Positions 1 through 64,000 of a DNA stretch of 64,000 nucleotides are shown piece after piece. This DNA is from an uncultured Saprospiraceae bacterium (GTDB taxonomy: Bacteria > Bacteroidota > Bacteroidia > Chitinophagales > Saprospiraceae), in NCBI GenBank assembly GCA_937921825.1, contig CAKZVK010000061.1:1-64000 (forward strand). Direction: 5' to 3'. The notes beneath the pieces are model-generated. The model saw nothing but the letters and a program-made list of their open reading frames with translations, made no database searches and was not told the origin of the DNA. The first letter of the stretch is position 1, and every line of letters starts with the position of its first letter. The translations under genes and the position numbers were made by a program.

Positions 1-116
1 ATCTGTTGGATCATAATTACTTTACTCGAAGAGCTACCGGCTACCCTGGTCCAGGTATTATTCCTTCTGAAGGGCGGTCACTTTATCTGACGGTGGGCTA
101 TAATTTCGAGAAATAA
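1..116 (+). CDS. C-terminal end of an outer-membrane beta-barrel protein (probably TonB-dependent receptor), partial
   Basis: The window opens inside a reading frame (codons from base 3) that encodes about 37 residues and stops with TAA at 114-116. The tail contains PGIIPSEGRSLYLTVGYNFE, the usual last strand of Bacteroidota TonB-dependent receptors, where a GR(S/T)xYLxVxYxF pattern closes the barrel. Only the final strands are visible, so the substrate cannot be given and another outer-membrane barrel family is possible. It is not in the ORF track because it is short and lacks its start. Confidence 0.6.
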   Translation, partial: LLDHNYFTRRATGYPGPGIIPSEGRSLYLTVGYNFEK

Positions 117-378
117 AAGGGGTATAAAGAAAAAACCTCAAGTCTTATGCGTGCGCAATATGAATGCAAACGAATAGCACCACGAAGTTTTTACCAACAA
201 CGAAAGAGCAACTCAACAAATCCAATTTATCACAACTTTGAATTCCAGGAGTTTTCTACATTATAAAAGACCTCACTAACATTTCTGTTGTGAATCACAA
301 TTTAATTATATTGTAATATGAAGATATTCATGTTAAGAGATCAATACATCACAAAATGTAATAATAAGTTAAAAGTAC
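117..378. other. AT-rich intergenic region, no gene seen
   Basis: No reading frame with a plausible start or family resemblance was found on either strand. The minus-strand ORF at 341-574 is a shadow of the downstream toxin gene. The region separates the barrel gene from the TAC operon and probably marks the left edge of that accessory block. Confidence 0.5.
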
Positions 379-404
379 AAAAGTTTACTTTGATGTAAAC
401 TTTT
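379..404. promoter_or_regulatory. Perfect inverted repeat, likely operator of the toxin-antitoxin operon
   Basis: AAAAGTTTAC and GTAAACTTTT are exact reverse complements separated by 6 bp. The outer pair C378/G405 also matches, giving 11-bp arms. It overlaps the proposed -33 element (TTTG, 389-392) and lies just before a TAnnTTTG -7 element at 410-417. XRE antitoxins typically repress their own operon by binding such palindromes, so this is the expected binding site of the HTH protein encoded at 894. Binding itself is inferred. Confidence 0.7.
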
Positions 405-417
405 GGTATTAATTTTG
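389..417 (+). promoter_or_regulatory. Bacteroidota-type promoter of the TAC operon
   Basis: TTTG at 389-392 and TAATTTTG at 410-417 match the Bacteroidota -33 TTTG / -7 TAnnTTTG elements, with 17 bp between them, slightly shorter than the common 19-20. If transcription starts a few bases after 417, the TTG at 420 given by the ORF track would be too close to or upstream of the transcript start. The toxin may therefore start further downstream or be translated from a leaderless message. Confidence 0.5.
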
Positions 418-419
418 AA

Positions 420-907
420 TTGAGTAATAAGAAAAGAGAATACAAATTAAAGTATGCCGTTTTACCTAGTGATGGTAAAGACAAGGCTGCTGTAAAATAT
501 TCACTTGAAACAGAATTTGAAATAGATGGTTTTAACATCAAGCGAGGTATATACAAACTCAAGAGAGACAACACGTGTTTCTATGATATCTTTCTGAAAA
601 AACTTGATAAAGACGGGAAAAAACCCGAAAATACTAAAGCTCAAATAGACGCTATCCTATTACTTTTAGCTCAAGATTTACCACCGCCACGAGATAAATT
701 TAAATTACTTAAAAAGGTAAACGATGAGTATGAAATTAGAATTGCAGAGTAAGAATATATCTCTTTAAACATGAAGCGCTTGGCTATGTTATCATCAATG
801 GTCAAATAAACAAGAGATCAGAAAAGATGGACCAAGTAAAAGAAATAAAGAAATTTAAGACTATAAAAAAACAGTTTTTAAATAGAGTAGAAGATGCAAA
901 AACTTAA
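420..907 (+). pseudogene. RelE/HigB-like toxin, split by a frameshift
   Basis: The ORF at 420-752 (110 aa) ends in a typical RelE/HigB core approach (KFKLLKKVNDEYEIRI) and then stops. From 740 to 907 the -1 frame is open and encodes VRIYLFKHEALGYVIINGQ followed by a Lys-rich helix, which is the missing second half of such a toxin. Frame 0 must be left between 740 and 752, so one shift (one base lost or two gained, a sequencing error, or programmed -1 slippage) would restore a protein of about 162 aa. The restored gene ends 14 bp inside the antitoxin gene (ATG 894), the usual toxin-first HigBA overlap. The start is uncertain: TTG at 420 is the only obvious candidate and adds about 40 residues beyond the common family length. 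The family as known cleaves mRNA on the ribosome; here function may be lost. Confidence 0.7.
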
Positions 908-1349
908 AGACATAATTTCTTCCAAGTATTATTGGCTTTTTAAACATCAAGGTTATGTTACAAATGAGATTCATAACTATCTCGTTGAAAAGAAAAAATC
1001 GGAGAAACTTACTCAAACAGAGTTCGGTAAAAAGTTAGGTTTTTCAAAAGGGTATATTTCTCAACTTCTAAACGGCAATAGAACTTTTGATCACAAGCTC
1101 TCCAAGATCGTAGAATTATCTCTAGCGATTGGGAAAGTACCTCTATTGGATTTTGTTGACATAGAGGATTACATAGAGGAAGAAAGTTTGAAATCTAGTT
1201 CACATTTACTTGAATCTATGAAAATGAATTGTAATTCAAATCAGGAGATTCTAACTGCGAATTGTAATAAGGATACAGAAAACAACTCACTTGAAAAAAT
1301 GTCAGTTGATTCAGCAAAGTTAGTAGACTCAAGCTATGGATTCTACTAG
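894..1349 (+). CDS. XRE-family HTH antitoxin with long C-terminal tail (HigA-like)
   Basis: A 151-aa protein. Residues about 40-70 form a helix-turn-helix (TQTEFGKKLGFSKGYISQLL) of the Cro/C1/XRE type. Residues about 95-151 form a polar, low-complexity tail ending in VDSSYGFY. In TAC systems the antitoxin carries such a tail (chaperone addiction domain), which is aggregation-prone and bound by the SecB-like partner; that reading is inference. Its start overlaps the 3' end of the frameshifted toxin, and its end overlaps the next gene by 14 bp, so the three genes should be translationally coupled. It probably represses the operon through the palindrome at 379-404. Confidence 0.8.
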   Translation: MQKLKDIISSKYYWLFKHQGYVTNEIHNYLVEKKKSEKLTQTEFGKKLGFSKGYISQLLNGNRTFDHKLSKIVELSLAIGKVPLLDFVDIEDYIEEESLKSSSHLLESMKMNCNSNQEILTANCNKDTENNSLEKMSVDSAKLVDSSYGFY

Positions 1350-1818
1350 TCTCATATCAATTGTAAGGATAAAGGAATTACTTTTCGAAGTCTACGATGC
1401 CCCTAAAAATTTTGGTAAGAAGTCAGATGGTTTAGATATTGATTTGGACTTCGACTTAGTAATAAAAGACAACCAAATAATTGTTTGGTGTCACATAAAC
1501 ATTTCGCTCAATATGGAAGATGAGTTATTTAAGCTCATACATACCGATTATGCTATCACATATGAGATTCAAGACCTTGAACAAGAATTAAAAAGTAATG
1601 AATTCAATTTAACAACTTCTCTATTAGGAATGTCTTATTCAACATTAAGAGGTTGTATCCATTCCAAAACACTTGGATATAAAATAAATAACTTTATCCT
1701 TCCGCCCCTTACTCCAAAACTAATTTATAAATACTATAAGAAAAAGAAAGACGAAGGACAGAGTAACAGACATGATACTGCTGACAAAACAGATAACAGT
1801 GAATCACCAGAAAAATAA
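1336..1818 (+). CDS. SecB-like chaperone of a toxin-antitoxin-chaperone module
   Basis: A 160-aa protein with the layout of SecB-fold chaperones: an N-terminal strand (IVRIKELLFEVY), a central antiparallel sheet region (LDIDLDFDLVIKDNQIIVWC), a second sheet region with FKLIHTDYAITYEI, and a final helix-plus-loop with NNFILPPLTPKLIYKYY. The LPPLT motif also occurs in the mycobacterial TAC chaperone Rv1957. It starts inside the antitoxin gene (14-bp overlap). Known TAC chaperones bind the antitoxin tail and protect it from proteolysis. A general export SecB is less likely because the gene sits in a TA operon. The C-terminal 20 residues are charged and probably disordered. Confidence 0.7.
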   Translation: MDSTSLISIVRIKELLFEVYDAPKNFGKKSDGLDIDLDFDLVIKDNQIIVWCHINISLNMEDELFKLIHTDYAITYEIQDLEQELKSNEFNLTTSLLGMSYSTLRGCIHSKTLGYKINNFILPPLTPKLIYKYYKKKKDEGQSNRHDTADKTDNSESPEK

Positions 1819-1854
1819 ACTCTTTTCGTACTGCTTCACGTACTACTAATAATA

Positions 1855-1891
1855 AAGAAACCCCTAACTATTTACTAGTCAGAGGTTTCTT
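1855..1891 (-). terminator. Stem-loop terminator between the TAC operon and tRNA-Cys
   Basis: AAGAAACCCCT (1855-1865) pairs with AGAGGTTTCTT (1881-1891) with one mismatch. On the minus strand the stem follows the tRNA-Cys 3' end by two bases and runs into TTTATTATT. It can also end plus-strand transcripts from the SecB-like gene. Confidence 0.6.
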
Positions 1892-1893
1892 GG

Positions 1894-1964
1894 AGGTCGC
1901 GACCAGATTCGAACTGGTGTACAAGGTTTTGCAGACCTCTGCCTAACCGCTCGGCCACGCGACC
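1894..1964 (-). tRNA. tRNA-Cys (GCA)
   Basis: The reverse strand folds as a full cloverleaf: 7-bp acceptor GGTCGCG/CGCGACC, D-arm GCCGAGCGGTTAGGC, anticodon stem GAGGT/ACCTT around loop CTGCAAA (anticodon GCA), and T-arm ACCAG-TTCGAAT-CTGGT. The 3' CCA is not encoded. It lies 55 bp downstream of porZ on the same strand. Confidence 0.95.
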
Positions 1965-1998
1965 ATTTTCAATGGATGGCAAATATAAAGTAAATAAT

Positions 1999-2018
1999 AA
2001 TTCTATACCGGTAGAATT
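1999..2018 (-). terminator. Short hairpin after porZ, possible terminator
   Basis: AATTCTA and TAGAATT are complementary around a self-complementary TACCGG core. The hairpin sits two bases beyond the porZ stop, followed on the minus strand by ATTATTTACTTT. The stem is short, so porZ may instead read through into tRNA-Cys. Confidence 0.4.
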
Positions 2019-2019
2019 T

Positions 2020-4344
2020 CTATCTAACGATAAGAATCTTAGCCACATTGGTGCTGATATCTCTAAATAGATCAGTAGAAGAAGAAAAGACGAGGTAGAC
2101 ACCGCTTGCAACTTCCTGACCCTCAAGATTCTGTCCATCCCAGATGGCTTGGCCCCCTAGGGCATTACTCTTATGCACTAGCTTGCCATCTATATCTGTA
2201 ATACGTACTTCAGCATCTCTTGCTAGGCCTTTTATGGCGATAGGGCCTCTGTATTCGGGTCTTACGGGATTAGGAAAGGCGATGACCTGCGCCGCATGGC
2301 TATTGGTTGCTCCAGTAGTCTCCGTTCTTATGGCTTGGATACCATTATCTGTGGCAATAAACATTTCTCCTGATATCTCATTAAATGCCATCGCTCTGAC
2401 TACATTATCAAAGAGCGGACTATTATTCTCATCGTACTGTGCTATCTGGGTCTCGCCATCTGGAGACTGTACAAAAATGCCATTTCGGGTTCCGAACCAT
2501 TTTCTATTGGCACCATCTATAGCTATGGAGAGTACATCTTCCGACTCCAAGAGATTAGCCAAGATGTTATCTACGAGTACCTTTCTTCTATTTCCTGTAC
2601 AGGACTCCTCTGTAGCAGAGAAACCACATTCAAAAACGACTGCACCCTCGCCAGTACCGACCCAGACTGCTCCATCCTGGTCTACGGCTACATCATTCAC
2701 AAAATTAGAAGGGATCTCAGAGTTGTTCTGACCAAATGCTCGCTGGCTCCTGTCTTCTGGGTTCAATACTACTAATCCTCCCTGTGTACCACCGATGACT
2801 ACCCAGACCAAGCCCGAGTCATCTACAGCAATATTGGTGACCTTATCATCACTGGCTTGAATATCATAGACAGTCCACTCTCCTTCTGGAGATAAACTTG
2901 CTATAGGCTGAGGTGCTCCAAAATTAGAAATCCAAAGTTTCCCATCGTTATCAAAAGTAAGACCTGATATTCTTACCCTTGAGTCTCCTACTAGTTTCTG
3001 TAAGGGGCTATTGGTTTCATCATAGAGAATCATCTCCTCAGTCTCTGTATCATATTCAAGCAACCCTGCCCAGAAGGATGCCAAGTAAACCTTAGAGCCA
3101 TCAGGACTCACGGCTACTTTATAGATTTGAATGACATCATTATCTTTCAGAAAGGAATAGAACCTTTCGTTTACATTAGTCCACGCATTGTCTTTATAGA
3201 TGTAGAAACCATTTCTGCTGAACTGATCTCCAAAGTTATCCCTGACACCTCCTGAGGCCACATATACCTCATCACGAAAGATATCAATGTCAGTCGCTTC
3301 ATTACTGAAGGGGCTATTGATTTCTAGCTCTAGACAAGGACCATTGAAGCTCTCTCTGTAGAAAAGACCATCCCAAATCTCTGTAGTAAATACTCTACCT
3401 GCTGCGTCTATGGAAGCATCCTCGATATTTCTAAAGCAATTATCTGCAAAACCTATCTGCTCAAGATTATTGTTATACATCAGCAACTTACCTTGACCAG
3501 GAAAACTTCCTGAGTTCGACGGTTTATGTCTCAGGCCTAGCAACCATCCTTGTGGTGCAGGATTAATAAAGATGATCTCAAAATCAGGAAAGGGATTAGT
3601 ATATAATGAATCATAAGATCCCCCACTCTGAGAAACATAGACCTGATCAGCAGTAGTGATAATTGTTTGGTCATTTTGGAGAAATACATCTGCTGCCTCG
3701 TACGCATCTGGAAGACCGTCAGTAACCAAGGACCATTCATTAAAAAAACCTGGTGTTGAAGTTTCTCCTAGATTTAGGGTATATGCTCCGCCTTCTGTGG
3801 CTATAATAAGGTCTTCTTCCGAACCAGATACTTTAGAAACTCTCTGAGAGATATCCATCGTAAAACCAAATTCTAAAGAAAGGAGATCAAACTGCACAAG
3901 TCCAAAGCCCGTAGCGAGATATAGGAACTCACCATTCTGAACATGAAGATCATAGATCTGCTTGTCGCCTACGATGTCTGCCTTATCATTGATATCTGTT
4001 ATCGAAAAAATACCATCTTCTGCTACGATATCAAATACACTATTACTGTAGGCGACTATCAGTTGATTATTCATTTCATCATAGACCATATCCTGAATCC
4101 CTGTTTCAGAAAGGCCATTAATCTTACTCAAGAACTCAATGGAAGTATCTTCCTTATCATAAATCAGTACGGACTCTGCTGTCGCTAGAAATACCTTTTC
4201 TGCACTTTGTTCTACGTGATCTACATTAAAGTAGGGCAAGTGAGATTGCCATTCACCGATAGCAAGCTCTGATTGTGCAGTAGTCTGACTAGTACCTAAG
4301 CATAGGAGAATTATAGCCAGTAGGAGGATTCGATAGTGATTCAT
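2020..4344 (-). CDS. porZ: PorZ, T9SS-associated beta-propeller protein with type A sorting domain
   Basis: A 774-aa protein with signal peptide (MNHYRILLLAIILLCLGTSQ, cleaved near TTAQ). The mature start IGEWQSHLPYFNVDHVEQ and the series of propeller-like blades (IYDKED, VWVVIGG, VWVGTGEGAVVF, KWFGTRNGIFV) match PorZ of the type IX secretion system. The last ~88 residues (AFPNPVRPEY ... GQEVASGVYLVF ... VAKILIVR) form a type A C-terminal sorting domain. In Porphyromonas, PorZ sits on the cell surface in the attachment complex with PorU and PorV and supplies anionic LPS for cargo anchoring. The four-protein secreted block at 31773-54467 would be clients of this machinery. The gene is monocistronic or precedes tRNA-Cys. 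Confident in family; the role is by homology. Confidence 0.85.
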   Translation of the reverse strand: MNHYRILLLAIILLCLGTSQTTAQSELAIGEWQSHLPYFNVDHVEQSAEKVFLATAESVLIYDKEDTSIEFLSKINGLSETGIQDMVYDEMNNQLIVAYSNSVFDIVAEDGIFSITDINDKADIVGDKQIYDLHVQNGEFLYLATGFGLVQFDLLSLEFGFTMDISQRVSKVSGSEEDLIIATEGGAYTLNLGETSTPGFFNEWSLVTDGLPDAYEAADVFLQNDQTIITTADQVYVSQSGGSYDSLYTNPFPDFEIIFINPAPQGWLLGLRHKPSNSGSFPGQGKLLMYNNNLEQIGFADNCFRNIEDASIDAAGRVFTTEIWDGLFYRESFNGPCLELEINSPFSNEATDIDIFRDEVYVASGGVRDNFGDQFSRNGFYIYKDNAWTNVNERFYSFLKDNDVIQIYKVAVSPDGSKVYLASFWAGLLEYDTETEEMILYDETNSPLQKLVGDSRVRISGLTFDNDGKLWISNFGAPQPIASLSPEGEWTVYDIQASDDKVTNIAVDDSGLVWVVIGGTQGGLVVLNPEDRSQRAFGQNNSEIPSNFVNDVAVDQDGAVWVGTGEGAVVFECGFSATEESCTGNRRKVLVDNILANLLESEDVLSIAIDGANRKWFGTRNGIFVQSPDGETQIAQYDENNSPLFDNVVRAMAFNEISGEMFIATDNGIQAIRTETTGATNSHAAQVIAFPNPVRPEYRGPIAIKGLARDAEVRITDIDGKLVHKSNALGGQAIWDGQNLEGQEVASGVYLVFSSSTDLFRDISTNVAKILIVR

Positions 4345-4421
4345 TAATGCTTAATATTTGGGCGAAAGCAGTTTTTTGTTCCTTATGAACGAATGAAAAT
4401 AGCTTTTATTTGGCTAGATGA

Positions 4422-5012
4422 TTAGTTCTCTTTCATCAGTCTCTGATAAATCGGATTTTCTAGGAGATAATTATAGACCTTGTCGGGAGTAAGATATCTG
4501 AAGGACTTTCCTTCCTTTATAAGCTGTCGGATATAAGAGGATGATATCTCTAGTAATGGTGCATCTATAATAGTGATATTCATATGCCCCGCCAGTTCAG
4601 GTACTTCAAAACCCGGTCTCCTGTACACATAGATTTCATGATTTTCTACTATGCGTTCATAGTTCTTCCACTTATGAAGCCCTGCAAGATTATCCCCACC
4701 CATAATCAATACAAAGTGGTTATCAGGATATTTTTCTGCTAGATGCGTCAGCGTATCTATGGTATATGAGGGCTGTGGAAGAGAAAATTCTATGGTGGAG
4801 GACTGTAGATAAGGATTATCTTCTACTGCTAGATTGACCAAATGCAATCTGTCATAATTATCTGCCAGACTTTTCTTTTGCTTATGCGGATTATGTGGAG
4901 TAACGACAAACCAAATTTTATCTAGATCTGTTTTTTCTACCATTTGATTGGCAATAATCAGATGCCCCATATGGATAGGGTTAAATGATCCGAAGTAGAG
5001 ACCTATTTTCAA
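4422..5012 (-). CDS. nadD: Nicotinate-nucleotide adenylyltransferase
   Basis: A 196-aa cytosolic enzyme that adenylates nicotinate mononucleotide to deamido-NAD in NAD synthesis. Visible motifs are the nucleotidyltransferase signature GSFNPIHMGH near the N-terminus (residues 8-17), the TPHNPHKQ substrate loop, GGDNLAGLHKW, and the ISSSYIR motif near residue 156 that closes the ATP site. Length is typical. It lies 30 bp downstream of dnaN on the same strand and 77 bp upstream of porZ, so the three may be co-transcribed. In many Bacteroidota nadD follows gmk; here gmk is 50 kb away. Confidence 0.95.
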   Translation of the reverse strand: MKIGLYFGSFNPIHMGHLIIANQMVEKTDLDKIWFVVTPHNPHKQKKSLADNYDRLHLVNLAVEDNPYLQSSTIEFSLPQPSYTIDTLTHLAEKYPDNHFVLIMGGDNLAGLHKWKNYERIVENHEIYVYRRPGFEVPELAGHMNITIIDAPLLEISSSYIRQLIKEGKSFRYLTPDKVYNYLLENPIYQRLMKEN

Positions 5013-5042
5013 TGGCGTTGATTATTTTCTAAACAGAAAAAA

Positions 5043-6164
5043 TTAGTGGCTCATCATTACTGGCATCACGAGCATCATAAGATCTTCGTTATCACCAGTT
5101 TCTGAAGGCAGTAGAATACCTGCCTTATTAGGCGCTGATAATTCCAGTATAATTTCGTCAGTATCTATGACCCCTAGCATTTCTATGAGGAACTTAGCAT
5201 TGAAGCCTATACTCATGGCATCATGCTTATAGCTGCATCCAATCTGCTCATTGGCTTCATTAGAAAAATCTAAATCTTGTGCAGAAATGGTAAGACCATC
5301 CTCTACTAAGCTCAGCACTACCTGATTTGTCGTTTTATTAGCGTAAATGACTATCCTCTTTAGGGAGTTCTGAAAGTCCAACCTATTAAGTGTAAGTGTC
5401 TTATCATTATTGGCAGGAATAACGGCATTGTAATCTGGATACTTTGCATCTATCAGCCTACTGATTACTAAAGTGTCTCCTGATCTGAGGAAGATATTCT
5501 TACTGTTAAAAGATACCTTCGCTGTCTCATCATCTATAGAAGCTATTGCATTCTTGAATAGCATCAGGCCCTTCCTAGGAATGATTATAGAATCAGAGAT
5601 TTCGGTATTAATACCTCCGATAGTATACTTGACTAATTTATGGGCATCAGTAGAGACAAAGATGACCTTATTGAAATCCATCTGCATTAGCACTCCTGTC
5701 ATGGCTAGTCTTAGCTCATCCGTACTGGTAGCAAAAATGGTATTATTGATAGCTGTCACAAGAGGGTCAGCTTGCAGTTCTACGACATTGACATTTTCTT
5801 CTGACGGGATCTCAGGGAAATCTTCGTGACTGTCTCCAGCTAACTTATAGACTCCATATGAAGATTTGATCTTGATACCCTTATTGCTGTCATCTACCTC
5901 AAACTTAATCGGCTGGTCTGGAAGTGCTTTTAATGTTTCTAATAAAATCTTAGCGGGCACTGCTACTTTACCTGTCTTGCTCCCATTTACAGTAAGTGCT
6001 GAAATGATGGTCACCTCCAGATTAGTCGCAGAGATAGTGAGTTCATTACCTTCCAACTCAAAAAGAAAGTCTTCCAAGATAGGTATGACTGGATTAGAGC
6101 TTATGGCACCGCTGGCAACTTGAAGCTTTTTAAGCAATTCATTGGACGAAACTTCAAATACCAT
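5043..6164 (-). CDS. dnaN: DNA polymerase III beta subunit (sliding clamp)
   Basis: A 373-aa protein covering the three topologically equivalent clamp domains. N-terminal MVFEVSSNELLKKLQVASGAIS, central DAHKLVKYTIGG (the FVSTDAHKL signature), and the C-terminal MLVMPVMMSH, corresponding to the LVMPMR-type end that lines the peptide-binding pocket. It encircles DNA and tethers polymerase III and repair factors. It is divergently arranged from the M16-like gene at 6255 with a 90-bp gap that must hold both promoters. Length and end are normal for Bacteroidota. Confidence 0.96.
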   Translation of the reverse strand: MVFEVSSNELLKKLQVASGAISSNPVIPILEDFLFELEGNELTISATNLEVTIISALTVNGSKTGKVAVPAKILLETLKALPDQPIKFEVDDSNKGIKIKSSYGVYKLAGDSHEDFPEIPSEENVNVVELQADPLVTAINNTIFATSTDELRLAMTGVLMQMDFNKVIFVSTDAHKLVKYTIGGINTEISDSIIIPRKGLMLFKNAIASIDDETAKVSFNSKNIFLRSGDTLVISRLIDAKYPDYNAVIPANNDKTLTLNRLDFQNSLKRIVIYANKTTNQVVLSLVEDGLTISAQDLDFSNEANEQIGCSYKHDAMSIGFNAKFLIEMLGVIDTDEIILELSAPNKAGILLPSETGDNEDLMMLVMPVMMSH

Positions 6165-6254
6165 TTTGGAGGTTTAAATTAGTTGTATTAAAAAATTAAG
6201 CTTCAGATATTATTGACTATGATTGCAATATATTGAAAAACTGGCGCAAAGATA

Positions 6255-7538
6255 ATGATAGACAGGAAGAAGGGCCCCAAAATTGTCACTGAATTTGATC
6301 TAACCATAAAGGGAGTAGAAACTAGCCAATTCCCGAATGGGATGGAGCTATATGAGGTAAATGAGGGCACTCAGGACATTATTAAAATCGATTTTGTTTT
6401 CAAAACAGGCAGAATCCACGAAAAAGTAAAAGCAAGCGCAAAAGCTGCTATTAGCCTTATTCGTGAAGGGAGCACCAGACACAGCGCTCAAGAATTGGCT
6501 CAGATCTACGATTTCTATGGTGCTGTGGTGAAATCCAGCTGCACCATGGAGTATGTCTCAGTGAATCTGGTTGTGGTAGAAAGATATTTTGAGAAAGTAT
6601 GGCCAGTATTCTTCCATATGCTCTTCTATCCCCTCTATCCACAGGAAGAAATCGCAAAATACGCTAAGGTCAATAGCCAAAAACTCAATGAGCAACTGTC
6701 CAAAAACGAGATCCAAGCCTACAGAAAGCTGACAGAAGAGATATTTGGGTCAGAGCATCCCTATGGGTACAATACAGAACCTTCTGACATAGCGCAGCTC
6801 AGTAGGAAAGATATCCTAGACTTTTACAACTTGAATCTGGGCTTGCAAAACTGTACGGTGATATTGAGCGGTAAGTATTCTCAGAAGACCAGGAAAGTAA
6901 TTACTGCCGCCCTCTCAGAATGCGATAGAATCAGTCATAATCCTGAACCTCAATTCTACGATCACTCGTCTCCCACTGGGATTATACAATTGCCTACTAA
7001 TAATGAGATCCAAACTTCTATAAAAATGGGTAGGTCTTTGTTTCCTATCTCCCATCCAGACTATGGACAGGTCAAGCTCATGGATATGATACTAGGAGGA
7101 TATTTTGGATCTAGACTGATGAAAAATATCCGTGAAGAAAAGGGTTACACTTATGGCATCTACTCTTCTGCACACTGCTGGAACGATGGCGGCTTCCTCT
7201 ACATCAGTGCAGACGTGGACAATAAGTATGTAGAGCCGACTCTCCTGGAGATCAAGAAAGAAATGGAACTATTGAGATCAGAGCTCGTTTCCGCTGAGGA
7301 GTTTCAACTGGTAAAAAACTACATCCTGGGCCAATCTCTACATCTCCTAGATGGACCATTTGCAAAGGGAGCCTTAGTAAGAAACTTACGAGTAAAGAAC
7401 CAGACTCTATCAACTTTCAAAAAGAATGTGGAAAATCTGAAGGCCTTTACTCCAGAAAATGTAAGAGATATGGCTATCAAATATTTAAATCCAAAAGACT
7501 ACCTTATCGTTCAGGCAGGGAGAGAAAACCAGTCTTAA
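6255..7538 (+). CDS. M16 (insulinase/pitrilysin-like) family protein lacking the zinc motif
   Basis: A 427-aa protein with the M16 two-domain fold: an N-terminal half (TQDIIKIDFVFKTGRIHE ... SLIREGSTRHSAQELAQIYDFYGA) and a C-terminal half with the RE-x-GYTYGIYSS segment (NIREEKGYTYGIYSS) used in substrate binding. Active M16 enzymes carry HxxEH where this protein reads IREGSTRHSA, so it cannot bind zinc in the normal way and resembles the non-catalytic subunit of two-gene M16 pairs. No catalytic partner is next to it and no signal peptide is visible, so it is presumably cytosolic. It may assemble with a partner encoded elsewhere. The ATG at 6255 gives a normal N-terminus. Confidence 0.85.
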   Translation: MIDRKKGPKIVTEFDLTIKGVETSQFPNGMELYEVNEGTQDIIKIDFVFKTGRIHEKVKASAKAAISLIREGSTRHSAQELAQIYDFYGAVVKSSCTMEYVSVNLVVVERYFEKVWPVFFHMLFYPLYPQEEIAKYAKVNSQKLNEQLSKNEIQAYRKLTEEIFGSEHPYGYNTEPSDIAQLSRKDILDFYNLNLGLQNCTVILSGKYSQKTRKVITAALSECDRISHNPEPQFYDHSSPTGIIQLPTNNEIQTSIKMGRSLFPISHPDYGQVKLMDMILGGYFGSRLMKNIREEKGYTYGIYSSAHCWNDGGFLYISADVDNKYVEPTLLEIKKEMELLRSELVSAEEFQLVKNYILGQSLHLLDGPFAKGALVRNLRVKNQTLSTFKKNVENLKAFTPENVRDMAIKYLNPKDYLIVQAGRENQS

Positions 7539-7830
7539 GGTATAGCAGAATTTAGTTTACATAAATGTCTGATTTTCAAATACCTACATATTGGAATCTG
7601 ATTAATTTAAAGTAAGTCAAATTATTTGGTTTACTGCTCGTACAAATGGGGATTTTATGACGTTTTTATGAGTACATTTGAGTGCTAATCCGTAAAAAGG
7701 AGGGGCAAACGAATACCACTCTATTCTTTTTACTGCAAATTATCTATCCCTAATACGCTGTATCTCTGAATATGGGGTATAGTATTTGATTTATTAATTG
7801 TTCTAATAGACATTCTTTGATTTTTCTATA

Positions 7831-8862
7831 ATGGGATTATTTAGTTTTTTCAGACAAGAGTTAGCAGTAGACTTAGGGACAGCGAATACGCTGATCATCC
7901 AAAACGGCGAAGTCGTTGTAGATGAGCCCTCTATTGTAGCCATAAATAGAAAGACCAACGAAATCTTGGCAGTAGGGACTAAGGCCATGCTTATGCATGA
8001 GAAGACCCATGCTAATCTAGAGACAATCAGACCTCTCAAGGATGGTGTCATTGCAGATTTCCAAGCTGCAGAAAGTCTCATCCATGGCCTCATAGCTATG
8101 ATAGGAGAAAAGAAAAGATTCTTCTCTCATCTCAAAATGGTTATCTGCATTCCTTCAGGTATAACAGAAGTAGAAAAAAGAGCAGTTTTTGATTCTGCAG
8201 ATCACGTAGATTCTAAAGAAACCTACCTCATACATGAACCTATGGCAGCAGCCCTAGGTATAGGTCTAGATGTTATGGCTCCACAGGGAAATATGATCAT
8301 CGATATAGGTGGAGGAACTACAGAGATTGCGGTTATCGCACTTTCTGGAATTATTACTGATCAGTCTATAAGAGTGGCCGGTGATGAGTTTACAAATGAC
8401 ATTGTAGACTTCATGAAAAGAAAACATAATCTTCTTATAGGAGAAAGAACTGCAGAGAATATCAAGATTACTATAGGCTCGGCCTTAGAGACACTTGCAG
8501 ATCCGCCTGATAAGATGGGAGTAAATGGAAGAGATTTGCTTACAGGAATACCTAAGCAAGTCACCATCGACTATTCTGAAGTCGCTGAGGCCTTAGATAA
8601 GTCAGTCGCTAAAATAGAAGAAGCCGTCCTAAAGGCGCTAGAAGATACTCCTCCAGAACTAGCTGCAGATATATACAAGAACGGTATCTATCTCACAGGT
8701 GGAGGTGCCTTACTCAGAGGACTAGATGAAAGGTTGGCTAGGAAAACGAAGCTAACAGTGCATGTGGCGGAAGATCCACTTAAAGCTGTGGTAAGAGGTA
8801 CTGGTCTTGCTCTAAAAAATACTGAAAAGTTCACCTTCTTGATGGACAGACAATCTCTCTAA
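7831..8862 (+). CDS. mreB: Rod shape-determining protein MreB (actin-like)
   Basis: A 343-aa actin-fold ATPase. Phosphate-1 loop AVDLGTANTLI (residues 12-22), phosphate-2 loop MIIDIGGGTTEIAV (~156), adenosine motif YLTGGGALLRGL (~289). The N-terminal MGLFSFFRQ helix is amphipathic, as in membrane-binding MreB. It polymerises under the inner membrane and directs the elongasome built by the next three genes (mreC 19 bp away, mreD, mrdA). The 292-bp stretch before it has no ORF and should carry the operon promoter. Confidence 0.97.
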   Translation: MGLFSFFRQELAVDLGTANTLIIQNGEVVVDEPSIVAINRKTNEILAVGTKAMLMHEKTHANLETIRPLKDGVIADFQAAESLIHGLIAMIGEKKRFFSHLKMVICIPSGITEVEKRAVFDSADHVDSKETYLIHEPMAAALGIGLDVMAPQGNMIIDIGGGTTEIAVIALSGIITDQSIRVAGDEFTNDIVDFMKRKHNLLIGERTAENIKITIGSALETLADPPDKMGVNGRDLLTGIPKQVTIDYSEVAEALDKSVAKIEEAVLKALEDTPPELAADIYKNGIYLTGGGALLRGLDERLARKTKLTVHVAEDPLKAVVRGTGLALKNTEKFTFLMDRQSL

Positions 8863-8881
8863 TCCTAAACCCAATATGTAG

Positions 8882-9718
8882 ATGAGGAATCTACTCTATC
8901 TTATATTCAGATACAGTGCCTTTCTTGTTTTCATACTATTGGAAATATTCTGTCTATTCCTTATCACCAACTACAATAAGAGTCAAAGAGAAATCTGGGC
9001 CCACTCTAGTAATCTACTCAGCGGCAATCTTAATCAACGTGTCCAGAAACTAGAGGATTTCTTTACACTTAATGCAATCAATGACAGCCTCATCAGAGAA
9101 AATGCTCGACTACTAGAAACCATCATTAATTATAGAATCCAGTCTGACTCAGAAAGTTTTCAAGCTTTTGAAAGTATCTCACAAGATTCGTCGATAAACT
9201 ACAAACTTATCCCTGCAAAGGTATGTGACAAAACAATAAACCTCCGAAACAACTTCCTGACCTTATGTGCTGGAAAGTCGCAAGGCATCCTACCAGGTAT
9301 GGGAGTAATCTCTAAAGATGGCGCTGTAGGCATCGTCCGTTCTTCTTCAGAAAACTTTGCTACAGTACTTATGCTGATAAACAGCCAAAGTAGAATAAGC
9401 GCAATGATTAAGAGTAAAGAATATCATGGCAATCTGGTATGGAATTCTGAAGAAATAAGAGAGTTCCGAATGGTAGATGTTCCAAAGCATGCTGATGTAG
9501 CAATTGGAGACACAGTAGTTACTAGTGGCTATTCTATTTCTTTTCCTAAGTTTATACACCTAGGGGTGGTGAGAGATCTTAGGATCATCGGAGGTAGTAA
9601 CAATTATGATATCAAAGTAGAGCTCGGTTATGACCTCGCCAGAATAAGTAATGTCTATGTCATCGCCTTTGACAAAGCAGACGAGAAAATAGAACTAATA
9701 TCTGCACAAGATGAATAA
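8882..9718 (+). CDS. mreC: Rod shape-determining protein MreC
   Basis: A 278-aa bitopic protein: one membrane helix (residues ~8-30, YSAFLVFILLEIFCLFLI), a periplasmic coiled coil (~40-85) and a beta-rich C-terminal domain with the MreC patterns KVCDKTINLRNNFLTLCAGKSQGI and GMGVISKDGAVGIV. It links MreB filaments to PBP2 in the periplasm. It starts 19 bp after mreB and its 3' end overlaps mreD by 8 bp, indicating translational coupling. Confidence 0.93.
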   Translation: MRNLLYLIFRYSAFLVFILLEIFCLFLITNYNKSQREIWAHSSNLLSGNLNQRVQKLEDFFTLNAINDSLIRENARLLETIINYRIQSDSESFQAFESISQDSSINYKLIPAKVCDKTINLRNNFLTLCAGKSQGILPGMGVISKDGAVGIVRSSSENFATVLMLINSQSRISAMIKSKEYHGNLVWNSEEIREFRMVDVPKHADVAIGDTVVTSGYSISFPKFIHLGVVRDLRIIGGSNNYDIKVELGYDLARISNVYVIAFDKADEKIELISAQDE

Positions 9719-10229
9719 GTTAGTCTCTAGAAATATCATCAGGATAATATTTGTATTGCTTATCCAGCTCATCTTACTTAAGAGAATAAATCTGACTTTT
9801 GGAGATTTCAATTACGTCCATCTGTCCATCTATCCAGTCGCTCTAGCCTTACTTCCATATAAGATGCCTAGGCCGTTACTGATCATTGCAGCTTTTGCTG
9901 TTGGATTTATCGTAGATATCTTTTACAACTCACTCGGCGTACATGCAGGTGCCTGCACCTTCGTTGCATTTTTTAGATACTATATTTTAAACTTTATAGC
10001 ACCTAGAGATGGGTATAAAAAAGATGCCCTCACAGCCTATGAATACAATATAACCTGGTTCCTTTCCTATATGGCAATGTTCCTATTTTTGCATCAGTTT
10101 ATGTTGTATAGTTTGGAGGCTTTTTCGCCGGTGTATATGAAAGAGATTATCCTGAGGACAATATTTAGCTTTATAGCCTCATTATTTTTGATAACTATTG
10201 GTAAACTGATTTTCAACCCTAAATATTAA
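9711..10229 (+). CDS. mreD: Rod shape-determining membrane protein MreD
   Basis: A 172-aa integral membrane protein with about five hydrophobic helices (IIRIIFVLLIQLILL, YPVALALLPY, LLIIAAFAVGFIVDIFY, a segment near WFLSYMAMFLFL, and TIFSFIASLFLITIG). Sequence conservation in MreD is low; the call rests on topology, length and its place between mreC (8-bp overlap) and mrdA (2-bp gap). The motif GFIVDIFYNSLGVHAGACTF is typical of Bacteroidota MreD. Confidence 0.88.
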   Translation: MNKLVSRNIIRIIFVLLIQLILLKRINLTFGDFNYVHLSIYPVALALLPYKMPRPLLIIAAFAVGFIVDIFYNSLGVHAGACTFVAFFRYYILNFIAPRDGYKKDALTAYEYNITWFLSYMAMFLFLHQFMLYSLEAFSPVYMKEIILRTIFSFIASLFLITIGKLIFNPKY

Positions 10230-10231
10230 GC

Positions 10232-12136
10232 TTGAACTTAGACGCTAGACAGATTCCTATACTTATCACTTTTATCCTAAGTAGTTCTGTATTAGTCTAC
10301 AAGCTAGCTGATCTTCAGCTATTTAATTCGACCTACAAGAAAATTGCTGAGCGAACTGTTCTGGACAAGCAAACAAAGTATCCCTCTAGAGGAAATATCT
10401 TCGATAGAAACGGGGATTTACTAACATATAATAAACCGATCTATGACCTAGAGTTCATCTATAAGAATGTAGACCCTGATATGGACACTACCCTCTTCTG
10501 CGAACTACTAGAGATAGATAAAGAAACCTTTGAAAAAAATCTAAACAAAAACTGGAGAGACGTCAGGTATCATAAATCTTTGCCCACAACGTTCCTCTCC
10601 AAAATACCTCCAGAAAAATATTCCAAATTTCAAGAACAGCTATTTAGATTTCCTGGCTTCTACCCTCTCAATAGAAACATAAGAGCCTACCCTCATGAAT
10701 CAGCTCCTCACTTACTGGGGTATCTAGGAGAAGCTAACTTAAAGCAAATCAACGCTGAAAATTCTGACTACGAAAGAGGGGACTTTGTAGGCAAGAGTGG
10801 CTTGGAAAAAAAATACGAAGATCTTCTAAAAGGAGAAAAAGGTGTCAAATTCCTAATTCGTGATGTTATAGGCAGAGAAGTATCTTCTTTCAATGATGGT
10901 AATCTAGACTCACTCTCTACTCAAGGGGTAGATCTCCATTCTACTATAGATCTAGAATTGCAAAAATATTGCGAACAGCTCATGACTAATAAGAGAGGAA
11001 GTATCGTCGCAATAGAGCCTAGCACCGGAGAAATCCTTTCTATGGTTTCATCACCTTTCTACAACCCTAACAAACTTAACTTAGACGAAGATAGAGGCAA
11101 AGCTTTCAAAGCATTAATGTCTGATAAAATTCAATTGCCTTTTCTAGATAGATCGATCTCTGCAAAGTACCCACCAGGTTCTATCTTCAAGCCTATACTT
11201 TCCCTGATCTCATTGCAAGAGAATGTCTTTAATGCGAACAAGACGGTCACTTGTAATGGACACTATGAGTACAGGACTTTCAAGTTTGGTTGTCACCAGC
11301 ATGCGACTCCTCACAATGTGAAGTCTGCCATCATGCATTCTTGCAATAGTTATTTCTTCGAGATGGTAAGAAAACTTATAGAAAAAGAAGGGTATAATAA
11401 TCCCGAGATAGGCTTAAACATACTCCGGAGTCATCTTTCTGATTTCGGTCTAGGTAGGCCTCTAGGTATAGATCTGCCTGGAGAAAAATCGGGCTATGTT
11501 CCTACACCAGAACATTACGATCACCTCTATAGAAATGCAGGTGCTAACTGGAGATCAACCTACATCATGTCTATCGGTATAGGACAGGGAGAATTAGATC
11601 TTACAACTCTACAGATGGCCAATCTTGCTACGATCATAGCCAATAGAGGATACTGGATTACACCACATTTAGTTAGAGGTTTTGGTAACGAGGAACTAAA
11701 ACTGAGTGACGAATACAAAGTGAAAAGACTGGTAAGGATAGACCCAGAGCATTTTGACCCCGTGATAGAAGGCATGCGTTGGGCTATACTCTACGGTACT
11801 GGATACCAAGCCAATACCGCAGGGATCAGCATCTGTGGCAAGACAGGAACCTCACAAAACCCTCATGGGGATGACCACTCCGTCTTCTATGCCTTTGCAC
11901 CTCAAGATGACCCTAAGATTGCCTTAGCCGTCTATGTGGAAAATGCTGGATTCGGTGGTGACATCGCAGCACCTATCGCTGGACTGGTCATAGAAAAATA
12001 TATCAAGGGAGAGTCCAAACGTCCTATTCTAGAAGAAAGAATGATAAATATGGACTTAGTATCTAAGGACCTTCCACCAGAAGAAAAGGCATCAGAATCT
12101 GAAAACAATAGTACCTTAGAGAAGGACGAACAATAA
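10232..12136 (+). CDS. mrdA: Penicillin-binding protein 2, elongation transpeptidase
   Basis: A 634-aa class B PBP. N-terminal membrane helix (IPILITFILSSSVLVYKLA), dimerisation region with RGNIFDRNGDLLTYN, then the transpeptidase domain with the catalytic SxxK in PPGSIFKP (~315), SxN in HSCNSYFFE (~370) and KTG in CGKTGTSQNP (~535). It cross-links peptidoglycan for side-wall growth together with MreBCD. The start is TTG, 2 bp after the mreD stop, supporting coupling. The usual next gene, rodA, is absent; folA follows after 8 bp. The C-terminal ~25 residues are charged and probably disordered. Confidence 0.95.
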   Translation: MNLDARQIPILITFILSSSVLVYKLADLQLFNSTYKKIAERTVLDKQTKYPSRGNIFDRNGDLLTYNKPIYDLEFIYKNVDPDMDTTLFCELLEIDKETFEKNLNKNWRDVRYHKSLPTTFLSKIPPEKYSKFQEQLFRFPGFYPLNRNIRAYPHESAPHLLGYLGEANLKQINAENSDYERGDFVGKSGLEKKYEDLLKGEKGVKFLIRDVIGREVSSFNDGNLDSLSTQGVDLHSTIDLELQKYCEQLMTNKRGSIVAIEPSTGEILSMVSSPFYNPNKLNLDEDRGKAFKALMSDKIQLPFLDRSISAKYPPGSIFKPILSLISLQENVFNANKTVTCNGHYEYRTFKFGCHQHATPHNVKSAIMHSCNSYFFEMVRKLIEKEGYNNPEIGLNILRSHLSDFGLGRPLGIDLPGEKSGYVPTPEHYDHLYRNAGANWRSTYIMSIGIGQGELDLTTLQMANLATIIANRGYWITPHLVRGFGNEELKLSDEYKVKRLVRIDPEHFDPVIEGMRWAILYGTGYQANTAGISICGKTGTSQNPHGDDHSVFYAFAPQDDPKIALAVYVENAGFGGDIAAPIAGLVIEKYIKGESKRPILEERMINMDLVSKDLPPEEKASESENNSTLEKDEQ

Positions 12137-12144
12137 GCTACAGA

Positions 12145-12645
12145 ATGAAAATATCCAGCATAGTCGCTGTCAGCAATAATAATGTAATAGGCGTAGACAA
12201 TGATCTACCCTGGCATCTACCCGCTGACTTAAAACATTTTAAAACCACTACCTCTGGACATTGCATCCTCATGGGACGGAAGAGTTATGACTCTATAGGA
12301 AGACCACTTCCCAAGAGAACCAATATAGTAGTCACAAGGAACAAGGAGTTTTATCATTCAGGCCTGGAGATTGTGCACTCGATTTCAGATGGCATTCTAT
12401 CTGCACAAAATACAGGTGTGGAAGAACTCTTTATCATAGGTGGTAGCAATATCTATGAACAGACCATAGAGCTATGGGATAGACTTTTTCTCACCAAAGT
12501 AGATACGTATATCGATAACGGTACGGCTTTTTTTCCTGAGTTGGATATGACCAAATGGGTACTGACATCAGAGGTAAAGCATCTCGCTGACGAGAAAAAT
12601 CCTTACAACTATACCTTCTGCACTTATGAGCGACCTCAGCCGTAA
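12145..12645 (+). CDS. folA: Dihydrofolate reductase
   Basis: A 166-aa enzyme reducing dihydrofolate to tetrahydrofolate with NADPH. Visible motifs: IVAVSNNNVIGVDNDLPWHL (substrate loop with the Pro-Trp and the acidic residue at the ADLKHFK helix), GRKSYDSIGRPLPKRTNIVV (NADPH adenosine site), and FIIGGSNIYEQ (the conserved GG). Normal length. It follows mrdA by 8 bp and precedes the DUF2851 gene by 5 bp, so it is likely in the cell-shape operon by position only. The tetrahydrofolate it makes feeds MetH at 19551, though the two are not co-transcribed. Confidence 0.96.
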   Translation: MKISSIVAVSNNNVIGVDNDLPWHLPADLKHFKTTTSGHCILMGRKSYDSIGRPLPKRTNIVVTRNKEFYHSGLEIVHSISDGILSAQNTGVEELFIIGGSNIYEQTIELWDRLFLTKVDTYIDNGTAFFPELDMTKWVLTSEVKHLADEKNPYNYTFCTYERPQP

Positions 12646-12650
12646 TCCTC

Positions 12651-13916
12651 ATGAAAGAAGAGCTGTTACATTATCTATGGCAAACCAAATCCTTTGACTT
12701 AGCTGATTTAGAAACTACAGAAGGAGAAACGGTTTCTCTCATTAAGTTTGGAACACATAATGCTAATGCAGGTCCTGATTTTCTAAATGGACAAGTAAGG
12801 ATAGGAGACACCTTGTGGAGTGGTCATATAGAAATACATACCCTAGCGTCCCACTGGCGCAATCACAGACATCATAACGATATAGCCTATAATAACGTCA
12901 TACTACATGTGGTATACGAAAATGATAGCCCCATCCTCAATGCAAATAATCAAGCTATCCCAACCATAGAACTAAAAAACAGATTCCCTTTCAGCTACAT
13001 TGACGATCACCTGAAACTCATTTCGTCCCTAAGTTGGATACCCTGTGCAGATCACCTGAGTCAAATAGACCAGTCAAAGGTGCCATTCTTTCTAGAACGG
13101 CTCCTGGTCAATAGACTAGAGGAAAAATGTAAGCGTATATCAGAATTATGTAAGAGCACAAAAAACGACTGGGAAGAAGTGCTCTATAAGTTACTCCTAA
13201 GATACCTCGGTCTAAAAATTAATAGTGATGGCTTCCAGAGACTCAGCGAAGTGCTCCCTTATTCAATCTTGAAAAAACAAGCGGAAAGTATCCAACAAAA
13301 AGAGAGCCTCCTCTTTGGTCAGGCAGACCTACTCAGCGGAAATGACAGCTACTTTCAGGAGCTCAAAAAAGAATATAAACATCAACAGAATAAATACAAG
13401 CTTACACCTATGAGAGGCGTAGAGTGGTTATTTGCCAAACTACGTCCTGCAAATTTTCCTACCATCAGGATAGCACAGATAGCGGCGCTCTATCATAAGA
13501 CACCGAGCCTCTTTTCTGAAATCATTGCTGCTAAGTCCCTTACCGAACTAGAAGAACTTTTCGAGATCAGTGCCAGTACTTACTGGGATACACATTATAT
13601 CCCAGAGAAGACCAGCACCAAAAGAAAAAAGAAAATAGGCAAGACGACTAAGCAGATCCTGATTATAAATGTGGTCGCTCCTCTGATATTCGCCTATGCT
13701 ACAGCCAAAGATGATGAGCCCTTAAAAGAGAAGGCGCTTGATATCCTCTATAAGTTACCCTCCGAAAACAACAATATCATCAGACGATTCAGTCAAATGG
13801 CACTCAAAGCAGAATCTGCAGCACAAAGCCAAGCACTTATAGAACTAAAAACTAATTATTGTGATAAGCAGCAATGCCTCAGCTGCCAGATCGGACAACA
13901 AATTATCTTCCAGTGA
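12651..13916 (+). CDS. DUF2851 family protein
   Basis: A 421-aa protein recognised by its N-terminal MKEELLHYLWQTKSFDLADL and the block FGTHNANAGPDFLNGQVRIG ... GHIEIHTLASHWRNHRHHND, both characteristic of the DUF2851 family of Bacteroidota. The His-rich HWRNHRHHND and the IEIH segment suggest a metal or nuclease-like site, but no activity is established. A Cys cluster (CDKQQCLSCQIG) sits at the extreme C-terminus. No signal peptide or membrane helix. It starts 5 bp after folA and precedes lpxK by 23 bp. Confidence 0.85.
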   Translation: MKEELLHYLWQTKSFDLADLETTEGETVSLIKFGTHNANAGPDFLNGQVRIGDTLWSGHIEIHTLASHWRNHRHHNDIAYNNVILHVVYENDSPILNANNQAIPTIELKNRFPFSYIDDHLKLISSLSWIPCADHLSQIDQSKVPFFLERLLVNRLEEKCKRISELCKSTKNDWEEVLYKLLLRYLGLKINSDGFQRLSEVLPYSILKKQAESIQQKESLLFGQADLLSGNDSYFQELKKEYKHQQNKYKLTPMRGVEWLFAKLRPANFPTIRIAQIAALYHKTPSLFSEIIAAKSLTELEELFEISASTYWDTHYIPEKTSTKRKKKIGKTTKQILIINVVAPLIFAYATAKDDEPLKEKALDILYKLPSENNNIIRRFSQMALKAESAAQSQALIELKTNYCDKQQCLSCQIGQQIIFQ

Positions 13917-13939
13917 TGTTAGCTACCTATTAGAGACCA

Positions 13940-15007
13940 ATGAAGAGAAATATCATAAGCTATATTCTGCTACTGCCCTTTAGTTTACTCTATGGCGCAG
14001 CTATCTCTCTGCGAAATATATTTTATGAAGCTGGTCTACTGAAATCTACCAGCTTTAGTCTTCCCGTTATCAATGTTGGTAATCTCTCACTAGGAGGTAC
14101 GGGTAAGACGCCTCATATAGAGTATCTTATTACTGCACTCTCAGATTATATTAATGTGGCCACTCTCAGTAGAGGGTATAAACGAAAAAGCAAGGGCTTC
14201 AGATTAGTAAGGACAGAAGACAATGCTGCAGTAGCAGGTGACGAGCCGTTGCAGTTCAAAAGAAAATTTCCACATATTCCTGTAGCCGTTTCCGAGAGTA
14301 GAAATATAGGAATACCGATGATGCTCAAACAGCATCCGCAAATTCAAACTATACTATTAGATGATGCTTTCCAGCATAGATCTGTCGTGCCTGGCCTTAA
14401 CGTCTTACTGACACCATACGACGAACCATTCTACGAGGACTACTTGATGCCGCTAGGAAGATTACGAGAACCTAGACTGGCCTATGAAAGGGCAGACATT
14501 ATAATAGTCAGTAAATGTCCTGCTAGCCTATCGCAAGAAGAGCAGCAAACAGTTATAAAAAAAATAAATCCACTACCCAGACAAAAAATTTTCTTTACGA
14601 AGTATCAATATCATGATCCATATTTCATCCATGATAAAAATGTTAAGATAAAGTTAGACGAAAGTTCTCATGTCGTGCTTATATCTGCGATTGCAAAAGT
14701 CGATTATCTATTGCATTTTCTCGAAGGTATAACCAATGTAGAAAATGTGGTCAAGTTTGAGGATCATCACTACTTTACAGATCTAGAACTAGACCAGTTC
14801 AAGAAGATTTATGATAATATCGGTATAGACAATGCCTTCTTTTTGACTACTGAGAAAGATGCGATGCGTCTTGATCTACACAAGGATTTTTTGATGAAAC
14901 ATAACATTCCGATTTTTGCCTTACCCGTAGAAGTGGCGTTTTTAAACGATGAGGCGGAAGCGTTTGAAGAAGCTGTAAAAGCATTTCTCATAGAGTTTAA
15001 GGTATAA
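13940..15007 (+). CDS. lpxK: Tetraacyldisaccharide 4'-kinase
   Basis: A 355-aa inner-membrane-associated kinase that phosphorylates the lipid A disaccharide at the 4' position. It has an N-terminal hydrophobic helix (ISYILLLPFSLLYGAAISL), the P-loop VGNLSLGGTGKTPHIEYL (~48-65), the LLDDAFQHRSV motif (~138) and the C-terminal FFLTTEKDAMRL. Length matches the family (~330-360). It ends the plus-strand run that began at mreB; no strong terminator was seen directly after it. Confidence 0.95.
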   Translation: MKRNIISYILLLPFSLLYGAAISLRNIFYEAGLLKSTSFSLPVINVGNLSLGGTGKTPHIEYLITALSDYINVATLSRGYKRKSKGFRLVRTEDNAAVAGDEPLQFKRKFPHIPVAVSESRNIGIPMMLKQHPQIQTILLDDAFQHRSVVPGLNVLLTPYDEPFYEDYLMPLGRLREPRLAYERADIIIVSKCPASLSQEEQQTVIKKINPLPRQKIFFTKYQYHDPYFIHDKNVKIKLDESSHVVLISAIAKVDYLLHFLEGITNVENVVKFEDHHYFTDLELDQFKKIYDNIGIDNAFFLTTEKDAMRLDLHKDFLMKHNIPIFALPVEVAFLNDEAEAFEEAVKAFLIEFKV

Positions 15008-15045
15008 AAGAAGCCACTCAAAGTTTAATACGCAATAACAAAAAG

Positions 15046-15213
15046 CTAGGCCACCAAAGAAAAAGCACCACCCTTGTGCTTTAGCTTTCTAGAGTAGTGC
15101 TTTTTAGATTTATGAGCAGTACTGCTCAATCTTCGTCTGGAACCATCAAAAGGATTGATACCTCTATCAATCTTTATTTTCAATGGTCGCTTCTTAGATT
15201 TTTTCATGACCAT
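15046..15213 (-). CDS. Small, strongly basic protein of unknown function
   Basis: An ORF too short for the track, on the strand opposite lpxK, fills the 313-bp gap between lpxK and the RemB-like gene. It encodes 55 aa (53 if the second ATG at 15207 is used): MVMKKSKKRPLKIKIDRG, then NPFDGSRRRLSSTAHKSKKH and a Lys/Arg/His-rich tail ending GGAFSLVA. More than a third of the residues are basic, and it has no Cys, signal peptide or membrane helix. Such composition fits a nucleic-acid or ribosome-binding protein, but no family was recognised. The biased composition argues for coding; chance opening in AT-rich DNA is not excluded. Confidence 0.5.
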   Translation of the reverse strand: MVMKKSKKRPLKIKIDRGINPFDGSRRRLSSTAHKSKKHYSRKLKHKGGAFSLVA

Positions 15214-15320
15214 TATTTTTATGTTCTTAATACGTTACCAGCTCCCTAAAAGTTGCTAAAGACTGAATAATTTTAGTCGCATAAGGCCCAATCTAGATTT
15301 TCACTTAGCTTTGTAGCAGG

Positions 15321-16979
15321 ATGAAAAGAAACTTTTGGATATTACTTTTGACCTTGCCCCTTTATATATTTGGTCAAGCTGACGAAATACCGTTAGTTGA
15401 TTTCATGCCTTTCTATCCAGAGAATCATGACAATTATCACCTAGCCGATAGATTGGATGTGAAAATGGACAGCTTCCTAAATATACATACAGCTATAAAG
15501 AAGCTAAGCCCTACCCGCCTAAATCAGCTACATACCACAGCAGTGCTTAGCGCCAACAAATCACTTTCTCCACTTCGGTCCAACAAAGGGTTGTTCAATA
15601 CCTTTTACAAAAATCCTAATCGCCTCTATGAATTAATTACTCCTGACTTTGCCTTAGGTATAAATTTAATGGCAGACCTAAGGGTAGGTTCAGAAAGAAC
15701 TACAGGAGATTTCATCTTCCTCAATAAAAGAGGGCTAGAACTCTATGGTAGACTAGACAATAAGCTCTACTTCTATAGCAGTTTTGAAGAGAGTCAGTCT
15801 AATTTTTTCGATTACCAAGAGGAATTTATAAATACCTATAGTGCTATACGTGGGCAAGGGAATTACAAAGACTATCAAAGTTCTGTAATAGACAGTCTTA
15901 GTGGGTATGATTACGGATTGGCGCAAGCCTACCTTGGGTATCAGTTATCCAAGCATTCTACTTTAGAGCTTGGACATGGTAGACATTTCATAGGGAATGG
16001 AATGCGATCACTCTTACTAAGTGATACTGGAGCCAACTATTTCTACCTCAAGCTGGCTGTAGAATTTTGGAGGATACATTACCAAGTGATCTGGGCTGAA
16101 CTGACAACGATATCTGCCAGATATACCCCAAACAATAATTTGCTCCCTAAGAAATACATGGCGACTCATTATTTTAGCTACAAGCCTATTCAGAATCTAG
16201 AGATTGGGCTTTTTGAAAGCATCATCTTCGCCAGAGAAAATCAATTCGAATTTCAATATCTCAATCCCGTAATATTTTTCCGTACTGTAGAGTTTCACCT
16301 AGATAGTCCTGACAATGTACTATTAGGACTTAATGTGAAATACAACTTACTAAATCACCTCTCTCTGTATGGTCAGGTCTTACTTGATGAGCTGAACCTA
16401 GGCTTTCTTAGATCAGCTGACAAATGGTGGGGCAATAAATTCGGCTTTCAGTTAGGTCTAAAATACTTTGATATGTTCGGCATTAAAAACCTAGATGGCC
16501 AGATAGAAATGAACCGCGTACGACCCTATACCTACTCGCATAGAGAAGCTAGTACAGAATTTCCTGAGTTTACCGTTTCTAATTACAGTCACTATAGTCA
16601 GCCCCTTGCACATCCTCTAGGAGCTAATTTTACTGAGCTGATTACTAAACTTAGATATCAGCCCATAGAAAAACTCACTTTAGAATTAAGATACCTACGA
16701 ACTGAAGTCGGCAGAAATACTGATGAAAATTTTGGTTCAGAAATTATGTGGCCTGATGCTACTAGAGTTGCTGACTTCGGTATAGAGCAGAATCAAGGTG
16801 CCGTTAGCACCATAAACATGCTAGACCTTACAGCTTCTTATCAGATCTTGCCGCAGCTCTATCTAGATCTACAGGTCATCAGAAGAAAAGACTCTAATGC
16901 ACTATTAGGAGGTTTTGATACTAATTACTTCGGAACTGGCGTACGGTACAATATCTCCAATACGACCATAGACTACTAA
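15321..16979 (+). CDS. Outer-membrane beta-barrel protein, RemB/Wzi-like
   Basis: A 552-aa protein with signal peptide (MKRNFWILLLTLPLYIFGQA). The mature part alternates hydrophobic and polar residues as in a barrel and contains the stretch STLELGHGRHFIGNGMRSLL and NYFYLKLAVEFWRIHYQVIW, features I associate with the RemB/capsule-assembly Wzi-like proteins of gliding Bacteroidota. RemB is a cell-surface protein implicated in gliding. It is transcribed alone, 313 bp after lpxK. Substrate unknown; another porin-like family is possible. Confidence 0.6.
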   Translation: MKRNFWILLLTLPLYIFGQADEIPLVDFMPFYPENHDNYHLADRLDVKMDSFLNIHTAIKKLSPTRLNQLHTTAVLSANKSLSPLRSNKGLFNTFYKNPNRLYELITPDFALGINLMADLRVGSERTTGDFIFLNKRGLELYGRLDNKLYFYSSFEESQSNFFDYQEEFINTYSAIRGQGNYKDYQSSVIDSLSGYDYGLAQAYLGYQLSKHSTLELGHGRHFIGNGMRSLLLSDTGANYFYLKLAVEFWRIHYQVIWAELTTISARYTPNNNLLPKKYMATHYFSYKPIQNLEIGLFESIIFARENQFEFQYLNPVIFFRTVEFHLDSPDNVLLGLNVKYNLLNHLSLYGQVLLDELNLGFLRSADKWWGNKFGFQLGLKYFDMFGIKNLDGQIEMNRVRPYTYSHREASTEFPEFTVSNYSHYSQPLAHPLGANFTELITKLRYQPIEKLTLELRYLRTEVGRNTDENFGSEIMWPDATRVADFGIEQNQGAVSTINMLDLTASYQILPQLYLDLQVIRRKDSNALLGGFDTNYFGTGVRYNISNTTIDY

Positions 16980-17067
16980 CTGCCCTAACCGTTATGTTTC
17001 TATTACCTTTTTTGTGGTTCAATATTATCTTATTTTAGCTTCCATTTTCAGTAAAATTGATTTATAA

Positions 17068-17087
17068 ATGGTAAGCTAGTTTACCAT
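17068..17087. repeat. Inverted repeat in the gap after the RemB-like gene
   Basis: ATGGTAA and TTACCAT are exact reverse complements around GCTAGT. It sits 90 bp upstream of the lipoprotein start and about as far after the previous stop, without a T-run. It could be an operator for the lipoprotein gene or a weak terminator. Confidence 0.35.
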
Positions 17088-17177
17088 AACTAATAAAACA
17101 TTCTTGCTACAGGTCCCACTAGCCTAAGTGGAATATTATTTGGCATAGCATAATCACAAACCCAAAAAAAATTGATT

Positions 17178-19214
17178 ATGCCAGTACATTCCTACTTATA
17201 TCCAGTCAAGATATTAGTTGCCTTTGCCTTACTTATCATCCTTTGCCTTCAGTCCTGTAGTAAGGATGGAGACAGTATGGAACCAAACCCAAATAATCCG
17301 AAAGAAGAAGGTATAGATCCTATTACTCAGGATAACATGTTTCATATCGATAGGTTAGATGGTGCAACACAGAAGGGACCTTATTCGGTCGGTACTGCAG
17401 TTACCATGATAGAGTTAGATCAAAACTTTATACCTACAGGTAGAACCTTTACAACCGAAATTCAAAATTTTATTGGTCAATTTGAATTTAAAAATCTTGA
17501 TCTGAGTTCTCCCTTTGTAGAATTCCGAGCTAATGGCTTTTACTACAATGAAGTCACTGACAAAACTTCAGATGCCCCACTTAACTTATCAGCTTTAGTA
17601 GATCTGACCGATGCGGAAACTGTCACAATTAATGTGCTCACTACCCTTGAGAAAGATAGAGTAGAATTTCTTCTAGAAAGCGGACTAAGCTTTGATGCTG
17701 CAAAAAATCAAGCTGCAAAAGAAGTTTTGGATCTCTTTCATCAAGAAAGCAACGCGGATATAAATTCTGAAGATTTAAACATAACGGATACAGGGGATAA
17801 CAATGCTTCTTTACTGGCGGTTTCAGCAATTCTACAAGGAAATTTATCCGTTGGAGATCTTGCTCAACTTATTTCTAAAATAAAGATTGACATCAGTACT
17901 GATGGAATAGTAGATGATGAGTCAGTATGTATGCAATTAAGCACCTCCGCATATTTACTTGATGCTACTAGTGTAAGAGAAAATTTGAAAAACTGGTACC
18001 AAGAAAATTCCACAACTGTAGAAATACCTGATTTTTCTAGTCACCTCACAATATTTCTAGATAATACAACTTGTGCCATTTCATCTGGAATTATATATCC
18101 AGATGCAGGAAGGCATGGAATAAATCTTTTGGCTCCTGGCAATACAAATTTTGACCTTGGAGGCCCTTACTCCCTAGCTGCGGAGCTCGAAGAAGGAGCA
18201 ACTCTTAGGGTAAGAATAATAGGTTACAATTGGAGCTTTGGCATTGGTCAAACGGAAACAGGATGGATCGTCAGCGAATGGCAAGAATGGGGAGAAGCGT
18301 TTCTAGAGAGCGGGAGAGACTTTACTTCATCACGTTCTGGTGAACTTGACTTTAGAATCAACTTAGATTCTAGACTTACTGGAGTAATAGATGGTAAAGT
18401 GCGACTTGAATTTTATGAAAATGGTTCTACTACACCTACCAGACTAAAAGAAATAAACATTAACGGTATAGAACCAAGACCATCAGCCCCAAGAGTCCTC
18501 GCAGTCTATGCTGATAACAGTTCTGGAGAGAAAAATAATATCATTGGTAGGCAATTTCTTTCTAACAGCGTAGATAGTAAGTTATTCAGTTATGAAGATT
18601 ACGGCATTGCTGTTTATCTTCCAGATAATTTTTCTGTTGAATATATTCTCTCCGGAATTAATTTTCAATTGCCTCTTGATAAGACTTACGGCTGGGAGAT
18701 CGAAGACCTTAGTCAAGGTCCAGATAAAGTCTACAAACTATCGGCTTCAGCACGAGGATATTATCAGCAACCCATAGAGATGTTTCATGATCAAGGTTGT
18801 GTTGTAATGAATGTAGAATCAAAAGTGAATGGAGATCCTTTTGGCAATTACTTATTAACAACTATGGAGCTTCCTTGGTTTAACAGTTTATTGCAAGCTG
18901 ACCAAGAATTTGGAGTAGGACCCGCTCCATTAGCTCTTGAGCTTTGGGACGACTCCAAAATAGAAGTTGTCATTTCAGGTCAGGGTTGGACGCTTCCTCA
19001 GAATAATGAAAACCTAAACTGGGAAATTGGCCAGCTTGACAGTTCTACCAATAGTCAAAAATTTACGGCAGATGGAAGTAAAGAATATGAGTTTTATCTT
19101 GATCTAGAAATAGAACCGTATACTGCTCCGCATGATATTAAGGTAGAAATCTATTATGAAAATGATGACTGTGCTTCATTTCTCTTGAGTTCTCACTATT
19201 TGAAATTAAAATAG
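17178..19214 (+). CDS. Secreted lipoprotein of unknown function
   Basis: The ORF track starts at a TTG (17172), but the ATG at 17178 gives a clean type II signal peptide (VKILVAFALLIILCLQSC) with lipobox LQSC, so the protein is about 678 aa and lipid-anchored. After an acidic/Pro-rich linker comes a segment beginning DRLDGATQKGPYSVGTAVTM with FIPTGRTFTTEIQNFIGQFEF and NVLTTLEKDRVEFLL, a pattern I have seen in uncharacterised Bacteroidota and Leptospira lipoproteins that resembles a carboxypeptidase-like beta domain followed by a helical part. The second half is beta-rich with no recognised family. It stands alone between inverted repeats and ends at a good terminator. Confidence 0.7.
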   Translation: MPVHSYLYPVKILVAFALLIILCLQSCSKDGDSMEPNPNNPKEEGIDPITQDNMFHIDRLDGATQKGPYSVGTAVTMIELDQNFIPTGRTFTTEIQNFIGQFEFKNLDLSSPFVEFRANGFYYNEVTDKTSDAPLNLSALVDLTDAETVTINVLTTLEKDRVEFLLESGLSFDAAKNQAAKEVLDLFHQESNADINSEDLNITDTGDNNASLLAVSAILQGNLSVGDLAQLISKIKIDISTDGIVDDESVCMQLSTSAYLLDATSVRENLKNWYQENSTTVEIPDFSSHLTIFLDNTTCAISSGIIYPDAGRHGINLLAPGNTNFDLGGPYSLAAELEEGATLRVRIIGYNWSFGIGQTETGWIVSEWQEWGEAFLESGRDFTSSRSGELDFRINLDSRLTGVIDGKVRLEFYENGSTTPTRLKEININGIEPRPSAPRVLAVYADNSSGEKNNIIGRQFLSNSVDSKLFSYEDYGIAVYLPDNFSVEYILSGINFQLPLDKTYGWEIEDLSQGPDKVYKLSASARGYYQQPIEMFHDQGCVVMNVESKVNGDPFGNYLLTTMELPWFNSLLQADQEFGVGPAPLALELWDDSKIEVVISGQGWTLPQNNENLNWEIGQLDSSTNSQKFTADGSKEYEFYLDLEIEPYTAPHDIKVEIYYENDDCASFLLSSHYLKLK

Positions 19215-19242
19215 TTTTCCCCATAAAAGGAAATTATATAAG

Positions 19243-19276
19243 AATAGACCTGCCTCTATAGGTGGTCTATTTTCAT
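19243..19276 (+). terminator. Rho-independent terminator of the lipoprotein gene
   Basis: AATAGACC (19243-19250) pairs with GGTCTATT (19264-19271), followed by TTTCATTATT. It lies about 30 bp after the lipoprotein stop and about 65 bp before the riboswitch, isolating metH from upstream transcription. Confidence 0.7.
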
Positions 19277-19340
19277 TATTAGCATTTATTTAAGCCTAGC
19301 CTAGTTGGTTATTAACCAATAGAATAGCATATTTACATCA

Positions 19341-19440
19341 CTTATTTAGAAAGGAGGAGGGACAGGCCCGATGAATCCTTGGCAACCAGCGCTAGTATGG
19401 TGCCAATTCCTGCTCAGTCAGATAGGCTGAGAAAGATGAG
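19341..19440 (+). ncRNA. SAM-I (S-box) riboswitch controlling metH
   Basis: The leader carries the S-box core almost base for base: GGAGGGACAGGCCCGATGAA, then CCTTGGCAACC, GGTGCCAATTCC, a P4 hairpin (GCTCAGTC...GGCTGAG) and AAAGATGAG. P1 can be drawn between CTTAT (19341-19345) and the 3' GATGAG (19435-19440). A downstream CTCAT at 19458-19462 can pair with the same 3' P1 strand, a plausible alternative helix when SAM is absent. The sensed ligand is the end product of the methionine cycle fed by the downstream metH, so high SAM should lower MetH. About 110 bases separate the aptamer from the metH start. Confidence 0.95.
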
Positions 19441-19550
19441 CGAAGAAATTCAAAATTCTCATTCCACTCTCTTTTCTACAATAAGTCGACATAAAACTAT
19501 CTAGCGGTAGTTAGCATTTATTTATTCTTTAAGTCCTAAACTACATTAAT

Positions 19551-22500
19551 ATGACTTTAGAAGAAGTTGCTAAGGAGAGAATACTGGTATTGGATGGAGC
19601 CATGGGCACCATGATACAAAGGTACAAACTGACTGAGGCAGATTATCGAGGAGAGAGATTCAAAGATTTTCACATAGATGTGAAAGGCAACAATGATCTG
19701 CTCTCTATTACAAAACCTGATATTATCGAGGCTATCCATAAGGAATACCTAGAAGCAGGCAGTGATATCATAGAGACCAACACCTTTAATGGCACCTCAA
19801 TCTCCCAGGCAGATTATGAAATGTCTGACCTCGCTTATGAAATCAACTTTGCTTCCGCACAGGTGGCTAAGAAAGCTGCAGCAGAGTATACTGCTAAGAC
19901 ACCAGACAAACCTCGATTTGTCGCAGGAGCTTTAGGACCCACAAGTAAGACAGCGTCTATCTCCCCAGATGTAAATAATCCAGGGTACAGAGCTGTTACT
20001 TTTGATGATCTAGTAGAAGCTTATTATGAGCAGACTAAGGGTCTTGTAGAAGGTGGTGTAGACATCCTACTCATAGAAACCATCTTTGATACCTTGAACT
20101 GTAAGGCGGCACTTTATGCTGTGGATAAGTACTTTGATGATACAGGCAAGGACAAACTTCCAGTAATGATCTCTGGTACCATCACAGATAATAGTGGAAG
20201 AACTCTGAGTGGTCAGACCGTGGAAGCTTTCTGGATATCTGTCTCACATGCTAATCTCTTCTCAGTCGGCCTTAACTGTGCCCTCGGATCTAAAGAGATG
20301 AGACCGCACCTCAAAGACCTATCGAGTATCGCCGACTGTCATATTAGTGCCTACCCTAACGCTGGTCTTCCTAACGAATTAGGTGAGTACGATCAGACGC
20401 CTGAGCAGATGAGTGCCTTCATCAGAGACTTTGCAGAAAGTAACTTTGTAAATATTGTCGGTGGTTGTTGCGGGTCTACACCAGATCACATCCGAGCAAT
20501 GGCAGAAGGTGTAAAAGGTGTCAGTCCTAGAGCTAAAAAAGAACCTTCTCCTCACTCTCAATATTCGGGCCTAGAACCTCTGATCGTCAGAGAAGATATG
20601 AACTTCATCAATATCGGTGAAAGAACCAATGTTACTGGTTCACGAAAATTTGCTAGACTGATAAAGGAAGGAGATTATGCAGAGGCTATTTCTGTAGCCC
20701 AACACCAAGTGGAAGGTGGCGCTCAGATCTTAGATGTCAATATGGATGAAGGACTTCTCGATTCCAAAAAGGAAATGAAAGAATTCCTAAACATGATCAT
20801 GTCAGAGCCTGATATCGCTAAGCTACCGATCATGATAGACTCTTCTAAGTTTGATGTCATTGTGGAAGGTCTGAAATGTGTACAAGGAAAATGTATTGTG
20901 AATTCTATTTCTATGAAAGAAGGAGTGGAAGAATTCAAAAGACAAGCAAAAATACTAAGACGATTCGGTGCCGCTACAGTTGTGATGGCCTTTGATGAAA
21001 AAGGACAAGCAGATACTATAGAACGCAAAGTAGAAATCTGCAAAAGAGCCTACGACATCCTAGTCAATGAAGTCAATTTCAAACCGCAGGATATCATCTT
21101 CGATCCTAACATCTTTGCAGTAGCCACCGGTATAGAAGAGCACAATGATTACGCTATCAATTTCATAGAAGCGACGAGACAGATAAAGGAACTATGCCCA
21201 GGAGCTAAAATAAGTGGCGGAGTCAGTAACATCTCCTTTTCGTTCAGAGGAAATAATGCCGTCAGAGAAGCTATGCACTCTGCCTTTCTTTTTCATGCCA
21301 TCAAGGCAGGTATGGATATGGGTATCGTCAATGCTGGACTAATAGAAGTCTATGAAGACATCCCAAAAGAACTCCTGACGCTAGTAGAAAATGTCTTATT
21401 CAATAAAAAGCCTACTGCCACAGAAGAACTCACCGACTATGCAGAGCGAGTAAAAGGTGGAGGTAAGAAAATGGTTAGAGATCTCACGTGGAGAGAAGGC
21501 ACAGTAGAACAAAGATTAACCCATTCCCTAGTCAAAGGAATCACAGAATATATCGAAGAAGACACAGAAGAATGTAGAAAGAAACATCCTAAAAGTCTTC
21601 ACGTCATAGAAGGTCCCCTTATGGATGGCATGAATGTCGTCGGTGAGCTCTTCGGCGAAGGAAAGATGTTCTTGCCACAGGTAGTTAAGAGTGCAAGGGT
21701 TATGAAAAAGTCCGTGGCCTATCTTACACCATTTATAGAAGCTGAAAAAGACTCCGCTACTGCAAGCAGTAAAGGAAAAATTCTAATGGCTACTGTAAAA
21801 GGTGATGTCCATGACATTGGAAAAAATATAGTCGGTGTAGTACTCGGCTGTAACAATTATGAAATTATCGATTTAGGAGTAATGGTATCTGCAGAGAAAA
21901 TTATTTCTACTGCTGTAGCTGAGAAGGTTGATATCATAGGACTTAGTGGATTGATAACGCCGTCACTAGACGAGATGGTCTATGTGGCACAAGAACTAGA
22001 GAGACAAAATCTTAAATTTCCATTACTGATAGGCGGTGCTACTACTTCTAAGACGCATACAGCATTAAAAATAGAACCAGAATATTCTGGACCAGTTATA
22101 CATGTACTGGATGCATCTAAAAGTGTCGGTGTAGCCTCTAACCTACTGACAGAAAACAAAGAACAGAAAGAAACCTATCTCAGTTCTATCACAGCGGACT
22201 ATGAAAAAGTCCGTGTAGACAGAGCTTCAGGATTAAGGAAAAAAGCGATGGTCTCTATTCAAGAAGCTAGAGATAATCGCTTACAGATAGACTGGCAAAA
22301 TACCAAAATTGCAGAACCAAAGTTCACGGGTACTAAATACTTTCTGGACTACTCTATCGAAGAAATATCAGAGTACATCGACTGGACACCTTTCTTCACT
22401 AGCTGGCAGCTAAGAGGTAAGTATCCTGCAATCTTTGAAGACAAAGTCATCGGAGTAGAAGCTAAGAAGCTATTCAATGATGCTCAGAGTATGCTGAGAA

Positions 22501-23216
22501 GAATAATAGATGAGCAATGGTTAACAGCCAACGGGGCATTTGGTATTTTTCCTGCGCACTCCACAGAGAATGACAACATCATACTGAAGGATAAAAGCCA
22601 CAAACCATTCCTTACACTAAATCACCTAAGACAGCAAGTCAAGAAAGCATCAGGTAGACAATATAACTGCCTAGCAGATTTTGTCGCGCCAGAAGGTGTC
22701 GGAATGCAAGATTATGTTGGTGCTTTTGCGGTTACTACAGGTATAGGTATAGAAAAATGGGTCAAATATTTTCAAGACCAACAAGATGATTATTCGGCTA
22801 TCATGCTGAAAGCATTGGCCGACAGATTAGCGGAGGCTTTCGCAGAACATCTTCACGTCAGAGTAAGAAAAGAATTCTGGGGCTATGCCACTGATGAAAC
22901 CTTAGATAATGAAGCTTTAATCAAGGAACAATATAAGGGAATCCGACCAGCACCTGGCTATCCAGCCTGTCCAGAGCACTCTGAGAAAGAGAAATTATTC
23001 TCTTTGTTAGATGTCCAGAACAAGCTACAGATCACTCTAACAGATTCCTTTGCGATGTATCCTGCTGCTGCGGTAAGTGGATGGTATTTTGCGCATCCAG
23101 AGAGTAAATACTTTGGCATCAATGCCCTAGCAGAAGACCAGGTTATCGAGTATGCTAAGAGAAAAGGTATCTCAGCAGATAAGGCTAAGAAGCTATTAGG
23201 CCATTTGCTTAGCTAG
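19551..23216 (+). CDS. metH: Cobalamin-dependent methionine synthase
   Basis: A 1221-aa cytosolic enzyme that moves a methyl group from methyltetrahydrofolate to homocysteine via cobalamin. All modules are present: homocysteine domain (1-~325) with zinc ligands in the NCALG segment and [11 protein letters not shown]; pterin-binding domain from ~352 ([26 protein letters not shown]); B12 cap and Rossmann domain with the axial-His motif DVHDIGKN at ~750; and a reactivation domain (~900-1221) with [15 protein letters not shown], which binds SAM and receives electrons for reductive repair. Length equals the E. coli enzyme (1227). Expression should be set by the SAM-I riboswitch just upstream. No metF is adjacent. 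It converges with the FG-GAP lipoprotein gene. Confidence 0.98.
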
Positions 23217-23231
23217 ATAAAAGCACTCCAC

Positions 23232-23263
23232 TTGAGAAGAACTAAAAAATTAGTTCTTCTCAA
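23232..23263. terminator. Bidirectional stem-loop at convergent gene ends
   Basis: TTGAGAAGAACTAA (23232-23245) and TTAGTTCTTCTCAA (23250-23263) are perfect complements around an AAAA loop. The right arm includes the stop codon and last codons of the minus-strand lipoprotein gene. The stem is strong but no long T-run follows on either strand, so termination is likely but not certain. Confidence 0.6.
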
Positions 23264-26200
23264 ACAACTGAACTATATCATTATTATTTGCCACAATGAT
23301 AAATTCTGTGGACCCGCAATTAATTGAAGAAAGTTTACGGACATCTTTATTTGCAAAAAATCCACTGCTAGAAGGTCCCTTTGCTACAAAATTTTGTTGA
23401 CCCTCATTGAGCAGAAGTAGACCTGTGCCTGCATCTGCCCTCGGGGTTTCTACCTCAGAAACATACCAATTTCCTGCAGACAAAATATCTAGATCTCCAT
23501 CTTGGTCAAAATCACTAATTACAGCATCTTGAAGAGGTGCAAACTGAGCTCGTGAAGGCAGAGGCTCTATCTTAAACTCACCTTGGTTATTCCAGATTAT
23601 AGAAGAACTGAAGTTATTTGCTTTATAATGGATAGCCTGATCTAGTGCATCTCCATAAACTGTAAAAATATCAGCCTTGCCAAAAGATAAATAGCTATCA
23701 AATTTCTTTTGCAAAGAAGGCATTTGCTCAGAGGAACATTGAAAACCTCTTACCGGGTACAAGTTATCGTTGGAATAGTAACCCACTACAATATCTTGAC
23801 TTCCATTATTGTCTAGGTCTCCGCCAAATATTTCAAACGGATTCTCATTTGTGGCCTTGTACTTATAGTTATTACCCAAATTTCCAACCAGAAAGTCATC
23901 ATCTCCATCATTATCTAGATCTGCTTTTTTTATCACATTCCACCAACCTACTTGAGGAGAACTAAGCAGGTCACCCTTGTTCAACTTTTTATTTTCATTT
24001 TCAAAGAGAACAACATCCATCCATTCACCAACTACAATGAGGTCATCATCTCCATCATTATCTGTGTCCGACCACACTGATGAAGTCACCATGCCTACAT
24101 TCATTAATTCTGGTGCTAGTTCTTCTGTCTTATCTTTGAATCTCCCATTTTGGTTCACTAACAAATAAGATCTGGATGCCTTTGGATAATTACCAGAATC
24201 TAGTCTGCCACCGACGAACAAATCATTATCACCGTCTTTATCATAATCACAGACAGAAACAGTACCTCCAGCATTCAGCATTTTAGGCAAAAATGGTAAA
24301 GCAGATTTAAACTTACCGTTACCCTCATTTACATATAGCCTATCCTGTAACAATCCATGTCCATTTTTAAATTCGTAGCTACCACTTACCACATATAAAT
24401 CTAAATCCTTATCTCCATCGGAATCAAAGAATATTGCTGAGACATCTTCATAGTTAGCATCTAATTGCCACAGAGCATTCATAACAGGAGTAAACTTTTT
24501 CTCTGTCTGCTGTAAGTAGAGCTGTCCAGCCTGACCTGCGGCTCCTCCTATATATACATCATCAAGACCATTGCCATCGACATCTCCAATCGTCAATGCA
24601 GGACCAAGTTGGGATAACTGATGTGGCAAAAGAACCTGTCTTTTATAGTCATCAAAATATCTCTCTTGATGTTTAAAATCTATAGCGTCCTTACTTAAGC
24701 CCGAGAACAATCTTTGTGCATCTGTAGATATCGTTTTCTCATTACTTGCTTCTTCATAACTCATTATGACAACTTGGTTCTTAGACAAGTTACTAAGCAC
24801 TTGCACTTTTCCATCACACCACTCCACTTCTAGCTTTTCTAATTGCGTTCCTTCGGCAAGACCAAAATGCACATATGGCTCACTAGATGACTCAAACCCT
24901 CTCGTCACTTGAAACTCTTTGTACTGAATGCCATTGTCAGTGAATAGGGTCAACTTAGAATTGAGCCCTGAGACATTACGACTAGAGCCTTTCAATTTCA
25001 CTCTCAGATAATCACCACCACTATTATTTCGGTATACACCAGCCTTGCTATTCATATTATTGACAACAATATCTAGATCGCCATCATTGTCTAAGTCTCC
25101 ATAGGCCATACCGTTGGAGTGACCAATTGCATTAAAACCCCAGTCGTCAGAAACTTTAGAAAACTTATAATCTCCGTCATATCTAAAAGCATAATTCTTA
25201 AGAGGTGTACTCTTTAGATAAGAAGCTGTTTGCTGATACGTAAGTGTATTATTGTTCTTCTGTGCGGCTGCATTAGCTTTCTTACTAAAATCTTTATCCT
25301 GAGTATCCTTGAGCCATCCGTTAACGACAAGAAGGTCATTATCGCCATCGTTGTCATAGTCTCCAAACAAACTACTCCAACTCCAATCAGTCTGAGCAAT
25401 ACCAGCATACTCGGCAATATCACTAAAGTGCCCGTTACCATTGTTTAGGTGAAATGAATTTCGCATATATTGGTAATGTTGACCACTATTTACTATATAC
25501 TTAAAACGTTCGGGGTCCATACTAGCCATATTGGTTTTCTGTCTTACATTATCCTCAGAAAGCATTTCTCCTACAAAGACATCTAAGCTCTTATCGTTAT
25601 CAATATCTACAACATCTACCCCCATCGCAAAGTAGGAGGTATGAGGAAAATATTCTTTCAAAGATTCTGTAAAAGTACCATCGCCATTATTTACATAGTA
25701 ATAATCATGAGGCTGAAAGTCGTTGGACACATAGAGATCCGTCCATCCATCATTATTCAAATCTGAGGCTGCAACACCTAAGCCCCAACCATGATTAAAT
25801 ATGCCGACTTCCTTACCCACTTCTTCGTAAGTGCCATTGCCTTTGTTTCTATAGAATTTGTCCGAGTTGGCATAGGTAGGATTTTTAATTTTCCCCATTA
25901 CGGCTTCAATGGACTGTCGGAATACCTCAGGGTGATTAGACAAGTACATATCTAGATCGCCATCTTTGTCGTAATCAAAAAACACTGATTGAATAGAATA
26001 GCTACCATCCGCCAATCCATAAACTTTTGCAGCTTCCAAAAAGGTATTATCCTTCTTATTTATGAATAATAAATTGGTCCTATCTTGTGGATTTTTAGAC
26101 CATCCTGCTCTACAAACGTATATGTCGAGCCAGCCATCAAAATTAACGTCAACAAAAGTAACTCCAGTTTTACATCCTTTGAATTTATCTATACCTGAAG

Positions 26201-26537
26201 AAGCACTAATGTCTTCAAACTCAAAATTTCCTTTGTTTAAGTACAGTTTATCCAATCCTTGTGTAGAAGTAAAATAGACATCCTGCAGACCATCATTATT
26301 TATATCCCCAATTCCTACTCCACCCCCATTATACAGATAGGTATAAGTAAAATAGTTTATATCATCATTTTCGACTACCGTATTATTAAAATCAATATTT
26401 GACTCTTCATATGGAATGCTAGAGAAAACCTTTGATTTATGTGAAGTAGTTTCGGTTTTGCTTTCTTCTTTGGTAGAATCAGTGTTACAGCTCAAAATGA
26501 GAAGAATAGCAAGAGAAAAATAAAGTATTCTATTCAT
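23250..26537 (-). CDS. FG-GAP/VCBS-repeat lipoprotein with ASPIC/UnbV domain (CRTAC1-like)
   Basis: The track opens at 26600, but the ATG at 26537 starts an obvious lipoprotein signal (MNRILYFSLAILLILSC), giving about 1095 aa. The rest is two FG-GAP/VCBS propeller sets with many calcium-type loops (DINNDGLQDVY, DYDKDGDLDMY, DLNNDGWTDLY, DYDNDGDNDLL, DLDNDGDLDIV), separated by an ASPIC/UnbV domain (SGLNSKLTLFTDNGIQYKEF ... HFGLAEGTQLEKLEVEW). These proteins are abundant in Bacteroidota, often beside SusC/SusD genes, but none is adjacent here. Likely a calcium-binding, outer-membrane-anchored protein; ligand unknown. It ends at the shared hairpin with metH. Confidence 0.88.
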   Translation of the reverse strand: MNRILYFSLAILLILSCNTDSTKEESKTETTSHKSKVFSSIPYEESNIDFNNTVVENDDINYFTYTYLYNGGGVGIGDINNDGLQDVYFTSTQGLDKLYLNKGNFEFEDISASSGIDKFKGCKTGVTFVDVNFDGWLDIYVCRAGWSKNPQDRTNLLFINKKDNTFLEAAKVYGLADGSYSIQSVFFDYDKDGDLDMYLSNHPEVFRQSIEAVMGKIKNPTYANSDKFYRNKGNGTYEEVGKEVGIFNHGWGLGVAASDLNNDGWTDLYVSNDFQPHDYYYVNNGDGTFTESLKEYFPHTSYFAMGVDVVDIDNDKSLDVFVGEMLSEDNVRQKTNMASMDPERFKYIVNSGQHYQYMRNSFHLNNGNGHFSDIAEYAGIAQTDWSWSSLFGDYDNDGDNDLLVVNGWLKDTQDKDFSKKANAAAQKNNNTLTYQQTASYLKSTPLKNYAFRYDGDYKFSKVSDDWGFNAIGHSNGMAYGDLDNDGDLDIVVNNMNSKAGVYRNNSGGDYLRVKLKGSSRNVSGLNSKLTLFTDNGIQYKEFQVTRGFESSSEPYVHFGLAEGTQLEKLEVEWCDGKVQVLSNLSKNQVVIMSYEEASNEKTISTDAQRLFSGLSKDAIDFKHQERYFDDYKRQVLLPHQLSQLGPALTIGDVDGNGLDDVYIGGAAGQAGQLYLQQTEKKFTPVMNALWQLDANYEDVSAIFFDSDGDKDLDLYVVSGSYEFKNGHGLLQDRLYVNEGNGKFKSALPFLPKMLNAGGTVSVCDYDKDGDNDLFVGGRLDSGNYPKASRSYLLVNQNGRFKDKTEELAPELMNVGMVTSSVWSDTDNDGDDDLIVVGEWMDVVLFENENKKLNKGDLLSSPQVGWWNVIKKADLDNDGDDDFLVGNLGNNYKYKATNENPFEIFGGDLDNNGSQDIVVGYYSNDNLYPVRGFQCSSEQMPSLQKKFDSYLSFGKADIFTVYGDALDQAIHYKANNFSSSIIWNNQGEFKIEPLPSRAQFAPLQDAVISDFDQDGDLDILSAGNWYVSEVETPRADAGTGLLLLNEGQQNFVAKGPSSSGFFANKDVRKLSSINCGSTEFIIVANNNDIVQLFEKN

Positions 26538-26687
26538 AGGTCTTGAGAAAATGTATAAACTAGTCTGCAATCCCATTTTATTAATGATTGCGTCATTCAA
26601 TTGGTAAGATATAAATTATACTGAATTTGCCACTTCTCGGAGCTAAAACAATATTACCTTCACATTCCAGCAAAAGAAACATATAAC

Positions 26688-27767
26688 TTGGCAGAAGATA
26701 TATCCATTAAAGAATTCTTTATAAAGACTAGCGACTACCTTAGTTATCTTCTAGGGTCATGGAAGTTTATAACCCTATCGGGGATTCTAACGGCCTTAGT
26801 TCTAATGGGTCTGAATTTTAACAAACCTTCACTCTATGAGGCGAAGCTCAGCTTCATGCTTAATGAGGAAGAAGGTTCTCCCCTAGGAAGTATCGGCAAT
26901 ATACTTGGTCAGTTCGGTCTAGGTAGCGGAGGTAGTGAATCCAATCTTGACAAAATTATAGAACTCTCTAGAGCTAGAATTATTACTCAGAATGCATTGT
27001 TTGACATAAAGCCCATCGCTGGACAAGAAGACTTTCTCGCCAATCATATGATCAATTCAATGCAGAAAGAAAACAACTGGGATAACGACGGGATCTTATC
27101 TTTCTTGAGTATGGATGATGAGTATAACTTGGATGGATTCAAATTTTCTCATGATTCTTTTCCTAGTTTCAGCCTATTGGAAAACAAGGCTTTGAAAAAA
27201 CTGCACAAGCACCTAATGGGTAAGGAACTTGAAGGTGGTGCATTCCAAAGTCACTACTCGGAGCTTAGTGGCATTATGAACTTCAGCTTGACCACAACCA
27301 GTGCAGAGTTATCAGTAAAAACTGTAAATAACCTTTACTCCAAACTAAGTGAATACTACCTCGGCAAGAATAGCGAAAAGCAACTGAAGGACTTCAAAAT
27401 TATAAAGTCAAAATATGATAGCATTCAAAGCTTGCTGGACAAGACAATGTATGGGATAGCTCAGTTCGAAGACAAAAACCAAGGGCTGATAAAAAAACAA
27501 GACAGCTATAGGCTGAAAAAAATGAAGGCCGAAGAAATGAAACTAGGCAGCATGCTTGCAGAAGCAGAAAAGCAATATCAAATTGCACAGATTTCCCTAG
27601 ATAGCAAATCAGATTACATCCAACTCATAGATCAGCCTCTACTCCCTTTACGACCTGCCAATAAAGGCAAGCTCTATTACTTCTTGCTGGGAGGTTTACT
27701 AGGAGGAATATTTTCAATATCCTATCTGATGATCAAGAAGATTTATTCAGATGTCATGAGTGCATAA
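26688..27767 (+). CDS. Wzz-type polysaccharide chain-length determinant protein
   Basis: A 359-aa inner-membrane protein from a TTG start. Two membrane helices bracket the periplasmic part: ~23-43 (FITLSGILTALVLMGL) and ~331-349 (YYFLLGGLLGGIFSISYLMI), with the Pro-rich approach DQPLLPLRPANKGK before the second helix, as in Wzz/polysaccharide co-polymerases. A long coiled coil spans ~225-305. There is no tyrosine-kinase domain. Such proteins set the length of O-antigen or exopolysaccharide chains. It begins a plus-strand run with an oxidoreductase and three sulfate-activation genes. Confidence 0.82.
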   Translation: MAEDISIKEFFIKTSDYLSYLLGSWKFITLSGILTALVLMGLNFNKPSLYEAKLSFMLNEEEGSPLGSIGNILGQFGLGSGGSESNLDKIIELSRARIITQNALFDIKPIAGQEDFLANHMINSMQKENNWDNDGILSFLSMDDEYNLDGFKFSHDSFPSFSLLENKALKKLHKHLMGKELEGGAFQSHYSELSGIMNFSLTTTSAELSVKTVNNLYSKLSEYYLGKNSEKQLKDFKIIKSKYDSIQSLLDKTMYGIAQFEDKNQGLIKKQDSYRLKKMKAEEMKLGSMLAEAEKQYQIAQISLDSKSDYIQLIDQPLLPLRPANKGKLYYFLLGGLLGGIFSISYLMIKKIYSDVMSA

Positions 27768-27785
27768 AAACGAATCAGCTTCCTT

Positions 27786-28733
27786 ATGAATATTGGTCTT
27801 ATAGGTTATGGAAACATTGCTAAAAAGCATGAACTGGCAATCTCAGAACTGGACAATCTGACTCTGAAAGCCATCTTCGATACTTCTTCTATTGAGCATT
27901 CGATACTAACGACTGACTTTTCACAATTTATAGAGAGCAACCTTGACCTAATCACAGTTTGTACACCTAATGGCTATCACAAAGAGCATAGCATCAAGGC
28001 CCTTACTTCAGGACACCACGTTATCTGCGAAAAGCCACTTGCACTCAGCAGTACGGATTGCACAGAAATGATCGCTACTGCCAAGCGTATGAATAAGCAA
28101 CTTTTCTGTACCATGCAGAACAGATATTCGCCAGTCAGTCAATGGCTTAAAAATGTAGTTGACCAAAATGAACTTGGTGAGATATATCTTGTGAATGTGG
28201 CTTGTTACTGGAATAGAAATAAAAACTACTATCAAAATTCTGATTGGAGAGGTAAGGCCGAAGTAGATGGGGGTACTTTATATACCCAATTCTCTCATTA
28301 TGTAGATACCATCTATTGGTTATTCGGAGAGATGAATATTCTGAATGCTCATTTTAAGAATTTTGATCATGATGATCTCATTGATTTTGAAGATACAGGT
28401 ATGTTTAATTTTTCACTGGCATCAGGAGGCATGGGTACTTTTTCTTACACTACTTCCTGTTATGAAAAGAATTACGAAAGCTCACTCACGATTATAGGAT
28501 CTAAAGGAACTATAAAAGTAGCTGGTCAGTACATGGATACTGTTTCTTATTGCAATCTGGAAAATGGACAGCTACCTGAGCTTGAAAATAACGACAACAT
28601 ATACAACATACGTCAGGTCTACAAGAATGCCCTACAAGAAATCCATAATAATTCTACAGAGTTCTCTTCAGCTCTTGACGCTAGGAAGATTGTAGAAATT
28701 ATAGAAGAGGTTTATAGTTTTAAAAACCAGTAA
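27786..28733 (+). CDS. Gfo/Idh/MocA family NAD(P)-dependent sugar oxidoreductase
   Basis: A 315-aa cytosolic dehydrogenase. Rossmann fold at the N-terminus (IGLIGYGNIAKKHELAI), the conserved EKP in HHVICEKPLALS (~82-93), and a C-terminal alpha/beta domain with WRGKAEVDGGTLYTQFSHYVD, where the GGTLYTQ-x-H-x-D segment is the catalytic region in nucleotide-sugar members such as WlbA. The nearest described role is oxidation of a UDP-N-acetylhexosaminuronate, which fits its place 18 bp after the Wzz-like gene. The exact substrate cannot be read from sequence. Confidence 0.85.
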   Translation: MNIGLIGYGNIAKKHELAISELDNLTLKAIFDTSSIEHSILTTDFSQFIESNLDLITVCTPNGYHKEHSIKALTSGHHVICEKPLALSSTDCTEMIATAKRMNKQLFCTMQNRYSPVSQWLKNVVDQNELGEIYLVNVACYWNRNKNYYQNSDWRGKAEVDGGTLYTQFSHYVDTIYWLFGEMNILNAHFKNFDHDDLIDFEDTGMFNFSLASGGMGTFSYTTSCYEKNYESSLTIIGSKGTIKVAGQYMDTVSYCNLENGQLPELENNDNIYNIRQVYKNALQEIHNNSTEFSSALDARKIVEIIEEVYSFKNQ

Positions 28734-28740
28734 CTTATAA

Positions 28741-29343
28741 ATGATGGCTGAAAACATACATCCCATATTCGATAGCTTACTGTCAAGATCCGATAAAGAA
28801 AACTTTCTAAATCAAAGAAGTAAAGTTTTGTGGTTTACAGGTTTATCTGGATCAGGAAAAAGTACAATAGCTCAAGGGCTAGAGAAAATGCTCTTCTCCA
28901 AGGGTTACTTTATTCAGGTACTCGATGGAGATAACACTAGAACTGGCATCAATAAAAATCTTGGATTCTCTCTAGAGGACAGAACTGAAAATATTAGAAG
29001 GATAGCAGAAATATCCAAACTCTTTCTCGATGCGGGAGTAATTTGTATTAACAGTTTTGTAAGTCCTACTATAGAAATAAGAAATCAGGCCAAAGAAATA
29101 ATAGGAAAAGAGAATTTCATAGAGATCTACGTGAATACACCACTCCATATCTGCGAAAAAAGAGATGTCAAAGGACTGTATGCAAAGGCAAGAAAAGGAG
29201 AAATTAAGGGATTTACTGGAATAGATTCACCTTTTGAAGCTCCACAAAGTCCTGATTTAGAATTACTTACCGAAAATCAAACAATCGAAGAATCTATCAC
29301 AAAAGTGTTTAATTTTGTCTATTCAAAAATTTCAACAACCTAG
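28741..29343 (+). CDS. cysC: Adenylylsulfate (APS) kinase
   Basis: A 200-aa kinase converting APS to PAPS. P-loop GLSGSGKSTIAQGLEKML (~34-51), the VLDGDNTRTGINKNLGFS motif binding APS, EDRTENIRRIAEISKLF, and SFVSPTIEIRNQAKEII, where the Ser is the conserved phosphoserine site. C-terminal KGLYAKARKGEIKGFTGIDSPFE is the family lid. Starts 7 bp after the oxidoreductase gene and 11 bp before cysD. PAPS serves either reduction or sulfation; no PAPS reductase is visible here. Confidence 0.95.
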   Translation: MMAENIHPIFDSLLSRSDKENFLNQRSKVLWFTGLSGSGKSTIAQGLEKMLFSKGYFIQVLDGDNTRTGINKNLGFSLEDRTENIRRIAEISKLFLDAGVICINSFVSPTIEIRNQAKEIIGKENFIEIYVNTPLHICEKRDVKGLYAKARKGEIKGFTGIDSPFEAPQSPDLELLTENQTIEESITKVFNFVYSKISTT

Positions 29344-29354
29344 ATAAGGACTCA

Positions 29355-30257
29355 ATGGACTACAGCATAAATCACCTCAAAGTATTGGAATCAGAATCAA
29401 TCTATGTTCTAAGGGAGGTAGCATCACAATTTGAGAATCCAGTTCTGATGTTCTCAGGAGGAAAGGACTCGATTTTGATGGTACACTTAGCTTATAAAGC
29501 ATTCTATCCTGCCAAGATTCCATTTCCATTATTACATATAGATACGGGACATAATTTCCCTGAGACTATCAAATTCAGAGATGATCTAGTAAAAAAGATT
29601 GGCGCAAAACTAATTGTAGGTTCTGTACAAGAGGCGATAGATAAGAGGTTAGTCACTGAAGAAAAAGGAGTAAACGCTAGCCGTAATGGCTTACAGACAG
29701 CTGTCCTTCTTGAAAGCTTAGAAAAAGGCAAGTATGATGCAGCCCTTGGAGGTGCTAGAAGAGATGAGGAAAAGGCCAGAGCCAAAGAAAGATTTTTCTC
29801 ACATAGAGACGAGTTCGGTCAGTGGGATCCAAAAAACCAAAGGCCAGAACTATGGAATATCTTCAATGGTAAGCACCAGATGGGTGAGCACTTCAGAGTC
29901 TTCCCTATCAGCAACTGGACAGAATTAGATGTCTGGCAGTATCTAGCTGCTGAGAAAGTAGAATTGCCTTCCCTTTATTATGCTCATGAAAGAGAAGTAT
30001 TCGAAAGAGAAGGCACCCTGCTTGCTGATTGTGAATACATAGAAAAAAAACCAGGAGAGAAAGTTTTCAAAGAGACTGTGCGATGCAGAACCATCGGGGA
30101 TATGACTTGTACTGGAGTTTGGAAATCAGATGCCAAAACTACCGATCAAATTATAGAAGAAGTAGCTACAACTAGAATGACCGAAAGAGGAGGTCGTACG
30201 GATGATAAGCGTTCTGAAACCAGCATGGAAGACAGAAAGAAAAAAGGATACTTCTAG
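29355..30257 (+). CDS. cysD: Sulfate adenylyltransferase small subunit
   Basis: A 300-aa subunit of ATP sulfurylase, which makes APS from sulfate and ATP. The PP-loop is MFSGGKDSILMVHLAYKAF (~33-51). Other family blocks are LLHIDTGHNFPETIKFRD, GGARRDEEKARAKERFFSHRD and the C-terminal GRTDDKRSETSMEDRKKKGYF. Normal length. It lies between cysC and cysN with gaps of 11 and 20 bp and must pair with CysN, whose GTPase drives the reaction. Confidence 0.97.
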   Translation: MDYSINHLKVLESESIYVLREVASQFENPVLMFSGGKDSILMVHLAYKAFYPAKIPFPLLHIDTGHNFPETIKFRDDLVKKIGAKLIVGSVQEAIDKRLVTEEKGVNASRNGLQTAVLLESLEKGKYDAALGGARRDEEKARAKERFFSHRDEFGQWDPKNQRPELWNIFNGKHQMGEHFRVFPISNWTELDVWQYLAAEKVELPSLYYAHEREVFEREGTLLADCEYIEKKPGEKVFKETVRCRTIGDMTCTGVWKSDAKTTDQIIEEVATTRMTERGGRTDDKRSETSMEDRKKKGYF

Positions 30258-30277
30258 ACCTAGAAATAAGAAAAAAC

Positions 30278-31546
30278 ATGTCAAAAGAATATACTGCGGA
30301 TACAGAACTACTAAGATTCACAACTGCTGGATCGGTAGATGATGGTAAATCAACTCTTATAGGTAGACTACTTTATGATAGTAAGTCAATCTTTCAAGAC
30401 CAATATGAACAGATAGAACGTATCAGCGAAAAGAGAGGGGAAGAAGGTGTAAATCTTGCACTTCTTACTGATGGACTAAAGTCAGAAAGAGAGCAAGGTA
30501 TCACTATAGATGTTGCTTACAGATATTTCGCTACCCCGAAGAGAAAGTTTATTATTGCAGATACGCCAGGCCACATACAGTATACACGTAATATGGTAAC
30601 TGGTGCCTCCTCCGCCAATGTGGCGTTAGTTCTCATTGATGCTCGTAATGGTGTCGTAGAACAAACTAAGAGACATGCCATCATAGCTTCACTGCTACAG
30701 ATCCCTCATGTTGTTGTTTGTATCAACAAAATGGACTTAGTTGATTATGATGAGAATGTCTACAATAAAATCCAAGACGAATTCGAAAAATTTGCTGCTA
30801 AACTAGATGTCGTCGATGTACATTTCATTCCTATTTCTGCACTCATGGGTGACAATGTGGTCAATCGATCTGATAAGACTTCTTGGTACGATGGACCGAC
30901 TCTAATGTATTATCTAGAAAATGTCCATATTGCCAGCGATGAAAATTTTATTGACTGTAGATTCCCTGTACAATATGTTATCAGACCGTATAGTGACGAA
31001 TTTCATGATTACAGAGGTTACGCAGGTAGAATTGCAGGAGGTGTCATAAAGAAAGGCGACGAAGTAATGCTATTACCTTCAGGCTTTAATTCCAAGATCA
31101 AAAGTATACAAGGACCAGCGGGTGAACAGGATAAAGCATTCCCCCCTGAATCAGTTACGATCCAGCTAGAAGACGACTTTGATCTCAGTAGAGGTGATAT
31201 GATTGTTAGACCTAATAATAAACCTACTGTTACTCAAGACATCGAAGTCATGATGGTCTGGTTTGATAGTGACAATCCGCTGAGAGAAAAAGGAAAATAC
31301 GGTGTCCTGCATACTACACAAGACGTAAGATGTGTCATAAAAGAGATACGTTATAAACTTGATATCAATACGCTACATAGAGATACAGATCATGATGGCA
31401 TCAAGATGAATGACGTAGCTAGAGTAGTACTCAGAACAACCAAACCTTTATTCATAGACCCTTACAGAAACAACAGAATCACTGGTAGCCTGATCCTTAT
31501 AGATGAGGGCACTAACAGTACCGTAGGTGCAGGGATGATTATATAG
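30278..31546 (+). CDS. cysN: Sulfate adenylyltransferase large subunit (GTPase)
   Basis: A 422-aa EF-Tu-like GTPase: G1 GSVDDGKSTLIGRLLYD, G3 DTPGHIQYTRNMVTGAS, G4 NKMDLVD, then two beta-barrel domains. GTP hydrolysis drives APS formation by CysD. The protein stops after the barrels, so it is a stand-alone CysN and not the CysNC fusion; a separate cysC is two genes upstream. It ends the plus-strand run. Confidence 0.97.
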   Translation: MSKEYTADTELLRFTTAGSVDDGKSTLIGRLLYDSKSIFQDQYEQIERISEKRGEEGVNLALLTDGLKSEREQGITIDVAYRYFATPKRKFIIADTPGHIQYTRNMVTGASSANVALVLIDARNGVVEQTKRHAIIASLLQIPHVVVCINKMDLVDYDENVYNKIQDEFEKFAAKLDVVDVHFIPISALMGDNVVNRSDKTSWYDGPTLMYYLENVHIASDENFIDCRFPVQYVIRPYSDEFHDYRGYAGRIAGGVIKKGDEVMLLPSGFNSKIKSIQGPAGEQDKAFPPESVTIQLEDDFDLSRGDMIVRPNNKPTVTQDIEVMMVWFDSDNPLREKGKYGVLHTTQDVRCVIKEIRYKLDINTLHRDTDHDGIKMNDVARVVLRTTKPLFIDPYRNNRITGSLILIDEGTNSTVGAGMII

Positions 31547-31715
31547 AAAATCGTTATTTTTTTTCGCCTCAAATAAGGAGAATCTGCTTAATACTAAGCA
31601 AGATCCTCCAAGACGTCTAACTGAATTTTCGAATGTTACAGTAACTATTCATTATACTGATAGCAATTCTGTCTAATATGCTGCCTAGCTCAATACTATA
31701 CTCATAAAAAATAAA

Positions 31716-31746
31716 AGTCCGAAATAGCTCTGAGCTATTCCGGACT
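31716..31746 (-). terminator. Terminator of the giant secreted-protein operon
   Basis: AGTCCG-A-AATAGCT pairs with AGCTATT-C-CGGACT with a single mismatch and a CTG loop. On the minus strand it follows the type B protein stop by about 25 bp and runs into TTTTATTTTTTA, a classical rho-independent pattern. The plus strand lacks a good T-run. Confidence 0.8.
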
Positions 31747-31772
31747 CCGAAAAAGTGTATTGTTGGTCTATC

Positions 31773-34736
31773 TTACCGTATCACTGTAAGATCACCAGCT
31801 CTTTTAACAAAAGAACCATCAATTATTTCAAAAATTGCATAATAAGTAAACACGGCTGGTTCGACTTTCTTATTCTTATAATAACCATCCCAGCCTATGT
31901 AAGTATCTAAATTTCCACTGTGAGAGCCTACATGCACCATCTCACCCCATCTATCAAAGATTTGTATTTCTTCGATGCCCACTACAGCTTCATTAGCGCC
32001 AATAGTGAAAAAAGAGTCGTAAGTATCTGAGTCAGGAGTTATAACATTAGGAATATAGATATCAATTATAAGCTCTACATCTACTGCTGCTCTTGCGCGC
32101 ACTTCACAACCATTAATATTAGTAGCTACAAACTCTATATGAGTATCTTCTTCTGGTCTAAAGTCAGTAAGCACTTCCTCTAGGCTCATGATATCTCCAT
32201 CTTCATCTAACCATTGGAAAGCCACAAAATCACCATCTATCAACAGAGGCGTAACATCTACTGCAGACCCAAGATTAACTGGAACTGTATCCTGTAGTGC
32301 AACCTGTCCTAATTCAGCATCATAGGCAATCGTCAGTGAAACTATACTATCACAACCAAATTCATTTTCGAATCTTGTAGTATAACTTCCAGGCTCCGAT
32401 AACTCTTGTCCATAGAAAGAGATAATATCTCCAGGACATATTTCTAATTCGCTTGCGCTTTGGTTCAGTGGATTGACTTGTAGATCTACTACTATCGTAC
32501 TATCACAACCTATAAGAGACTGAACAGTAGTTTCGTGTCTACCTGCTTCAAAAATTTCTTCATCACCAATATAGTAAGATTCGCCTTCACATATCTCAGC
32601 TGTAAAAGCTACTGGTTCGTCAGTGAGTACAGTGAGCTCTAGAGTTACGATAGAGTCACAGCCTGCAGCATTTTGCAAGACGACCATATGGCTACCCTCT
32701 TCAGTTATTTCTTGGTCTCCGATGACAAAAGATTCTCCATCACATATTTCACCTGGTATGTTAGCAAAGGTTTGTTCCATTACATCAAGATATACAGTAA
32801 TAGAACTATCACATCCTGCTCCAGCAATCACCATAGTGTTATAGACTCCAGATTCGGACTCTGATAGATCATGGTATCTCAAAGTATCTCCACGACAAAT
32901 TGAAAACTCCCTGTCTATTTCTATCACTGAATTTATCTTTAGATCAAGAGTAGCTAAACTATCACATCCGTGGACACTGGTTAGCATCACTGTGTGAAGG
33001 TCTTCAGTATCAAATGTTTGGCCGTTAAACATAGTAGATTCTCCTGGACATATCGTTCTTACTTCAGGATCACCTGCAGGTAACTGAGAGCTCAATAAGA
33101 CTGTAATCGTACTATCGCATCCTGCTACATTCAGAGTATGTGCTTCATAAGTACCAGGCACAGTAGCAGTCAGATCATAGAGGACATAAGTATCTCCACT
33201 ACAAAGCACATCTTCTACAATTCCAGTTGTTGATGGTATTTCTGTAAGAGTAATTTCATAGACTTCATCACAGCCTCCATCTACTTCTACATTAGCAATA
33301 TGCACTCCCTCTTCATCTGTTTTCAGATCTCCTAACTCGAAGAATTCTCCTTGACAAAACACATGACTTTCCTTAATCAGTTCAGGATCAGATAGCTTGA
33401 GGTCTAGAATATGTAGAACATCACATTCGCCATCTACTTCCTCTAGCTCTTCTATGATTCCTTCTTCATCATACATATTCCCTCTCCATTCATAAGCTAA
33501 ACCGCTACATATAGTCTCTTCCGTTCTTACCTCCTCAGGAGCAAGAACTTCCAAGTCAATGATTATCAAACTATCACATTCTCCGAGCTCAGAAGTCATT
33601 GTATACATCCCTGATTCATCAGCAACGATATCTCTGAAGACAAAAGTCTTTCCTTGGCAAATTGATTCTTCATATCTAAATTCCTCTGGTGCAGCTTCTG
33701 TAATATTAATTGTAAGCTCTAAGCTGTCACAGTTATTTATACTCTGCAGAGTGGTCTCGTATGTACCCTCTCCTTCTGCATAGATATTTCCTAACTCAAA
33801 TATTCCTCCTGCACATATCTCTATGTTTCTTTCTTCTGTCTGTGGTTCTACCACAGTAAGTGTTACAATAAATGTAGTATCACAACCACCTGGTGAGGCT
33901 AGACCAGTCCCAGTATATATTCCTGGAGTAGTTTCTGAGATATCATGGAAAATATAGGTTTCTCCTCTACATATTTCTGCTTCAAATTCGATAGGAGCTA
34001 AATCGTCTATCTTAAGGTCAACTTCTATTATACTATCACAACCAGCTATCGTTTGAAGTGTATCATAATAGATACCAGCTTCAGTAGCCATGATACTTCC
34101 ATTGATATAGGTTCCACCCTCGCAGACTGTATCATCTATGAGAATCGTCGTGGGATTAGCTTGGACTATTTCCAAGGCGACCCTAATATCGCAACCATCA
34201 GAAGGTCTTCCTGTCTTAAATGATTGTCTTCCACTACCAGTAAAGATACTTGGAGGATTCACAGCAATAGTTTCACCTTCGAATTCTATCTGATCAATCA
34301 CTAAAGTATCACCACTACAAAGTTGTAGTTCTCCTAAGTCTAGGCTGTAATTAGGTATTTCTGCACATTCAGGCTCTGACAACATACATCCAGATGGATG
34401 CTGCACTAAGACTTGATAACATCCTTCTCCAGTAGGATTAAAACGTGTCACCGCCATAGAATTGTTAGTATATCCGGTTATTGCAACGCCATCTTTATAC
34501 CACTGAAAAGAAGTGGCTCCAGATACTTCCAACAATAGATCGAGTCTCCTGCATGGACTACCGTTTACAGATGTGAGAGGGACTATATTAGCACAGTCAC
34601 AATCATCATCATTCAGATCTATTAATGAATCTCCATCATCATCTATACCATTGTCACAGATTTCCTGCGCAGAGATAGCTAGTGTGAATATCATCAGACC
34701 TATGGTCCAAATGAACTTTAAATTGACCTTAATCAT
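31773..34736 (-). CDS. Secreted protein with 13 Cys modules and a T9SS type B sorting domain
   Basis: A 987-aa protein with signal peptide (KFIWTIGLMIFTLAISAQ). After DNGIDDDGDSLIDLNDDDC, a calcium-type acidic loop, comes one Ig/PKD-like segment and then about 13 modules of 60-65 residues, each with an early Cys (ICxGETYxxxD), a Gly-Tyr turn and a closing GCDS-x-hydrophobic strand; probably two-Cys stapled beta domains. The last ~90 residues (PNVITPDSDTYDSFF ... IFDRWGEMVH ... WDGYYKNKKVEPAVFTYY) are a gliding-motility-associated type B C-terminal domain. Type B cargo usually needs a PorP/SprF-like partner, none of which is in the window. It is last in the minus-strand block and ends at a strong terminator. 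Confidence 0.88.
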   Translation of the reverse strand: MIKVNLKFIWTIGLMIFTLAISAQEICDNGIDDDGDSLIDLNDDDCDCANIVPLTSVNGSPCRRLDLLLEVSGATSFQWYKDGVAITGYTNNSMAVTRFNPTGEGCYQVLVQHPSGCMLSEPECAEIPNYSLDLGELQLCSGDTLVIDQIEFEGETIAVNPPSIFTGSGRQSFKTGRPSDGCDIRVALEIVQANPTTILIDDTVCEGGTYINGSIMATEAGIYYDTLQTIAGCDSIIEVDLKIDDLAPIEFEAEICRGETYIFHDISETTPGIYTGTGLASPGGCDTTFIVTLTVVEPQTEERNIEICAGGIFELGNIYAEGEGTYETTLQSINNCDSLELTINITEAAPEEFRYEESICQGKTFVFRDIVADESGMYTMTSELGECDSLIIIDLEVLAPEEVRTEETICSGLAYEWRGNMYDEEGIIEELEEVDGECDVLHILDLKLSDPELIKESHVFCQGEFFELGDLKTDEEGVHIANVEVDGGCDEVYEITLTEIPSTTGIVEDVLCSGDTYVLYDLTATVPGTYEAHTLNVAGCDSTITVLLSSQLPAGDPEVRTICPGESTMFNGQTFDTEDLHTVMLTSVHGCDSLATLDLKINSVIEIDREFSICRGDTLRYHDLSESESGVYNTMVIAGAGCDSSITVYLDVMEQTFANIPGEICDGESFVIGDQEITEEGSHMVVLQNAAGCDSIVTLELTVLTDEPVAFTAEICEGESYYIGDEEIFEAGRHETTVQSLIGCDSTIVVDLQVNPLNQSASELEICPGDIISFYGQELSEPGSYTTRFENEFGCDSIVSLTIAYDAELGQVALQDTVPVNLGSAVDVTPLLIDGDFVAFQWLDEDGDIMSLEEVLTDFRPEEDTHIEFVATNINGCEVRARAAVDVELIIDIYIPNVITPDSDTYDSFFTIGANEAVVGIEEIQIFDRWGEMVHVGSHSGNLDTYIGWDGYYKNKKVEPAVFTYYAIFEIIDGSFVKRAGDLTVIR

Positions 34737-34841
34737 TTTTTCCTTGTTTCATTCTATTAAATACTTTTTCTATTATATGAGTCCAGGCTTTGAGAAAAGT
34801 ATTCTTAAATATTTCTAATTCAATCAGGTATTCTATAAGTA

Positions 34842-37800
34842 TTAAGGGATCGTTACGGTACAGCCATTTGCATCAGTAACCTGAATACAATAGGTCGTAC
34901 CACCGTTTAATCCGGTGATAGTATAATCTCCTGTAGTAGATAATGTATCGGAGCCGTATTCGGTGCCTAATGTTGACTGCCACTCGATGGTAAATGGACC
35001 TACCCCGTTTGTAATAGTGACTATGGCTTCTCCACTACTCTCTTGGCAATAATCGTGCGAGAGTGCTACAACTGAGACATCTAGTGCCTCATTTACTGTA
35101 ACTGTTACTTCATCAGTAGCTGTACAGCCATTATCATTAGTCACAGTTACTGTATACGTCGTTGTTGTAGTCGGAAATGCATACGGATCTGCTATATTAG
35201 GGTCAGAAAGACCACCTGCAGGGCTCCAAGCATAACTAAGACCTCCTATGGCCTGCAATTGGATACTATCGCCTTCACATATCTCTACATCCACGCCTGC
35301 ATCTGCGATAAAATCAGGATGAACAATCACATCTTCACTTACACTTGCAGTACAACCATTACCGTCTGTATAAGTGTACTCTATGGTATGAGTACCAGTT
35401 CCTATAGCCGATAGATCTAGAGTTGCTGTTCCATCACCATTATCTACTAGGCCAGTTATAGTTGTAAATACACCACCATCTCCTGCCTCGGTTCCTGGTA
35501 CAGGCGTTGCAGAAAAAGTATAACTACCCTCTTGCACACATATTCCTTCTGGTACTACTACTGTAGGTTCTGGTAGGGGATTGACAGTGACGACTACTTG
35601 ATCCGTACTTGTACAATTATTAGAATCTGTAATAGTAACAGTATAAATAGTTGTAGATGTAGGACTTACTGATACGGGAGTTCCAGTAGAGCTTAATGGG
35701 TCATCCCAAGTATAACTCACACCTCCTGTTGCTGTAATATTTACAGACTCGCCAAGACAAATTGTGTGGTCAGGTCCAGCTTCTCCCATTACAGGAATGT
35801 CACTTATGGTAACATTCTGCAGCTCTATAGCACAGAAAGTAACAGCGTCTCTTACCCAGATTTCATATATTCCAGAAGCAAGATTATCATAGGTTACCAT
35901 ACCACTATTATCATTGATTGCAGTCTCCCATGTAAGACCACCATCAAGAGAAAATTCTATTTGAGAAATAGATGAAACATCACTAAAGTCAATTGTTATC
36001 TCACCATTATCTAGGCCACAAGTTGCATCCACATTTGTTATAGCAGTCACTTCCGGAAGATCATTAACAGTTATAACTATATCATCAGTGTCAGTACATC
36101 CATTGGCATCAGTTACTGTTACAGTATAAGTTGTAGTCACAGTTGGACTAGCCAGAGGATTAGCAATATTTGCATTAGATAACCCTGTAGCTGGACTCCA
36201 TTCGTAGGTTTCTCCTCCTGTAGCATTTAACTGCACATCTTCCCCTTCACAGAATTCATCATCGGCACCAGCATCAGCTGTAGGTGTAGGAAATACTGTT
36301 ACAGTTACCTGATCTGTATCAGAACATTGTCCGTTAGTAACAGTCACTGTATAGGTAGTTGTTACAGTTGGGTTCACTGATATAGTTGCAGTTGTAGAGC
36401 CAGCAGGATCATCCCACAGGTAAGTCGATCCTCCAGATGCTGTAAGCATTACTGGATCAGCCCCTTCGCAATAAGACTGGTCAGGACCAGCATCAGCTGT
36501 AACATTAGGATGGACGATTACTTCAAATTCTAATCTAGAAACACAACCGTCAGCATTAGTAAGTTCTCCAGTATAAATTCCTGCATCATTCAGGCCTATA
36601 TTTCCAAAAGCAACAATTTCATCCACTTCAGGATCTATATTACCATCCTCGTCTGTCCATACCCAACCTGTATTAATATTAGGACCACCATCAAACTGGA
36701 AGTCATTCAAGTCTGAATCTTCACATAGCTCTATGACACAATCATCCACAAACGGAATCCATGGCTGCCAATTAGTACCATACCTTAGTCTGTATCTTTC
36801 ACAGAAGATCTCTGTAGTGTCTTGGACTGTTACTAACACATCATCTGTTGCGGTACATCCATTTGCATCACTCACCGTGACTGTATAGGTTGTTGTCGTA
36901 GTTGGTGATGCTATCGGGTTGGCCAAGTTATCATTACTCAAGTTCGTAGATGGAGACCATGCATAAGATAAAGTCCCTACACCAGTTCCATTTGCATCTA
37001 GCAGAGTAGACTCGCCACTACAAATTTCAGCATCTGTTCCTGCATCTATAGTACATGGACATAACTCCACCGTAATTTCTATTGATTCAGTCGCAGTATT
37101 ACAACCTAGTACACTAGCTAGTCTTCTATATTGCTTATCCGTAGTCTGTACAGGAGGGTCATAGCTACTGGAAGTAGCTGCAGGTATTGCAGTCCATGCA
37201 TTCCATCCCCCAGCACCATCACTTTCTCTGCACTCCCACTGATATTCTATTACTGGCTCTGTACATCCTGTCTCTTCGAGTACTGCATTATCTAGCCAGA
37301 TGTTGACATCGCTTTGACCTAATACAAATTGTATTCTCACATTGTTATGATCTACCCCAGGTGCAATCCCTGACCATGTGTATTGGTTAGGAGTTGTACC
37401 GATAGTAAATGTCTGACTTGATATAGTTGTAAAAGGAGCTTGTGCTTCTTGAATCATTACGGTAACATTCCTCGGTGCTGCCGCAACAGCTTCAAAAGAA
37501 AATTCATAAGTTTCTGAAGCTTGTATAGCACCTATGACTTGGAAAGGCATAATGTGCGAGTCAGTACCAGTTAATGTTGTTATATCTACATAGAGTGCAT
37601 TCTCTCCTGACAAGACACTGTTATTATCTATGCTCATAGTAGCACCCGCTCCACCACCTACAAATGGATTCCAAGCAGTAGTACCATTATCAAATTCATG
37701 ATTAGAAATGATATTACATACAGAACCTAGTTCTAGACTGGTAATTACACCTGGGTCATTAGCAGGACAATCCATAATCGGTTCTACTATCTGTCCAGGC

Positions 37801-40800
37801 TCTGGTTCTAATATCTCTACCACGACCAGGTCAGTAACCGCACAACCGTTAGCATCTGTGACAGTAACAATATAGTTACCTGCAGTAGATACTGTTATGT
37901 TTTGATCACTGGAACTATAAGCTGCTGGCCCTTCCCATGCATAAGTATAAGGAGTCGATCCTCCCGATACAGCTGGAGTAAGCGTAGCATTGTCGCCTGC
38001 ACATATTTCTTCATCAGCACCTGCATCTACTGTTGGAGCAGGTTGATCTGAAATAACCGCATCTGATATATCTTCTAAGCAATTTTCATCACTTCTTCTT
38101 ACCCAAATGTCATAATTTCCAGTAGGTAAATTACTGTATGTTACTGTTCTCGCACTTGCTGCTATTACTGCCTCATAGGTAGCTCCTCCATCTAGAGAGA
38201 AGGCAATATCTGCGATGCTAGGATCAGTAGTCCAAGTAATAGTTATAGAACCATTTTCTAATCCACAAGAAGCATCTACAGCACTAACTGTTATATTCTC
38301 TATCTTTTGGTACACCGTTACTACCACCTCATCTGTATCAGTACACAGATTAGCATCTGTCACTGTGACGGTATAGGTTGTCGTCGATGTTGGACTTGCT
38401 ATCGGATCAGCAATATTTGGATTAGATAGTCCAGTAGCTGGTGACCATAAATAATATGATCCTCCTGTTGCACTAAGCTGAATAGATTCTTGCTCACATA
38501 TTTCTACGTCAGAACCTACGTCAGCCATCACTTCAGGAGTTACCGTTACTATAATATCTTCAGATACAGAACATCCTCTATCATCAGTCATTGTTACTGT
38601 ATACGTTGTCGTCACAGTTGGTGTTGCAGAAGGATTAGCGCTACTCGCGTCATCTAAGCTAGCGGCTGGTGTCCATGCATAGACTAAGGTGCCTACTCCT
38701 GTTCCACTAGCTGAAAGAGGTGTAGAATCACCAGGACATATAGTTGCTGTACCATCAGCCATAAGTGTACATGGACATAATTCCACTGTGACTATATTAG
38801 AAGCTTCAGTATCTAGACAGCCCTCAATATTTGCCAATCTTCTATATTCTTTATCATTAGTCTGAACTGGTGGGTCATAATCTGCAGATGTTGCTCCTGC
38901 GATTTGAGTCCACGCCAACCATCCACCTAGACCGTTACTCTCTCTACATTCCCAAGCATACTCTATTATAGAGTTAGTACAGTTAGTAGGTTCTAATACC
39001 GTATTATCTATCCATATATCAGTATCATCTCCTCCTATTCTGAACTGGAATTTCACATTATTGTGATCGATGTTAGGTGATATACCTGACCATGTATAAG
39101 TAGAGGATGTCGTCCCAATATTAAATGTCTGAGAGCCATAACTTGTCCAAGGAGCCTGAGCTTCTTGCATTTGAACTGTAATCGTCTTAGGTGCATCAGC
39201 CTTGGCTTCGAAAACAAAATCATATGTTTCATCAGCGTAGATTGCTCCTATATTCTGCACGAGCATAATATGCCAATCAGTACCACTAACTGAGGATATA
39301 TCTATGAAAGCAGAATTATCTCCAGAAAGTTCACTATTATTATCTATAGTAAAGCTGGCACTGGCAGCTACATTCTGATATAAAAACCAGTTTCCAGCTA
39401 CGTCATGAATGAACTCGTGATTATCTAGTCTGTTACAAGAGATTCCTGGTTCTAAGCTCTCTATAATATCCGGATCATTAGACGGACATAAAATTTCTGG
39501 TTCTAAAATCTGTCCTGGCTCTACTTCAAAATATCTTAGGTAGACATTATCAGTAGCCGTACAACCATTAGCATCTGTAACTGTAATAGAGTATATGCCA
39601 TCATTAGCCATATCTATCATCAATGAACTACTGGTAAAGCTATTAGGCCCTGTCCAAGCGTAGCTTAGTGGTGCCGTCCCTCCTATCACAGTAGCTGTAG
39701 TAGAGGCAGAAGTTCCATCACATACTTTCTGATCTAGACCTGCATCTACTTGAGGACTAGGCTCGTCTACTATTATAGCATCATCCACATCTACCTGACA
39801 GTCAGCATCTGCATTTCTTACCCACACATCATATGACCCAGGTAACAAGTCACTATACGTTAGAGATCCTAGGTCATCTGTAATTGCCGTTTCCCATGTG
39901 AATCCTCCATCTAAAGAGAATTCTATATTGGTGACACCACTGACATCATCGAAGTCAATAGTAATACTTCCATTATCTAGATCACAAGATGCATTCTCAG
40001 AATTAACTGCTGTCACAACTGGTGAGCTAATGACAACAAATTCTGCAGTACTTGAATTTTCACAACCATTAACATCTGTAACGGTATAGGTAATTACATG
40101 CGTACCAGCACCTGCCTCACTTGGGTTCATAGTAGAACCAGTCACACCAGTTCCAGAGTAAGTTCCTCCTGTAGGCAAACCTCCAAATAAGGCTACAGAA
40201 GTCTCGATATCACAAGCTTCAGGGACAGTTAAGTCCACTTCGACTAGAGGTATCTCAAATACTTCTATTAAAGTACCTGCAGTGGCGATACATGCCATAG
40301 TTGTAGTATACTCATATAGTATTTGATGTACACCTGGTCCAGCGATTGCCGGATCAAAGGTATTGCCCACTACACCAGGTCCTGAATATACTCCTCCTGC
40401 TGGCATTCCTCCAGACAGGGTGATAATTGGATCTTCCTCGCAGTAGTCAACATCAGACATTGTGAATGTTGCCGTTGTCTCAAAGGTTTCTGTAATAATA
40501 ATATCATCTAAGGCAACCTCCATCTTACTTCCACCAGGGAAATCAGCGGCTTCTACCCATATATAAATCGTCCTTCCTGCATGTGCTGCTAGGTTAGCAT
40601 TATGGAAAGTCCAGACTGCAGGTCTATTATAATTAGAACCTGTCTCACTAACTAAGGTCTCAAGTGTAGTTCCATTACTTGCATCTCTAATTTCAATATT
40701 CAAGTAATCAGCACTATTGCCATTATAAGCGTGAGACATATACCAGTAGAAACTCATATCTACATTAGTAGCTGTCGGTGAGATTACAATATTTCTAGAC

Positions 40801-43800
40801 CTCGCTGTAGCTGGACCACCATCTAGATCTTGTCCAAAGTTATTTCCTGTAAGAAGAGTTCGATCTCCACTTTGTGCCGTTAATTCCATTAGGTTACCTG
40901 CAGTATAATAAGGGAATGGAACCGCTATTTCAAAGTCACCATCTGTAGCAGTGGTATTCATTGTCCAGAAGTTATCTCCTGTCGTATTTTCAAAATCCGC
41001 TTCGAAAATATTTTCTTCCTCTTCACAGACATCACTTTTGACTATAATTGTCACTTCATCAGTCGCTTGACATCCAAATCGTCCAGTTACTGTAAGCACG
41101 TAAGTCGTTGTGACGACTGGTGTTGCAGTCGGATTTAAGATCGTTGATGAGCTAAGACCCGTCGACGGACTCCAGCTGTAGCTTATGCCATTTCCTTGCC
41201 CATTGAGAGTCGTACTTTCTCCTTGCTCTATACATACATCAGCACCTGCATCTGCCGTGCCGTCACTTACGGTTATCTCTATAGTGTTTACGTGCTCACA
41301 ACCTTGTGCATTTGTTACTGTAACGGTATATTCTCCTGCATCAGCAGATGTCAAATTAGAAATAGTTGGGTTCTGGATACTACTTGTAAATCCATTAGGC
41401 CCTTCCCATTCCCATTCGACTCCAGTTGTACCTAATTCATCAAGGTATGCCGAAGCTCCTGCGCAATAATTAGATTGATCTGAACTCGGAATTGCATTAT
41501 TAGGTACAGCGACTAATAAATCACATAATGTGATTTCTGCATCATCAGGTGTATCACCTACCCCATAGAATACATCCCAGTCACCATCACAATCCTCATC
41601 AATAATAGATAAATGAGAATCCTCGGAGAAGATAACACCATCAAAAGGATTTGTCGCTCCTGGTCGTTCTACATACTGAGGATTTGTAGCTGTTCCAATA
41701 TTTTCAAAATACTGAACAGTAGATATCTGGTTTCCAGAAAACATATCCAAATCACCATCACCATCCCAGTCTATCAAAAATGGTGCAGATTCATACTGTA
41801 TTATACCATTTCCTTCATCTGCTCCGTCTACACGTAATCCATTAAATGGATTCGCCGAACCTGTCCTATTTACGAAACTTGGATTATTCTCATCACCTAC
41901 GTTTTCATAGTATAAAAACCAGCCTAACTTACCTCCTATCACCGCATCAAAATCATTATCTCCATCCAAATCCGCCCAGAAAATAGTTGGATCTGCATAT
42001 CCAATCCATACACCTCCATCTAGAGGTGCGAAGTTAAAGACAGTAATTGGGTTAGGAGGTGTACCACCAGAACCAGCTGGAGTAAATACTGGATCTGTCT
42101 TGGTTCCTGTATTCCAGTAAAATCTCTTATTAAATGCCTCTTGACCAACGATAGACATATCATAATCACCATCACCATCAAGATCACAAAAACCCAGAGT
42201 CATATCTTGATGCGTCAGAGTAGGCATAATATCATTAACTGTACCTGTCTGATCAGTATATGTACCATTCCCATTATTCTCAAAGAAGAATAACTCTCCA
42301 TCACCACCTGCTAACATATCTGCATCACCATCACAATCTATATCAATAGAGAATGGTTGAGGATCAGGGACTAAGTTGAAATTCTCAAATGGAGAACTGG
42401 TATCATCACATCCACATCCCGTAGTAATAAAATCTACATTGTCTATGGCTATGTCACTTGTGTTCCCAGATCCTACAGTAGCTATAAATCTTAATTGTAA
42501 GATCTGATCTACAAATCCTAATAATTCTAGGATTCCATTATTCCATGTATTTCCATGATTTCCAGACTCAGTCCAGATTGTAGTCCATGTCTGTCCGAAA
42601 TCAATGGAGGCTTGAATTTCTAGTGAACCCATTGCACTACCATTCATATGATAGTCAAAATTCATTTGAGCACAGGTCTCATCCGTTAGATCAAAACAAG
42701 GACTCTTTAAAATTGTTACTTCATTATTGTTGCCGTCAGCCTCAGCATAGACATACCAATTTCCGTCTGAAGCTGCTGAAGGACCTGTACTACCAGATGG
42801 AGTACCTCCAGTATTTCTTACCCAATCAAAGTTATCAGCACCTAACTCTTGGCTCCATAAGCCTAGACCATTCTCGAAGCTCTCTCTGTATGGAAAGTCA
42901 CCATCTACTGTACCAATAGTTCCTGCACAAGGAGGGACTACAATTACAGTAACCTCATCGGTATCTCTACAACCGTTAAGATCAGTTACTTCCAAAGTAT
43001 AAGTTGTAGTCACTGCAGGGTTTGCAACAGGATTAGGAATATTTGTATTACTCAATCCCGCAGATGGACTCCACTGATAGAAATTTCCACCACTACCACT
43101 TAGTGTAGTAGACCCTGGTGGGAATATAGTAGCATCAGGACCTGCATTCGCAGTCGGTCCGCCTAAGTTGTTAATTACTGCTGTTCCTACACTTTGCTCA
43201 CAAGTACCGTTTCCATTTCGCACTAGTAAATCATAACTGCCAGAACTCAAGAAACTATATGTGACACCACCAGTATTATCTCTCACCGCAGACTGCCAAG
43301 TGAGGCCGCCATCCAGACTGAACTCTATCCAGAATATGTCTGAGTTATTAGTAAAAGTAAAACTCACTGCGCCATTATTCTGTCCACAGTATTCATCCTG
43401 TGTAGTAAAATTTACATCAGGACTAGAATAGACAGTCAGTTCATCTATTGCTACTGCTTCACATCCATTGGTATCAGTGTATGTATAAGTTACAGTATGT
43501 ACACCTTGACCTGCAGAAGGATGTGTAGCATCTAAGATATTACCTGTAACCCCTGGCCCAGAATATACACCACCTGCCGGAAATCCTCCTGACAATGGTA
43601 TACTAGTATCTGTCGCACAACCTTCATTAACCCCTAAAGTTAAATTTGCTGCTGGGACATCATTGATTTGGATATTTTGTGTGGTAGAAGCCATACATCC
43701 GTTGGCATCTGTATATTCATAAGTTATGGTATGAGATCCAAGACCCGCCACAACTGTGTTAAACTCTCCGTTAGAACTATTTATACCTGGTCCAGAATAT

Positions 43801-46800
43801 GTGCCACCGTTAGGCATTCCTCCTGTCAAGGTTATTATGTCACCAAGGCAATACTCTACTTGTGGTAAAGTTAATGTAACAGTTGGTAAAGCATGAACAG
43901 TAAACTGATCTGTAACCGCACTAGTACAACCATTGATAGTATAGCTATATGTAATTGTATGCACTCCTACTCCAGCTGCACTTGGGTCTATCTGGTTTCC
44001 AGTTACACCTGGTCCTGACCATACTCCACCGATAGGCCTAGCTCTATCCAAAGTAACATTTGCACCATCTATACAAGCCTCATCAGTTCGTAAATTAAAA
44101 GTAACATTAGGCACTGTATTCACCGTAATATTCTGAACGGCAGAATTTTCACAGCCATTAGTATCAGTAAATGAATAGGTGATCGCATGCACTCCATCTC
44201 CAGCTACTGAAGCATTGAAGTTAGTACCTGTTACGCCATTACCAGAGAAAGTACCTTCTGCAGGGCTGCCTCCTGATAAGGTTAGGGTTGTATTATTTTC
44301 ACAATCTTCATCAAGTGGTAAGTTTAAAGTTACAACAGGAAGATCATAAACAGTGATCTGATCTGTTACTGTCCCTACACATCCATTAGCGTCTGTATAA
44401 GTGTATGTGATCGTATGGGTGCCTATACCAGCTGAACTAGATATAAATCTACTACCAGAAACTCCTGCACCAGACCAAGAACCTCCTGTTGGAGATTCTC
44501 CTGCTAAATTTATTCTTTCTCCTATACAAAGCTCCGTAGTCGGTAGTGTAAGAGTCGGCGTCGGCGTACCATATACTGTAAAGGTGTCTGTTACTTCAGT
44601 ATAACAAGAACCATTAGTAAATGAATAAGTTATAGTATGTGCTCCTACCCCAGCGGCACTAGGATCAAGATTAGCTCCTGTTACTCCTGGTCCAGACCAT
44701 GTACCTCCAGAAGGCGTAGCTCCAGAAAGCGCTATACTGCCTCCGGTTACACAAGATTCATCTTCTGCAAGTGTAAGATTAGGTGAAGGCACATTCTCTA
44801 CTGTGATATAATCTGTAGCTGTGCTTACACAACCATTGACATCAGAATAAGTATACGTGATTGTATGGGTTCCTATTCCAGCAGAGCTCGCATCAAAATT
44901 ATTCGCTGATACACCTGGTCCAGAAAAACCACCTCCTACTGGACTTGCTCCATCCAATGCATGAATTGTCTCAGAAAGACAGCCATCTGTATCAGATAAG
45001 GCAAAGGTTACAGTAGGTACATTATTAATAGTTATATTTTGAGTTGCACTGTTTTCGCAACCATTTGCATCTATAAAAGTATAAGTGATAGTATGAGATC
45101 CTAGACCAGCATCACTAGGACTTAGCACATTAGAAGATACTCCTAAGCCAGTGTAAGTACCTCCTGTTGGGGAGCCTCCAGATAGTGTTACATCTGAGCT
45201 ATTTATACAGAAAGCTGCATTCGGTAATGACAAAGTTACATTTGGTAATGCATTAACTGTTATATCATCGGTAGCTACATTAGTACATCCATTTCCATCT
45301 GTATACGTATAAGTAATAGTATGCGTACCAAGACCTGCAGCACTCGCATCAAAGTTAGTACCTGTCACACCTGTTCCACTATATGTTCCAACCGCTGGTA
45401 GTCCTTCAGTAAGTGTAAAAGTCGTACTTGAGATACAAGCTTGATCTACAGAGAAGTCTAAAGCTACATTTGGAAGACTGTAAACAGAAACGTTCTGCGA
45501 TGCTGAATTTTCACATCCTGAACTTGGATCTGTATAACTATAAGTGACAGAATGTACTCCAGGACCAGCAACTGTTATATCAAAATAATTGCCAGATACC
45601 CCAGTACCAGACCACGTTCCCCCTGCAGGAGAACCACCATCCAGGGTAAATCCAGATTCATCTTCACATCCTTCATCAGTCAGCAAATCTAAACTTACTA
45701 CTGGAGGTGCAGAGACTGTTATATCATCAGATGCAGAAAAGCTACAGCCATATGCATCTGTAAAAGTATAAGTTATAGTATGTACCCCTATCCCTGCAAC
45801 ATTCGCATCAAAGTTAGTCCCTGATACACCTGGTCCAGAATAGGTTCCGTCTGCTGGCAATCCTTCGGTCAGTTCTCTTAATGTGCTGTTGTTACATTCT
45901 GTATCGTCTGTAAGCGTTAGCCCTACCCAAGTATCAGAATGCACTACCATCTGATCTGTAGCAGTATCCATACAACCGTTAGCATCAATATAAGTATAGG
46001 TAATAATATGTGTGCCTATCCCAGCTTCAAAAGCATCAAAATTTCCAGCTGTAACTCCTGGCCCAGTATATGTGCCACCGAACGGTGTACCACCGCCTAA
46101 TGCGAGAGTAGTACTGTAACTACATTCTTCATCATCTGTCAAGAAAAGTTCTACATTAGGCAAAGCAAAAACTTCTACATCCTGAGTAGCTGAGCTTTCA
46201 CAACCAGAAGTAGGATCTGTGTATGTATAAGTAATTGTATGTACACCTACTCCAGCAGTAACGACATTGAAATAATTTCCGCCTACCCCAGTTCCAGAAT
46301 AGGTCCCACCTGCTGGTGCTCCTCCATTAAGTGTATAGCCCGGCTCGTCAGAACAAATTTCTGTTTGTGTTAAGTTAAGTGTCACAGCTGGCAAAGCATA
46401 TACTGAAATGTCATCAGTAGCAGAATTGATACAGCCATTGTCATCAGTGTATGTGTATGTTATAGTATGTGTACCTACGCCAGCGACACTAGGATTAAAA
46501 GTAGATCCTGTTACAGCTGTACCTGAATAGACACCTTCCGCAGGAAAACCTCCTGAAAGCGCAAGGCCTGTATTATTTTCGCAAGCTGAATCATTAGCTA
46601 AATTTAATTGTACTGAAGGCAAGTCATATACTTCTATAAAGTCTGAAGCGACATTAGTACAACCATTTACATCTGTATAAGTATAAGTTATGGTATGAGT
46701 TCCTACACCTGCTTCTGAAGCATTAAAGTCATCTCCTGTTACACCTGAGCCTGAGAAAGTCCCTCCCGATGGCGAGACACCAGAAAGAGTTATCGTTTCA

Positions 46801-49256
46801 TCCAAACAAGCTTCTCCTTTATCCAAAGTTAAAGTCACTGTTGGCAATGCATTTACAGTTATAACGTCTGTTGCAGAATTAACACATCCTACTGGATCAG
46901 TGTAAGTGTAAGTTATTGTATGTACCCCTACTCCTGCAATTGCCGCATCAAACCATGTACCTGAAACTCCTGTTCCAGAATAACTTCCTTCCGCTGGCAT
47001 GCCCCCATCTAGATTTACACCTGGCTGATCTTCACAAAGCAGATCAGAAGAAAGACTAAGAGAAACTGTAGTCAAACTATGTACAGTAATCTCGTCAGTT
47101 GCATAATTCTCGCAACCATAATCATCTATATAGGTATACGTTATTGTATGTACTCCAACTCCTGCTGAATTAGCATCAAAATTATCACCATCAACAGCTA
47201 CGCCAGAATAACTTCCTCCGGCAGGAATACCTCCATCCAATACCAAAGCTGAATTGTCTTCACAATCCCAATTATTTACTAAGTTTAGCGAAACAGTCGG
47301 CTGCGCATAAACCTGTATATCATCGGTAGCAGTATTAGTGCAACCATTTCCATCTGTGTATGAATAAGTAATTGTATGTACTCCAACTCCTGCTGCGCTC
47401 GCATCGAAATTAGAACCTGTTACACCTGCTCCAGAAAAGCTGATCCCTGAAGGAGATCCTCCTGTCAAAGCAAGGACTGTTTGATTATCGCAAGCTGAAG
47501 TAGTCCCTAAAGCTAAACTGACTGTAGGTAAAGCATGAACTATCATATCTACAGTAGCATCATCACTACATCCATTATTACCTGTGTAACTATATGTCAG
47601 AGTATGTGTTCCCACACCTGCGACATTTGCATCAAAGATACTTCCTGTTACACCTGCTCCAGAAAAGTTACCCCCTGAAGGAGACACAGAACCTGAAAGA
47701 TCATAGCCTGATTCCGTAACACAACTGGTGTTATCACTCAAGCTAAAAGTTACTGTAGGCTGAGCAAATACCTCTATATTATCTGTTGCAACATTTGTAC
47801 AACCATTGCCATCTGTATAAGTATAAGTTATAGTATGTACTCCTACTCCTGCTGCATTAGCATCAAAGTTAGTTCCAGTAACTGCTAGACCAGTATAACT
47901 TCCTCCAGTAGGTGTTCCTCCTGACAATGCTAAAGTCGTAACATTATCGCAGATAGTTGCTGTTGGTAAATTTAGCGCAACGTTAGGCAAGTCAAAAACT
48001 TGAATATCATCTGTTGCAGTATTCTCACATCCATATACATCCTTATAAGTATAGGTAATCGTATGAATTCCTACGCCGGCATCACTAGCATCGAAATTAG
48101 TTCCTGTAACTCCAGGTCCGCTGTACTCTCCTCCAGCTGGAAGTCCTTCTGTCAAACTCAGACTATTATTATCTATACAATCAATTGTTGTAGTTAATAC
48201 CAAGCTCACAGTAGGTGCAGCATGTACTGTCAGATCTAATGATTCAGAATCCTCACAACCATTGCTATCAGTATAAGTATAAGTAATTGTATGCACTCCA
48301 GGCCCTGCTAAAGAAGGGATGAAAGATCCTGCATCAACTCCCGTTCCTACATACTCTCCTCCTAATGGCATACCACCGGATAAACTAAAAGAAGACTCAT
48401 GGTCACAGTAAGTCACAGTTGACATTGAAAAGGTAACAACTGGACTAGCTTGATTCACTAAAGTCACATCGCTTAAGTTCACCTCGCATGAGCCATTATT
48501 ATTTCTTACCCACAGATCATAAAATCCTGGGCCTAAGTTTGTAAAATCAACTGTTCCTGAATTATCAGCTACAGGGCTCATCCAAGTAACAGCACCGTCT
48601 ATCGAAAAGTTAATACTATCTACATTAATGACATCAACGATACTAACGGTAATAGAACCATTATCATCTTCACACCTTGGTTCTACATGAGAAATGTTAG
48701 AGATCTCTGGCACTGTAAGAGCTCTTACCCTAACATTATCTAAGGCTATATCCCCTAAGTCACCCAAGTTGCTAGCATTAAACCTTAACAACAACTGACC
48801 TCCAGTAAATGAAGTCAAACTCTCTTTTCTAACGTACCAGCTTGAACCTTGGTCACCACTCTCACTCCAGATAGAAGTCCAGGTAAGACCGGCATCAGTA
48901 CTACCCTCAAGAATTAGCTGACCTACATTAGAACCATACATATGATAGTTAAATTCTATCTCTGCATGGCAATAAGTTGTTAAATCAAGACAGGTCTCAA
49001 TAGTCGCCGTATTGTTACTATTACCTGTTGCCTCAGCATACAAATAATGCGCACCATTCATAGCTGACACAGGGCCAGTTCCCGTCGTAGGAGTTGGCAC
49101 ATCCAGTCTCGCCCAATCAAAATCATCACTGATCGATTGTGTCCAAGAACCGAGACCAAATTCGAAACTTTCATTCTCTGGAAAGGCTGTGACACATTGA
49201 GAAGTAAGTACTCCTATGCTCATTATTGAAAACATCAATAACAGAAACAACCTCAT
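34842..49256 (-). CDS. Giant multidomain secreted adhesin-like protein, no recognisable sorting domain
   Basis: The track opens at a TTG (49298); the ATG at 49256 begins directly with a signal peptide (MRLFLLLMFSIMSIGVLTSQ), giving about 4804 aa. Order: MAM-like jelly-roll (FGLGSWTQ ... DIALDNVRV); SprB-like segment; about 22 tandem ~77-aa modules (AGVGTHTITYTYTDxNGC); PKD-like domain; second MAM-like domain; FG-GAP stretch with DLDGDGDYDM and DWDGDGDLDM loops; Ig/PKD modules (YxWSPATGLSNPNIANP type); another jelly-roll; two copies of a CBM4/9-like domain (NHEF ... DIWIDNTVLE); then PKD and SprB-like modules. It ends VTDANGCTVTIP with no type A or B sorting domain. It is probably surface-bound and may bind glycans and calcium; both are inference. 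Third gene of the block. Confidence 0.88.
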   Translation of the reverse strand: MRLFLLLMFSIMSIGVLTSQCVTAFPENESFEFGLGSWTQSISDDFDWARLDVPTPTTGTGPVSAMNGAHYLYAEATGNSNNTATIETCLDLTTYCHAEIEFNYHMYGSNVGQLILEGSTDAGLTWTSIWSESGDQGSSWYVRKESLTSFTGGQLLLRFNASNLGDLGDIALDNVRVRALTVPEISNISHVEPRCEDDNGSITVSIVDVINVDSINFSIDGAVTWMSPVADNSGTVDFTNLGPGFYDLWVRNNNGSCEVNLSDVTLVNQASPVVTFSMSTVTYCDHESSFSLSGGMPLGGEYVGTGVDAGSFIPSLAGPGVHTITYTYTDSNGCEDSESLDLTVHAAPTVSLVLTTTIDCIDNNSLSLTEGLPAGGEYSGPGVTGTNFDASDAGVGIHTITYTYKDVYGCENTATDDIQVFDLPNVALNLPTATICDNVTTLALSGGTPTGGSYTGLAVTGTNFDANAAGVGVHTITYTYTDGNGCTNVATDNIEVFAQPTVTFSLSDNTSCVTESGYDLSGSVSPSGGNFSGAGVTGSIFDANVAGVGTHTLTYSYTGNNGCSDDATVDMIVHALPTVSLALGTTSACDNQTVLALTGGSPSGISFSGAGVTGSNFDASAAGVGVHTITYSYTDGNGCTNTATDDIQVYAQPTVSLNLVNNWDCEDNSALVLDGGIPAGGSYSGVAVDGDNFDANSAGVGVHTITYTYIDDYGCENYATDEITVHSLTTVSLSLSSDLLCEDQPGVNLDGGMPAEGSYSGTGVSGTWFDAAIAGVGVHTITYTYTDPVGCVNSATDVITVNALPTVTLTLDKGEACLDETITLSGVSPSGGTFSGSGVTGDDFNASEAGVGTHTITYTYTDVNGCTNVASDFIEVYDLPSVQLNLANDSACENNTGLALSGGFPAEGVYSGTAVTGSTFNPSVAGVGTHTITYTYTDDNGCINSATDDISVYALPAVTLNLTQTEICSDEPGYTLNGGAPAGGTYSGTGVGGNYFNVVTAGVGVHTITYTYTDPTSGCESSATQDVEVFALPNVELFLTDDEECSYSTTLALGGGTPFGGTYTGPGVTAGNFDAFEAGIGTHIITYTYIDANGCMDTATDQMVVHSDTWVGLTLTDDTECNNSTLRELTEGLPADGTYSGPGVSGTNFDANVAGIGVHTITYTFTDAYGCSFSASDDITVSAPPVVSLDLLTDEGCEDESGFTLDGGSPAGGTWSGTGVSGNYFDITVAGPGVHSVTYSYTDPSSGCENSASQNVSVYSLPNVALDFSVDQACISSTTFTLTEGLPAVGTYSGTGVTGTNFDASAAGLGTHTITYTYTDGNGCTNVATDDITVNALPNVTLSLPNAAFCINSSDVTLSGGSPTGGTYTGLGVSSNVLSPSDAGLGSHTITYTFIDANGCENSATQNITINNVPTVTFALSDTDGCLSETIHALDGASPVGGGFSGPGVSANNFDASSAGIGTHTITYTYSDVNGCVSTATDYITVENVPSPNLTLAEDESCVTGGSIALSGATPSGGTWSGPGVTGANLDPSAAGVGAHTITYSFTNGSCYTEVTDTFTVYGTPTPTLTLPTTELCIGERINLAGESPTGGSWSGAGVSGSRFISSSAGIGTHTITYTYTDANGCVGTVTDQITVYDLPVVTLNLPLDEDCENNTTLTLSGGSPAEGTFSGNGVTGTNFNASVAGDGVHAITYSFTDTNGCENSAVQNITVNTVPNVTFNLRTDEACIDGANVTLDRARPIGGVWSGPGVTGNQIDPSAAGVGVHTITYSYTINGCTSAVTDQFTVHALPTVTLTLPQVEYCLGDIITLTGGMPNGGTYSGPGINSSNGEFNTVVAGLGSHTITYEYTDANGCMASTTQNIQINDVPAANLTLGVNEGCATDTSIPLSGGFPAGGVYSGPGVTGNILDATHPSAGQGVHTVTYTYTDTNGCEAVAIDELTVYSSPDVNFTTQDEYCGQNNGAVSFTFTNNSDIFWIEFSLDGGLTWQSAVRDNTGGVTYSFLSSGSYDLLVRNGNGTCEQSVGTAVINNLGGPTANAGPDATIFPPGSTTLSGSGGNFYQWSPSAGLSNTNIPNPVANPAVTTTYTLEVTDLNGCRDTDEVTVIVVPPCAGTIGTVDGDFPYRESFENGLGLWSQELGADNFDWVRNTGGTPSGSTGPSAASDGNWYVYAEADGNNNEVTILKSPCFDLTDETCAQMNFDYHMNGSAMGSLEIQASIDFGQTWTTIWTESGNHGNTWNNGILELLGFVDQILQLRFIATVGSGNTSDIAIDNVDFITTGCGCDDTSSPFENFNLVPDPQPFSIDIDCDGDADMLAGGDGELFFFENNGNGTYTDQTGTVNDIMPTLTHQDMTLGFCDLDGDGDYDMSIVGQEAFNKRFYWNTGTKTDPVFTPAGSGGTPPNPITVFNFAPLDGGVWIGYADPTIFWADLDGDNDFDAVIGGKLGWFLYYENVGDENNPSFVNRTGSANPFNGLRVDGADEGNGIIQYESAPFLIDWDGDGDLDMFSGNQISTVQYFENIGTATNPQYVERPGATNPFDGVIFSEDSHLSIIDEDCDGDWDVFYGVGDTPDDAEITLCDLLVAVPNNAIPSSDQSNYCAGASAYLDELGTTGVEWEWEGPNGFTSSIQNPTISNLTSADAGEYTVTVTNAQGCEHVNTIEITVSDGTADAGADVCIEQGESTTLNGQGNGISYSWSPSTGLSSSTILNPTATPVVTTTYVLTVTGRFGCQATDEVTIIVKSDVCEEEENIFEADFENTTGDNFWTMNTTATDGDFEIAVPFPYYTAGNLMELTAQSGDRTLLTGNNFGQDLDGGPATARSRNIVISPTATNVDMSFYWYMSHAYNGNSADYLNIEIRDASNGTTLETLVSETGSNYNRPAVWTFHNANLAAHAGRTIYIWVEAADFPGGSKMEVALDDIIITETFETTATFTMSDVDYCEEDPIITLSGGMPAGGVYSGPGVVGNTFDPAIAGPGVHQILYEYTTTMACIATAGTLIEVFEIPLVEVDLTVPEACDIETSVALFGGLPTGGTYSGTGVTGSTMNPSEAGAGTHVITYTVTDVNGCENSSTAEFVVISSPVVTAVNSENASCDLDNGSITIDFDDVSGVTNIEFSLDGGFTWETAITDDLGSLTYSDLLPGSYDVWVRNADADCQVDVDDAIIVDEPSPQVDAGLDQKVCDGTSASTTATVIGGTAPLSYAWTGPNSFTSSSLMIDMANDGIYSITVTDANGCTATDNVYLRYFEVEPGQILEPEILCPSNDPDIIESLEPGISCNRLDNHEFIHDVAGNWFLYQNVAASASFTIDNNSELSGDNSAFIDISSVSGTDWHIMLVQNIGAIYADETYDFVFEAKADAPKTITVQMQEAQAPWTSYGSQTFNIGTTSSTYTWSGISPNIDHNNVKFQFRIGGDDTDIWIDNTVLEPTNCTNSIIEYAWECRESNGLGGWLAWTQIAGATSADYDPPVQTNDKEYRRLANIEGCLDTEASNIVTVELCPCTLMADGTATICPGDSTPLSASGTGVGTLVYAWTPAASLDDASSANPSATPTVTTTYTVTMTDDRGCSVSEDIIVTVTPEVMADVGSDVEICEQESIQLSATGGSYYLWSPATGLSNPNIADPIASPTSTTTYTVTVTDANLCTDTDEVVVTVYQKIENITVSAVDASCGLENGSITITWTTDPSIADIAFSLDGGATYEAVIAASARTVTYSNLPTGNYDIWVRRSDENCLEDISDAVISDQPAPTVDAGADEEICAGDNATLTPAVSGGSTPYTYAWEGPAAYSSSDQNITVSTAGNYIVTVTDANGCAVTDLVVVEILEPEPGQIVEPIMDCPANDPGVITSLELGSVCNIISNHEFDNGTTAWNPFVGGGAGATMSIDNNSVLSGENALYVDITTLTGTDSHIMPFQVIGAIQASETYEFSFEAVAAAPRNVTVMIQEAQAPFTTISSQTFTIGTTPNQYTWSGIAPGVDHNNVRIQFVLGQSDVNIWLDNAVLEETGCTEPVIEYQWECRESDGAGGWNAWTAIPAATSSSYDPPVQTTDKQYRRLASVLGCNTATESIEITVELCPCTIDAGTDAEICSGESTLLDANGTGVGTLSYAWSPSTNLSNDNLANPIASPTTTTTYTVTVSDANGCTATDDVLVTVQDTTEIFCERYRLRYGTNWQPWIPFVDDCVIELCEDSDLNDFQFDGGPNINTGWVWTDEDGNIDPEVDEIVAFGNIGLNDAGIYTGELTNADGCVSRLEFEVIVHPNVTADAGPDQSYCEGADPVMLTASGGSTYLWDDPAGSTTATISVNPTVTTTYTVTVTNGQCSDTDQVTVTVFPTPTADAGADDEFCEGEDVQLNATGGETYEWSPATGLSNANIANPLASPTVTTTYTVTVTDANGCTDTDDIVITVNDLPEVTAITNVDATCGLDNGEITIDFSDVSSISQIEFSLDGGLTWETAINDNSGMVTYDNLASGIYEIWVRDAVTFCAIELQNVTISDIPVMGEAGPDHTICLGESVNITATGGVSYTWDDPLSSTGTPVSVSPTSTTIYTVTITDSNNCTSTDQVVVTVNPLPEPTVVVPEGICVQEGSYTFSATPVPGTEAGDGGVFTTITGLVDNGDGTATLDLSAIGTGTHTIEYTYTDGNGCTASVSEDVIVHPDFIADAGVDVEICEGDSIQLQAIGGLSYAWSPAGGLSDPNIADPYAFPTTTTTYTVTVTNDNGCTATDEVTVTVNEALDVSVVALSHDYCQESSGEAIVTITNGVGPFTIEWQSTLGTEYGSDTLSTTGDYTITGLNGGTTYCIQVTDANGCTVTIP
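37050..40010 (-). repeat. Block duplication inside the giant adhesin (two ~1.2-kb copies)
   Basis: Two blocks with the same internal order (SprB-like module, Ig/PKD module, CBM4/9-like domain, ECRES...W module, VELCPC) lie at about 37,050-38,290 and 38,770-40,010. Aligning NHEF at 39411 with NHEF at 37692 gives an offset of 1719 bp, exactly 573 codons. The copies have diverged, so the duplication is not recent. Boundaries are approximate. Confidence 0.65.
43420..48450 (-). repeat. Tandem array of about 22 modules (~228 bp, ~77 aa) in the giant adhesin
   Basis: The translated array repeats C-x-LxGGxPxGGxYSGxGVTGxNFD-x-AGVGTHTITYTYTDxNGC-x-ATDxIxV. I count 22 copies by the HTITY/NGC anchors (several degenerate, for example HTLTY, HAITY, HSVTY). 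Each unit has one Cys at the start and one in NGC, so each may be one Ig-like domain closed by a disulfide. Nucleotide divergence between units is considerable. Ends are estimated to within about 50 bp. Confidence 0.8.
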
Positions 49257-49310
49257 CAGCGACTGCAAGTAATTATATGTATTTGTTAAATTATCCAATT
49301 TACTTTTTTA

Positions 49311-50456
49311 TCAATGTGATACTTTGATAAACTTAAATGTCTTCGATATTTTAGCCTTGGGAAAGTCAATGGTCAAAAAGTACATCCCCGCCGCATAATC
49401 TTTTACGTCAAAAGTTTGAATACCTAAATAAGAATCTACAAACCTGCTCTTATAAACCAACTGTTGTATTTCGTCTTCGATATAAATATTTCCACTGAGG
49501 ACACAATTGATATGATTCACTTCTAGCTGAACATGTGTCGTTACTGGATTCTGTATTATCCTAAAATCAGCTTCTTCTATGTGAGAAGTCAATTCATCAA
49601 TAGTCTTTTGAGACTCATCTCTGATATGCTTAAGAAAGAAACAAGTATTACCGGGTGGTAACTCTACCGTAAACTCTACTGACCACACATTAGCTATGTT
49701 ATCAAAAAGTGCTAAGCTTATATTACCCACAGATAATTCTATCTCAAAGTCATCTGGTGTTGATCCTCCCCCATTAAAACCCTGTACAATTAAGTTTGCA
49801 GATTTAATATAGGGTACTGAAGCATCCTCCATTAGATACTTAAACTCTTCATCGGTAAAAAATAATCTTATAGTAGACAATCCACCTTCAGAATCTATAC
49901 ACCATGATCTTCTTAGTGCTGGATTCTCGTTTATGATCATTGTCTCTATATGTGTCTCAGTACATACTTCTATATCTCCTATATCTATTCCGTCAGCAAC
50001 ATCTTCCATATAGATCATATAGTCGATTTCTGAATAGAAATAAGATGAGACGCTATCAGATAGATAGCAGATACCACATCCATCATCATCAATCAGGTAC
50101 ATGTCATTGGCCAATGGATGAATCTCTTCAATATCCACTGTCAATGAATCAATGCAATTCTTTCCATCAGTGATAGTCACTGAATAAGTACCTGCTTCGA
50201 GATTTACAAGTTCTTCAGTGGTTGCTCCATTACTCCATGTACAAGTAAACTCTGGTGTTCCTCCGTCTATAAGCAGCTCTATAGCCCCCTCATCTAGACC
50301 TAGGCAAAATATATCATAACTGTAATGATCTACCGCCATTGGAATACCTGTAGATGAACCATTGACAGTGATATTCAATGGTCCAGAGCAGAGCTCCTGC
50401 CCTGAACCATATGAATATGTTATCAATAGTAATAGTATGTTCAGAAGTAATTTCAC
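49311..50456 (-). CDS. Secreted SprB-repeat protein with T9SS type A sorting domain
   Basis: A 381-aa protein from a GTG start with signal peptide (KLLLNILLLLITYSYGSGQ). The mature N-terminus LCSGPLNITVNGSSTGIP closely matches that of the neighbouring 1324-aa protein (TCDSPLTVTIQGSTSQDP). One SprB repeat follows (GGTPEFTCTWSNGATTEELV ... YSVTITDGKNC), then an unrecognised middle of about 190 residues with DDDGCGICY, then a type A C-terminal domain (IIQNPVTTHVQLEV ... DYAAGMYFLTI ... KTFKFIKV). It sits between the two giant genes (36 bp after one; 54 bp before the ATG of the other). It could be the T9SS-anchored member that holds the CTD-less neighbours, which is speculation. Confidence 0.82.
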   Translation of the reverse strand: MKLLLNILLLLITYSYGSGQELCSGPLNITVNGSSTGIPMAVDHYSYDIFCLGLDEGAIELLIDGGTPEFTCTWSNGATTEELVNLEAGTYSVTITDGKNCIDSLTVDIEEIHPLANDMYLIDDDGCGICYLSDSVSSYFYSEIDYMIYMEDVADGIDIGDIEVCTETHIETMIINENPALRRSWCIDSEGGLSTIRLFFTDEEFKYLMEDASVPYIKSANLIVQGFNGGGSTPDDFEIELSVGNISLALFDNIANVWSVEFTVELPPGNTCFFLKHIRDESQKTIDELTSHIEEADFRIIQNPVTTHVQLEVNHINCVLSGNIYIEDEIQQLVYKSRFVDSYLGIQTFDVKDYAAGMYFLTIDFPKAKISKTFKFIKVSH

Positions 50457-50492
50457 TGATGTATTCTATTAAGATTAATTATTATTGCTTTT

Positions 50493-53400
50493 CTAAAACT
50501 CACAACCATTAGCATCAGTTACAGTGAACACATATGTTTCACCTCCTTCTGCTCCTGTGAAGATTACTGAACCTCCATCAGTTGTTATTGTCAATTGTGT
50601 CTCATTCAATGTTCCTCCTGTAGTTGAAATCCATGTCACTACATATGGTGCTACTCCACCTTCTGCTGCTACTTCGATCTCCCCTTCATTCAGCTGACAT
50701 AAATCAGCTACTACACAAGTACCTGCATTCAATGGCTCAGGCTCAAGTAGTTCATACATACATTCTGACTCACAACCATTAGCATCAATCACAGTTACTG
50801 TATGTACTCCTGCTAATAATGACACAAAGGTCGAACTTGTCTGAGTTGTCGCTCCACCATCTAAGCTGTAGAGGTATGGTGCTGTTCCTCCCGTTGCTGT
50901 TACATTTAATGTTCCTGTCTCATCACCAGCACATAGGATATGAGTTCCTCCTAACCCTACTACTGGACTATCCAAAGTACATTCTACTGCATCCGGCTCA
51001 CCTAAGGTCCATGTCTCTGTATCTGTACAGTCATTCGCATCTGTCACTACTACTGTATAAGTACCAGCACTCAGACCTGTCTGATCAGCTGCTGTAGCTA
51101 CTAGGCCACTTCCATCTGTCGTTGTCCATAGGTAATCGTAATCTCCTTCTGAAGATCCTTGACCACCCGTCGCTGTGATATTAATTTCTCCTGAAGGAGC
51201 TCCACTTAATGCGTTACATAAGAGTGGTGTCACTGTCCCCTCTACAACTACTGCATCTGGTTCTGTCAGTGTATAAGAATCAGCTTGTGTACATCCATTA
51301 GCATCTGTCACTACTAGATCATATGTTCCTGCACTTAAGCCTGATTGATCTTCATCTGTTGCCACTACGCCACTTCCGTCAGCTGTAGTCCATGCATATG
51401 TATAGCCTGGTGTTCCTCCACTTACTGTGATTGATATAGCACCATCTGGAGCTCCACTTGCATCATTACATTCTAGGTCAGTAGAGTTTGCTAGAATAGA
51501 GATGATAATTGGCTCTGTAAGTGTCCATGATCCTTCTGCTGTACAGCCATTAACATCTGTCACTGTTACATTATAGGTTCCTGCACCTAGATCTGTCTGG
51601 TCTCCTCCTGTTGGATTCAATCCAAATCCATCATCAGTCGTCCATGCATAAGTATAGTCACCATCTGTTGTTCCTTGTCCACCACTTGGCATCACATCTA
51701 TCTGACCTGTCGGAGGTCCATTAGAAACGTTACAATCTAAGTCTGTCGTCAATGCCGTAACATCTACTGCTGTAGGCTCTGTCAGCGTCCAAGTATTTTC
51801 ATCTGTACAACCATTAGCATCTGTTACCACTACTGTATAAGTACCTGCACTTAGGTTACTCTGATCTGCTGCTGTAGCATCTAAGCCAGAACCATCAAGC
51901 GTCGTCCATGCATAAGTATAATCTGCTTGTGTAGTTCCCTGACCACCACTCGGTGTTATTGTGATACCTCCTGTAGGAGCTCCACTACCTGAGTTACAAT
52001 CAAGATCCGTCTGCATACCTGTTACTACTACTTCGGTAGGCTCTACCAAGTCTTGTGTCAATGTCACCTGACAGCCTAAAGCGTCTGATACAACTACTGT
52101 ATAACTACCAGCTCCAAGACCTGTCTGATTAGCACCATCGGCATTATCTGTACCTGGTCCTGTCCATGCATAACTATATGGAGCTGTTCCGCCTAACTCA
52201 TTACTTATTGTTATTGTTCCATCTACTGCTGGTGTACTTAATACATTACAGGTCGGTTGTGTAAACGCTAGGTCTGCTGTAATTGGATCTGGTACCGTTA
52301 CATTTATCGTCTCTGTCGCAGTACAGCCATTGTCATCTGTTACTGTTACATTATATGTACCCGCTGTCGTCAAGCCTGTCTGATTCTGCGATGTCGCATT
52401 CAATGCAGTCTCGCCTGCTGGTCCCGTCCATGCATATTCATAATCTCCAGCCTCTGTTCCACCTCCTGGTGTCAACATTATTCCTGTCGCTGGATCTAGT
52501 GAACTACAGTCAATCGGATCTTGTGCTAAAGCAACTGTCACTGGCGTAGGCTCTATCAAGTCTTGTGTCAATACAAACTCACAGCCTAATGCATCTGATA
52601 CTGTTACACTATAACTTCCAGTTCCTAAGCCTGTCTGATTAGCACCATCGGCATTATCTGTACCTGGTCCTGTCCATGCATAACTATATGGAGCTGTTCC
52701 GCCTAATTCATTACTTATTGTTATTGTTCCATCTACTGCAGGTGTACTCAATACATTACAGGTCGGTTGCGTAAACGCTAAGTCCGCTGTAATTGGATCT
52801 GGTACCGTTACATTTATAGTCCCTGTCGCAGTACAGCCATTATCATCTGTTACTGTTACATTATACGTACCTGCTGTCGTCAAGCCTGTCTGATTCTGCG
52901 ATGTCGCATTCAATGCAGTCTCGCCTGCTGGGCCTGTCCATGCATAATCATAATTTCCAGCCTCTGTTCCACCTCCTGGTGTCAACATTATACCTGTCGC
53001 TGGGTCTAATGAACTACAGTTAATTGGATCTTGAGCTAAAGCAACTGTTACTGGCGTTGGCTCGGTAAGATCATAGCTTGCTGTCACTGTACAGCCATTG
53101 GCATCTGTCACTGTTACATCATAGGTACCAGCACTCAAGCCTGTCTGATTTGCATCTGTGGCTACTAAGCCGCTACCATCTGTAGTCATCCAGTTATAAG
53201 TATAATCGCCTGGGTTAGATCCTTGACCTCCACTTGCTGTGATATCAATTGCTCCTGTAGGAACGCCACTTGCTGAATTACAGTCTAAGTTAGTAAGCGC
53301 ACCTGCCACTTCTACAGCATCTGGCTGCGTAAGTGTATATGTATCTGTTTGTGTACAACCATTGGCATCTGTTACTACAAGATCATATGTTCCTGCACTC

Positions 53401-54467
53401 AAGCCTGTCTGATCTTCGTCTGATGCTACTAAACCACTACCATCTGCAGTCGTCCATGCATAAGTGTATCCAGGTGTTCCCCCAGTGACACTAATATCTA
53501 TTTCTCCATCTGCTGGACCACTATCGGCATGACAATCTAGGTCTGTCGTAGACGCTAAAATCGATATGATCATTGGTTCATTAAGTGTGAAGCTCGCTGA
53601 ATCTGTACAGCCATTACCATCCGTCACTACTACCTCATATGTTCCTGCACTTAAGCCTGACTGATCTGCACCTGTTGGGTTCAGTCCACTTCCATCTGGT
53701 GTCGTCCATGCGTAGGTATAATCAGCTTCATCTGTTCCTTGGCCTCCACTTGGCGTAATATCTATGATACCATTTGCTGGTCCATTAGAAGCATTACAAG
53801 TAAGGTCAGTTGTTGTTCCGATTACATCTACTGGTGTAGGCTCTGTTAGAGTCCAACTGTCTGAATCTGTACAGCCATTGACATCTGTTACAACTACTGT
53901 ATAAGTACCGGCACTTAAGTCTGCCTGATCTGCATCAGTCGGAACTAAGCCGCTACCATCTGGTGTCGTCCATGCGTAGGTATAATCAGCTTCATCTGTC
54001 CCTTGGCCTCCACTTGGCGTAATATTTATACCTCCCGAAGGTGCTCCACTACCAGAGTTACAATCTAAGTTTGTAGGTTCACCAGCTACATCTACTGGAG
54101 TAGGTTCGGTTAAGGTTACTGAACATTCTCCAGTACAATTATTGGCATCAGTTACTGTAACGGCGTAAGTCCCTGTTCCTAAATTGGAAAGGTCCTCTGT
54201 TACATCGGACATGTCTGTTCCGTCCATCTGCCAAACAAAAGTAAATGGAGTAGATCCTCCTGTCACTGTTACATCAACACCGCCGTCTAAGGCACCACTA
54301 GAAACATTACAAGTAGGCTGCATAGGTGTACAGCTTACATTTAATGGATCTTGTGAAGTAGAGCCCTGTATCGTTACAGTTAGTGGGCTGTCACAGGTAA
54401 TCTGAGCTTGTAAAAAGGTTGTAGTAATTGAAAAAAGTACCACAACACCAAGTAGATGTCGCATCAT
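50493..54467 (-). CDS. SprB-repeat surface protein, no recognisable sorting domain
   Basis: A 1324-aa protein with signal peptide (RHLLGVVVLFSITTTFLQAQ) and about 15 SprB repeats of ~85 residues. The typical unit is DLDCNSGSGAPxGxIxITxSGGQG ... YTYAWTTxDGSGLxxTxADQxxLSAGTYxVVVTDxNGCTxxxxxTLTEP. SprB-type repeats occur in the mobile gliding adhesin SprB of Flavobacterium. Here the chain stops at VTDANGCEF with neither type A nor type B sorting domain, unlike SprB. First gene of the minus-strand block; a 544-bp upstream region has no intact gene. Function as an adhesin is inferred from repeats and length. Confidence 0.88.
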   Translation of the reverse strand: MMRHLLGVVVLFSITTTFLQAQITCDSPLTVTIQGSTSQDPLNVSCTPMQPTCNVSSGALDGGVDVTVTGGSTPFTFVWQMDGTDMSDVTEDLSNLGTGTYAVTVTDANNCTGECSVTLTEPTPVDVAGEPTNLDCNSGSGAPSGGINITPSGGQGTDEADYTYAWTTPDGSGLVPTDADQADLSAGTYTVVVTDVNGCTDSDSWTLTEPTPVDVIGTTTDLTCNASNGPANGIIDITPSGGQGTDEADYTYAWTTPDGSGLNPTGADQSGLSAGTYEVVVTDGNGCTDSASFTLNEPMIISILASTTDLDCHADSGPADGEIDISVTGGTPGYTYAWTTADGSGLVASDEDQTGLSAGTYDLVVTDANGCTQTDTYTLTQPDAVEVAGALTNLDCNSASGVPTGAIDITASGGQGSNPGDYTYNWMTTDGSGLVATDANQTGLSAGTYDVTVTDANGCTVTASYDLTEPTPVTVALAQDPINCSSLDPATGIMLTPGGGTEAGNYDYAWTGPAGETALNATSQNQTGLTTAGTYNVTVTDDNGCTATGTINVTVPDPITADLAFTQPTCNVLSTPAVDGTITISNELGGTAPYSYAWTGPGTDNADGANQTGLGTGSYSVTVSDALGCEFVLTQDLIEPTPVTVALAQDPIDCSSLDPATGIMLTPGGGTEAGDYEYAWTGPAGETALNATSQNQTGLTTAGTYNVTVTDDNGCTATETINVTVPDPITADLAFTQPTCNVLSTPAVDGTITISNELGGTAPYSYAWTGPGTDNADGANQTGLGAGSYTVVVSDALGCQVTLTQDLVEPTEVVVTGMQTDLDCNSGSGAPTGGITITPSGGQGTTQADYTYAWTTLDGSGLDATAADQSNLSAGTYTVVVTDANGCTDENTWTLTEPTAVDVTALTTDLDCNVSNGPPTGQIDVMPSGGQGTTDGDYTYAWTTDDGFGLNPTGGDQTDLGAGTYNVTVTDVNGCTAEGSWTLTEPIIISILANSTDLECNDASGAPDGAISITVSGGTPGYTYAWTTADGSGVVATDEDQSGLSAGTYDLVVTDANGCTQADSYTLTEPDAVVVEGTVTPLLCNALSGAPSGEINITATGGQGSSEGDYDYLWTTTDGSGLVATAADQTGLSAGTYTVVVTDANDCTDTETWTLGEPDAVECTLDSPVVGLGGTHILCAGDETGTLNVTATGGTAPYLYSLDGGATTQTSSTFVSLLAGVHTVTVIDANGCESECMYELLEPEPLNAGTCVVADLCQLNEGEIEVAAEGGVAPYVVTWISTTGGTLNETQLTITTDGGSVIFTGAEGGETYVFTVTDANGCEF
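52037..53056 (-). repeat. Recent 510-bp tandem duplication within the SprB-repeat gene
   Basis: Two consecutive copies of 510 bp (170 codons, exactly two SprB repeats) are nearly identical at the DNA level: AGCACCATCG starts at 52131 in one and 52641 in the other, and long stretches on both sides differ by only scattered bases. Protein anchors are ALAQDPI(N/D)CSSLDPATGIML and DLAFTQPTCNVLSTPAVDGT. Such in-frame near-identical copies are expected to recombine and vary in number. Confidence 0.85.
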
Positions 54468-54779
54468 CGGTTTTATTTTTAATCGGTTAAAAAGAAAAGT
54501 GGGACCGGCCTATAATTAAGCTATATAGGATAGCAGAACGGTCTGATGAAAAGGTACTTTAACAGTAATAGGACAGTAGTAGAGAGCTCTAACCCCTACG
54601 TATTAATTAATTATTTAATATATAATTACTGAAAAGAATGCAAAGTGCTGATTTACAGCTATTTAAGAGAATAATTTATTTTCATTTTATTGTGCCAAAT
54701 CGGAAATTCATAGAAAATATATAACGAAAAGTAGTCTAGATTGCACTTAAAATAGAGCACCGGTAGACTAAAAACTTCC
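54468..54779. other. AT-rich region upstream of the SprB-repeat gene
   Basis: No ORF is supported. It should hold the promoter of the minus-strand secreted-protein block. An ACCCCTA half-site at 54592-54598 equals one arm of the palindrome found before the S74 gene at 61904. No clear TAnnTTTG element was located. Confidence 0.4.
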
Positions 54780-54875
54780 TTAATATTTTAAATCATATGG
54801 AGCTTCCCCCAGTACTATACAGCCATTTTTATCAGTCACAAAAAGAACAGTAAACAGTACCCTCAATTTGATAGA
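54780..54875 (-). pseudogene. Remnant of an SprB/PKD-type repeat protein C-terminus
   Basis: In the minus-strand frame ending at TAA 54780-54782, about 31 codons read VLFTVLFVTDKNGCIVLGEA and on to DLKY, closed upstream by a stop. FxVxxVTDxNGC is the closing strand of the repeats in the two giant neighbours, which also stop soon after that motif. No start codon or upstream repeat survives, so this appears to be the tail of a third, deleted member of the family. A match of this length could arise by chance, but the location makes that less likely. Confidence 0.5.
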
Positions 54876-55011
54876 ACAAAAGATTTAAGAATCTCCTAGA
54901 GGCCAGGAAATCATTAGAGTATGAGATCATTGATATTGGAACTAATAGACTAAGATTTCTTAAAGTTGTATCGGTTAAGTAATCTTAAAAGAGAGATTGG
55001 ATTAATCTATT

Positions 55012-55404
55012 TTAGTTGCTAAGATAATCTGCAACTAATTGAAATTCAGGAATGTATGCCTTGAAACTACTGCCATCCATGAGCCTTTTCATGGTGTAGT
55101 AACCGGCCATTTTGCCTATAGGAGTAGCCAGTGGGCTCCATGAGGAGTAACTGTGGGACTGCCCGGGCTTTAAGATTGGGGTTTGACCTATGACTCCTGC
55201 ACCTTCTACTTCTTTGACATCGCAATTTGCATCTCTGATGATCCAATATCTTCTCAGCAATTGGATCTCAAAAGGGCTATTGTTTACAATTTCTACAACA
55301 TAAGAAAAAGCGAAATATTGATTCAGCGGACGAGAAGATCCCTCTTCGTAATAAGAAGAGATAGTTATAGTAATGCCTTCTGTCGTTTTTGTTTGCTGAA
55401 TCAT
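55012..55404 (-). CDS. apaG: ApaG domain protein
   Basis: A 130-aa single fibronectin-like beta domain. It shows the ApaG pattern: FAFSYVVEIVNNSPFEIQLLRRYWIIRDA, VEGAGVIGQTPILKPGQSHSYSSW (GxGxxG-x-P with the YxSW end) and MAGYYTMKRLMDGSSF. The family is linked genetically to cobalt/magnesium tolerance in enterobacteria, but the biochemical role is unsettled. It starts one base after the gmk stop, so it is almost certainly co-transcribed with gmk. Confidence 0.93.
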   Translation of the reverse strand: MIQQTKTTEGITITISSYYEEGSSRPLNQYFAFSYVVEIVNNSPFEIQLLRRYWIIRDANCDVKEVEGAGVIGQTPILKPGQSHSYSSWSPLATPIGKMAGYYTMKRLMDGSSFKAYIPEFQLVADYLSN

Positions 55405-55405
55405 A

Positions 55406-55963
55406 CTACTCCAGAACGTATTTGTTGATGATCTGTTCAGCTTCTCTAAGAGTATCTTCTAAGATATCATTGAGGAGCACCAGATCAAAGGACTCTTCGT
55501 ATAATAGCTCCTTCTTTATTCTCTTTATTCTTTTTTCGAGGCTTTTGGGGGTTTCAGTACCTCTTTTAGTCAATCTCTGCACTAATACTCTGAATGAGGG
55601 AGGCTTAACAAAAATTACTAAGCATCTGTCATCATAGCGCTCCTTTATACTCTGTGCACCATTCACTTCTATATCAAAAACCACTTTGCATCCTGCAGAT
55701 ACTATTCTATCTACCTCCGAGCGCAAGGTGCCATAATATCTATCTGCGTAGACTTCTTCCCATTCAATGAATTCATTTTCAGTGATCTTTTCCTTGAACT
55801 CAGTTTCCGATAAGAAATAATAATCTTTACCGTCCACCTCATTCGCTCTCTTCTCTCTGGTGGTCGCTGAGATAGAAAAGGACAACTGATCTGCATATTT
55901 TTCCAGCAGATGCTTCACTATTGTGGTTTTGCCTGCTCCCGAAGGCGCAGTAAATACAACCAT
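55406..55963 (-). CDS. gmk: Guanylate kinase
   Basis: A 185-aa enzyme phosphorylating GMP to GDP. P-loop FTAPSGAGKTTIVKHLLEKY, the GMP-binding segment SISATTREKRANEVDGKDYYF, and FDIEVNGAQSIKERY complete the signature. Length is near the short end of the family (~190-205). It lies between yicC (31 bp upstream) and apaG. The yicC-gmk order is conserved in many bacteria. Confidence 0.96.
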   Translation of the reverse strand: MVVFTAPSGAGKTTIVKHLLEKYADQLSFSISATTREKRANEVDGKDYYFLSETEFKEKITENEFIEWEEVYADRYYGTLRSEVDRIVSAGCKVVFDIEVNGAQSIKERYDDRCLVIFVKPPSFRVLVQRLTKRGTETPKSLEKRIKRIKKELLYEESFDLVLLNDILEDTLREAEQIINKYVLE

Positions 55964-55994
55964 GTCGTATGGACCCTTGATGACTATTTAGATT

Positions 55995-56867
55995 TTATAA
56001 GGTATTTAAAACTTGTTCTTTAATTTTCTCTAGTTCGTCTTTCATCCTGACGACGAGTTGCTGGATATCAGACTGCTGGGCTTTAGCCCCCAAGGTGTTT
56101 ATTTCTCTACCCATCTCCTGGCTTATAAAATTAAGCTTCTTTCCCTTCTGTATCTTTTCTTTGGCTAACTCTTCTAGGAAGAAAGTGCAATGCTGAGATA
56201 GTCTGACCTTTTCTTCATTTATATCTAGTTTCTCCAAGTAGAAAAGTATCTCTTGCTCAAATCGATTTTGATCTACTTGCTCATCCCCTAGATGCTGGTT
56301 CAGATTTTTTCTGATACGTTCCTTGATAGAGCTGATTCTTGTTTCTTCAAACTGATCCACGGCAACAAGGGCTTCTCTGATGTTAGCCACTCTCTCTTGG
56401 AGATCCGCACTTAGTGACTGGCCTTCAGATTTTCTGAATGAATTAAGCTTCTGCATAGCTTCTTCTGCCATCGCAGCGATCACTCCCCATTCATCATCCG
56501 TAATTTTATCATCCCCCAGTTGGACAACATTAGGGAGTCTGATAAGGGTCTGTAAGATATCTCCTGTTTCAATAGACTTATTAGCAGCGAAGGCCATGAG
56601 GTCCTTGTAGTAGCGATCCATCACATTCTGATTTATCTGCGAGTCTTCTTCGCCTTCAGAGCTTATAGTTAGATTGACATCAAATTTTCCTCTGAGTCCC
56701 ATATCAGTAATAAGTTTTCTCAGTACGAGTTCCTTATCTCTAAGATTCGTATTGGACTTAAATCTGATATCAGTGTTCTTCCCATTCAATGACCGCACCT
56801 CTATATTGTATTTCTTTTTTCCTACTTCCCTCGTCGCTTCTCCATAACCTGTCATTGAATAAATCAT
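55995..56867 (-). CDS. YicC/YloC family endoribonuclease-like protein
   Basis: A 290-aa protein. The N-terminal MIYSMTGYGEATREVGKKKYNIEVRSLNGK and the C-terminal DUF1732 block FISQEMGREINTLGAKAQQSDIQQLVVRMKDELEKIKEQVLN are diagnostic. YicC-family members have been shown to be RNases in E. coli and Bacillus. It has no signal or membrane segment. First gene of the yicC-gmk-apaG run; the 242-bp gap to the divergent HU gene should hold both promoters. Confidence 0.93.
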   Translation of the reverse strand: MIYSMTGYGEATREVGKKKYNIEVRSLNGKNTDIRFKSNTNLRDKELVLRKLITDMGLRGKFDVNLTISSEGEEDSQINQNVMDRYYKDLMAFAANKSIETGDILQTLIRLPNVVQLGDDKITDDEWGVIAAMAEEAMQKLNSFRKSEGQSLSADLQERVANIREALVAVDQFEETRISSIKERIRKNLNQHLGDEQVDQNRFEQEILFYLEKLDINEEKVRLSQHCTFFLEELAKEKIQKGKKLNFISQEMGREINTLGAKAQQSDIQQLVVRMKDELEKIKEQVLNTL

Positions 56868-57109
56868 ATGTACCTAATTGTTAATTAAACCCCATGGGCC
56901 ATTAAAAACTGCGAAGCTAATTATTTTAAGTTTTAAATCTTCTATATATAGTTGAGACAGAGACAATTAGCTATATTTAACGCAATCAGAAAAATCGACA
57001 TTAAAAAAGAACTCCAATAATTTCCATAAACGATAAATTTTGCGAAATTTGCCGTCCCTTGAAAAGAATTGGTCTCATAAACACTTACTAATCAATAATT
57101 TACGATAAA

Positions 57110-57436
57110 ATGAGAAAAGCTGATCTTGTAGCCGTCATCTCCGAGAAAACTGGTGTTCCCAAAGTGGATGTTTTAGTGGCAATGGAAGAATTTTTTAAAG
57201 AAGTAAAATCTTCATTGTCTTCTGGAGAAAATGTCTACATAAGAGGCTTTGGATCATTCGTAATAAAGAAGAGAGCAAAGAAAATCGGAAGACACATCAA
57301 GCAAAATGTTGCTATTGAAATTCCAGAGCACTATATCCCTTCTTTCAAACCTGCAAAAATATTTGTAGACCAAGTCAAAGAAAAAGTAACCTCACTTCCT
57401 GAAGAAGACAACGGCGTAGCAAATAATGCTGGATAA
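57110..57436 (+). CDS. HU/IHF family DNA-binding protein
   Basis: A 108-aa nucleoid protein. The N-terminal dimerisation helices (MRKADLVAVISEKTGVPKVDVLVAMEEFFKEV) are followed by RGFGSFVIKKRAKKIGRHIKQN and the minor-groove arm VAIEIPEHYIPSFKPAK, where the usual tip Pro is present. A C-terminal extension of ~15 residues rich in Glu/Asp/Asn (PEEDNGVANNAG) goes beyond the common ~90 aa. Its 3' end overlaps the next gene by 11 bp. HU paired with a TPR gene and RNase G is a recurrent Bacteroidota arrangement. Confidence 0.93.
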   Translation: MRKADLVAVISEKTGVPKVDVLVAMEEFFKEVKSSLSSGENVYIRGFGSFVIKKRAKKIGRHIKQNVAIEIPEHYIPSFKPAKIFVDQVKEKVTSLPEEDNGVANNAG

Positions 57437-58211
57437 GAACCAAACTATAACCATCGCCTTATTCTTAGGGCTATTCATGCTGTTATATTTTGGTTGCGAC
57501 ACTAAATCTTCGGAACATAAAGATCTTGAAAAGTCAAGAGTCCAAAAATTTGAATTAATAAGTATAGATAGAGTCATTGCAGATGCTAAACCAAAGATTC
57601 CTGGACAGACCAAGATGGAAGTTCTGGACTTAGAACAGCAACTGAAGCTTGCAGAAACAGATACAGATAAACTTAGCTACTTACAAAAGTTAGCGTCTTT
57701 ATGGTTTTCTGCTGAGCAACCTCTGATTTCTGGTCATTACGCTGAGCAGATAGCAGAAATGCAAAATGACATGGATTCATGGAGCATAGCTGGTACTACC
57801 TACTCGATAGCTGCCCAGAGACTAGAAGAGAGCAATGAAAAAAAGCATGCTATAGCAAAAAGCCGGTTGGCTCTAGAAAATGCACTATCCTTTGATTCTG
57901 AAAACATAGATAATAAGATCAATCTTGCCCTGTCGTATGTAGAAGCCCCACTAGAAGATAATCCTATGAAGGGTATTCTGATGTTGGTAGGTCTAAATAA
58001 AGAGCATCCTGAGAACATTCCGGTGCTCATGCAACTAGGCAGACTTTCATTAAAAACGGGACAATTAGAGAAAGCAGTTGAAAGATTGACAAAAGTTATA
58101 GAACTTCGCCCGACTTTTAGAGAAGCTCATTGTATGCTAGCTGAAGTGCTTAGACAAAAGGGCGACAATAATTTAGCAGAGAAAGCACAATTAATGTGCG
58201 ATAAACAATAA
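57426..58211 (+). CDS. TPR-repeat lipoprotein
   Basis: A 261-aa protein with a membrane-export start (TIALFLGLFMLLYFGC) ending in a plausible lipobox (YFGC). The rest is helical with TPR-like units, clearest near the C-terminus: PVLMQLGRLSLKTGQLEKAVERLTKVIELRPTFREAHCMLAEVLRQKG. It overlaps the HU gene by 11 bp and precedes the 30-aa basic protein by 11 bp. A scaffold role at the membrane is the family expectation; partners are unknown. Confidence 0.8.
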   Translation: MLDKNQTITIALFLGLFMLLYFGCDTKSSEHKDLEKSRVQKFELISIDRVIADAKPKIPGQTKMEVLDLEQQLKLAETDTDKLSYLQKLASLWFSAEQPLISGHYAEQIAEMQNDMDSWSIAGTTYSIAAQRLEESNEKKHAIAKSRLALENALSFDSENIDNKINLALSYVEAPLEDNPMKGILMLVGLNKEHPENIPVLMQLGRLSLKTGQLEKAVERLTKVIELRPTFREAHCMLAEVLRQKGDNNLAEKAQLMCDKQ

Positions 58212-58222
58212 AATAGGAAAAT

Positions 58223-58315
58223 ATGCCTTGCGGTAAAAAAAGAAAAAGACACAAGATCTCTACTCACAAGAGAAAAAAGAGACTTAGAAAAAACAGACAT
58301 AAGAAAAAGAAATAG
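58223..58315 (+). CDS. 30-aa basic protein, COX24/AURKAIP1 (mS38)-like
   Basis: Too short for the ORF track. Encodes MPCGKKRKRHKISTHKRKKR followed by LRKNRHKKKK, 20 of 30 residues Lys/Arg/His. This is the tiny Bacteroidota protein usually annotated as AURKAIP1/COX24-domain, related to the mitochondrial small-subunit protein mS38, so probably ribosome-associated. It sits 11 bp after the TPR gene and its stop codon lies in the first pairs of a perfect 16-bp terminator stem. Confidence 0.85.
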   Translation: MPCGKKRKRHKISTHKRKKRLRKNRHKKKK

Positions 58316-58348
58316 ACTAATTACAGGAGTTATCCTGTAATTAGTCTA
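58313..58348 (+). terminator. Strong terminator after the HU-TPR-COX24-like run
   Basis: TAGACTAATTACAGGA and TCCTGTAATTAGTCTA are perfect 16-bp complements around a GTTA loop, followed by TTTAATT. The left arm begins at the stop codon of the 30-aa gene. It separates this run from the RNase G gene. Confidence 0.9.
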
Positions 58349-58487
58349 TTTAATTAAAGAACATCAGGTGATTTGTAGCTATCTCCCATAGCATAACTAT
58401 TCACTAATTTCCAAAGTAGCAAAGCCTTCCCATCGGTTTTATTCGATAGCAAATTTGCGCTACAGCACCTGAACAAACATTACAACT

Positions 58488-60041
58488 TTGGAAAAGGAGT
58501 TATTAGTAAAATCAACTCCCACGGAAGTAGAAATTGCCTTAATTGAGGACAGGAAGCTCGTAGAGCTTCATACGGAGAGGAACGATAATCAATTTTCGGT
58601 AGGAGATATCTTTTTGGGATATATTAAAATGCTAAGGCCTGGCCTTAATGCAGCCTTCACTGATGTAGGCATTAGAAAGGATGCCTTTTTGCACTACACT
58701 GACCTAGGTCCACAAATCAAGTCCGTCCAGAAATTCACTAAAATGGCTCTGGACAAGCAAGTGAAAGGACATCTACTAGAAAATTTTTCACTTCAAGAGG
58801 AGAATGAGAAAAACGGGAAAATAGACAGGGTATTCAAAAAGAATCAACCTTGCTTAGTTCAGATCCTCAAAGAACCTATCTCTACTAAGGGTCCAAGACT
58901 TACTTGTGAGATCACTCTTGCAGGTCGATTCATGGTTATGACGGCCTTCAAGAACAACGTGTCCGTTTCCAAAAAAATCACGAACAATGATGAAAGGAAA
59001 CGGCTCAAAGTTCTAGTAGAAAGCATCAAACCCAAAAATTTTGGGATTATCATCAGAACAGCTGCTGAAGGCAAAAAAGTGGCTGACCTACATGATGAGA
59101 TAAACAACTTAGTCTCCAAGTGGAAGATCATCACAGAAGAACTTGGTAAATCTAAAAAACCGCAGAAGGTTCTGAGTGAAGTAGATAAGACCAAGGGATT
59201 CCTTAGAGATATCATGAATGATTCATTTAACAGAATCGTCATAGATAATCAAGATCTCTATAATGATGCTAAAAGCTATCTACAGAATGTCGCTCCGACA
59301 CAAGCCAAAATAGTATCGCAATACAAGGGCAAAAAACCGCTCTTTGATCACTACGGCATAGGAAAGCAAATCAAGTCTAGTTTCAGTAAGACACCAACGA
59401 TGTCTAGTGGAGCCTATCTCGTGATAGAGCATACTGAGGCTATGCATGTCATAGATGTAAACAGTGGCCCTAAATCTCAGAATAGAGATCAAGAGACAGG
59501 TGCTCTCAAGGTCAATATAGAAGCCGCTAGAGAAATAGCCAGACAACTGAGACTAAGAGATCTAGGAGGTCTGATTATCATAGACTTCATCGATATGAGA
59601 AATAAGGAGAATAAGAATATCCTTTATTCTAAGATGAAAGAATTTATGAATGGAGATAGAGCTCAGCATACCATACTACCGCTAAGTAAGTTCGGTCTCA
59701 TTCAGATCACAAGACAGAGAGTAAAGCCAGAACTCAAAATAAATACTCTAGAAGTCTGCCCATCATGTAATGGCTCAGGTAAAATAGAGCCTGCAGAACT
59801 TCTCCCTGACGAGATAGAAAGACAACTGAAGTTCATAATAGAAACTTATCCTAATGCGTCGATAAGTCTTCGTGTAAATCCATTGCTGTACACATTTTTC
59901 AAAAAAGGTATTATTACCCGTCAGATGAAGTGGTACATGAATCATAAAAAGTGGATAAAGCTGACAGAAGACCATGACTTGCACATCACACAGTATAAGT
60001 TCCTGAACAAGTTCAATGATGAGATTAGATTAGAAAACTAA
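58488..60041 (+). CDS. rng: Ribonuclease G/E family endoribonuclease
   Basis: A 517-aa enzyme, TTG start. The S1 RNA-binding domain is near the N-terminus (FSVGDIFLGYIKMLRPGLNAAFTDVG). The catalytic DNase I-like region has HVIDVNSG and LGGLIIIDFIDM, whose Asp residues bind magnesium in RNase E. The zinc-link motif is CPSCNGSGK. The long C-terminal degradosome scaffold of RNase E is absent, so it is RNase G-like. It processes rRNA 5' ends and mRNAs with 5' monophosphate. A 140-bp untranslated gap follows the strong upstream terminator, so it should have its own promoter. Confidence 0.95.
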   Translation: MEKELLVKSTPTEVEIALIEDRKLVELHTERNDNQFSVGDIFLGYIKMLRPGLNAAFTDVGIRKDAFLHYTDLGPQIKSVQKFTKMALDKQVKGHLLENFSLQEENEKNGKIDRVFKKNQPCLVQILKEPISTKGPRLTCEITLAGRFMVMTAFKNNVSVSKKITNNDERKRLKVLVESIKPKNFGIIIRTAAEGKKVADLHDEINNLVSKWKIITEELGKSKKPQKVLSEVDKTKGFLRDIMNDSFNRIVIDNQDLYNDAKSYLQNVAPTQAKIVSQYKGKKPLFDHYGIGKQIKSSFSKTPTMSSGAYLVIEHTEAMHVIDVNSGPKSQNRDQETGALKVNIEAAREIARQLRLRDLGGLIIIDFIDMRNKENKNILYSKMKEFMNGDRAQHTILPLSKFGLIQITRQRVKPELKINTLEVCPSCNGSGKIEPAELLPDEIERQLKFIIETYPNASISLRVNPLLYTFFKKGIITRQMKWYMNHKKWIKLTEDHDLHITQYKFLNKFNDEIRLEN

Positions 60042-60049
60042 TCTTACTC

Positions 60050-61033
60050 ATGGAGCTATTATCTCCAGAGATCAAAAAAGTAATAGTTGCACCCCTCAAC
60101 TGGGGCCTAGGACATGCGACTAGATGTATCCCGATCATAGAGTCGCTACTTGGTGACAATAAAGAGGTATTAGTAGCCAGTGATGGACAAGCTCTAGATC
60201 TCCTGAAGCTGGAATTTCCTAAGCTGCTAACCATAGAAGTGCCCTCCTACAAGGTGCAGTACAAGCACTCTTCTCTAGGGAAGATTGTACTCTCTAATAG
60301 TCTGAATATTGCCAAGGCCATACAAGCAGAGAACAAAGTATGTAAGCAACTATGCACTACCCTTAAGCCAGATATGATTATCTCCGATAGTCGATTTGGC
60401 TTCAGACATAGCTCCGTCCCTTCTGTCATAATTACACATCAGCTAAATCCCCTTAGCGACAACCCACTCTTAAAAGGTATTCTAGAAAGAGGGAACAGGT
60501 ATTTTATCAATCAATTTGAAGAATGTTGGATACCCGACAGCGAAGATCACCTACTCTCAGGCATCCTAAGTCAAAACCGACGTATAAAAAACATCAAATT
60601 CATTGGTGCCCTATCCAGATTCAAACCCGCAGAAAAAACAATAGTTAAGGATTTTGATCTAACCCTAATACTCAGTGGGCCAGAACCTGCTAGATCAGAT
60701 CTAGAAAAAAAGTTAATAGCTGTACTAGAAAATACCAATAAGAAAATCTGCCTAATAAGAGGTACTCAAGACCCTGCACCCTATCCCCTACCTGAAAAAT
60801 GGAAAAGCTACAATCTAGCTGACAGCAAAACCATAAACAACATAATACTTGCTAGTCGCACCATAGTGAGTCGGTCAGGATATACTTCTATCATGGATTA
60901 TCATGCGCTTGGAATAGGTGCCTATCTCATCCCTACCCCAGGTCAGAGTGAGCAGGAGTATCTTGCTCATCATCTAAATGGGAAAAGGGGCTTCCACCAT
61001 CTGACTGACCTACAAGAACTAACTCAGTTATAA
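60050..61033 (+). CDS. MurG-like (GT28-fold) glycosyltransferase
   Basis: A 327-aa protein with a GT-B fold: N-terminal VIVAPLNWGLGHATRCIPIIESL, with the GLGHATR loop seen in GT28/MurG-like enzymes, and a C-terminal SRSGYTSIMDYHALGIGAYLIPTPGQSEQEYLA, the nucleotide-sugar binding region. It starts 8 bp after rng and overlaps the convergent NUDIX gene by 6 bp. Donor and acceptor are unknown; murG proper would be expected in a division cluster, so this is a different family member. Confidence 0.82.
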   Translation: MELLSPEIKKVIVAPLNWGLGHATRCIPIIESLLGDNKEVLVASDGQALDLLKLEFPKLLTIEVPSYKVQYKHSSLGKIVLSNSLNIAKAIQAENKVCKQLCTTLKPDMIISDSRFGFRHSSVPSVIITHQLNPLSDNPLLKGILERGNRYFINQFEECWIPDSEDHLLSGILSQNRRIKNIKFIGALSRFKPAEKTIVKDFDLTLILSGPEPARSDLEKKLIAVLENTNKKICLIRGTQDPAPYPLPEKWKSYNLADSKTINNIILASRTIVSRSGYTSIMDYHALGIGAYLIPTPGQSEQEYLAHHLNGKRGFHHLTDLQELTQL

Positions 61034-61582
61034 CAGATTTCTAGTCATCATCCAATCTACTTTTAAGATTGCTGCCACAGACATCGCATCTGTCACTTTG
61101 CCTTCATGCACCAATTCTACTAACGCCTTAAAAGGCAACTTACGGACTTCCAATTGCTCCGTATCTTCAGGCTCAGCAGATCCGAATTCTAACTCCTTAG
61201 CTATATATAAATAAGCCTCTTCATCAGTGACTGAGTTTGAAGTCTGTAAGTAGAGAATTTCTTGCCATTTCTTAGCCGTAATTCCTGTCTCTTCCTTTAA
61301 CTCTCGCTGGGCTGCAGCAAGCTTGTCCATACCTAAGATGCAGCCGCCCTCTGGAATCTCCCAAGAATACTTATCTAAAGTGTAGCGGTACTGGCCCACA
61401 ATCCAGGTATTATTAGCTTCATCTAGTGGAATCACACCTACAGCTACATTTTTGAAGTGCACTTTGCCATAGATACCAGGTGATCCTCCTGGCGTAATCA
61501 CCTCATTATGATAGACTTCTATCCATGGATTGGAATAAATTTGCTGCTCAGACACCGTTTTCCAAGGGTTTTTAGCTTCCAT
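61028..61582 (-). CDS. NUDIX hydrolase (ADP-ribose pyrophosphatase-like)
   Basis: A 184-aa enzyme. The Nudix box is GGCILGMDKLAAAQRELKEETGI; the catalytic REL-x-EE-x-G part is intact, but the upstream Glu of the G-x5-E-x7-REUXEEXGU consensus is replaced by Met. N-terminal NPWIEVYHNEVITPGG and the IPEGG before the box resemble ADP-ribose or GDP-mannose pyrophosphatases. It is convergent with, and overlaps by 6 bp, the glycosyltransferase gene. Substrate is inferred only. Confidence 0.88.
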   Translation of the reverse strand: MEAKNPWKTVSEQQIYSNPWIEVYHNEVITPGGSPGIYGKVHFKNVAVGVIPLDEANNTWIVGQYRYTLDKYSWEIPEGGCILGMDKLAAAQRELKEETGITAKKWQEILYLQTSNSVTDEEAYLYIAKELEFGSAEPEDTEQLEVRKLPFKALVELVHEGKVTDAMSVAAILKVDWMMTRNLL

Positions 61583-61676
61583 ATAGCTAAAATACTATGA
61601 TTTAATTGGTGTAGAATTTGCAAGTAGAATATCGTGCATCTATATTTGCACTCGCTTCAAAGGAAGCTCCCTAATA

Positions 61677-61751
61677 GGGCGATTAGCTCAGTTGGTTCAG
61701 AGCACCTCGCTTACACCGAGGGGGTCGGGAGTTCGAGTCTCTCATCGCCCA
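61677..61751 (+). tRNA. tRNA-Val (TAC)
   Basis: Complete cloverleaf: acceptor GGGCGAT/ATCGCCC with discriminator A, D-arm AGCTCAGTTGGTTCAGAGC, anticodon stem CCTCG/CGAGG around CTTACAC (anticodon TAC), and T-arm with GTTCGAGTC. CCA is not encoded. Confidence 0.96.
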
Positions 61752-61755
61752 CAAT

Positions 61756-61791
61756 AGCTTAATTCAGTTTAATCTGAGTTAGGCTTTTTTT
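61756..61791 (+). terminator. Terminator of tRNA-Val
   Basis: AGCTTAATTCAG pairs with CTGAGTTAGGCT (12 bp with G-T pairs) around TTTAAT, followed by seven T residues. It begins four bases after the tRNA 3' end. Confidence 0.88.
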
Positions 61792-61903
61792 ATGCCCTAT
61801 CTTATGGTGGCAAGATTACCAGATTCATAAGCAGAAAGAATAGGTAAATGCAAAAGAACTAAGTCTAATTTGAAATAAAAAATAGCACTACCACTCATGA
61901 TTT

Positions 61904-61919
61904 ACCCCTATTTAGGGGT
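61904..61919. promoter_or_regulatory. GC-rich palindrome, candidate operator or activator site
   Basis: ACCCCTA-TT-TAGGGGT is a perfect palindrome in strongly AT-rich DNA, 53 bp before the S74-protein start. The 2-base spacer makes an RNA hairpin awkward, so it looks more like a protein-binding site than a terminator. One arm (ACCCCTA) recurs upstream of the SprB-repeat gene. Confidence 0.5.
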
Positions 61920-61971
61920 TTTCTATTTGTACAGAATCTTATTTATTGCAATAGATTAAATTCAATAAATC

Positions 61972-63286
61972 ATGAAAGCTTCAGCTCTAACAACTTCTGT
62001 CTTGCTGATTTTATTCAGCACTCTTGCTATAGCACAGGGTCCTTGCGACCCTATGGGAAAATTCAACAATACTCTTGACCACACAGACTGACGTAGACAA
62101 CTTCCAAAGCACCTACGGCGGAGCGACACCACCGTGCACAGAAGTCAATGTGATTTTGCAAGTGGGAGATTACACCAATACAACTTCCAACATTACGACT
62201 CTTGCGCCTCTGAGCGACCTTACTTCTGTCAATCAACTTATCATAGTAGATAATGATCAACTAACTTCCTTAGCTGGACTAGAAAATTTAAATCAAGCAG
62301 CCATCTCGAAAATTTCGATTTCAAGGAATGCTACTCTGACTGACATCTCACAGTTGTCTGGCATAGGACCCGCAGGTGGAGATGTAGGTATCGTCGACAA
62401 TCCTCAGCTGGCTGACCTAACTGGACTGGAGAACCTCAAAATATTTGGGACGGGCCTGCAGGTTAGAGACATGCCTTTGGTTACAAACCTAGATGTCTTT
62501 TCTTGTGTAAACAGAGTAGATGCACATCTAGTAATACAAGACAATGCTACTCTCTCCGATATTTCTGGTCTCTCTAATCTTACAACTTTTGGTGGAGGAG
62601 CAACTCAGACTTTTAACTTGAGTGGGAATCCAATGCTTTCGGATTGTAAAGCACTTTGTAATATCATACAAAATGTACTCCCTACCTTAAGCAATCTAAC
62701 GAAGACGATTCAGAATAATCTATTTGGTTGTGATTCGGAGAATGAAATTATTCTCAGCTGTGGCAACCATGGAATCTATGATGGCAGTGGCATAGTACCT
62801 ACTGGAACTGAAGTCACCGTAACCGATCTTAATTTTGATTCCGGCACTTTCTATATTGATGGTAGCGCTAACAAAATAGGGATAGGAACAACCACACCTT
62901 CATACATGCTAGATGTACTAGGAGATGTCGGCATCTCAGGCAGCATCTATGGTTTGTCTGATCAGAGACTTAAAAAGAATCAAGCTCCTATTCTAAATGC
63001 TATTTCTCTGATCACACAACTCAATCCTACCACCTACGAATTCAAATCAAAGGAATATGAATACTTACGACTGCCTGAGGATAAGCAATATGGATTTCTG
63101 GCTCAGGAGGTAGAGGAAATAATTCCAGAACTGATCTCTGCTCGTATCGTTTCTCCAGACGAAAGTTATAAGTCTATAAACTATAATGCTTTAATCTCTA
63201 TCATGGCTGCAGCTATTCAGGAACAGCAATCAGAAATAGAATTACTAAAACAAGAAGTAGAACAAATAAAGAGTAACAAAAAATAA
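61972..63286 (+). CDS. Secreted receptor-L-domain protein with C-terminal peptidase S74 domain, frameshifted near the signal peptide
   Basis: The track lists 62075-63286 (403 aa, TTG start), which lacks a signal. Upstream, ATG 61972 encodes a good signal peptide (MKASALTTSVLLILFSTLAIAQ) and GPCDPMGK in another frame that stops at 62095. Removing one A from AAAA at 62058-62061 joins them as PMGNSTILLTTQTDVDNF, the expected family start, so the gene carries a one-base insertion or the sequence has an error. The mature protein has receptor-L/leucine-rich strands (LIIVDNDQLTSLAGLENL, LSDISGLSNLTTF), a collar with GSANKIGIGTTTPSYMLDVL, then an S74 intramolecular chaperone domain (SDQRLKKNQAPI ... 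YGFLAQEVEEIIPEL) and a C-terminal coiled coil. S74 domains trimerise fibres and then cut themselves off. No sorting domain seen. Confidence 0.78.
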
Positions 63287-63311
63287 TCTCTTAATAACCA
63301 CTGAGTGCAAT

Positions 63312-63346
63312 AGCCACAGTATTTTACCAATGCTGTGGCTTTTTTT
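63312..63346 (+). terminator. Terminator of the S74 protein gene
   Basis: AGCCACAG (63312-63319) and CTGTGGCT (63333-63340) form an 8-bp stem followed directly by seven T residues. It lies about 25 bp after the stop. Confidence 0.88.
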
Positions 63347-63357
63347 CTGATAGCAAA

Positions 63358-63387
63358 AAGCCTGTCCCATTGAGATGGAACAGGCTT
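63358..63387 (-). terminator. Second hairpin, likely minus-strand terminator
   Basis: AAGCCTGT and ACAGGCTT are exact complements, with a further partial CC/GG match inside. On the minus strand the stem runs into TTTTTGC, so it could stop leftward transcription, although no minus-strand gene was identified to its right. Confidence 0.5.
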
Positions 63388-63640
63388 AATCTTGTTTTAG
63401 TTATTAAAAGATATTACCATAATTCAGAGACTTAAAAAGAAAGCCTCTTCCTAAGTTGCTTGTTTCGCTTATAAGACAAAATCAACTTAGATTTACCCTT
63501 CGATTCGAACCAGAATTAGTGTCGGATATCTTCCACTCAAAAGAGAACATTTTCACAAAAGACAAGCAGTAAACTTATTTGTATTTTTCCGTAAGAAATC
63601 GCTCCGAGAAGGGAGGGTAAAATCAAACAAGAACTGATAG

Positions 63641-64000
63641 ATGAAAGAGCAAAAAAACAAAAAGAACTTCTTCAAAATGACCTTAGGCTTTCTAGTTGGG
63701 ATTGCAATTTTTGGGCTTATATCTAATCTGAGTACTGATAAGAAGAAAGAAGAACCTCCAAAACAAGTAGACGCTGCAATCTTTGACCAATACCTCGTAC
63801 ATACTAAGATCAAGTCTAATAAAGACTCTAAGACTAAGGAACAATTAGAAGCCTACGAGCTCTATGCTCAACAAGATTTTGATCAGGCCATGCCTCTATT
63901 ACAGAAACTCTATGATGAGCAAAAAGACTATCTCGCTTATTACTATTTAGGAATCTGTTATTACTTCAAAGGTGATATCCCTATGGCAACCAAAATATTC
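63641..64000 (+). CDS. TPR-repeat membrane protein, 5' part
   Basis: An open frame from ATG 63641 runs off the window (120 codons visible). It begins with a short basic tail and one membrane helix (MTLGFLVGIAIFGLISNL, residues ~13-30), a charged linker rich in Lys/Glu, then helical repeats resembling TPRs: EAYELYAQQDFDQAMPLLQK and DYLAYYYLGICYYFKGDIPMATKIF. Anchored in the inner membrane with the repeats outside the cytosol is the likely topology. The complete gene and partner genes are beyond the window. Confidence 0.75.
   Translation, partial: MKEQKNKKNFFKMTLGFLVGIAIFGLISNLSTDKKKEEPPKQVDAAIFDQYLVHTKIKSNKDSKTKEQLEAYELYAQQDFDQAMPLLQKLYDEQKDYLAYYYLGICYYFKGDIPMATKIF

Follow-up and report, generated by a model that had tools for sequence, protein, structure and literature searches.

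In toxin-antitoxin-chaperone (TAC) modules, the chaperone holds the tail of the antitoxin and shields it from aggregation and from protease, and diversion of the chaperone frees the toxin (PMC5105189, PMC6377645, PMC11618068, PMC11980606). As such, these modules tie together protein quality control, a protease and a toxin, and some of them sense phages. The locus analysed here lies at the start of contig C61, within its first 64,000 nucleotides, a stretch that we call the window, taken from a 4.0-Mb draft genome in 172 contigs. On its + strand, a palindromic operator, a split toxin gene, an XRE antitoxin gene and a gene for a 160-aa SecB-like protein follow one another over positions 378-1818. 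The two overlaps of 14 bp that an earlier note had claimed can be read directly from the sequence, at 894-907 between the -1-frame piece of the toxin and the antitoxin gene, and at 1336-1349 between the antitoxin gene and the third gene.

The higB1-higA1-Rv1957 system of M. tuberculosis has the same toxin-antitoxin-chaperone order, an HTH antitoxin with a C-terminal extension and a chaperone of SecB fold (5mtw), and the residue pattern of the toxin family described here resembles the HigB/Gp49 type. It differs in that the window toxin is broken and that the window antitoxin ends in GFY, whereas HigA1 ends in Val-Ala; Rv1957 gave no sequence match by profile search. HigBAC of E. coli, a phage-sensing TAC (Mets et al. 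2024, cited in PMC11980606), is alike in its three kinds of genes and, probably, its Gp49/HigB-type toxin, but it belongs to a distant host group with distant sequences, and the window toxin is broken. In CmdTAC, the antitoxin is likewise guarded by a SecB-like chaperone, whereas CmdT is an mRNA ADP-ribosyltransferase and the description of the CmdTAC antitoxin, a pair of helices plus a disordered tail, makes no reference to an HTH (PMC11618068), a domain that the window antitoxin does have.

The third gene of the window also matches the PADLOC model PDC-M64C (E=3.3e-10), but the window antitoxin has only a weak match to the models of PDC-M64 (E=0.0017) and a toxin of the window type is not matched by them, which suggests a sister lineage. 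A typical PDC-M64 locus (L008:575-1950) consists of a toxin, an HTH antitoxin and a SecB-like gene, and from this gene content the uncharacterised candidate defence system PDC-M64 appears to be a TAC; PDC-M64 was not found by name in the literature searched. Given the candidate label in PADLOC and the likeness to HigBAC and CmdTAC, an anti-phage role is a candidate function.

The SecB-like third gene and its neighbours in Bacteroidota

The third gene (1336-1818, + strand) is intact, starts with ATG and encodes the 160-aa protein that the earlier note had taken for SecB-like, with the NNFILPPLTPKLI end, for which a likeness to a segment of Rv1957 had been proposed there, present as stated. PDC-M64C matches it over residues 7-132, and Pfam SecB (PF02556) stays below its cut-off (15.4 bits vs 26, E=0.018). 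Structure prediction and Foldseek bear the claim out. The AlphaFold2 model, calculated from an alignment of 21 sequences (A5) drawn from the window and public genomes, is confident (pLDDT 85.8, pTM 0.78) and has four long antiparallel strands, a long helix, a further helix and a disordered end, which is the SecB topology. Against the PDB, this model gave 19 Foldseek matches at E<=0.001, namely 15 SecB chains and 4 Rv1957 chains, with E values of 2.4e-6 to 2e-5 for SecB crystal chains and of 4.5e-5 to 2.4e-4 for Rv1957 in complex with the ChAD peptide of HigA1 (5mtw). A PDB sequence search with the chaperone profile retrieved nothing but E. coli SecB (E=0.28), so that it is the predicted structure by which the third gene is assigned the SecB fold. 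Within its own genome, the chaperone and the antitoxin are each present as a single copy, and a search of that genome with Pfam SecB gave no match. No relative was found when viral contigs, plasmids and phages were scanned with the chaperone as a single protein, or when viral contigs were scanned with the antitoxin; a structure search of viral proteins found SecB-like phage proteins.

PDC-M64C is present in 38 of 395 genomes of the class Bacteroidia, roughly a tenth. Among the Bacteroidia loci that were read, an HTH antitoxin lies directly upstream in 29 of 30, and in almost all loci inspected a toxin-like gene of 110-193 aa precedes the antitoxin, which means that homologues of the third gene reside mainly beside toxin-antitoxin genes and not mainly away from them. 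An antitoxin-anchored scan of genome contigs, unbiased as to the third gene, yielded 36 loci, nearly all from Bacteroidota. Three of them were excluded, L057 as a near-duplicate, L080 because the locus is truncated within the antitoxin, and L079 as an outlying multidomain protein, which left 33 in which the third gene was scored. A SecB-like third gene is found in 23 of these 33 loci, counting a divergent form, and a second antitoxin-anchored sample, based on whole genomes, gave the same picture. The same gene order and tight spacing recur in many Bacteroidota families.

In a branch of the Bacteroidales (L051:3453-3920, L052:3450-3911, L056:3459-3914, and also L062 and L075), the place of the usual SecB-like gene is taken by the divergent third gene, which encodes about 153 aa with the motif SICITNLRSYIANQTSYFPWG. 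It matches a SecB-like profile only weakly (E about 3e-3) and is not matched by any PADLOC model. The TAC module is also carried by a contig binned as Lokiarchaeota (L058), which is probably a mis-binned Bacteroidota contig.

The antitoxin, its C-terminal tail and the operator

The antitoxin gene (894-1349, + strand, ATG start) is intact and encodes 151 aa, and the HTH noticed earlier is real, with a Pfam HTH_3 match above the cut-off (E=2.6e-5). Related antitoxins across Bacteroidota share 34-53% identity in the best segment. Beyond the HTH domain extends a 55-residue tail (residues about 96-151; 1179-1346, + strand), so that the C-terminal extension typical of TAC antitoxins is present, and this tail is a candidate chaperone-addiction (ChAD) region. 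It contains no recognised ChAD motif; ChAD tails are unalike between TACs (PMC5105189). In HigA1, the C-terminal Val-Ala is a demonstrated ClpX degron and lies within the chaperone-bound region (PMC8165232). A C-terminal degron of this type, which is not a strict requirement for a TAC, was not found on the window antitoxin, which ends in SSYGFY and has no terminal Ala, and the antitoxins of its nearest relatives likewise end without one (ELV in L111, SES in L046, DLC in L048).

Antitoxins from loci with a chaperone are longer (median 138 aa vs 118 aa without; p=0.0003, relatedness ignored), as are their tails (p=0.0002, relatedness ignored), and a terminal Ala occurs in 20 of 34 antitoxins with a chaperone vs 0 of 12 without (Fisher p=0.0004, relatedness ignored). 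On a tree of the HTH part, the chaperone state changes about eight times, at least four of these changes being forced by well-supported branches, and the association of the tail and the Ala with the chaperone thus does not stem from one event. The idea that the terminal Ala is forced by an overlapping ATGA junction was rejected, because Ala is also seen in loci whose genes are separated by 0 to 10 bp.

The operator described in the earlier note could be confirmed as a perfect 11-bp inverted repeat, CAAAAGTTTAC-TTTGAT-GTAAACTTTTG, at 378-405 (unstranded), with the core GTTTAC-N6-GTAAAC at 383-400. Written as GTTTAS-N6-STAAAC, this core has exactly one occurrence in the 4.0-Mb genome, at the same place, and in 18 of 27 relatives GTTTA[GC]-N6-[GC]TAAAC precedes the toxin start by <=100 bp, mostly by 21-22 bp. 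The repeat is a probable, predicted antitoxin binding site, and its recurrence upstream of toxins together with its uniqueness in the genome is supportive of autoregulation by the HTH antitoxin, which would bind there.

The toxin family and the frame break in the window

Toxins of intact relatives have in common an N-terminal region, the motifs E-x-[KR] and L-R-x-Y, and a K...Q segment that leads into a long helix, with E85, R92, Y94 and K111 invariant and K87 and Q117 near-invariant. In order and rough spacing, E85, K87, R92, K111 and Q117 resemble E66, R68, R77, K95 and Q98, which line the catalytic pocket of the M. tuberculosis HigB-TAC (PMC9098466). Weak matches to Pfam Gp49 were obtained for 5 of 22 toxin relatives (best E=0.006), and when the structure predicted for the toxin of L046 (pLDDT 83) was searched with Foldseek, RelE, YoeB and HigB recurred, with weak matches only (E 0.2 to 1; best probability 0.85). 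No toxin relative was retrieved when PDB sequences were searched with toxin profiles. Because of the weak Gp49 and fold matches and the HigB-TAC-like residue order and spacing, the toxin family is probably RelE/HigB-Gp49-like.

That the toxin gene of the window is broken, as had been claimed, is borne out by a single frame change at about 746-752. The N-terminal part (420-752, + strand, 110 aa) has a TTG start and a premature stop, the C-terminal part (746-907, + strand; VRIYLF...NRVEDAKT, beginning VRIYLFKHEALGYVIINGQINKR) lies in the -1 frame, and the profile of intact relatives is split over both, with its positions 9-83 on the former and 86-128 on the latter. Both pieces are in register with the toxin of L036, the nearest relative, where it is unbroken, and the intact toxins of close relatives run across the region that is broken in the window. 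The toxin frame has no ATG, and the TTG at 420-422 is its sole common start, which is unusual in this group. While the toxin is intact in most relatives, the window copy, as sequenced, lacks the functional toxin gene of a TAC. The break falls between E-x-R and the R-x-Y...K part, so that the 110-aa product would be without half of the presumed active site.

Breaks are also seen in other members of the family. The toxin at L048:2558-2959 (the same locus as L040) has a single in-frame stop; antitoxin, chaperone and operator are all intact there, and the locus reads as a second antitoxin-chaperone remnant. The toxin of L100 changes frame within a run of eight A (1427-1447), which may be phase variation, a pseudogene or a sequencing error. 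These independent breaks indicate that toxin decay is recurrent in the family.

The explanation in which we have considerable confidence is that the locus belongs to a divergent HigBA plus SecB-like TAC in higBAC order, and that the window copy is most likely an antitoxin-chaperone remnant that is not itself toxic. As the frame break separates catalytic-type residues, what most likely persists in this copy is a repressor antitoxin together with its chaperone. The earlier proposal that the trio is a TAC is supported by the SecB fold, the linkage in 29 of 30 loci and the overlaps, with the proviso that this copy is probably a remnant and no longer works as a TAC.

A possible, if rather unlikely, alternative is that the toxin is intact in the living organism, the break being a sequencing or assembly error and the operon a fully working TAC. 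The break was read from a single draft assembly (172 contigs) and one genome of the species, so that a sequencing error could account for it; it concerns a single position, and the rest of the toxin, the overlap with the antitoxin and the operator are all preserved. Indel errors are common in runs of eight A, and the break in L100 sits in such a run. However, the break site in the window is not a long homopolymer, and the independent in-frame stop in the toxin of L048/L040 argues that toxin decay does occur in this family. It is very unlikely that the third gene encodes an export-type SecB whose position beside a toxin-antitoxin pair is incidental. Although TAC chaperones tested to date can stand in for E. 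coli SecB (PMC5105189), 29 of 30 homologues adjoin antitoxin genes, the third gene overlaps the antitoxin gene by 14 bp, and the family is patchy (38 of 395 genomes), unlike a housekeeping factor. Programmed -1 frameshifting would join the two toxin pieces and would fit the sequence conservation and the in-register continuation of the downstream frame, but we consider it highly improbable and rejected it because the slippery site is missing, no X XXY YYZ heptamer preceding the stop; moreover, the intact relatives have a single frame, and the breaks of other relatives lie elsewhere or are of another kind. The chance that these are three unrelated neighbours that form no module is negligible, as it finds favour in the low sequence conservation only, whereas order and tight spacing are kept across many Bacteroidota families.

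Proposed mechanism, genomic setting and significance

In an intact relative of this divergent HigBA plus SecB-like TAC, the RelE/HigB-Gp49-like toxin would probably act as a ribosome-dependent mRNase, and the HTH antitoxin would have two targets, binding the toxin and, to repress the operon, the palindromic operator. The SecB-like chaperone would hold the C-terminal tail of the antitoxin, which would thus remain folded and out of reach of protease. If phage proteins or unfolded exported proteins divert the chaperone, the antitoxin would be lost and the toxin would act. Of this scheme, the window itself shows gene content, SecB fold, operator and frame break, and every activity is inferred. Here we speculate, with a good deal of doubt, that the antitoxin-chaperone pair might have been kept after toxin loss for a role of its own, either as a chaperone-gated repressor or in anti-addiction against related incoming toxins, and that across the family a SecB-like chaperone and a tail with a ClpX-type degron might have been gained together repeatedly, giving a modular and evolvable sensor.

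The module is bounded by a tRNA-Cys(GCA) gene (1891-1964, - strand), a neighbour that is kept in sister species, in which the tRNA-Cys side and a 774-aa gene are conserved. Beyond the tRNA-Cys, the content is different in every sister species read, and the TAC module is absent there in all of them. These differences on the far side of the tRNA-Cys suggest a site of variable insertion and would fit acquisition by horizontal transfer. On the far side of the same tRNA-Cys, one sister species carries what looks by eye like an AbiEi/AbiEii pair (L094:211-1420), and a similar pair, again judged by eye, adjoins the TAC of L003 (1943-3140).

By itself, the window copy with its broken toxin is modest, and the wider Bacteroidota family is the more useful result. 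Judging from the sequences compared, a little-annotated version of the TAC module is widespread in Bacteroidota, in a lineage that is largely invisible to Pfam, the chaperone falling below the SecB cut-off and the toxin having no model. Since sister operons with and without the chaperone exist in this family, the turn of a plain toxin-antitoxin pair to chaperone dependence becomes directly testable.
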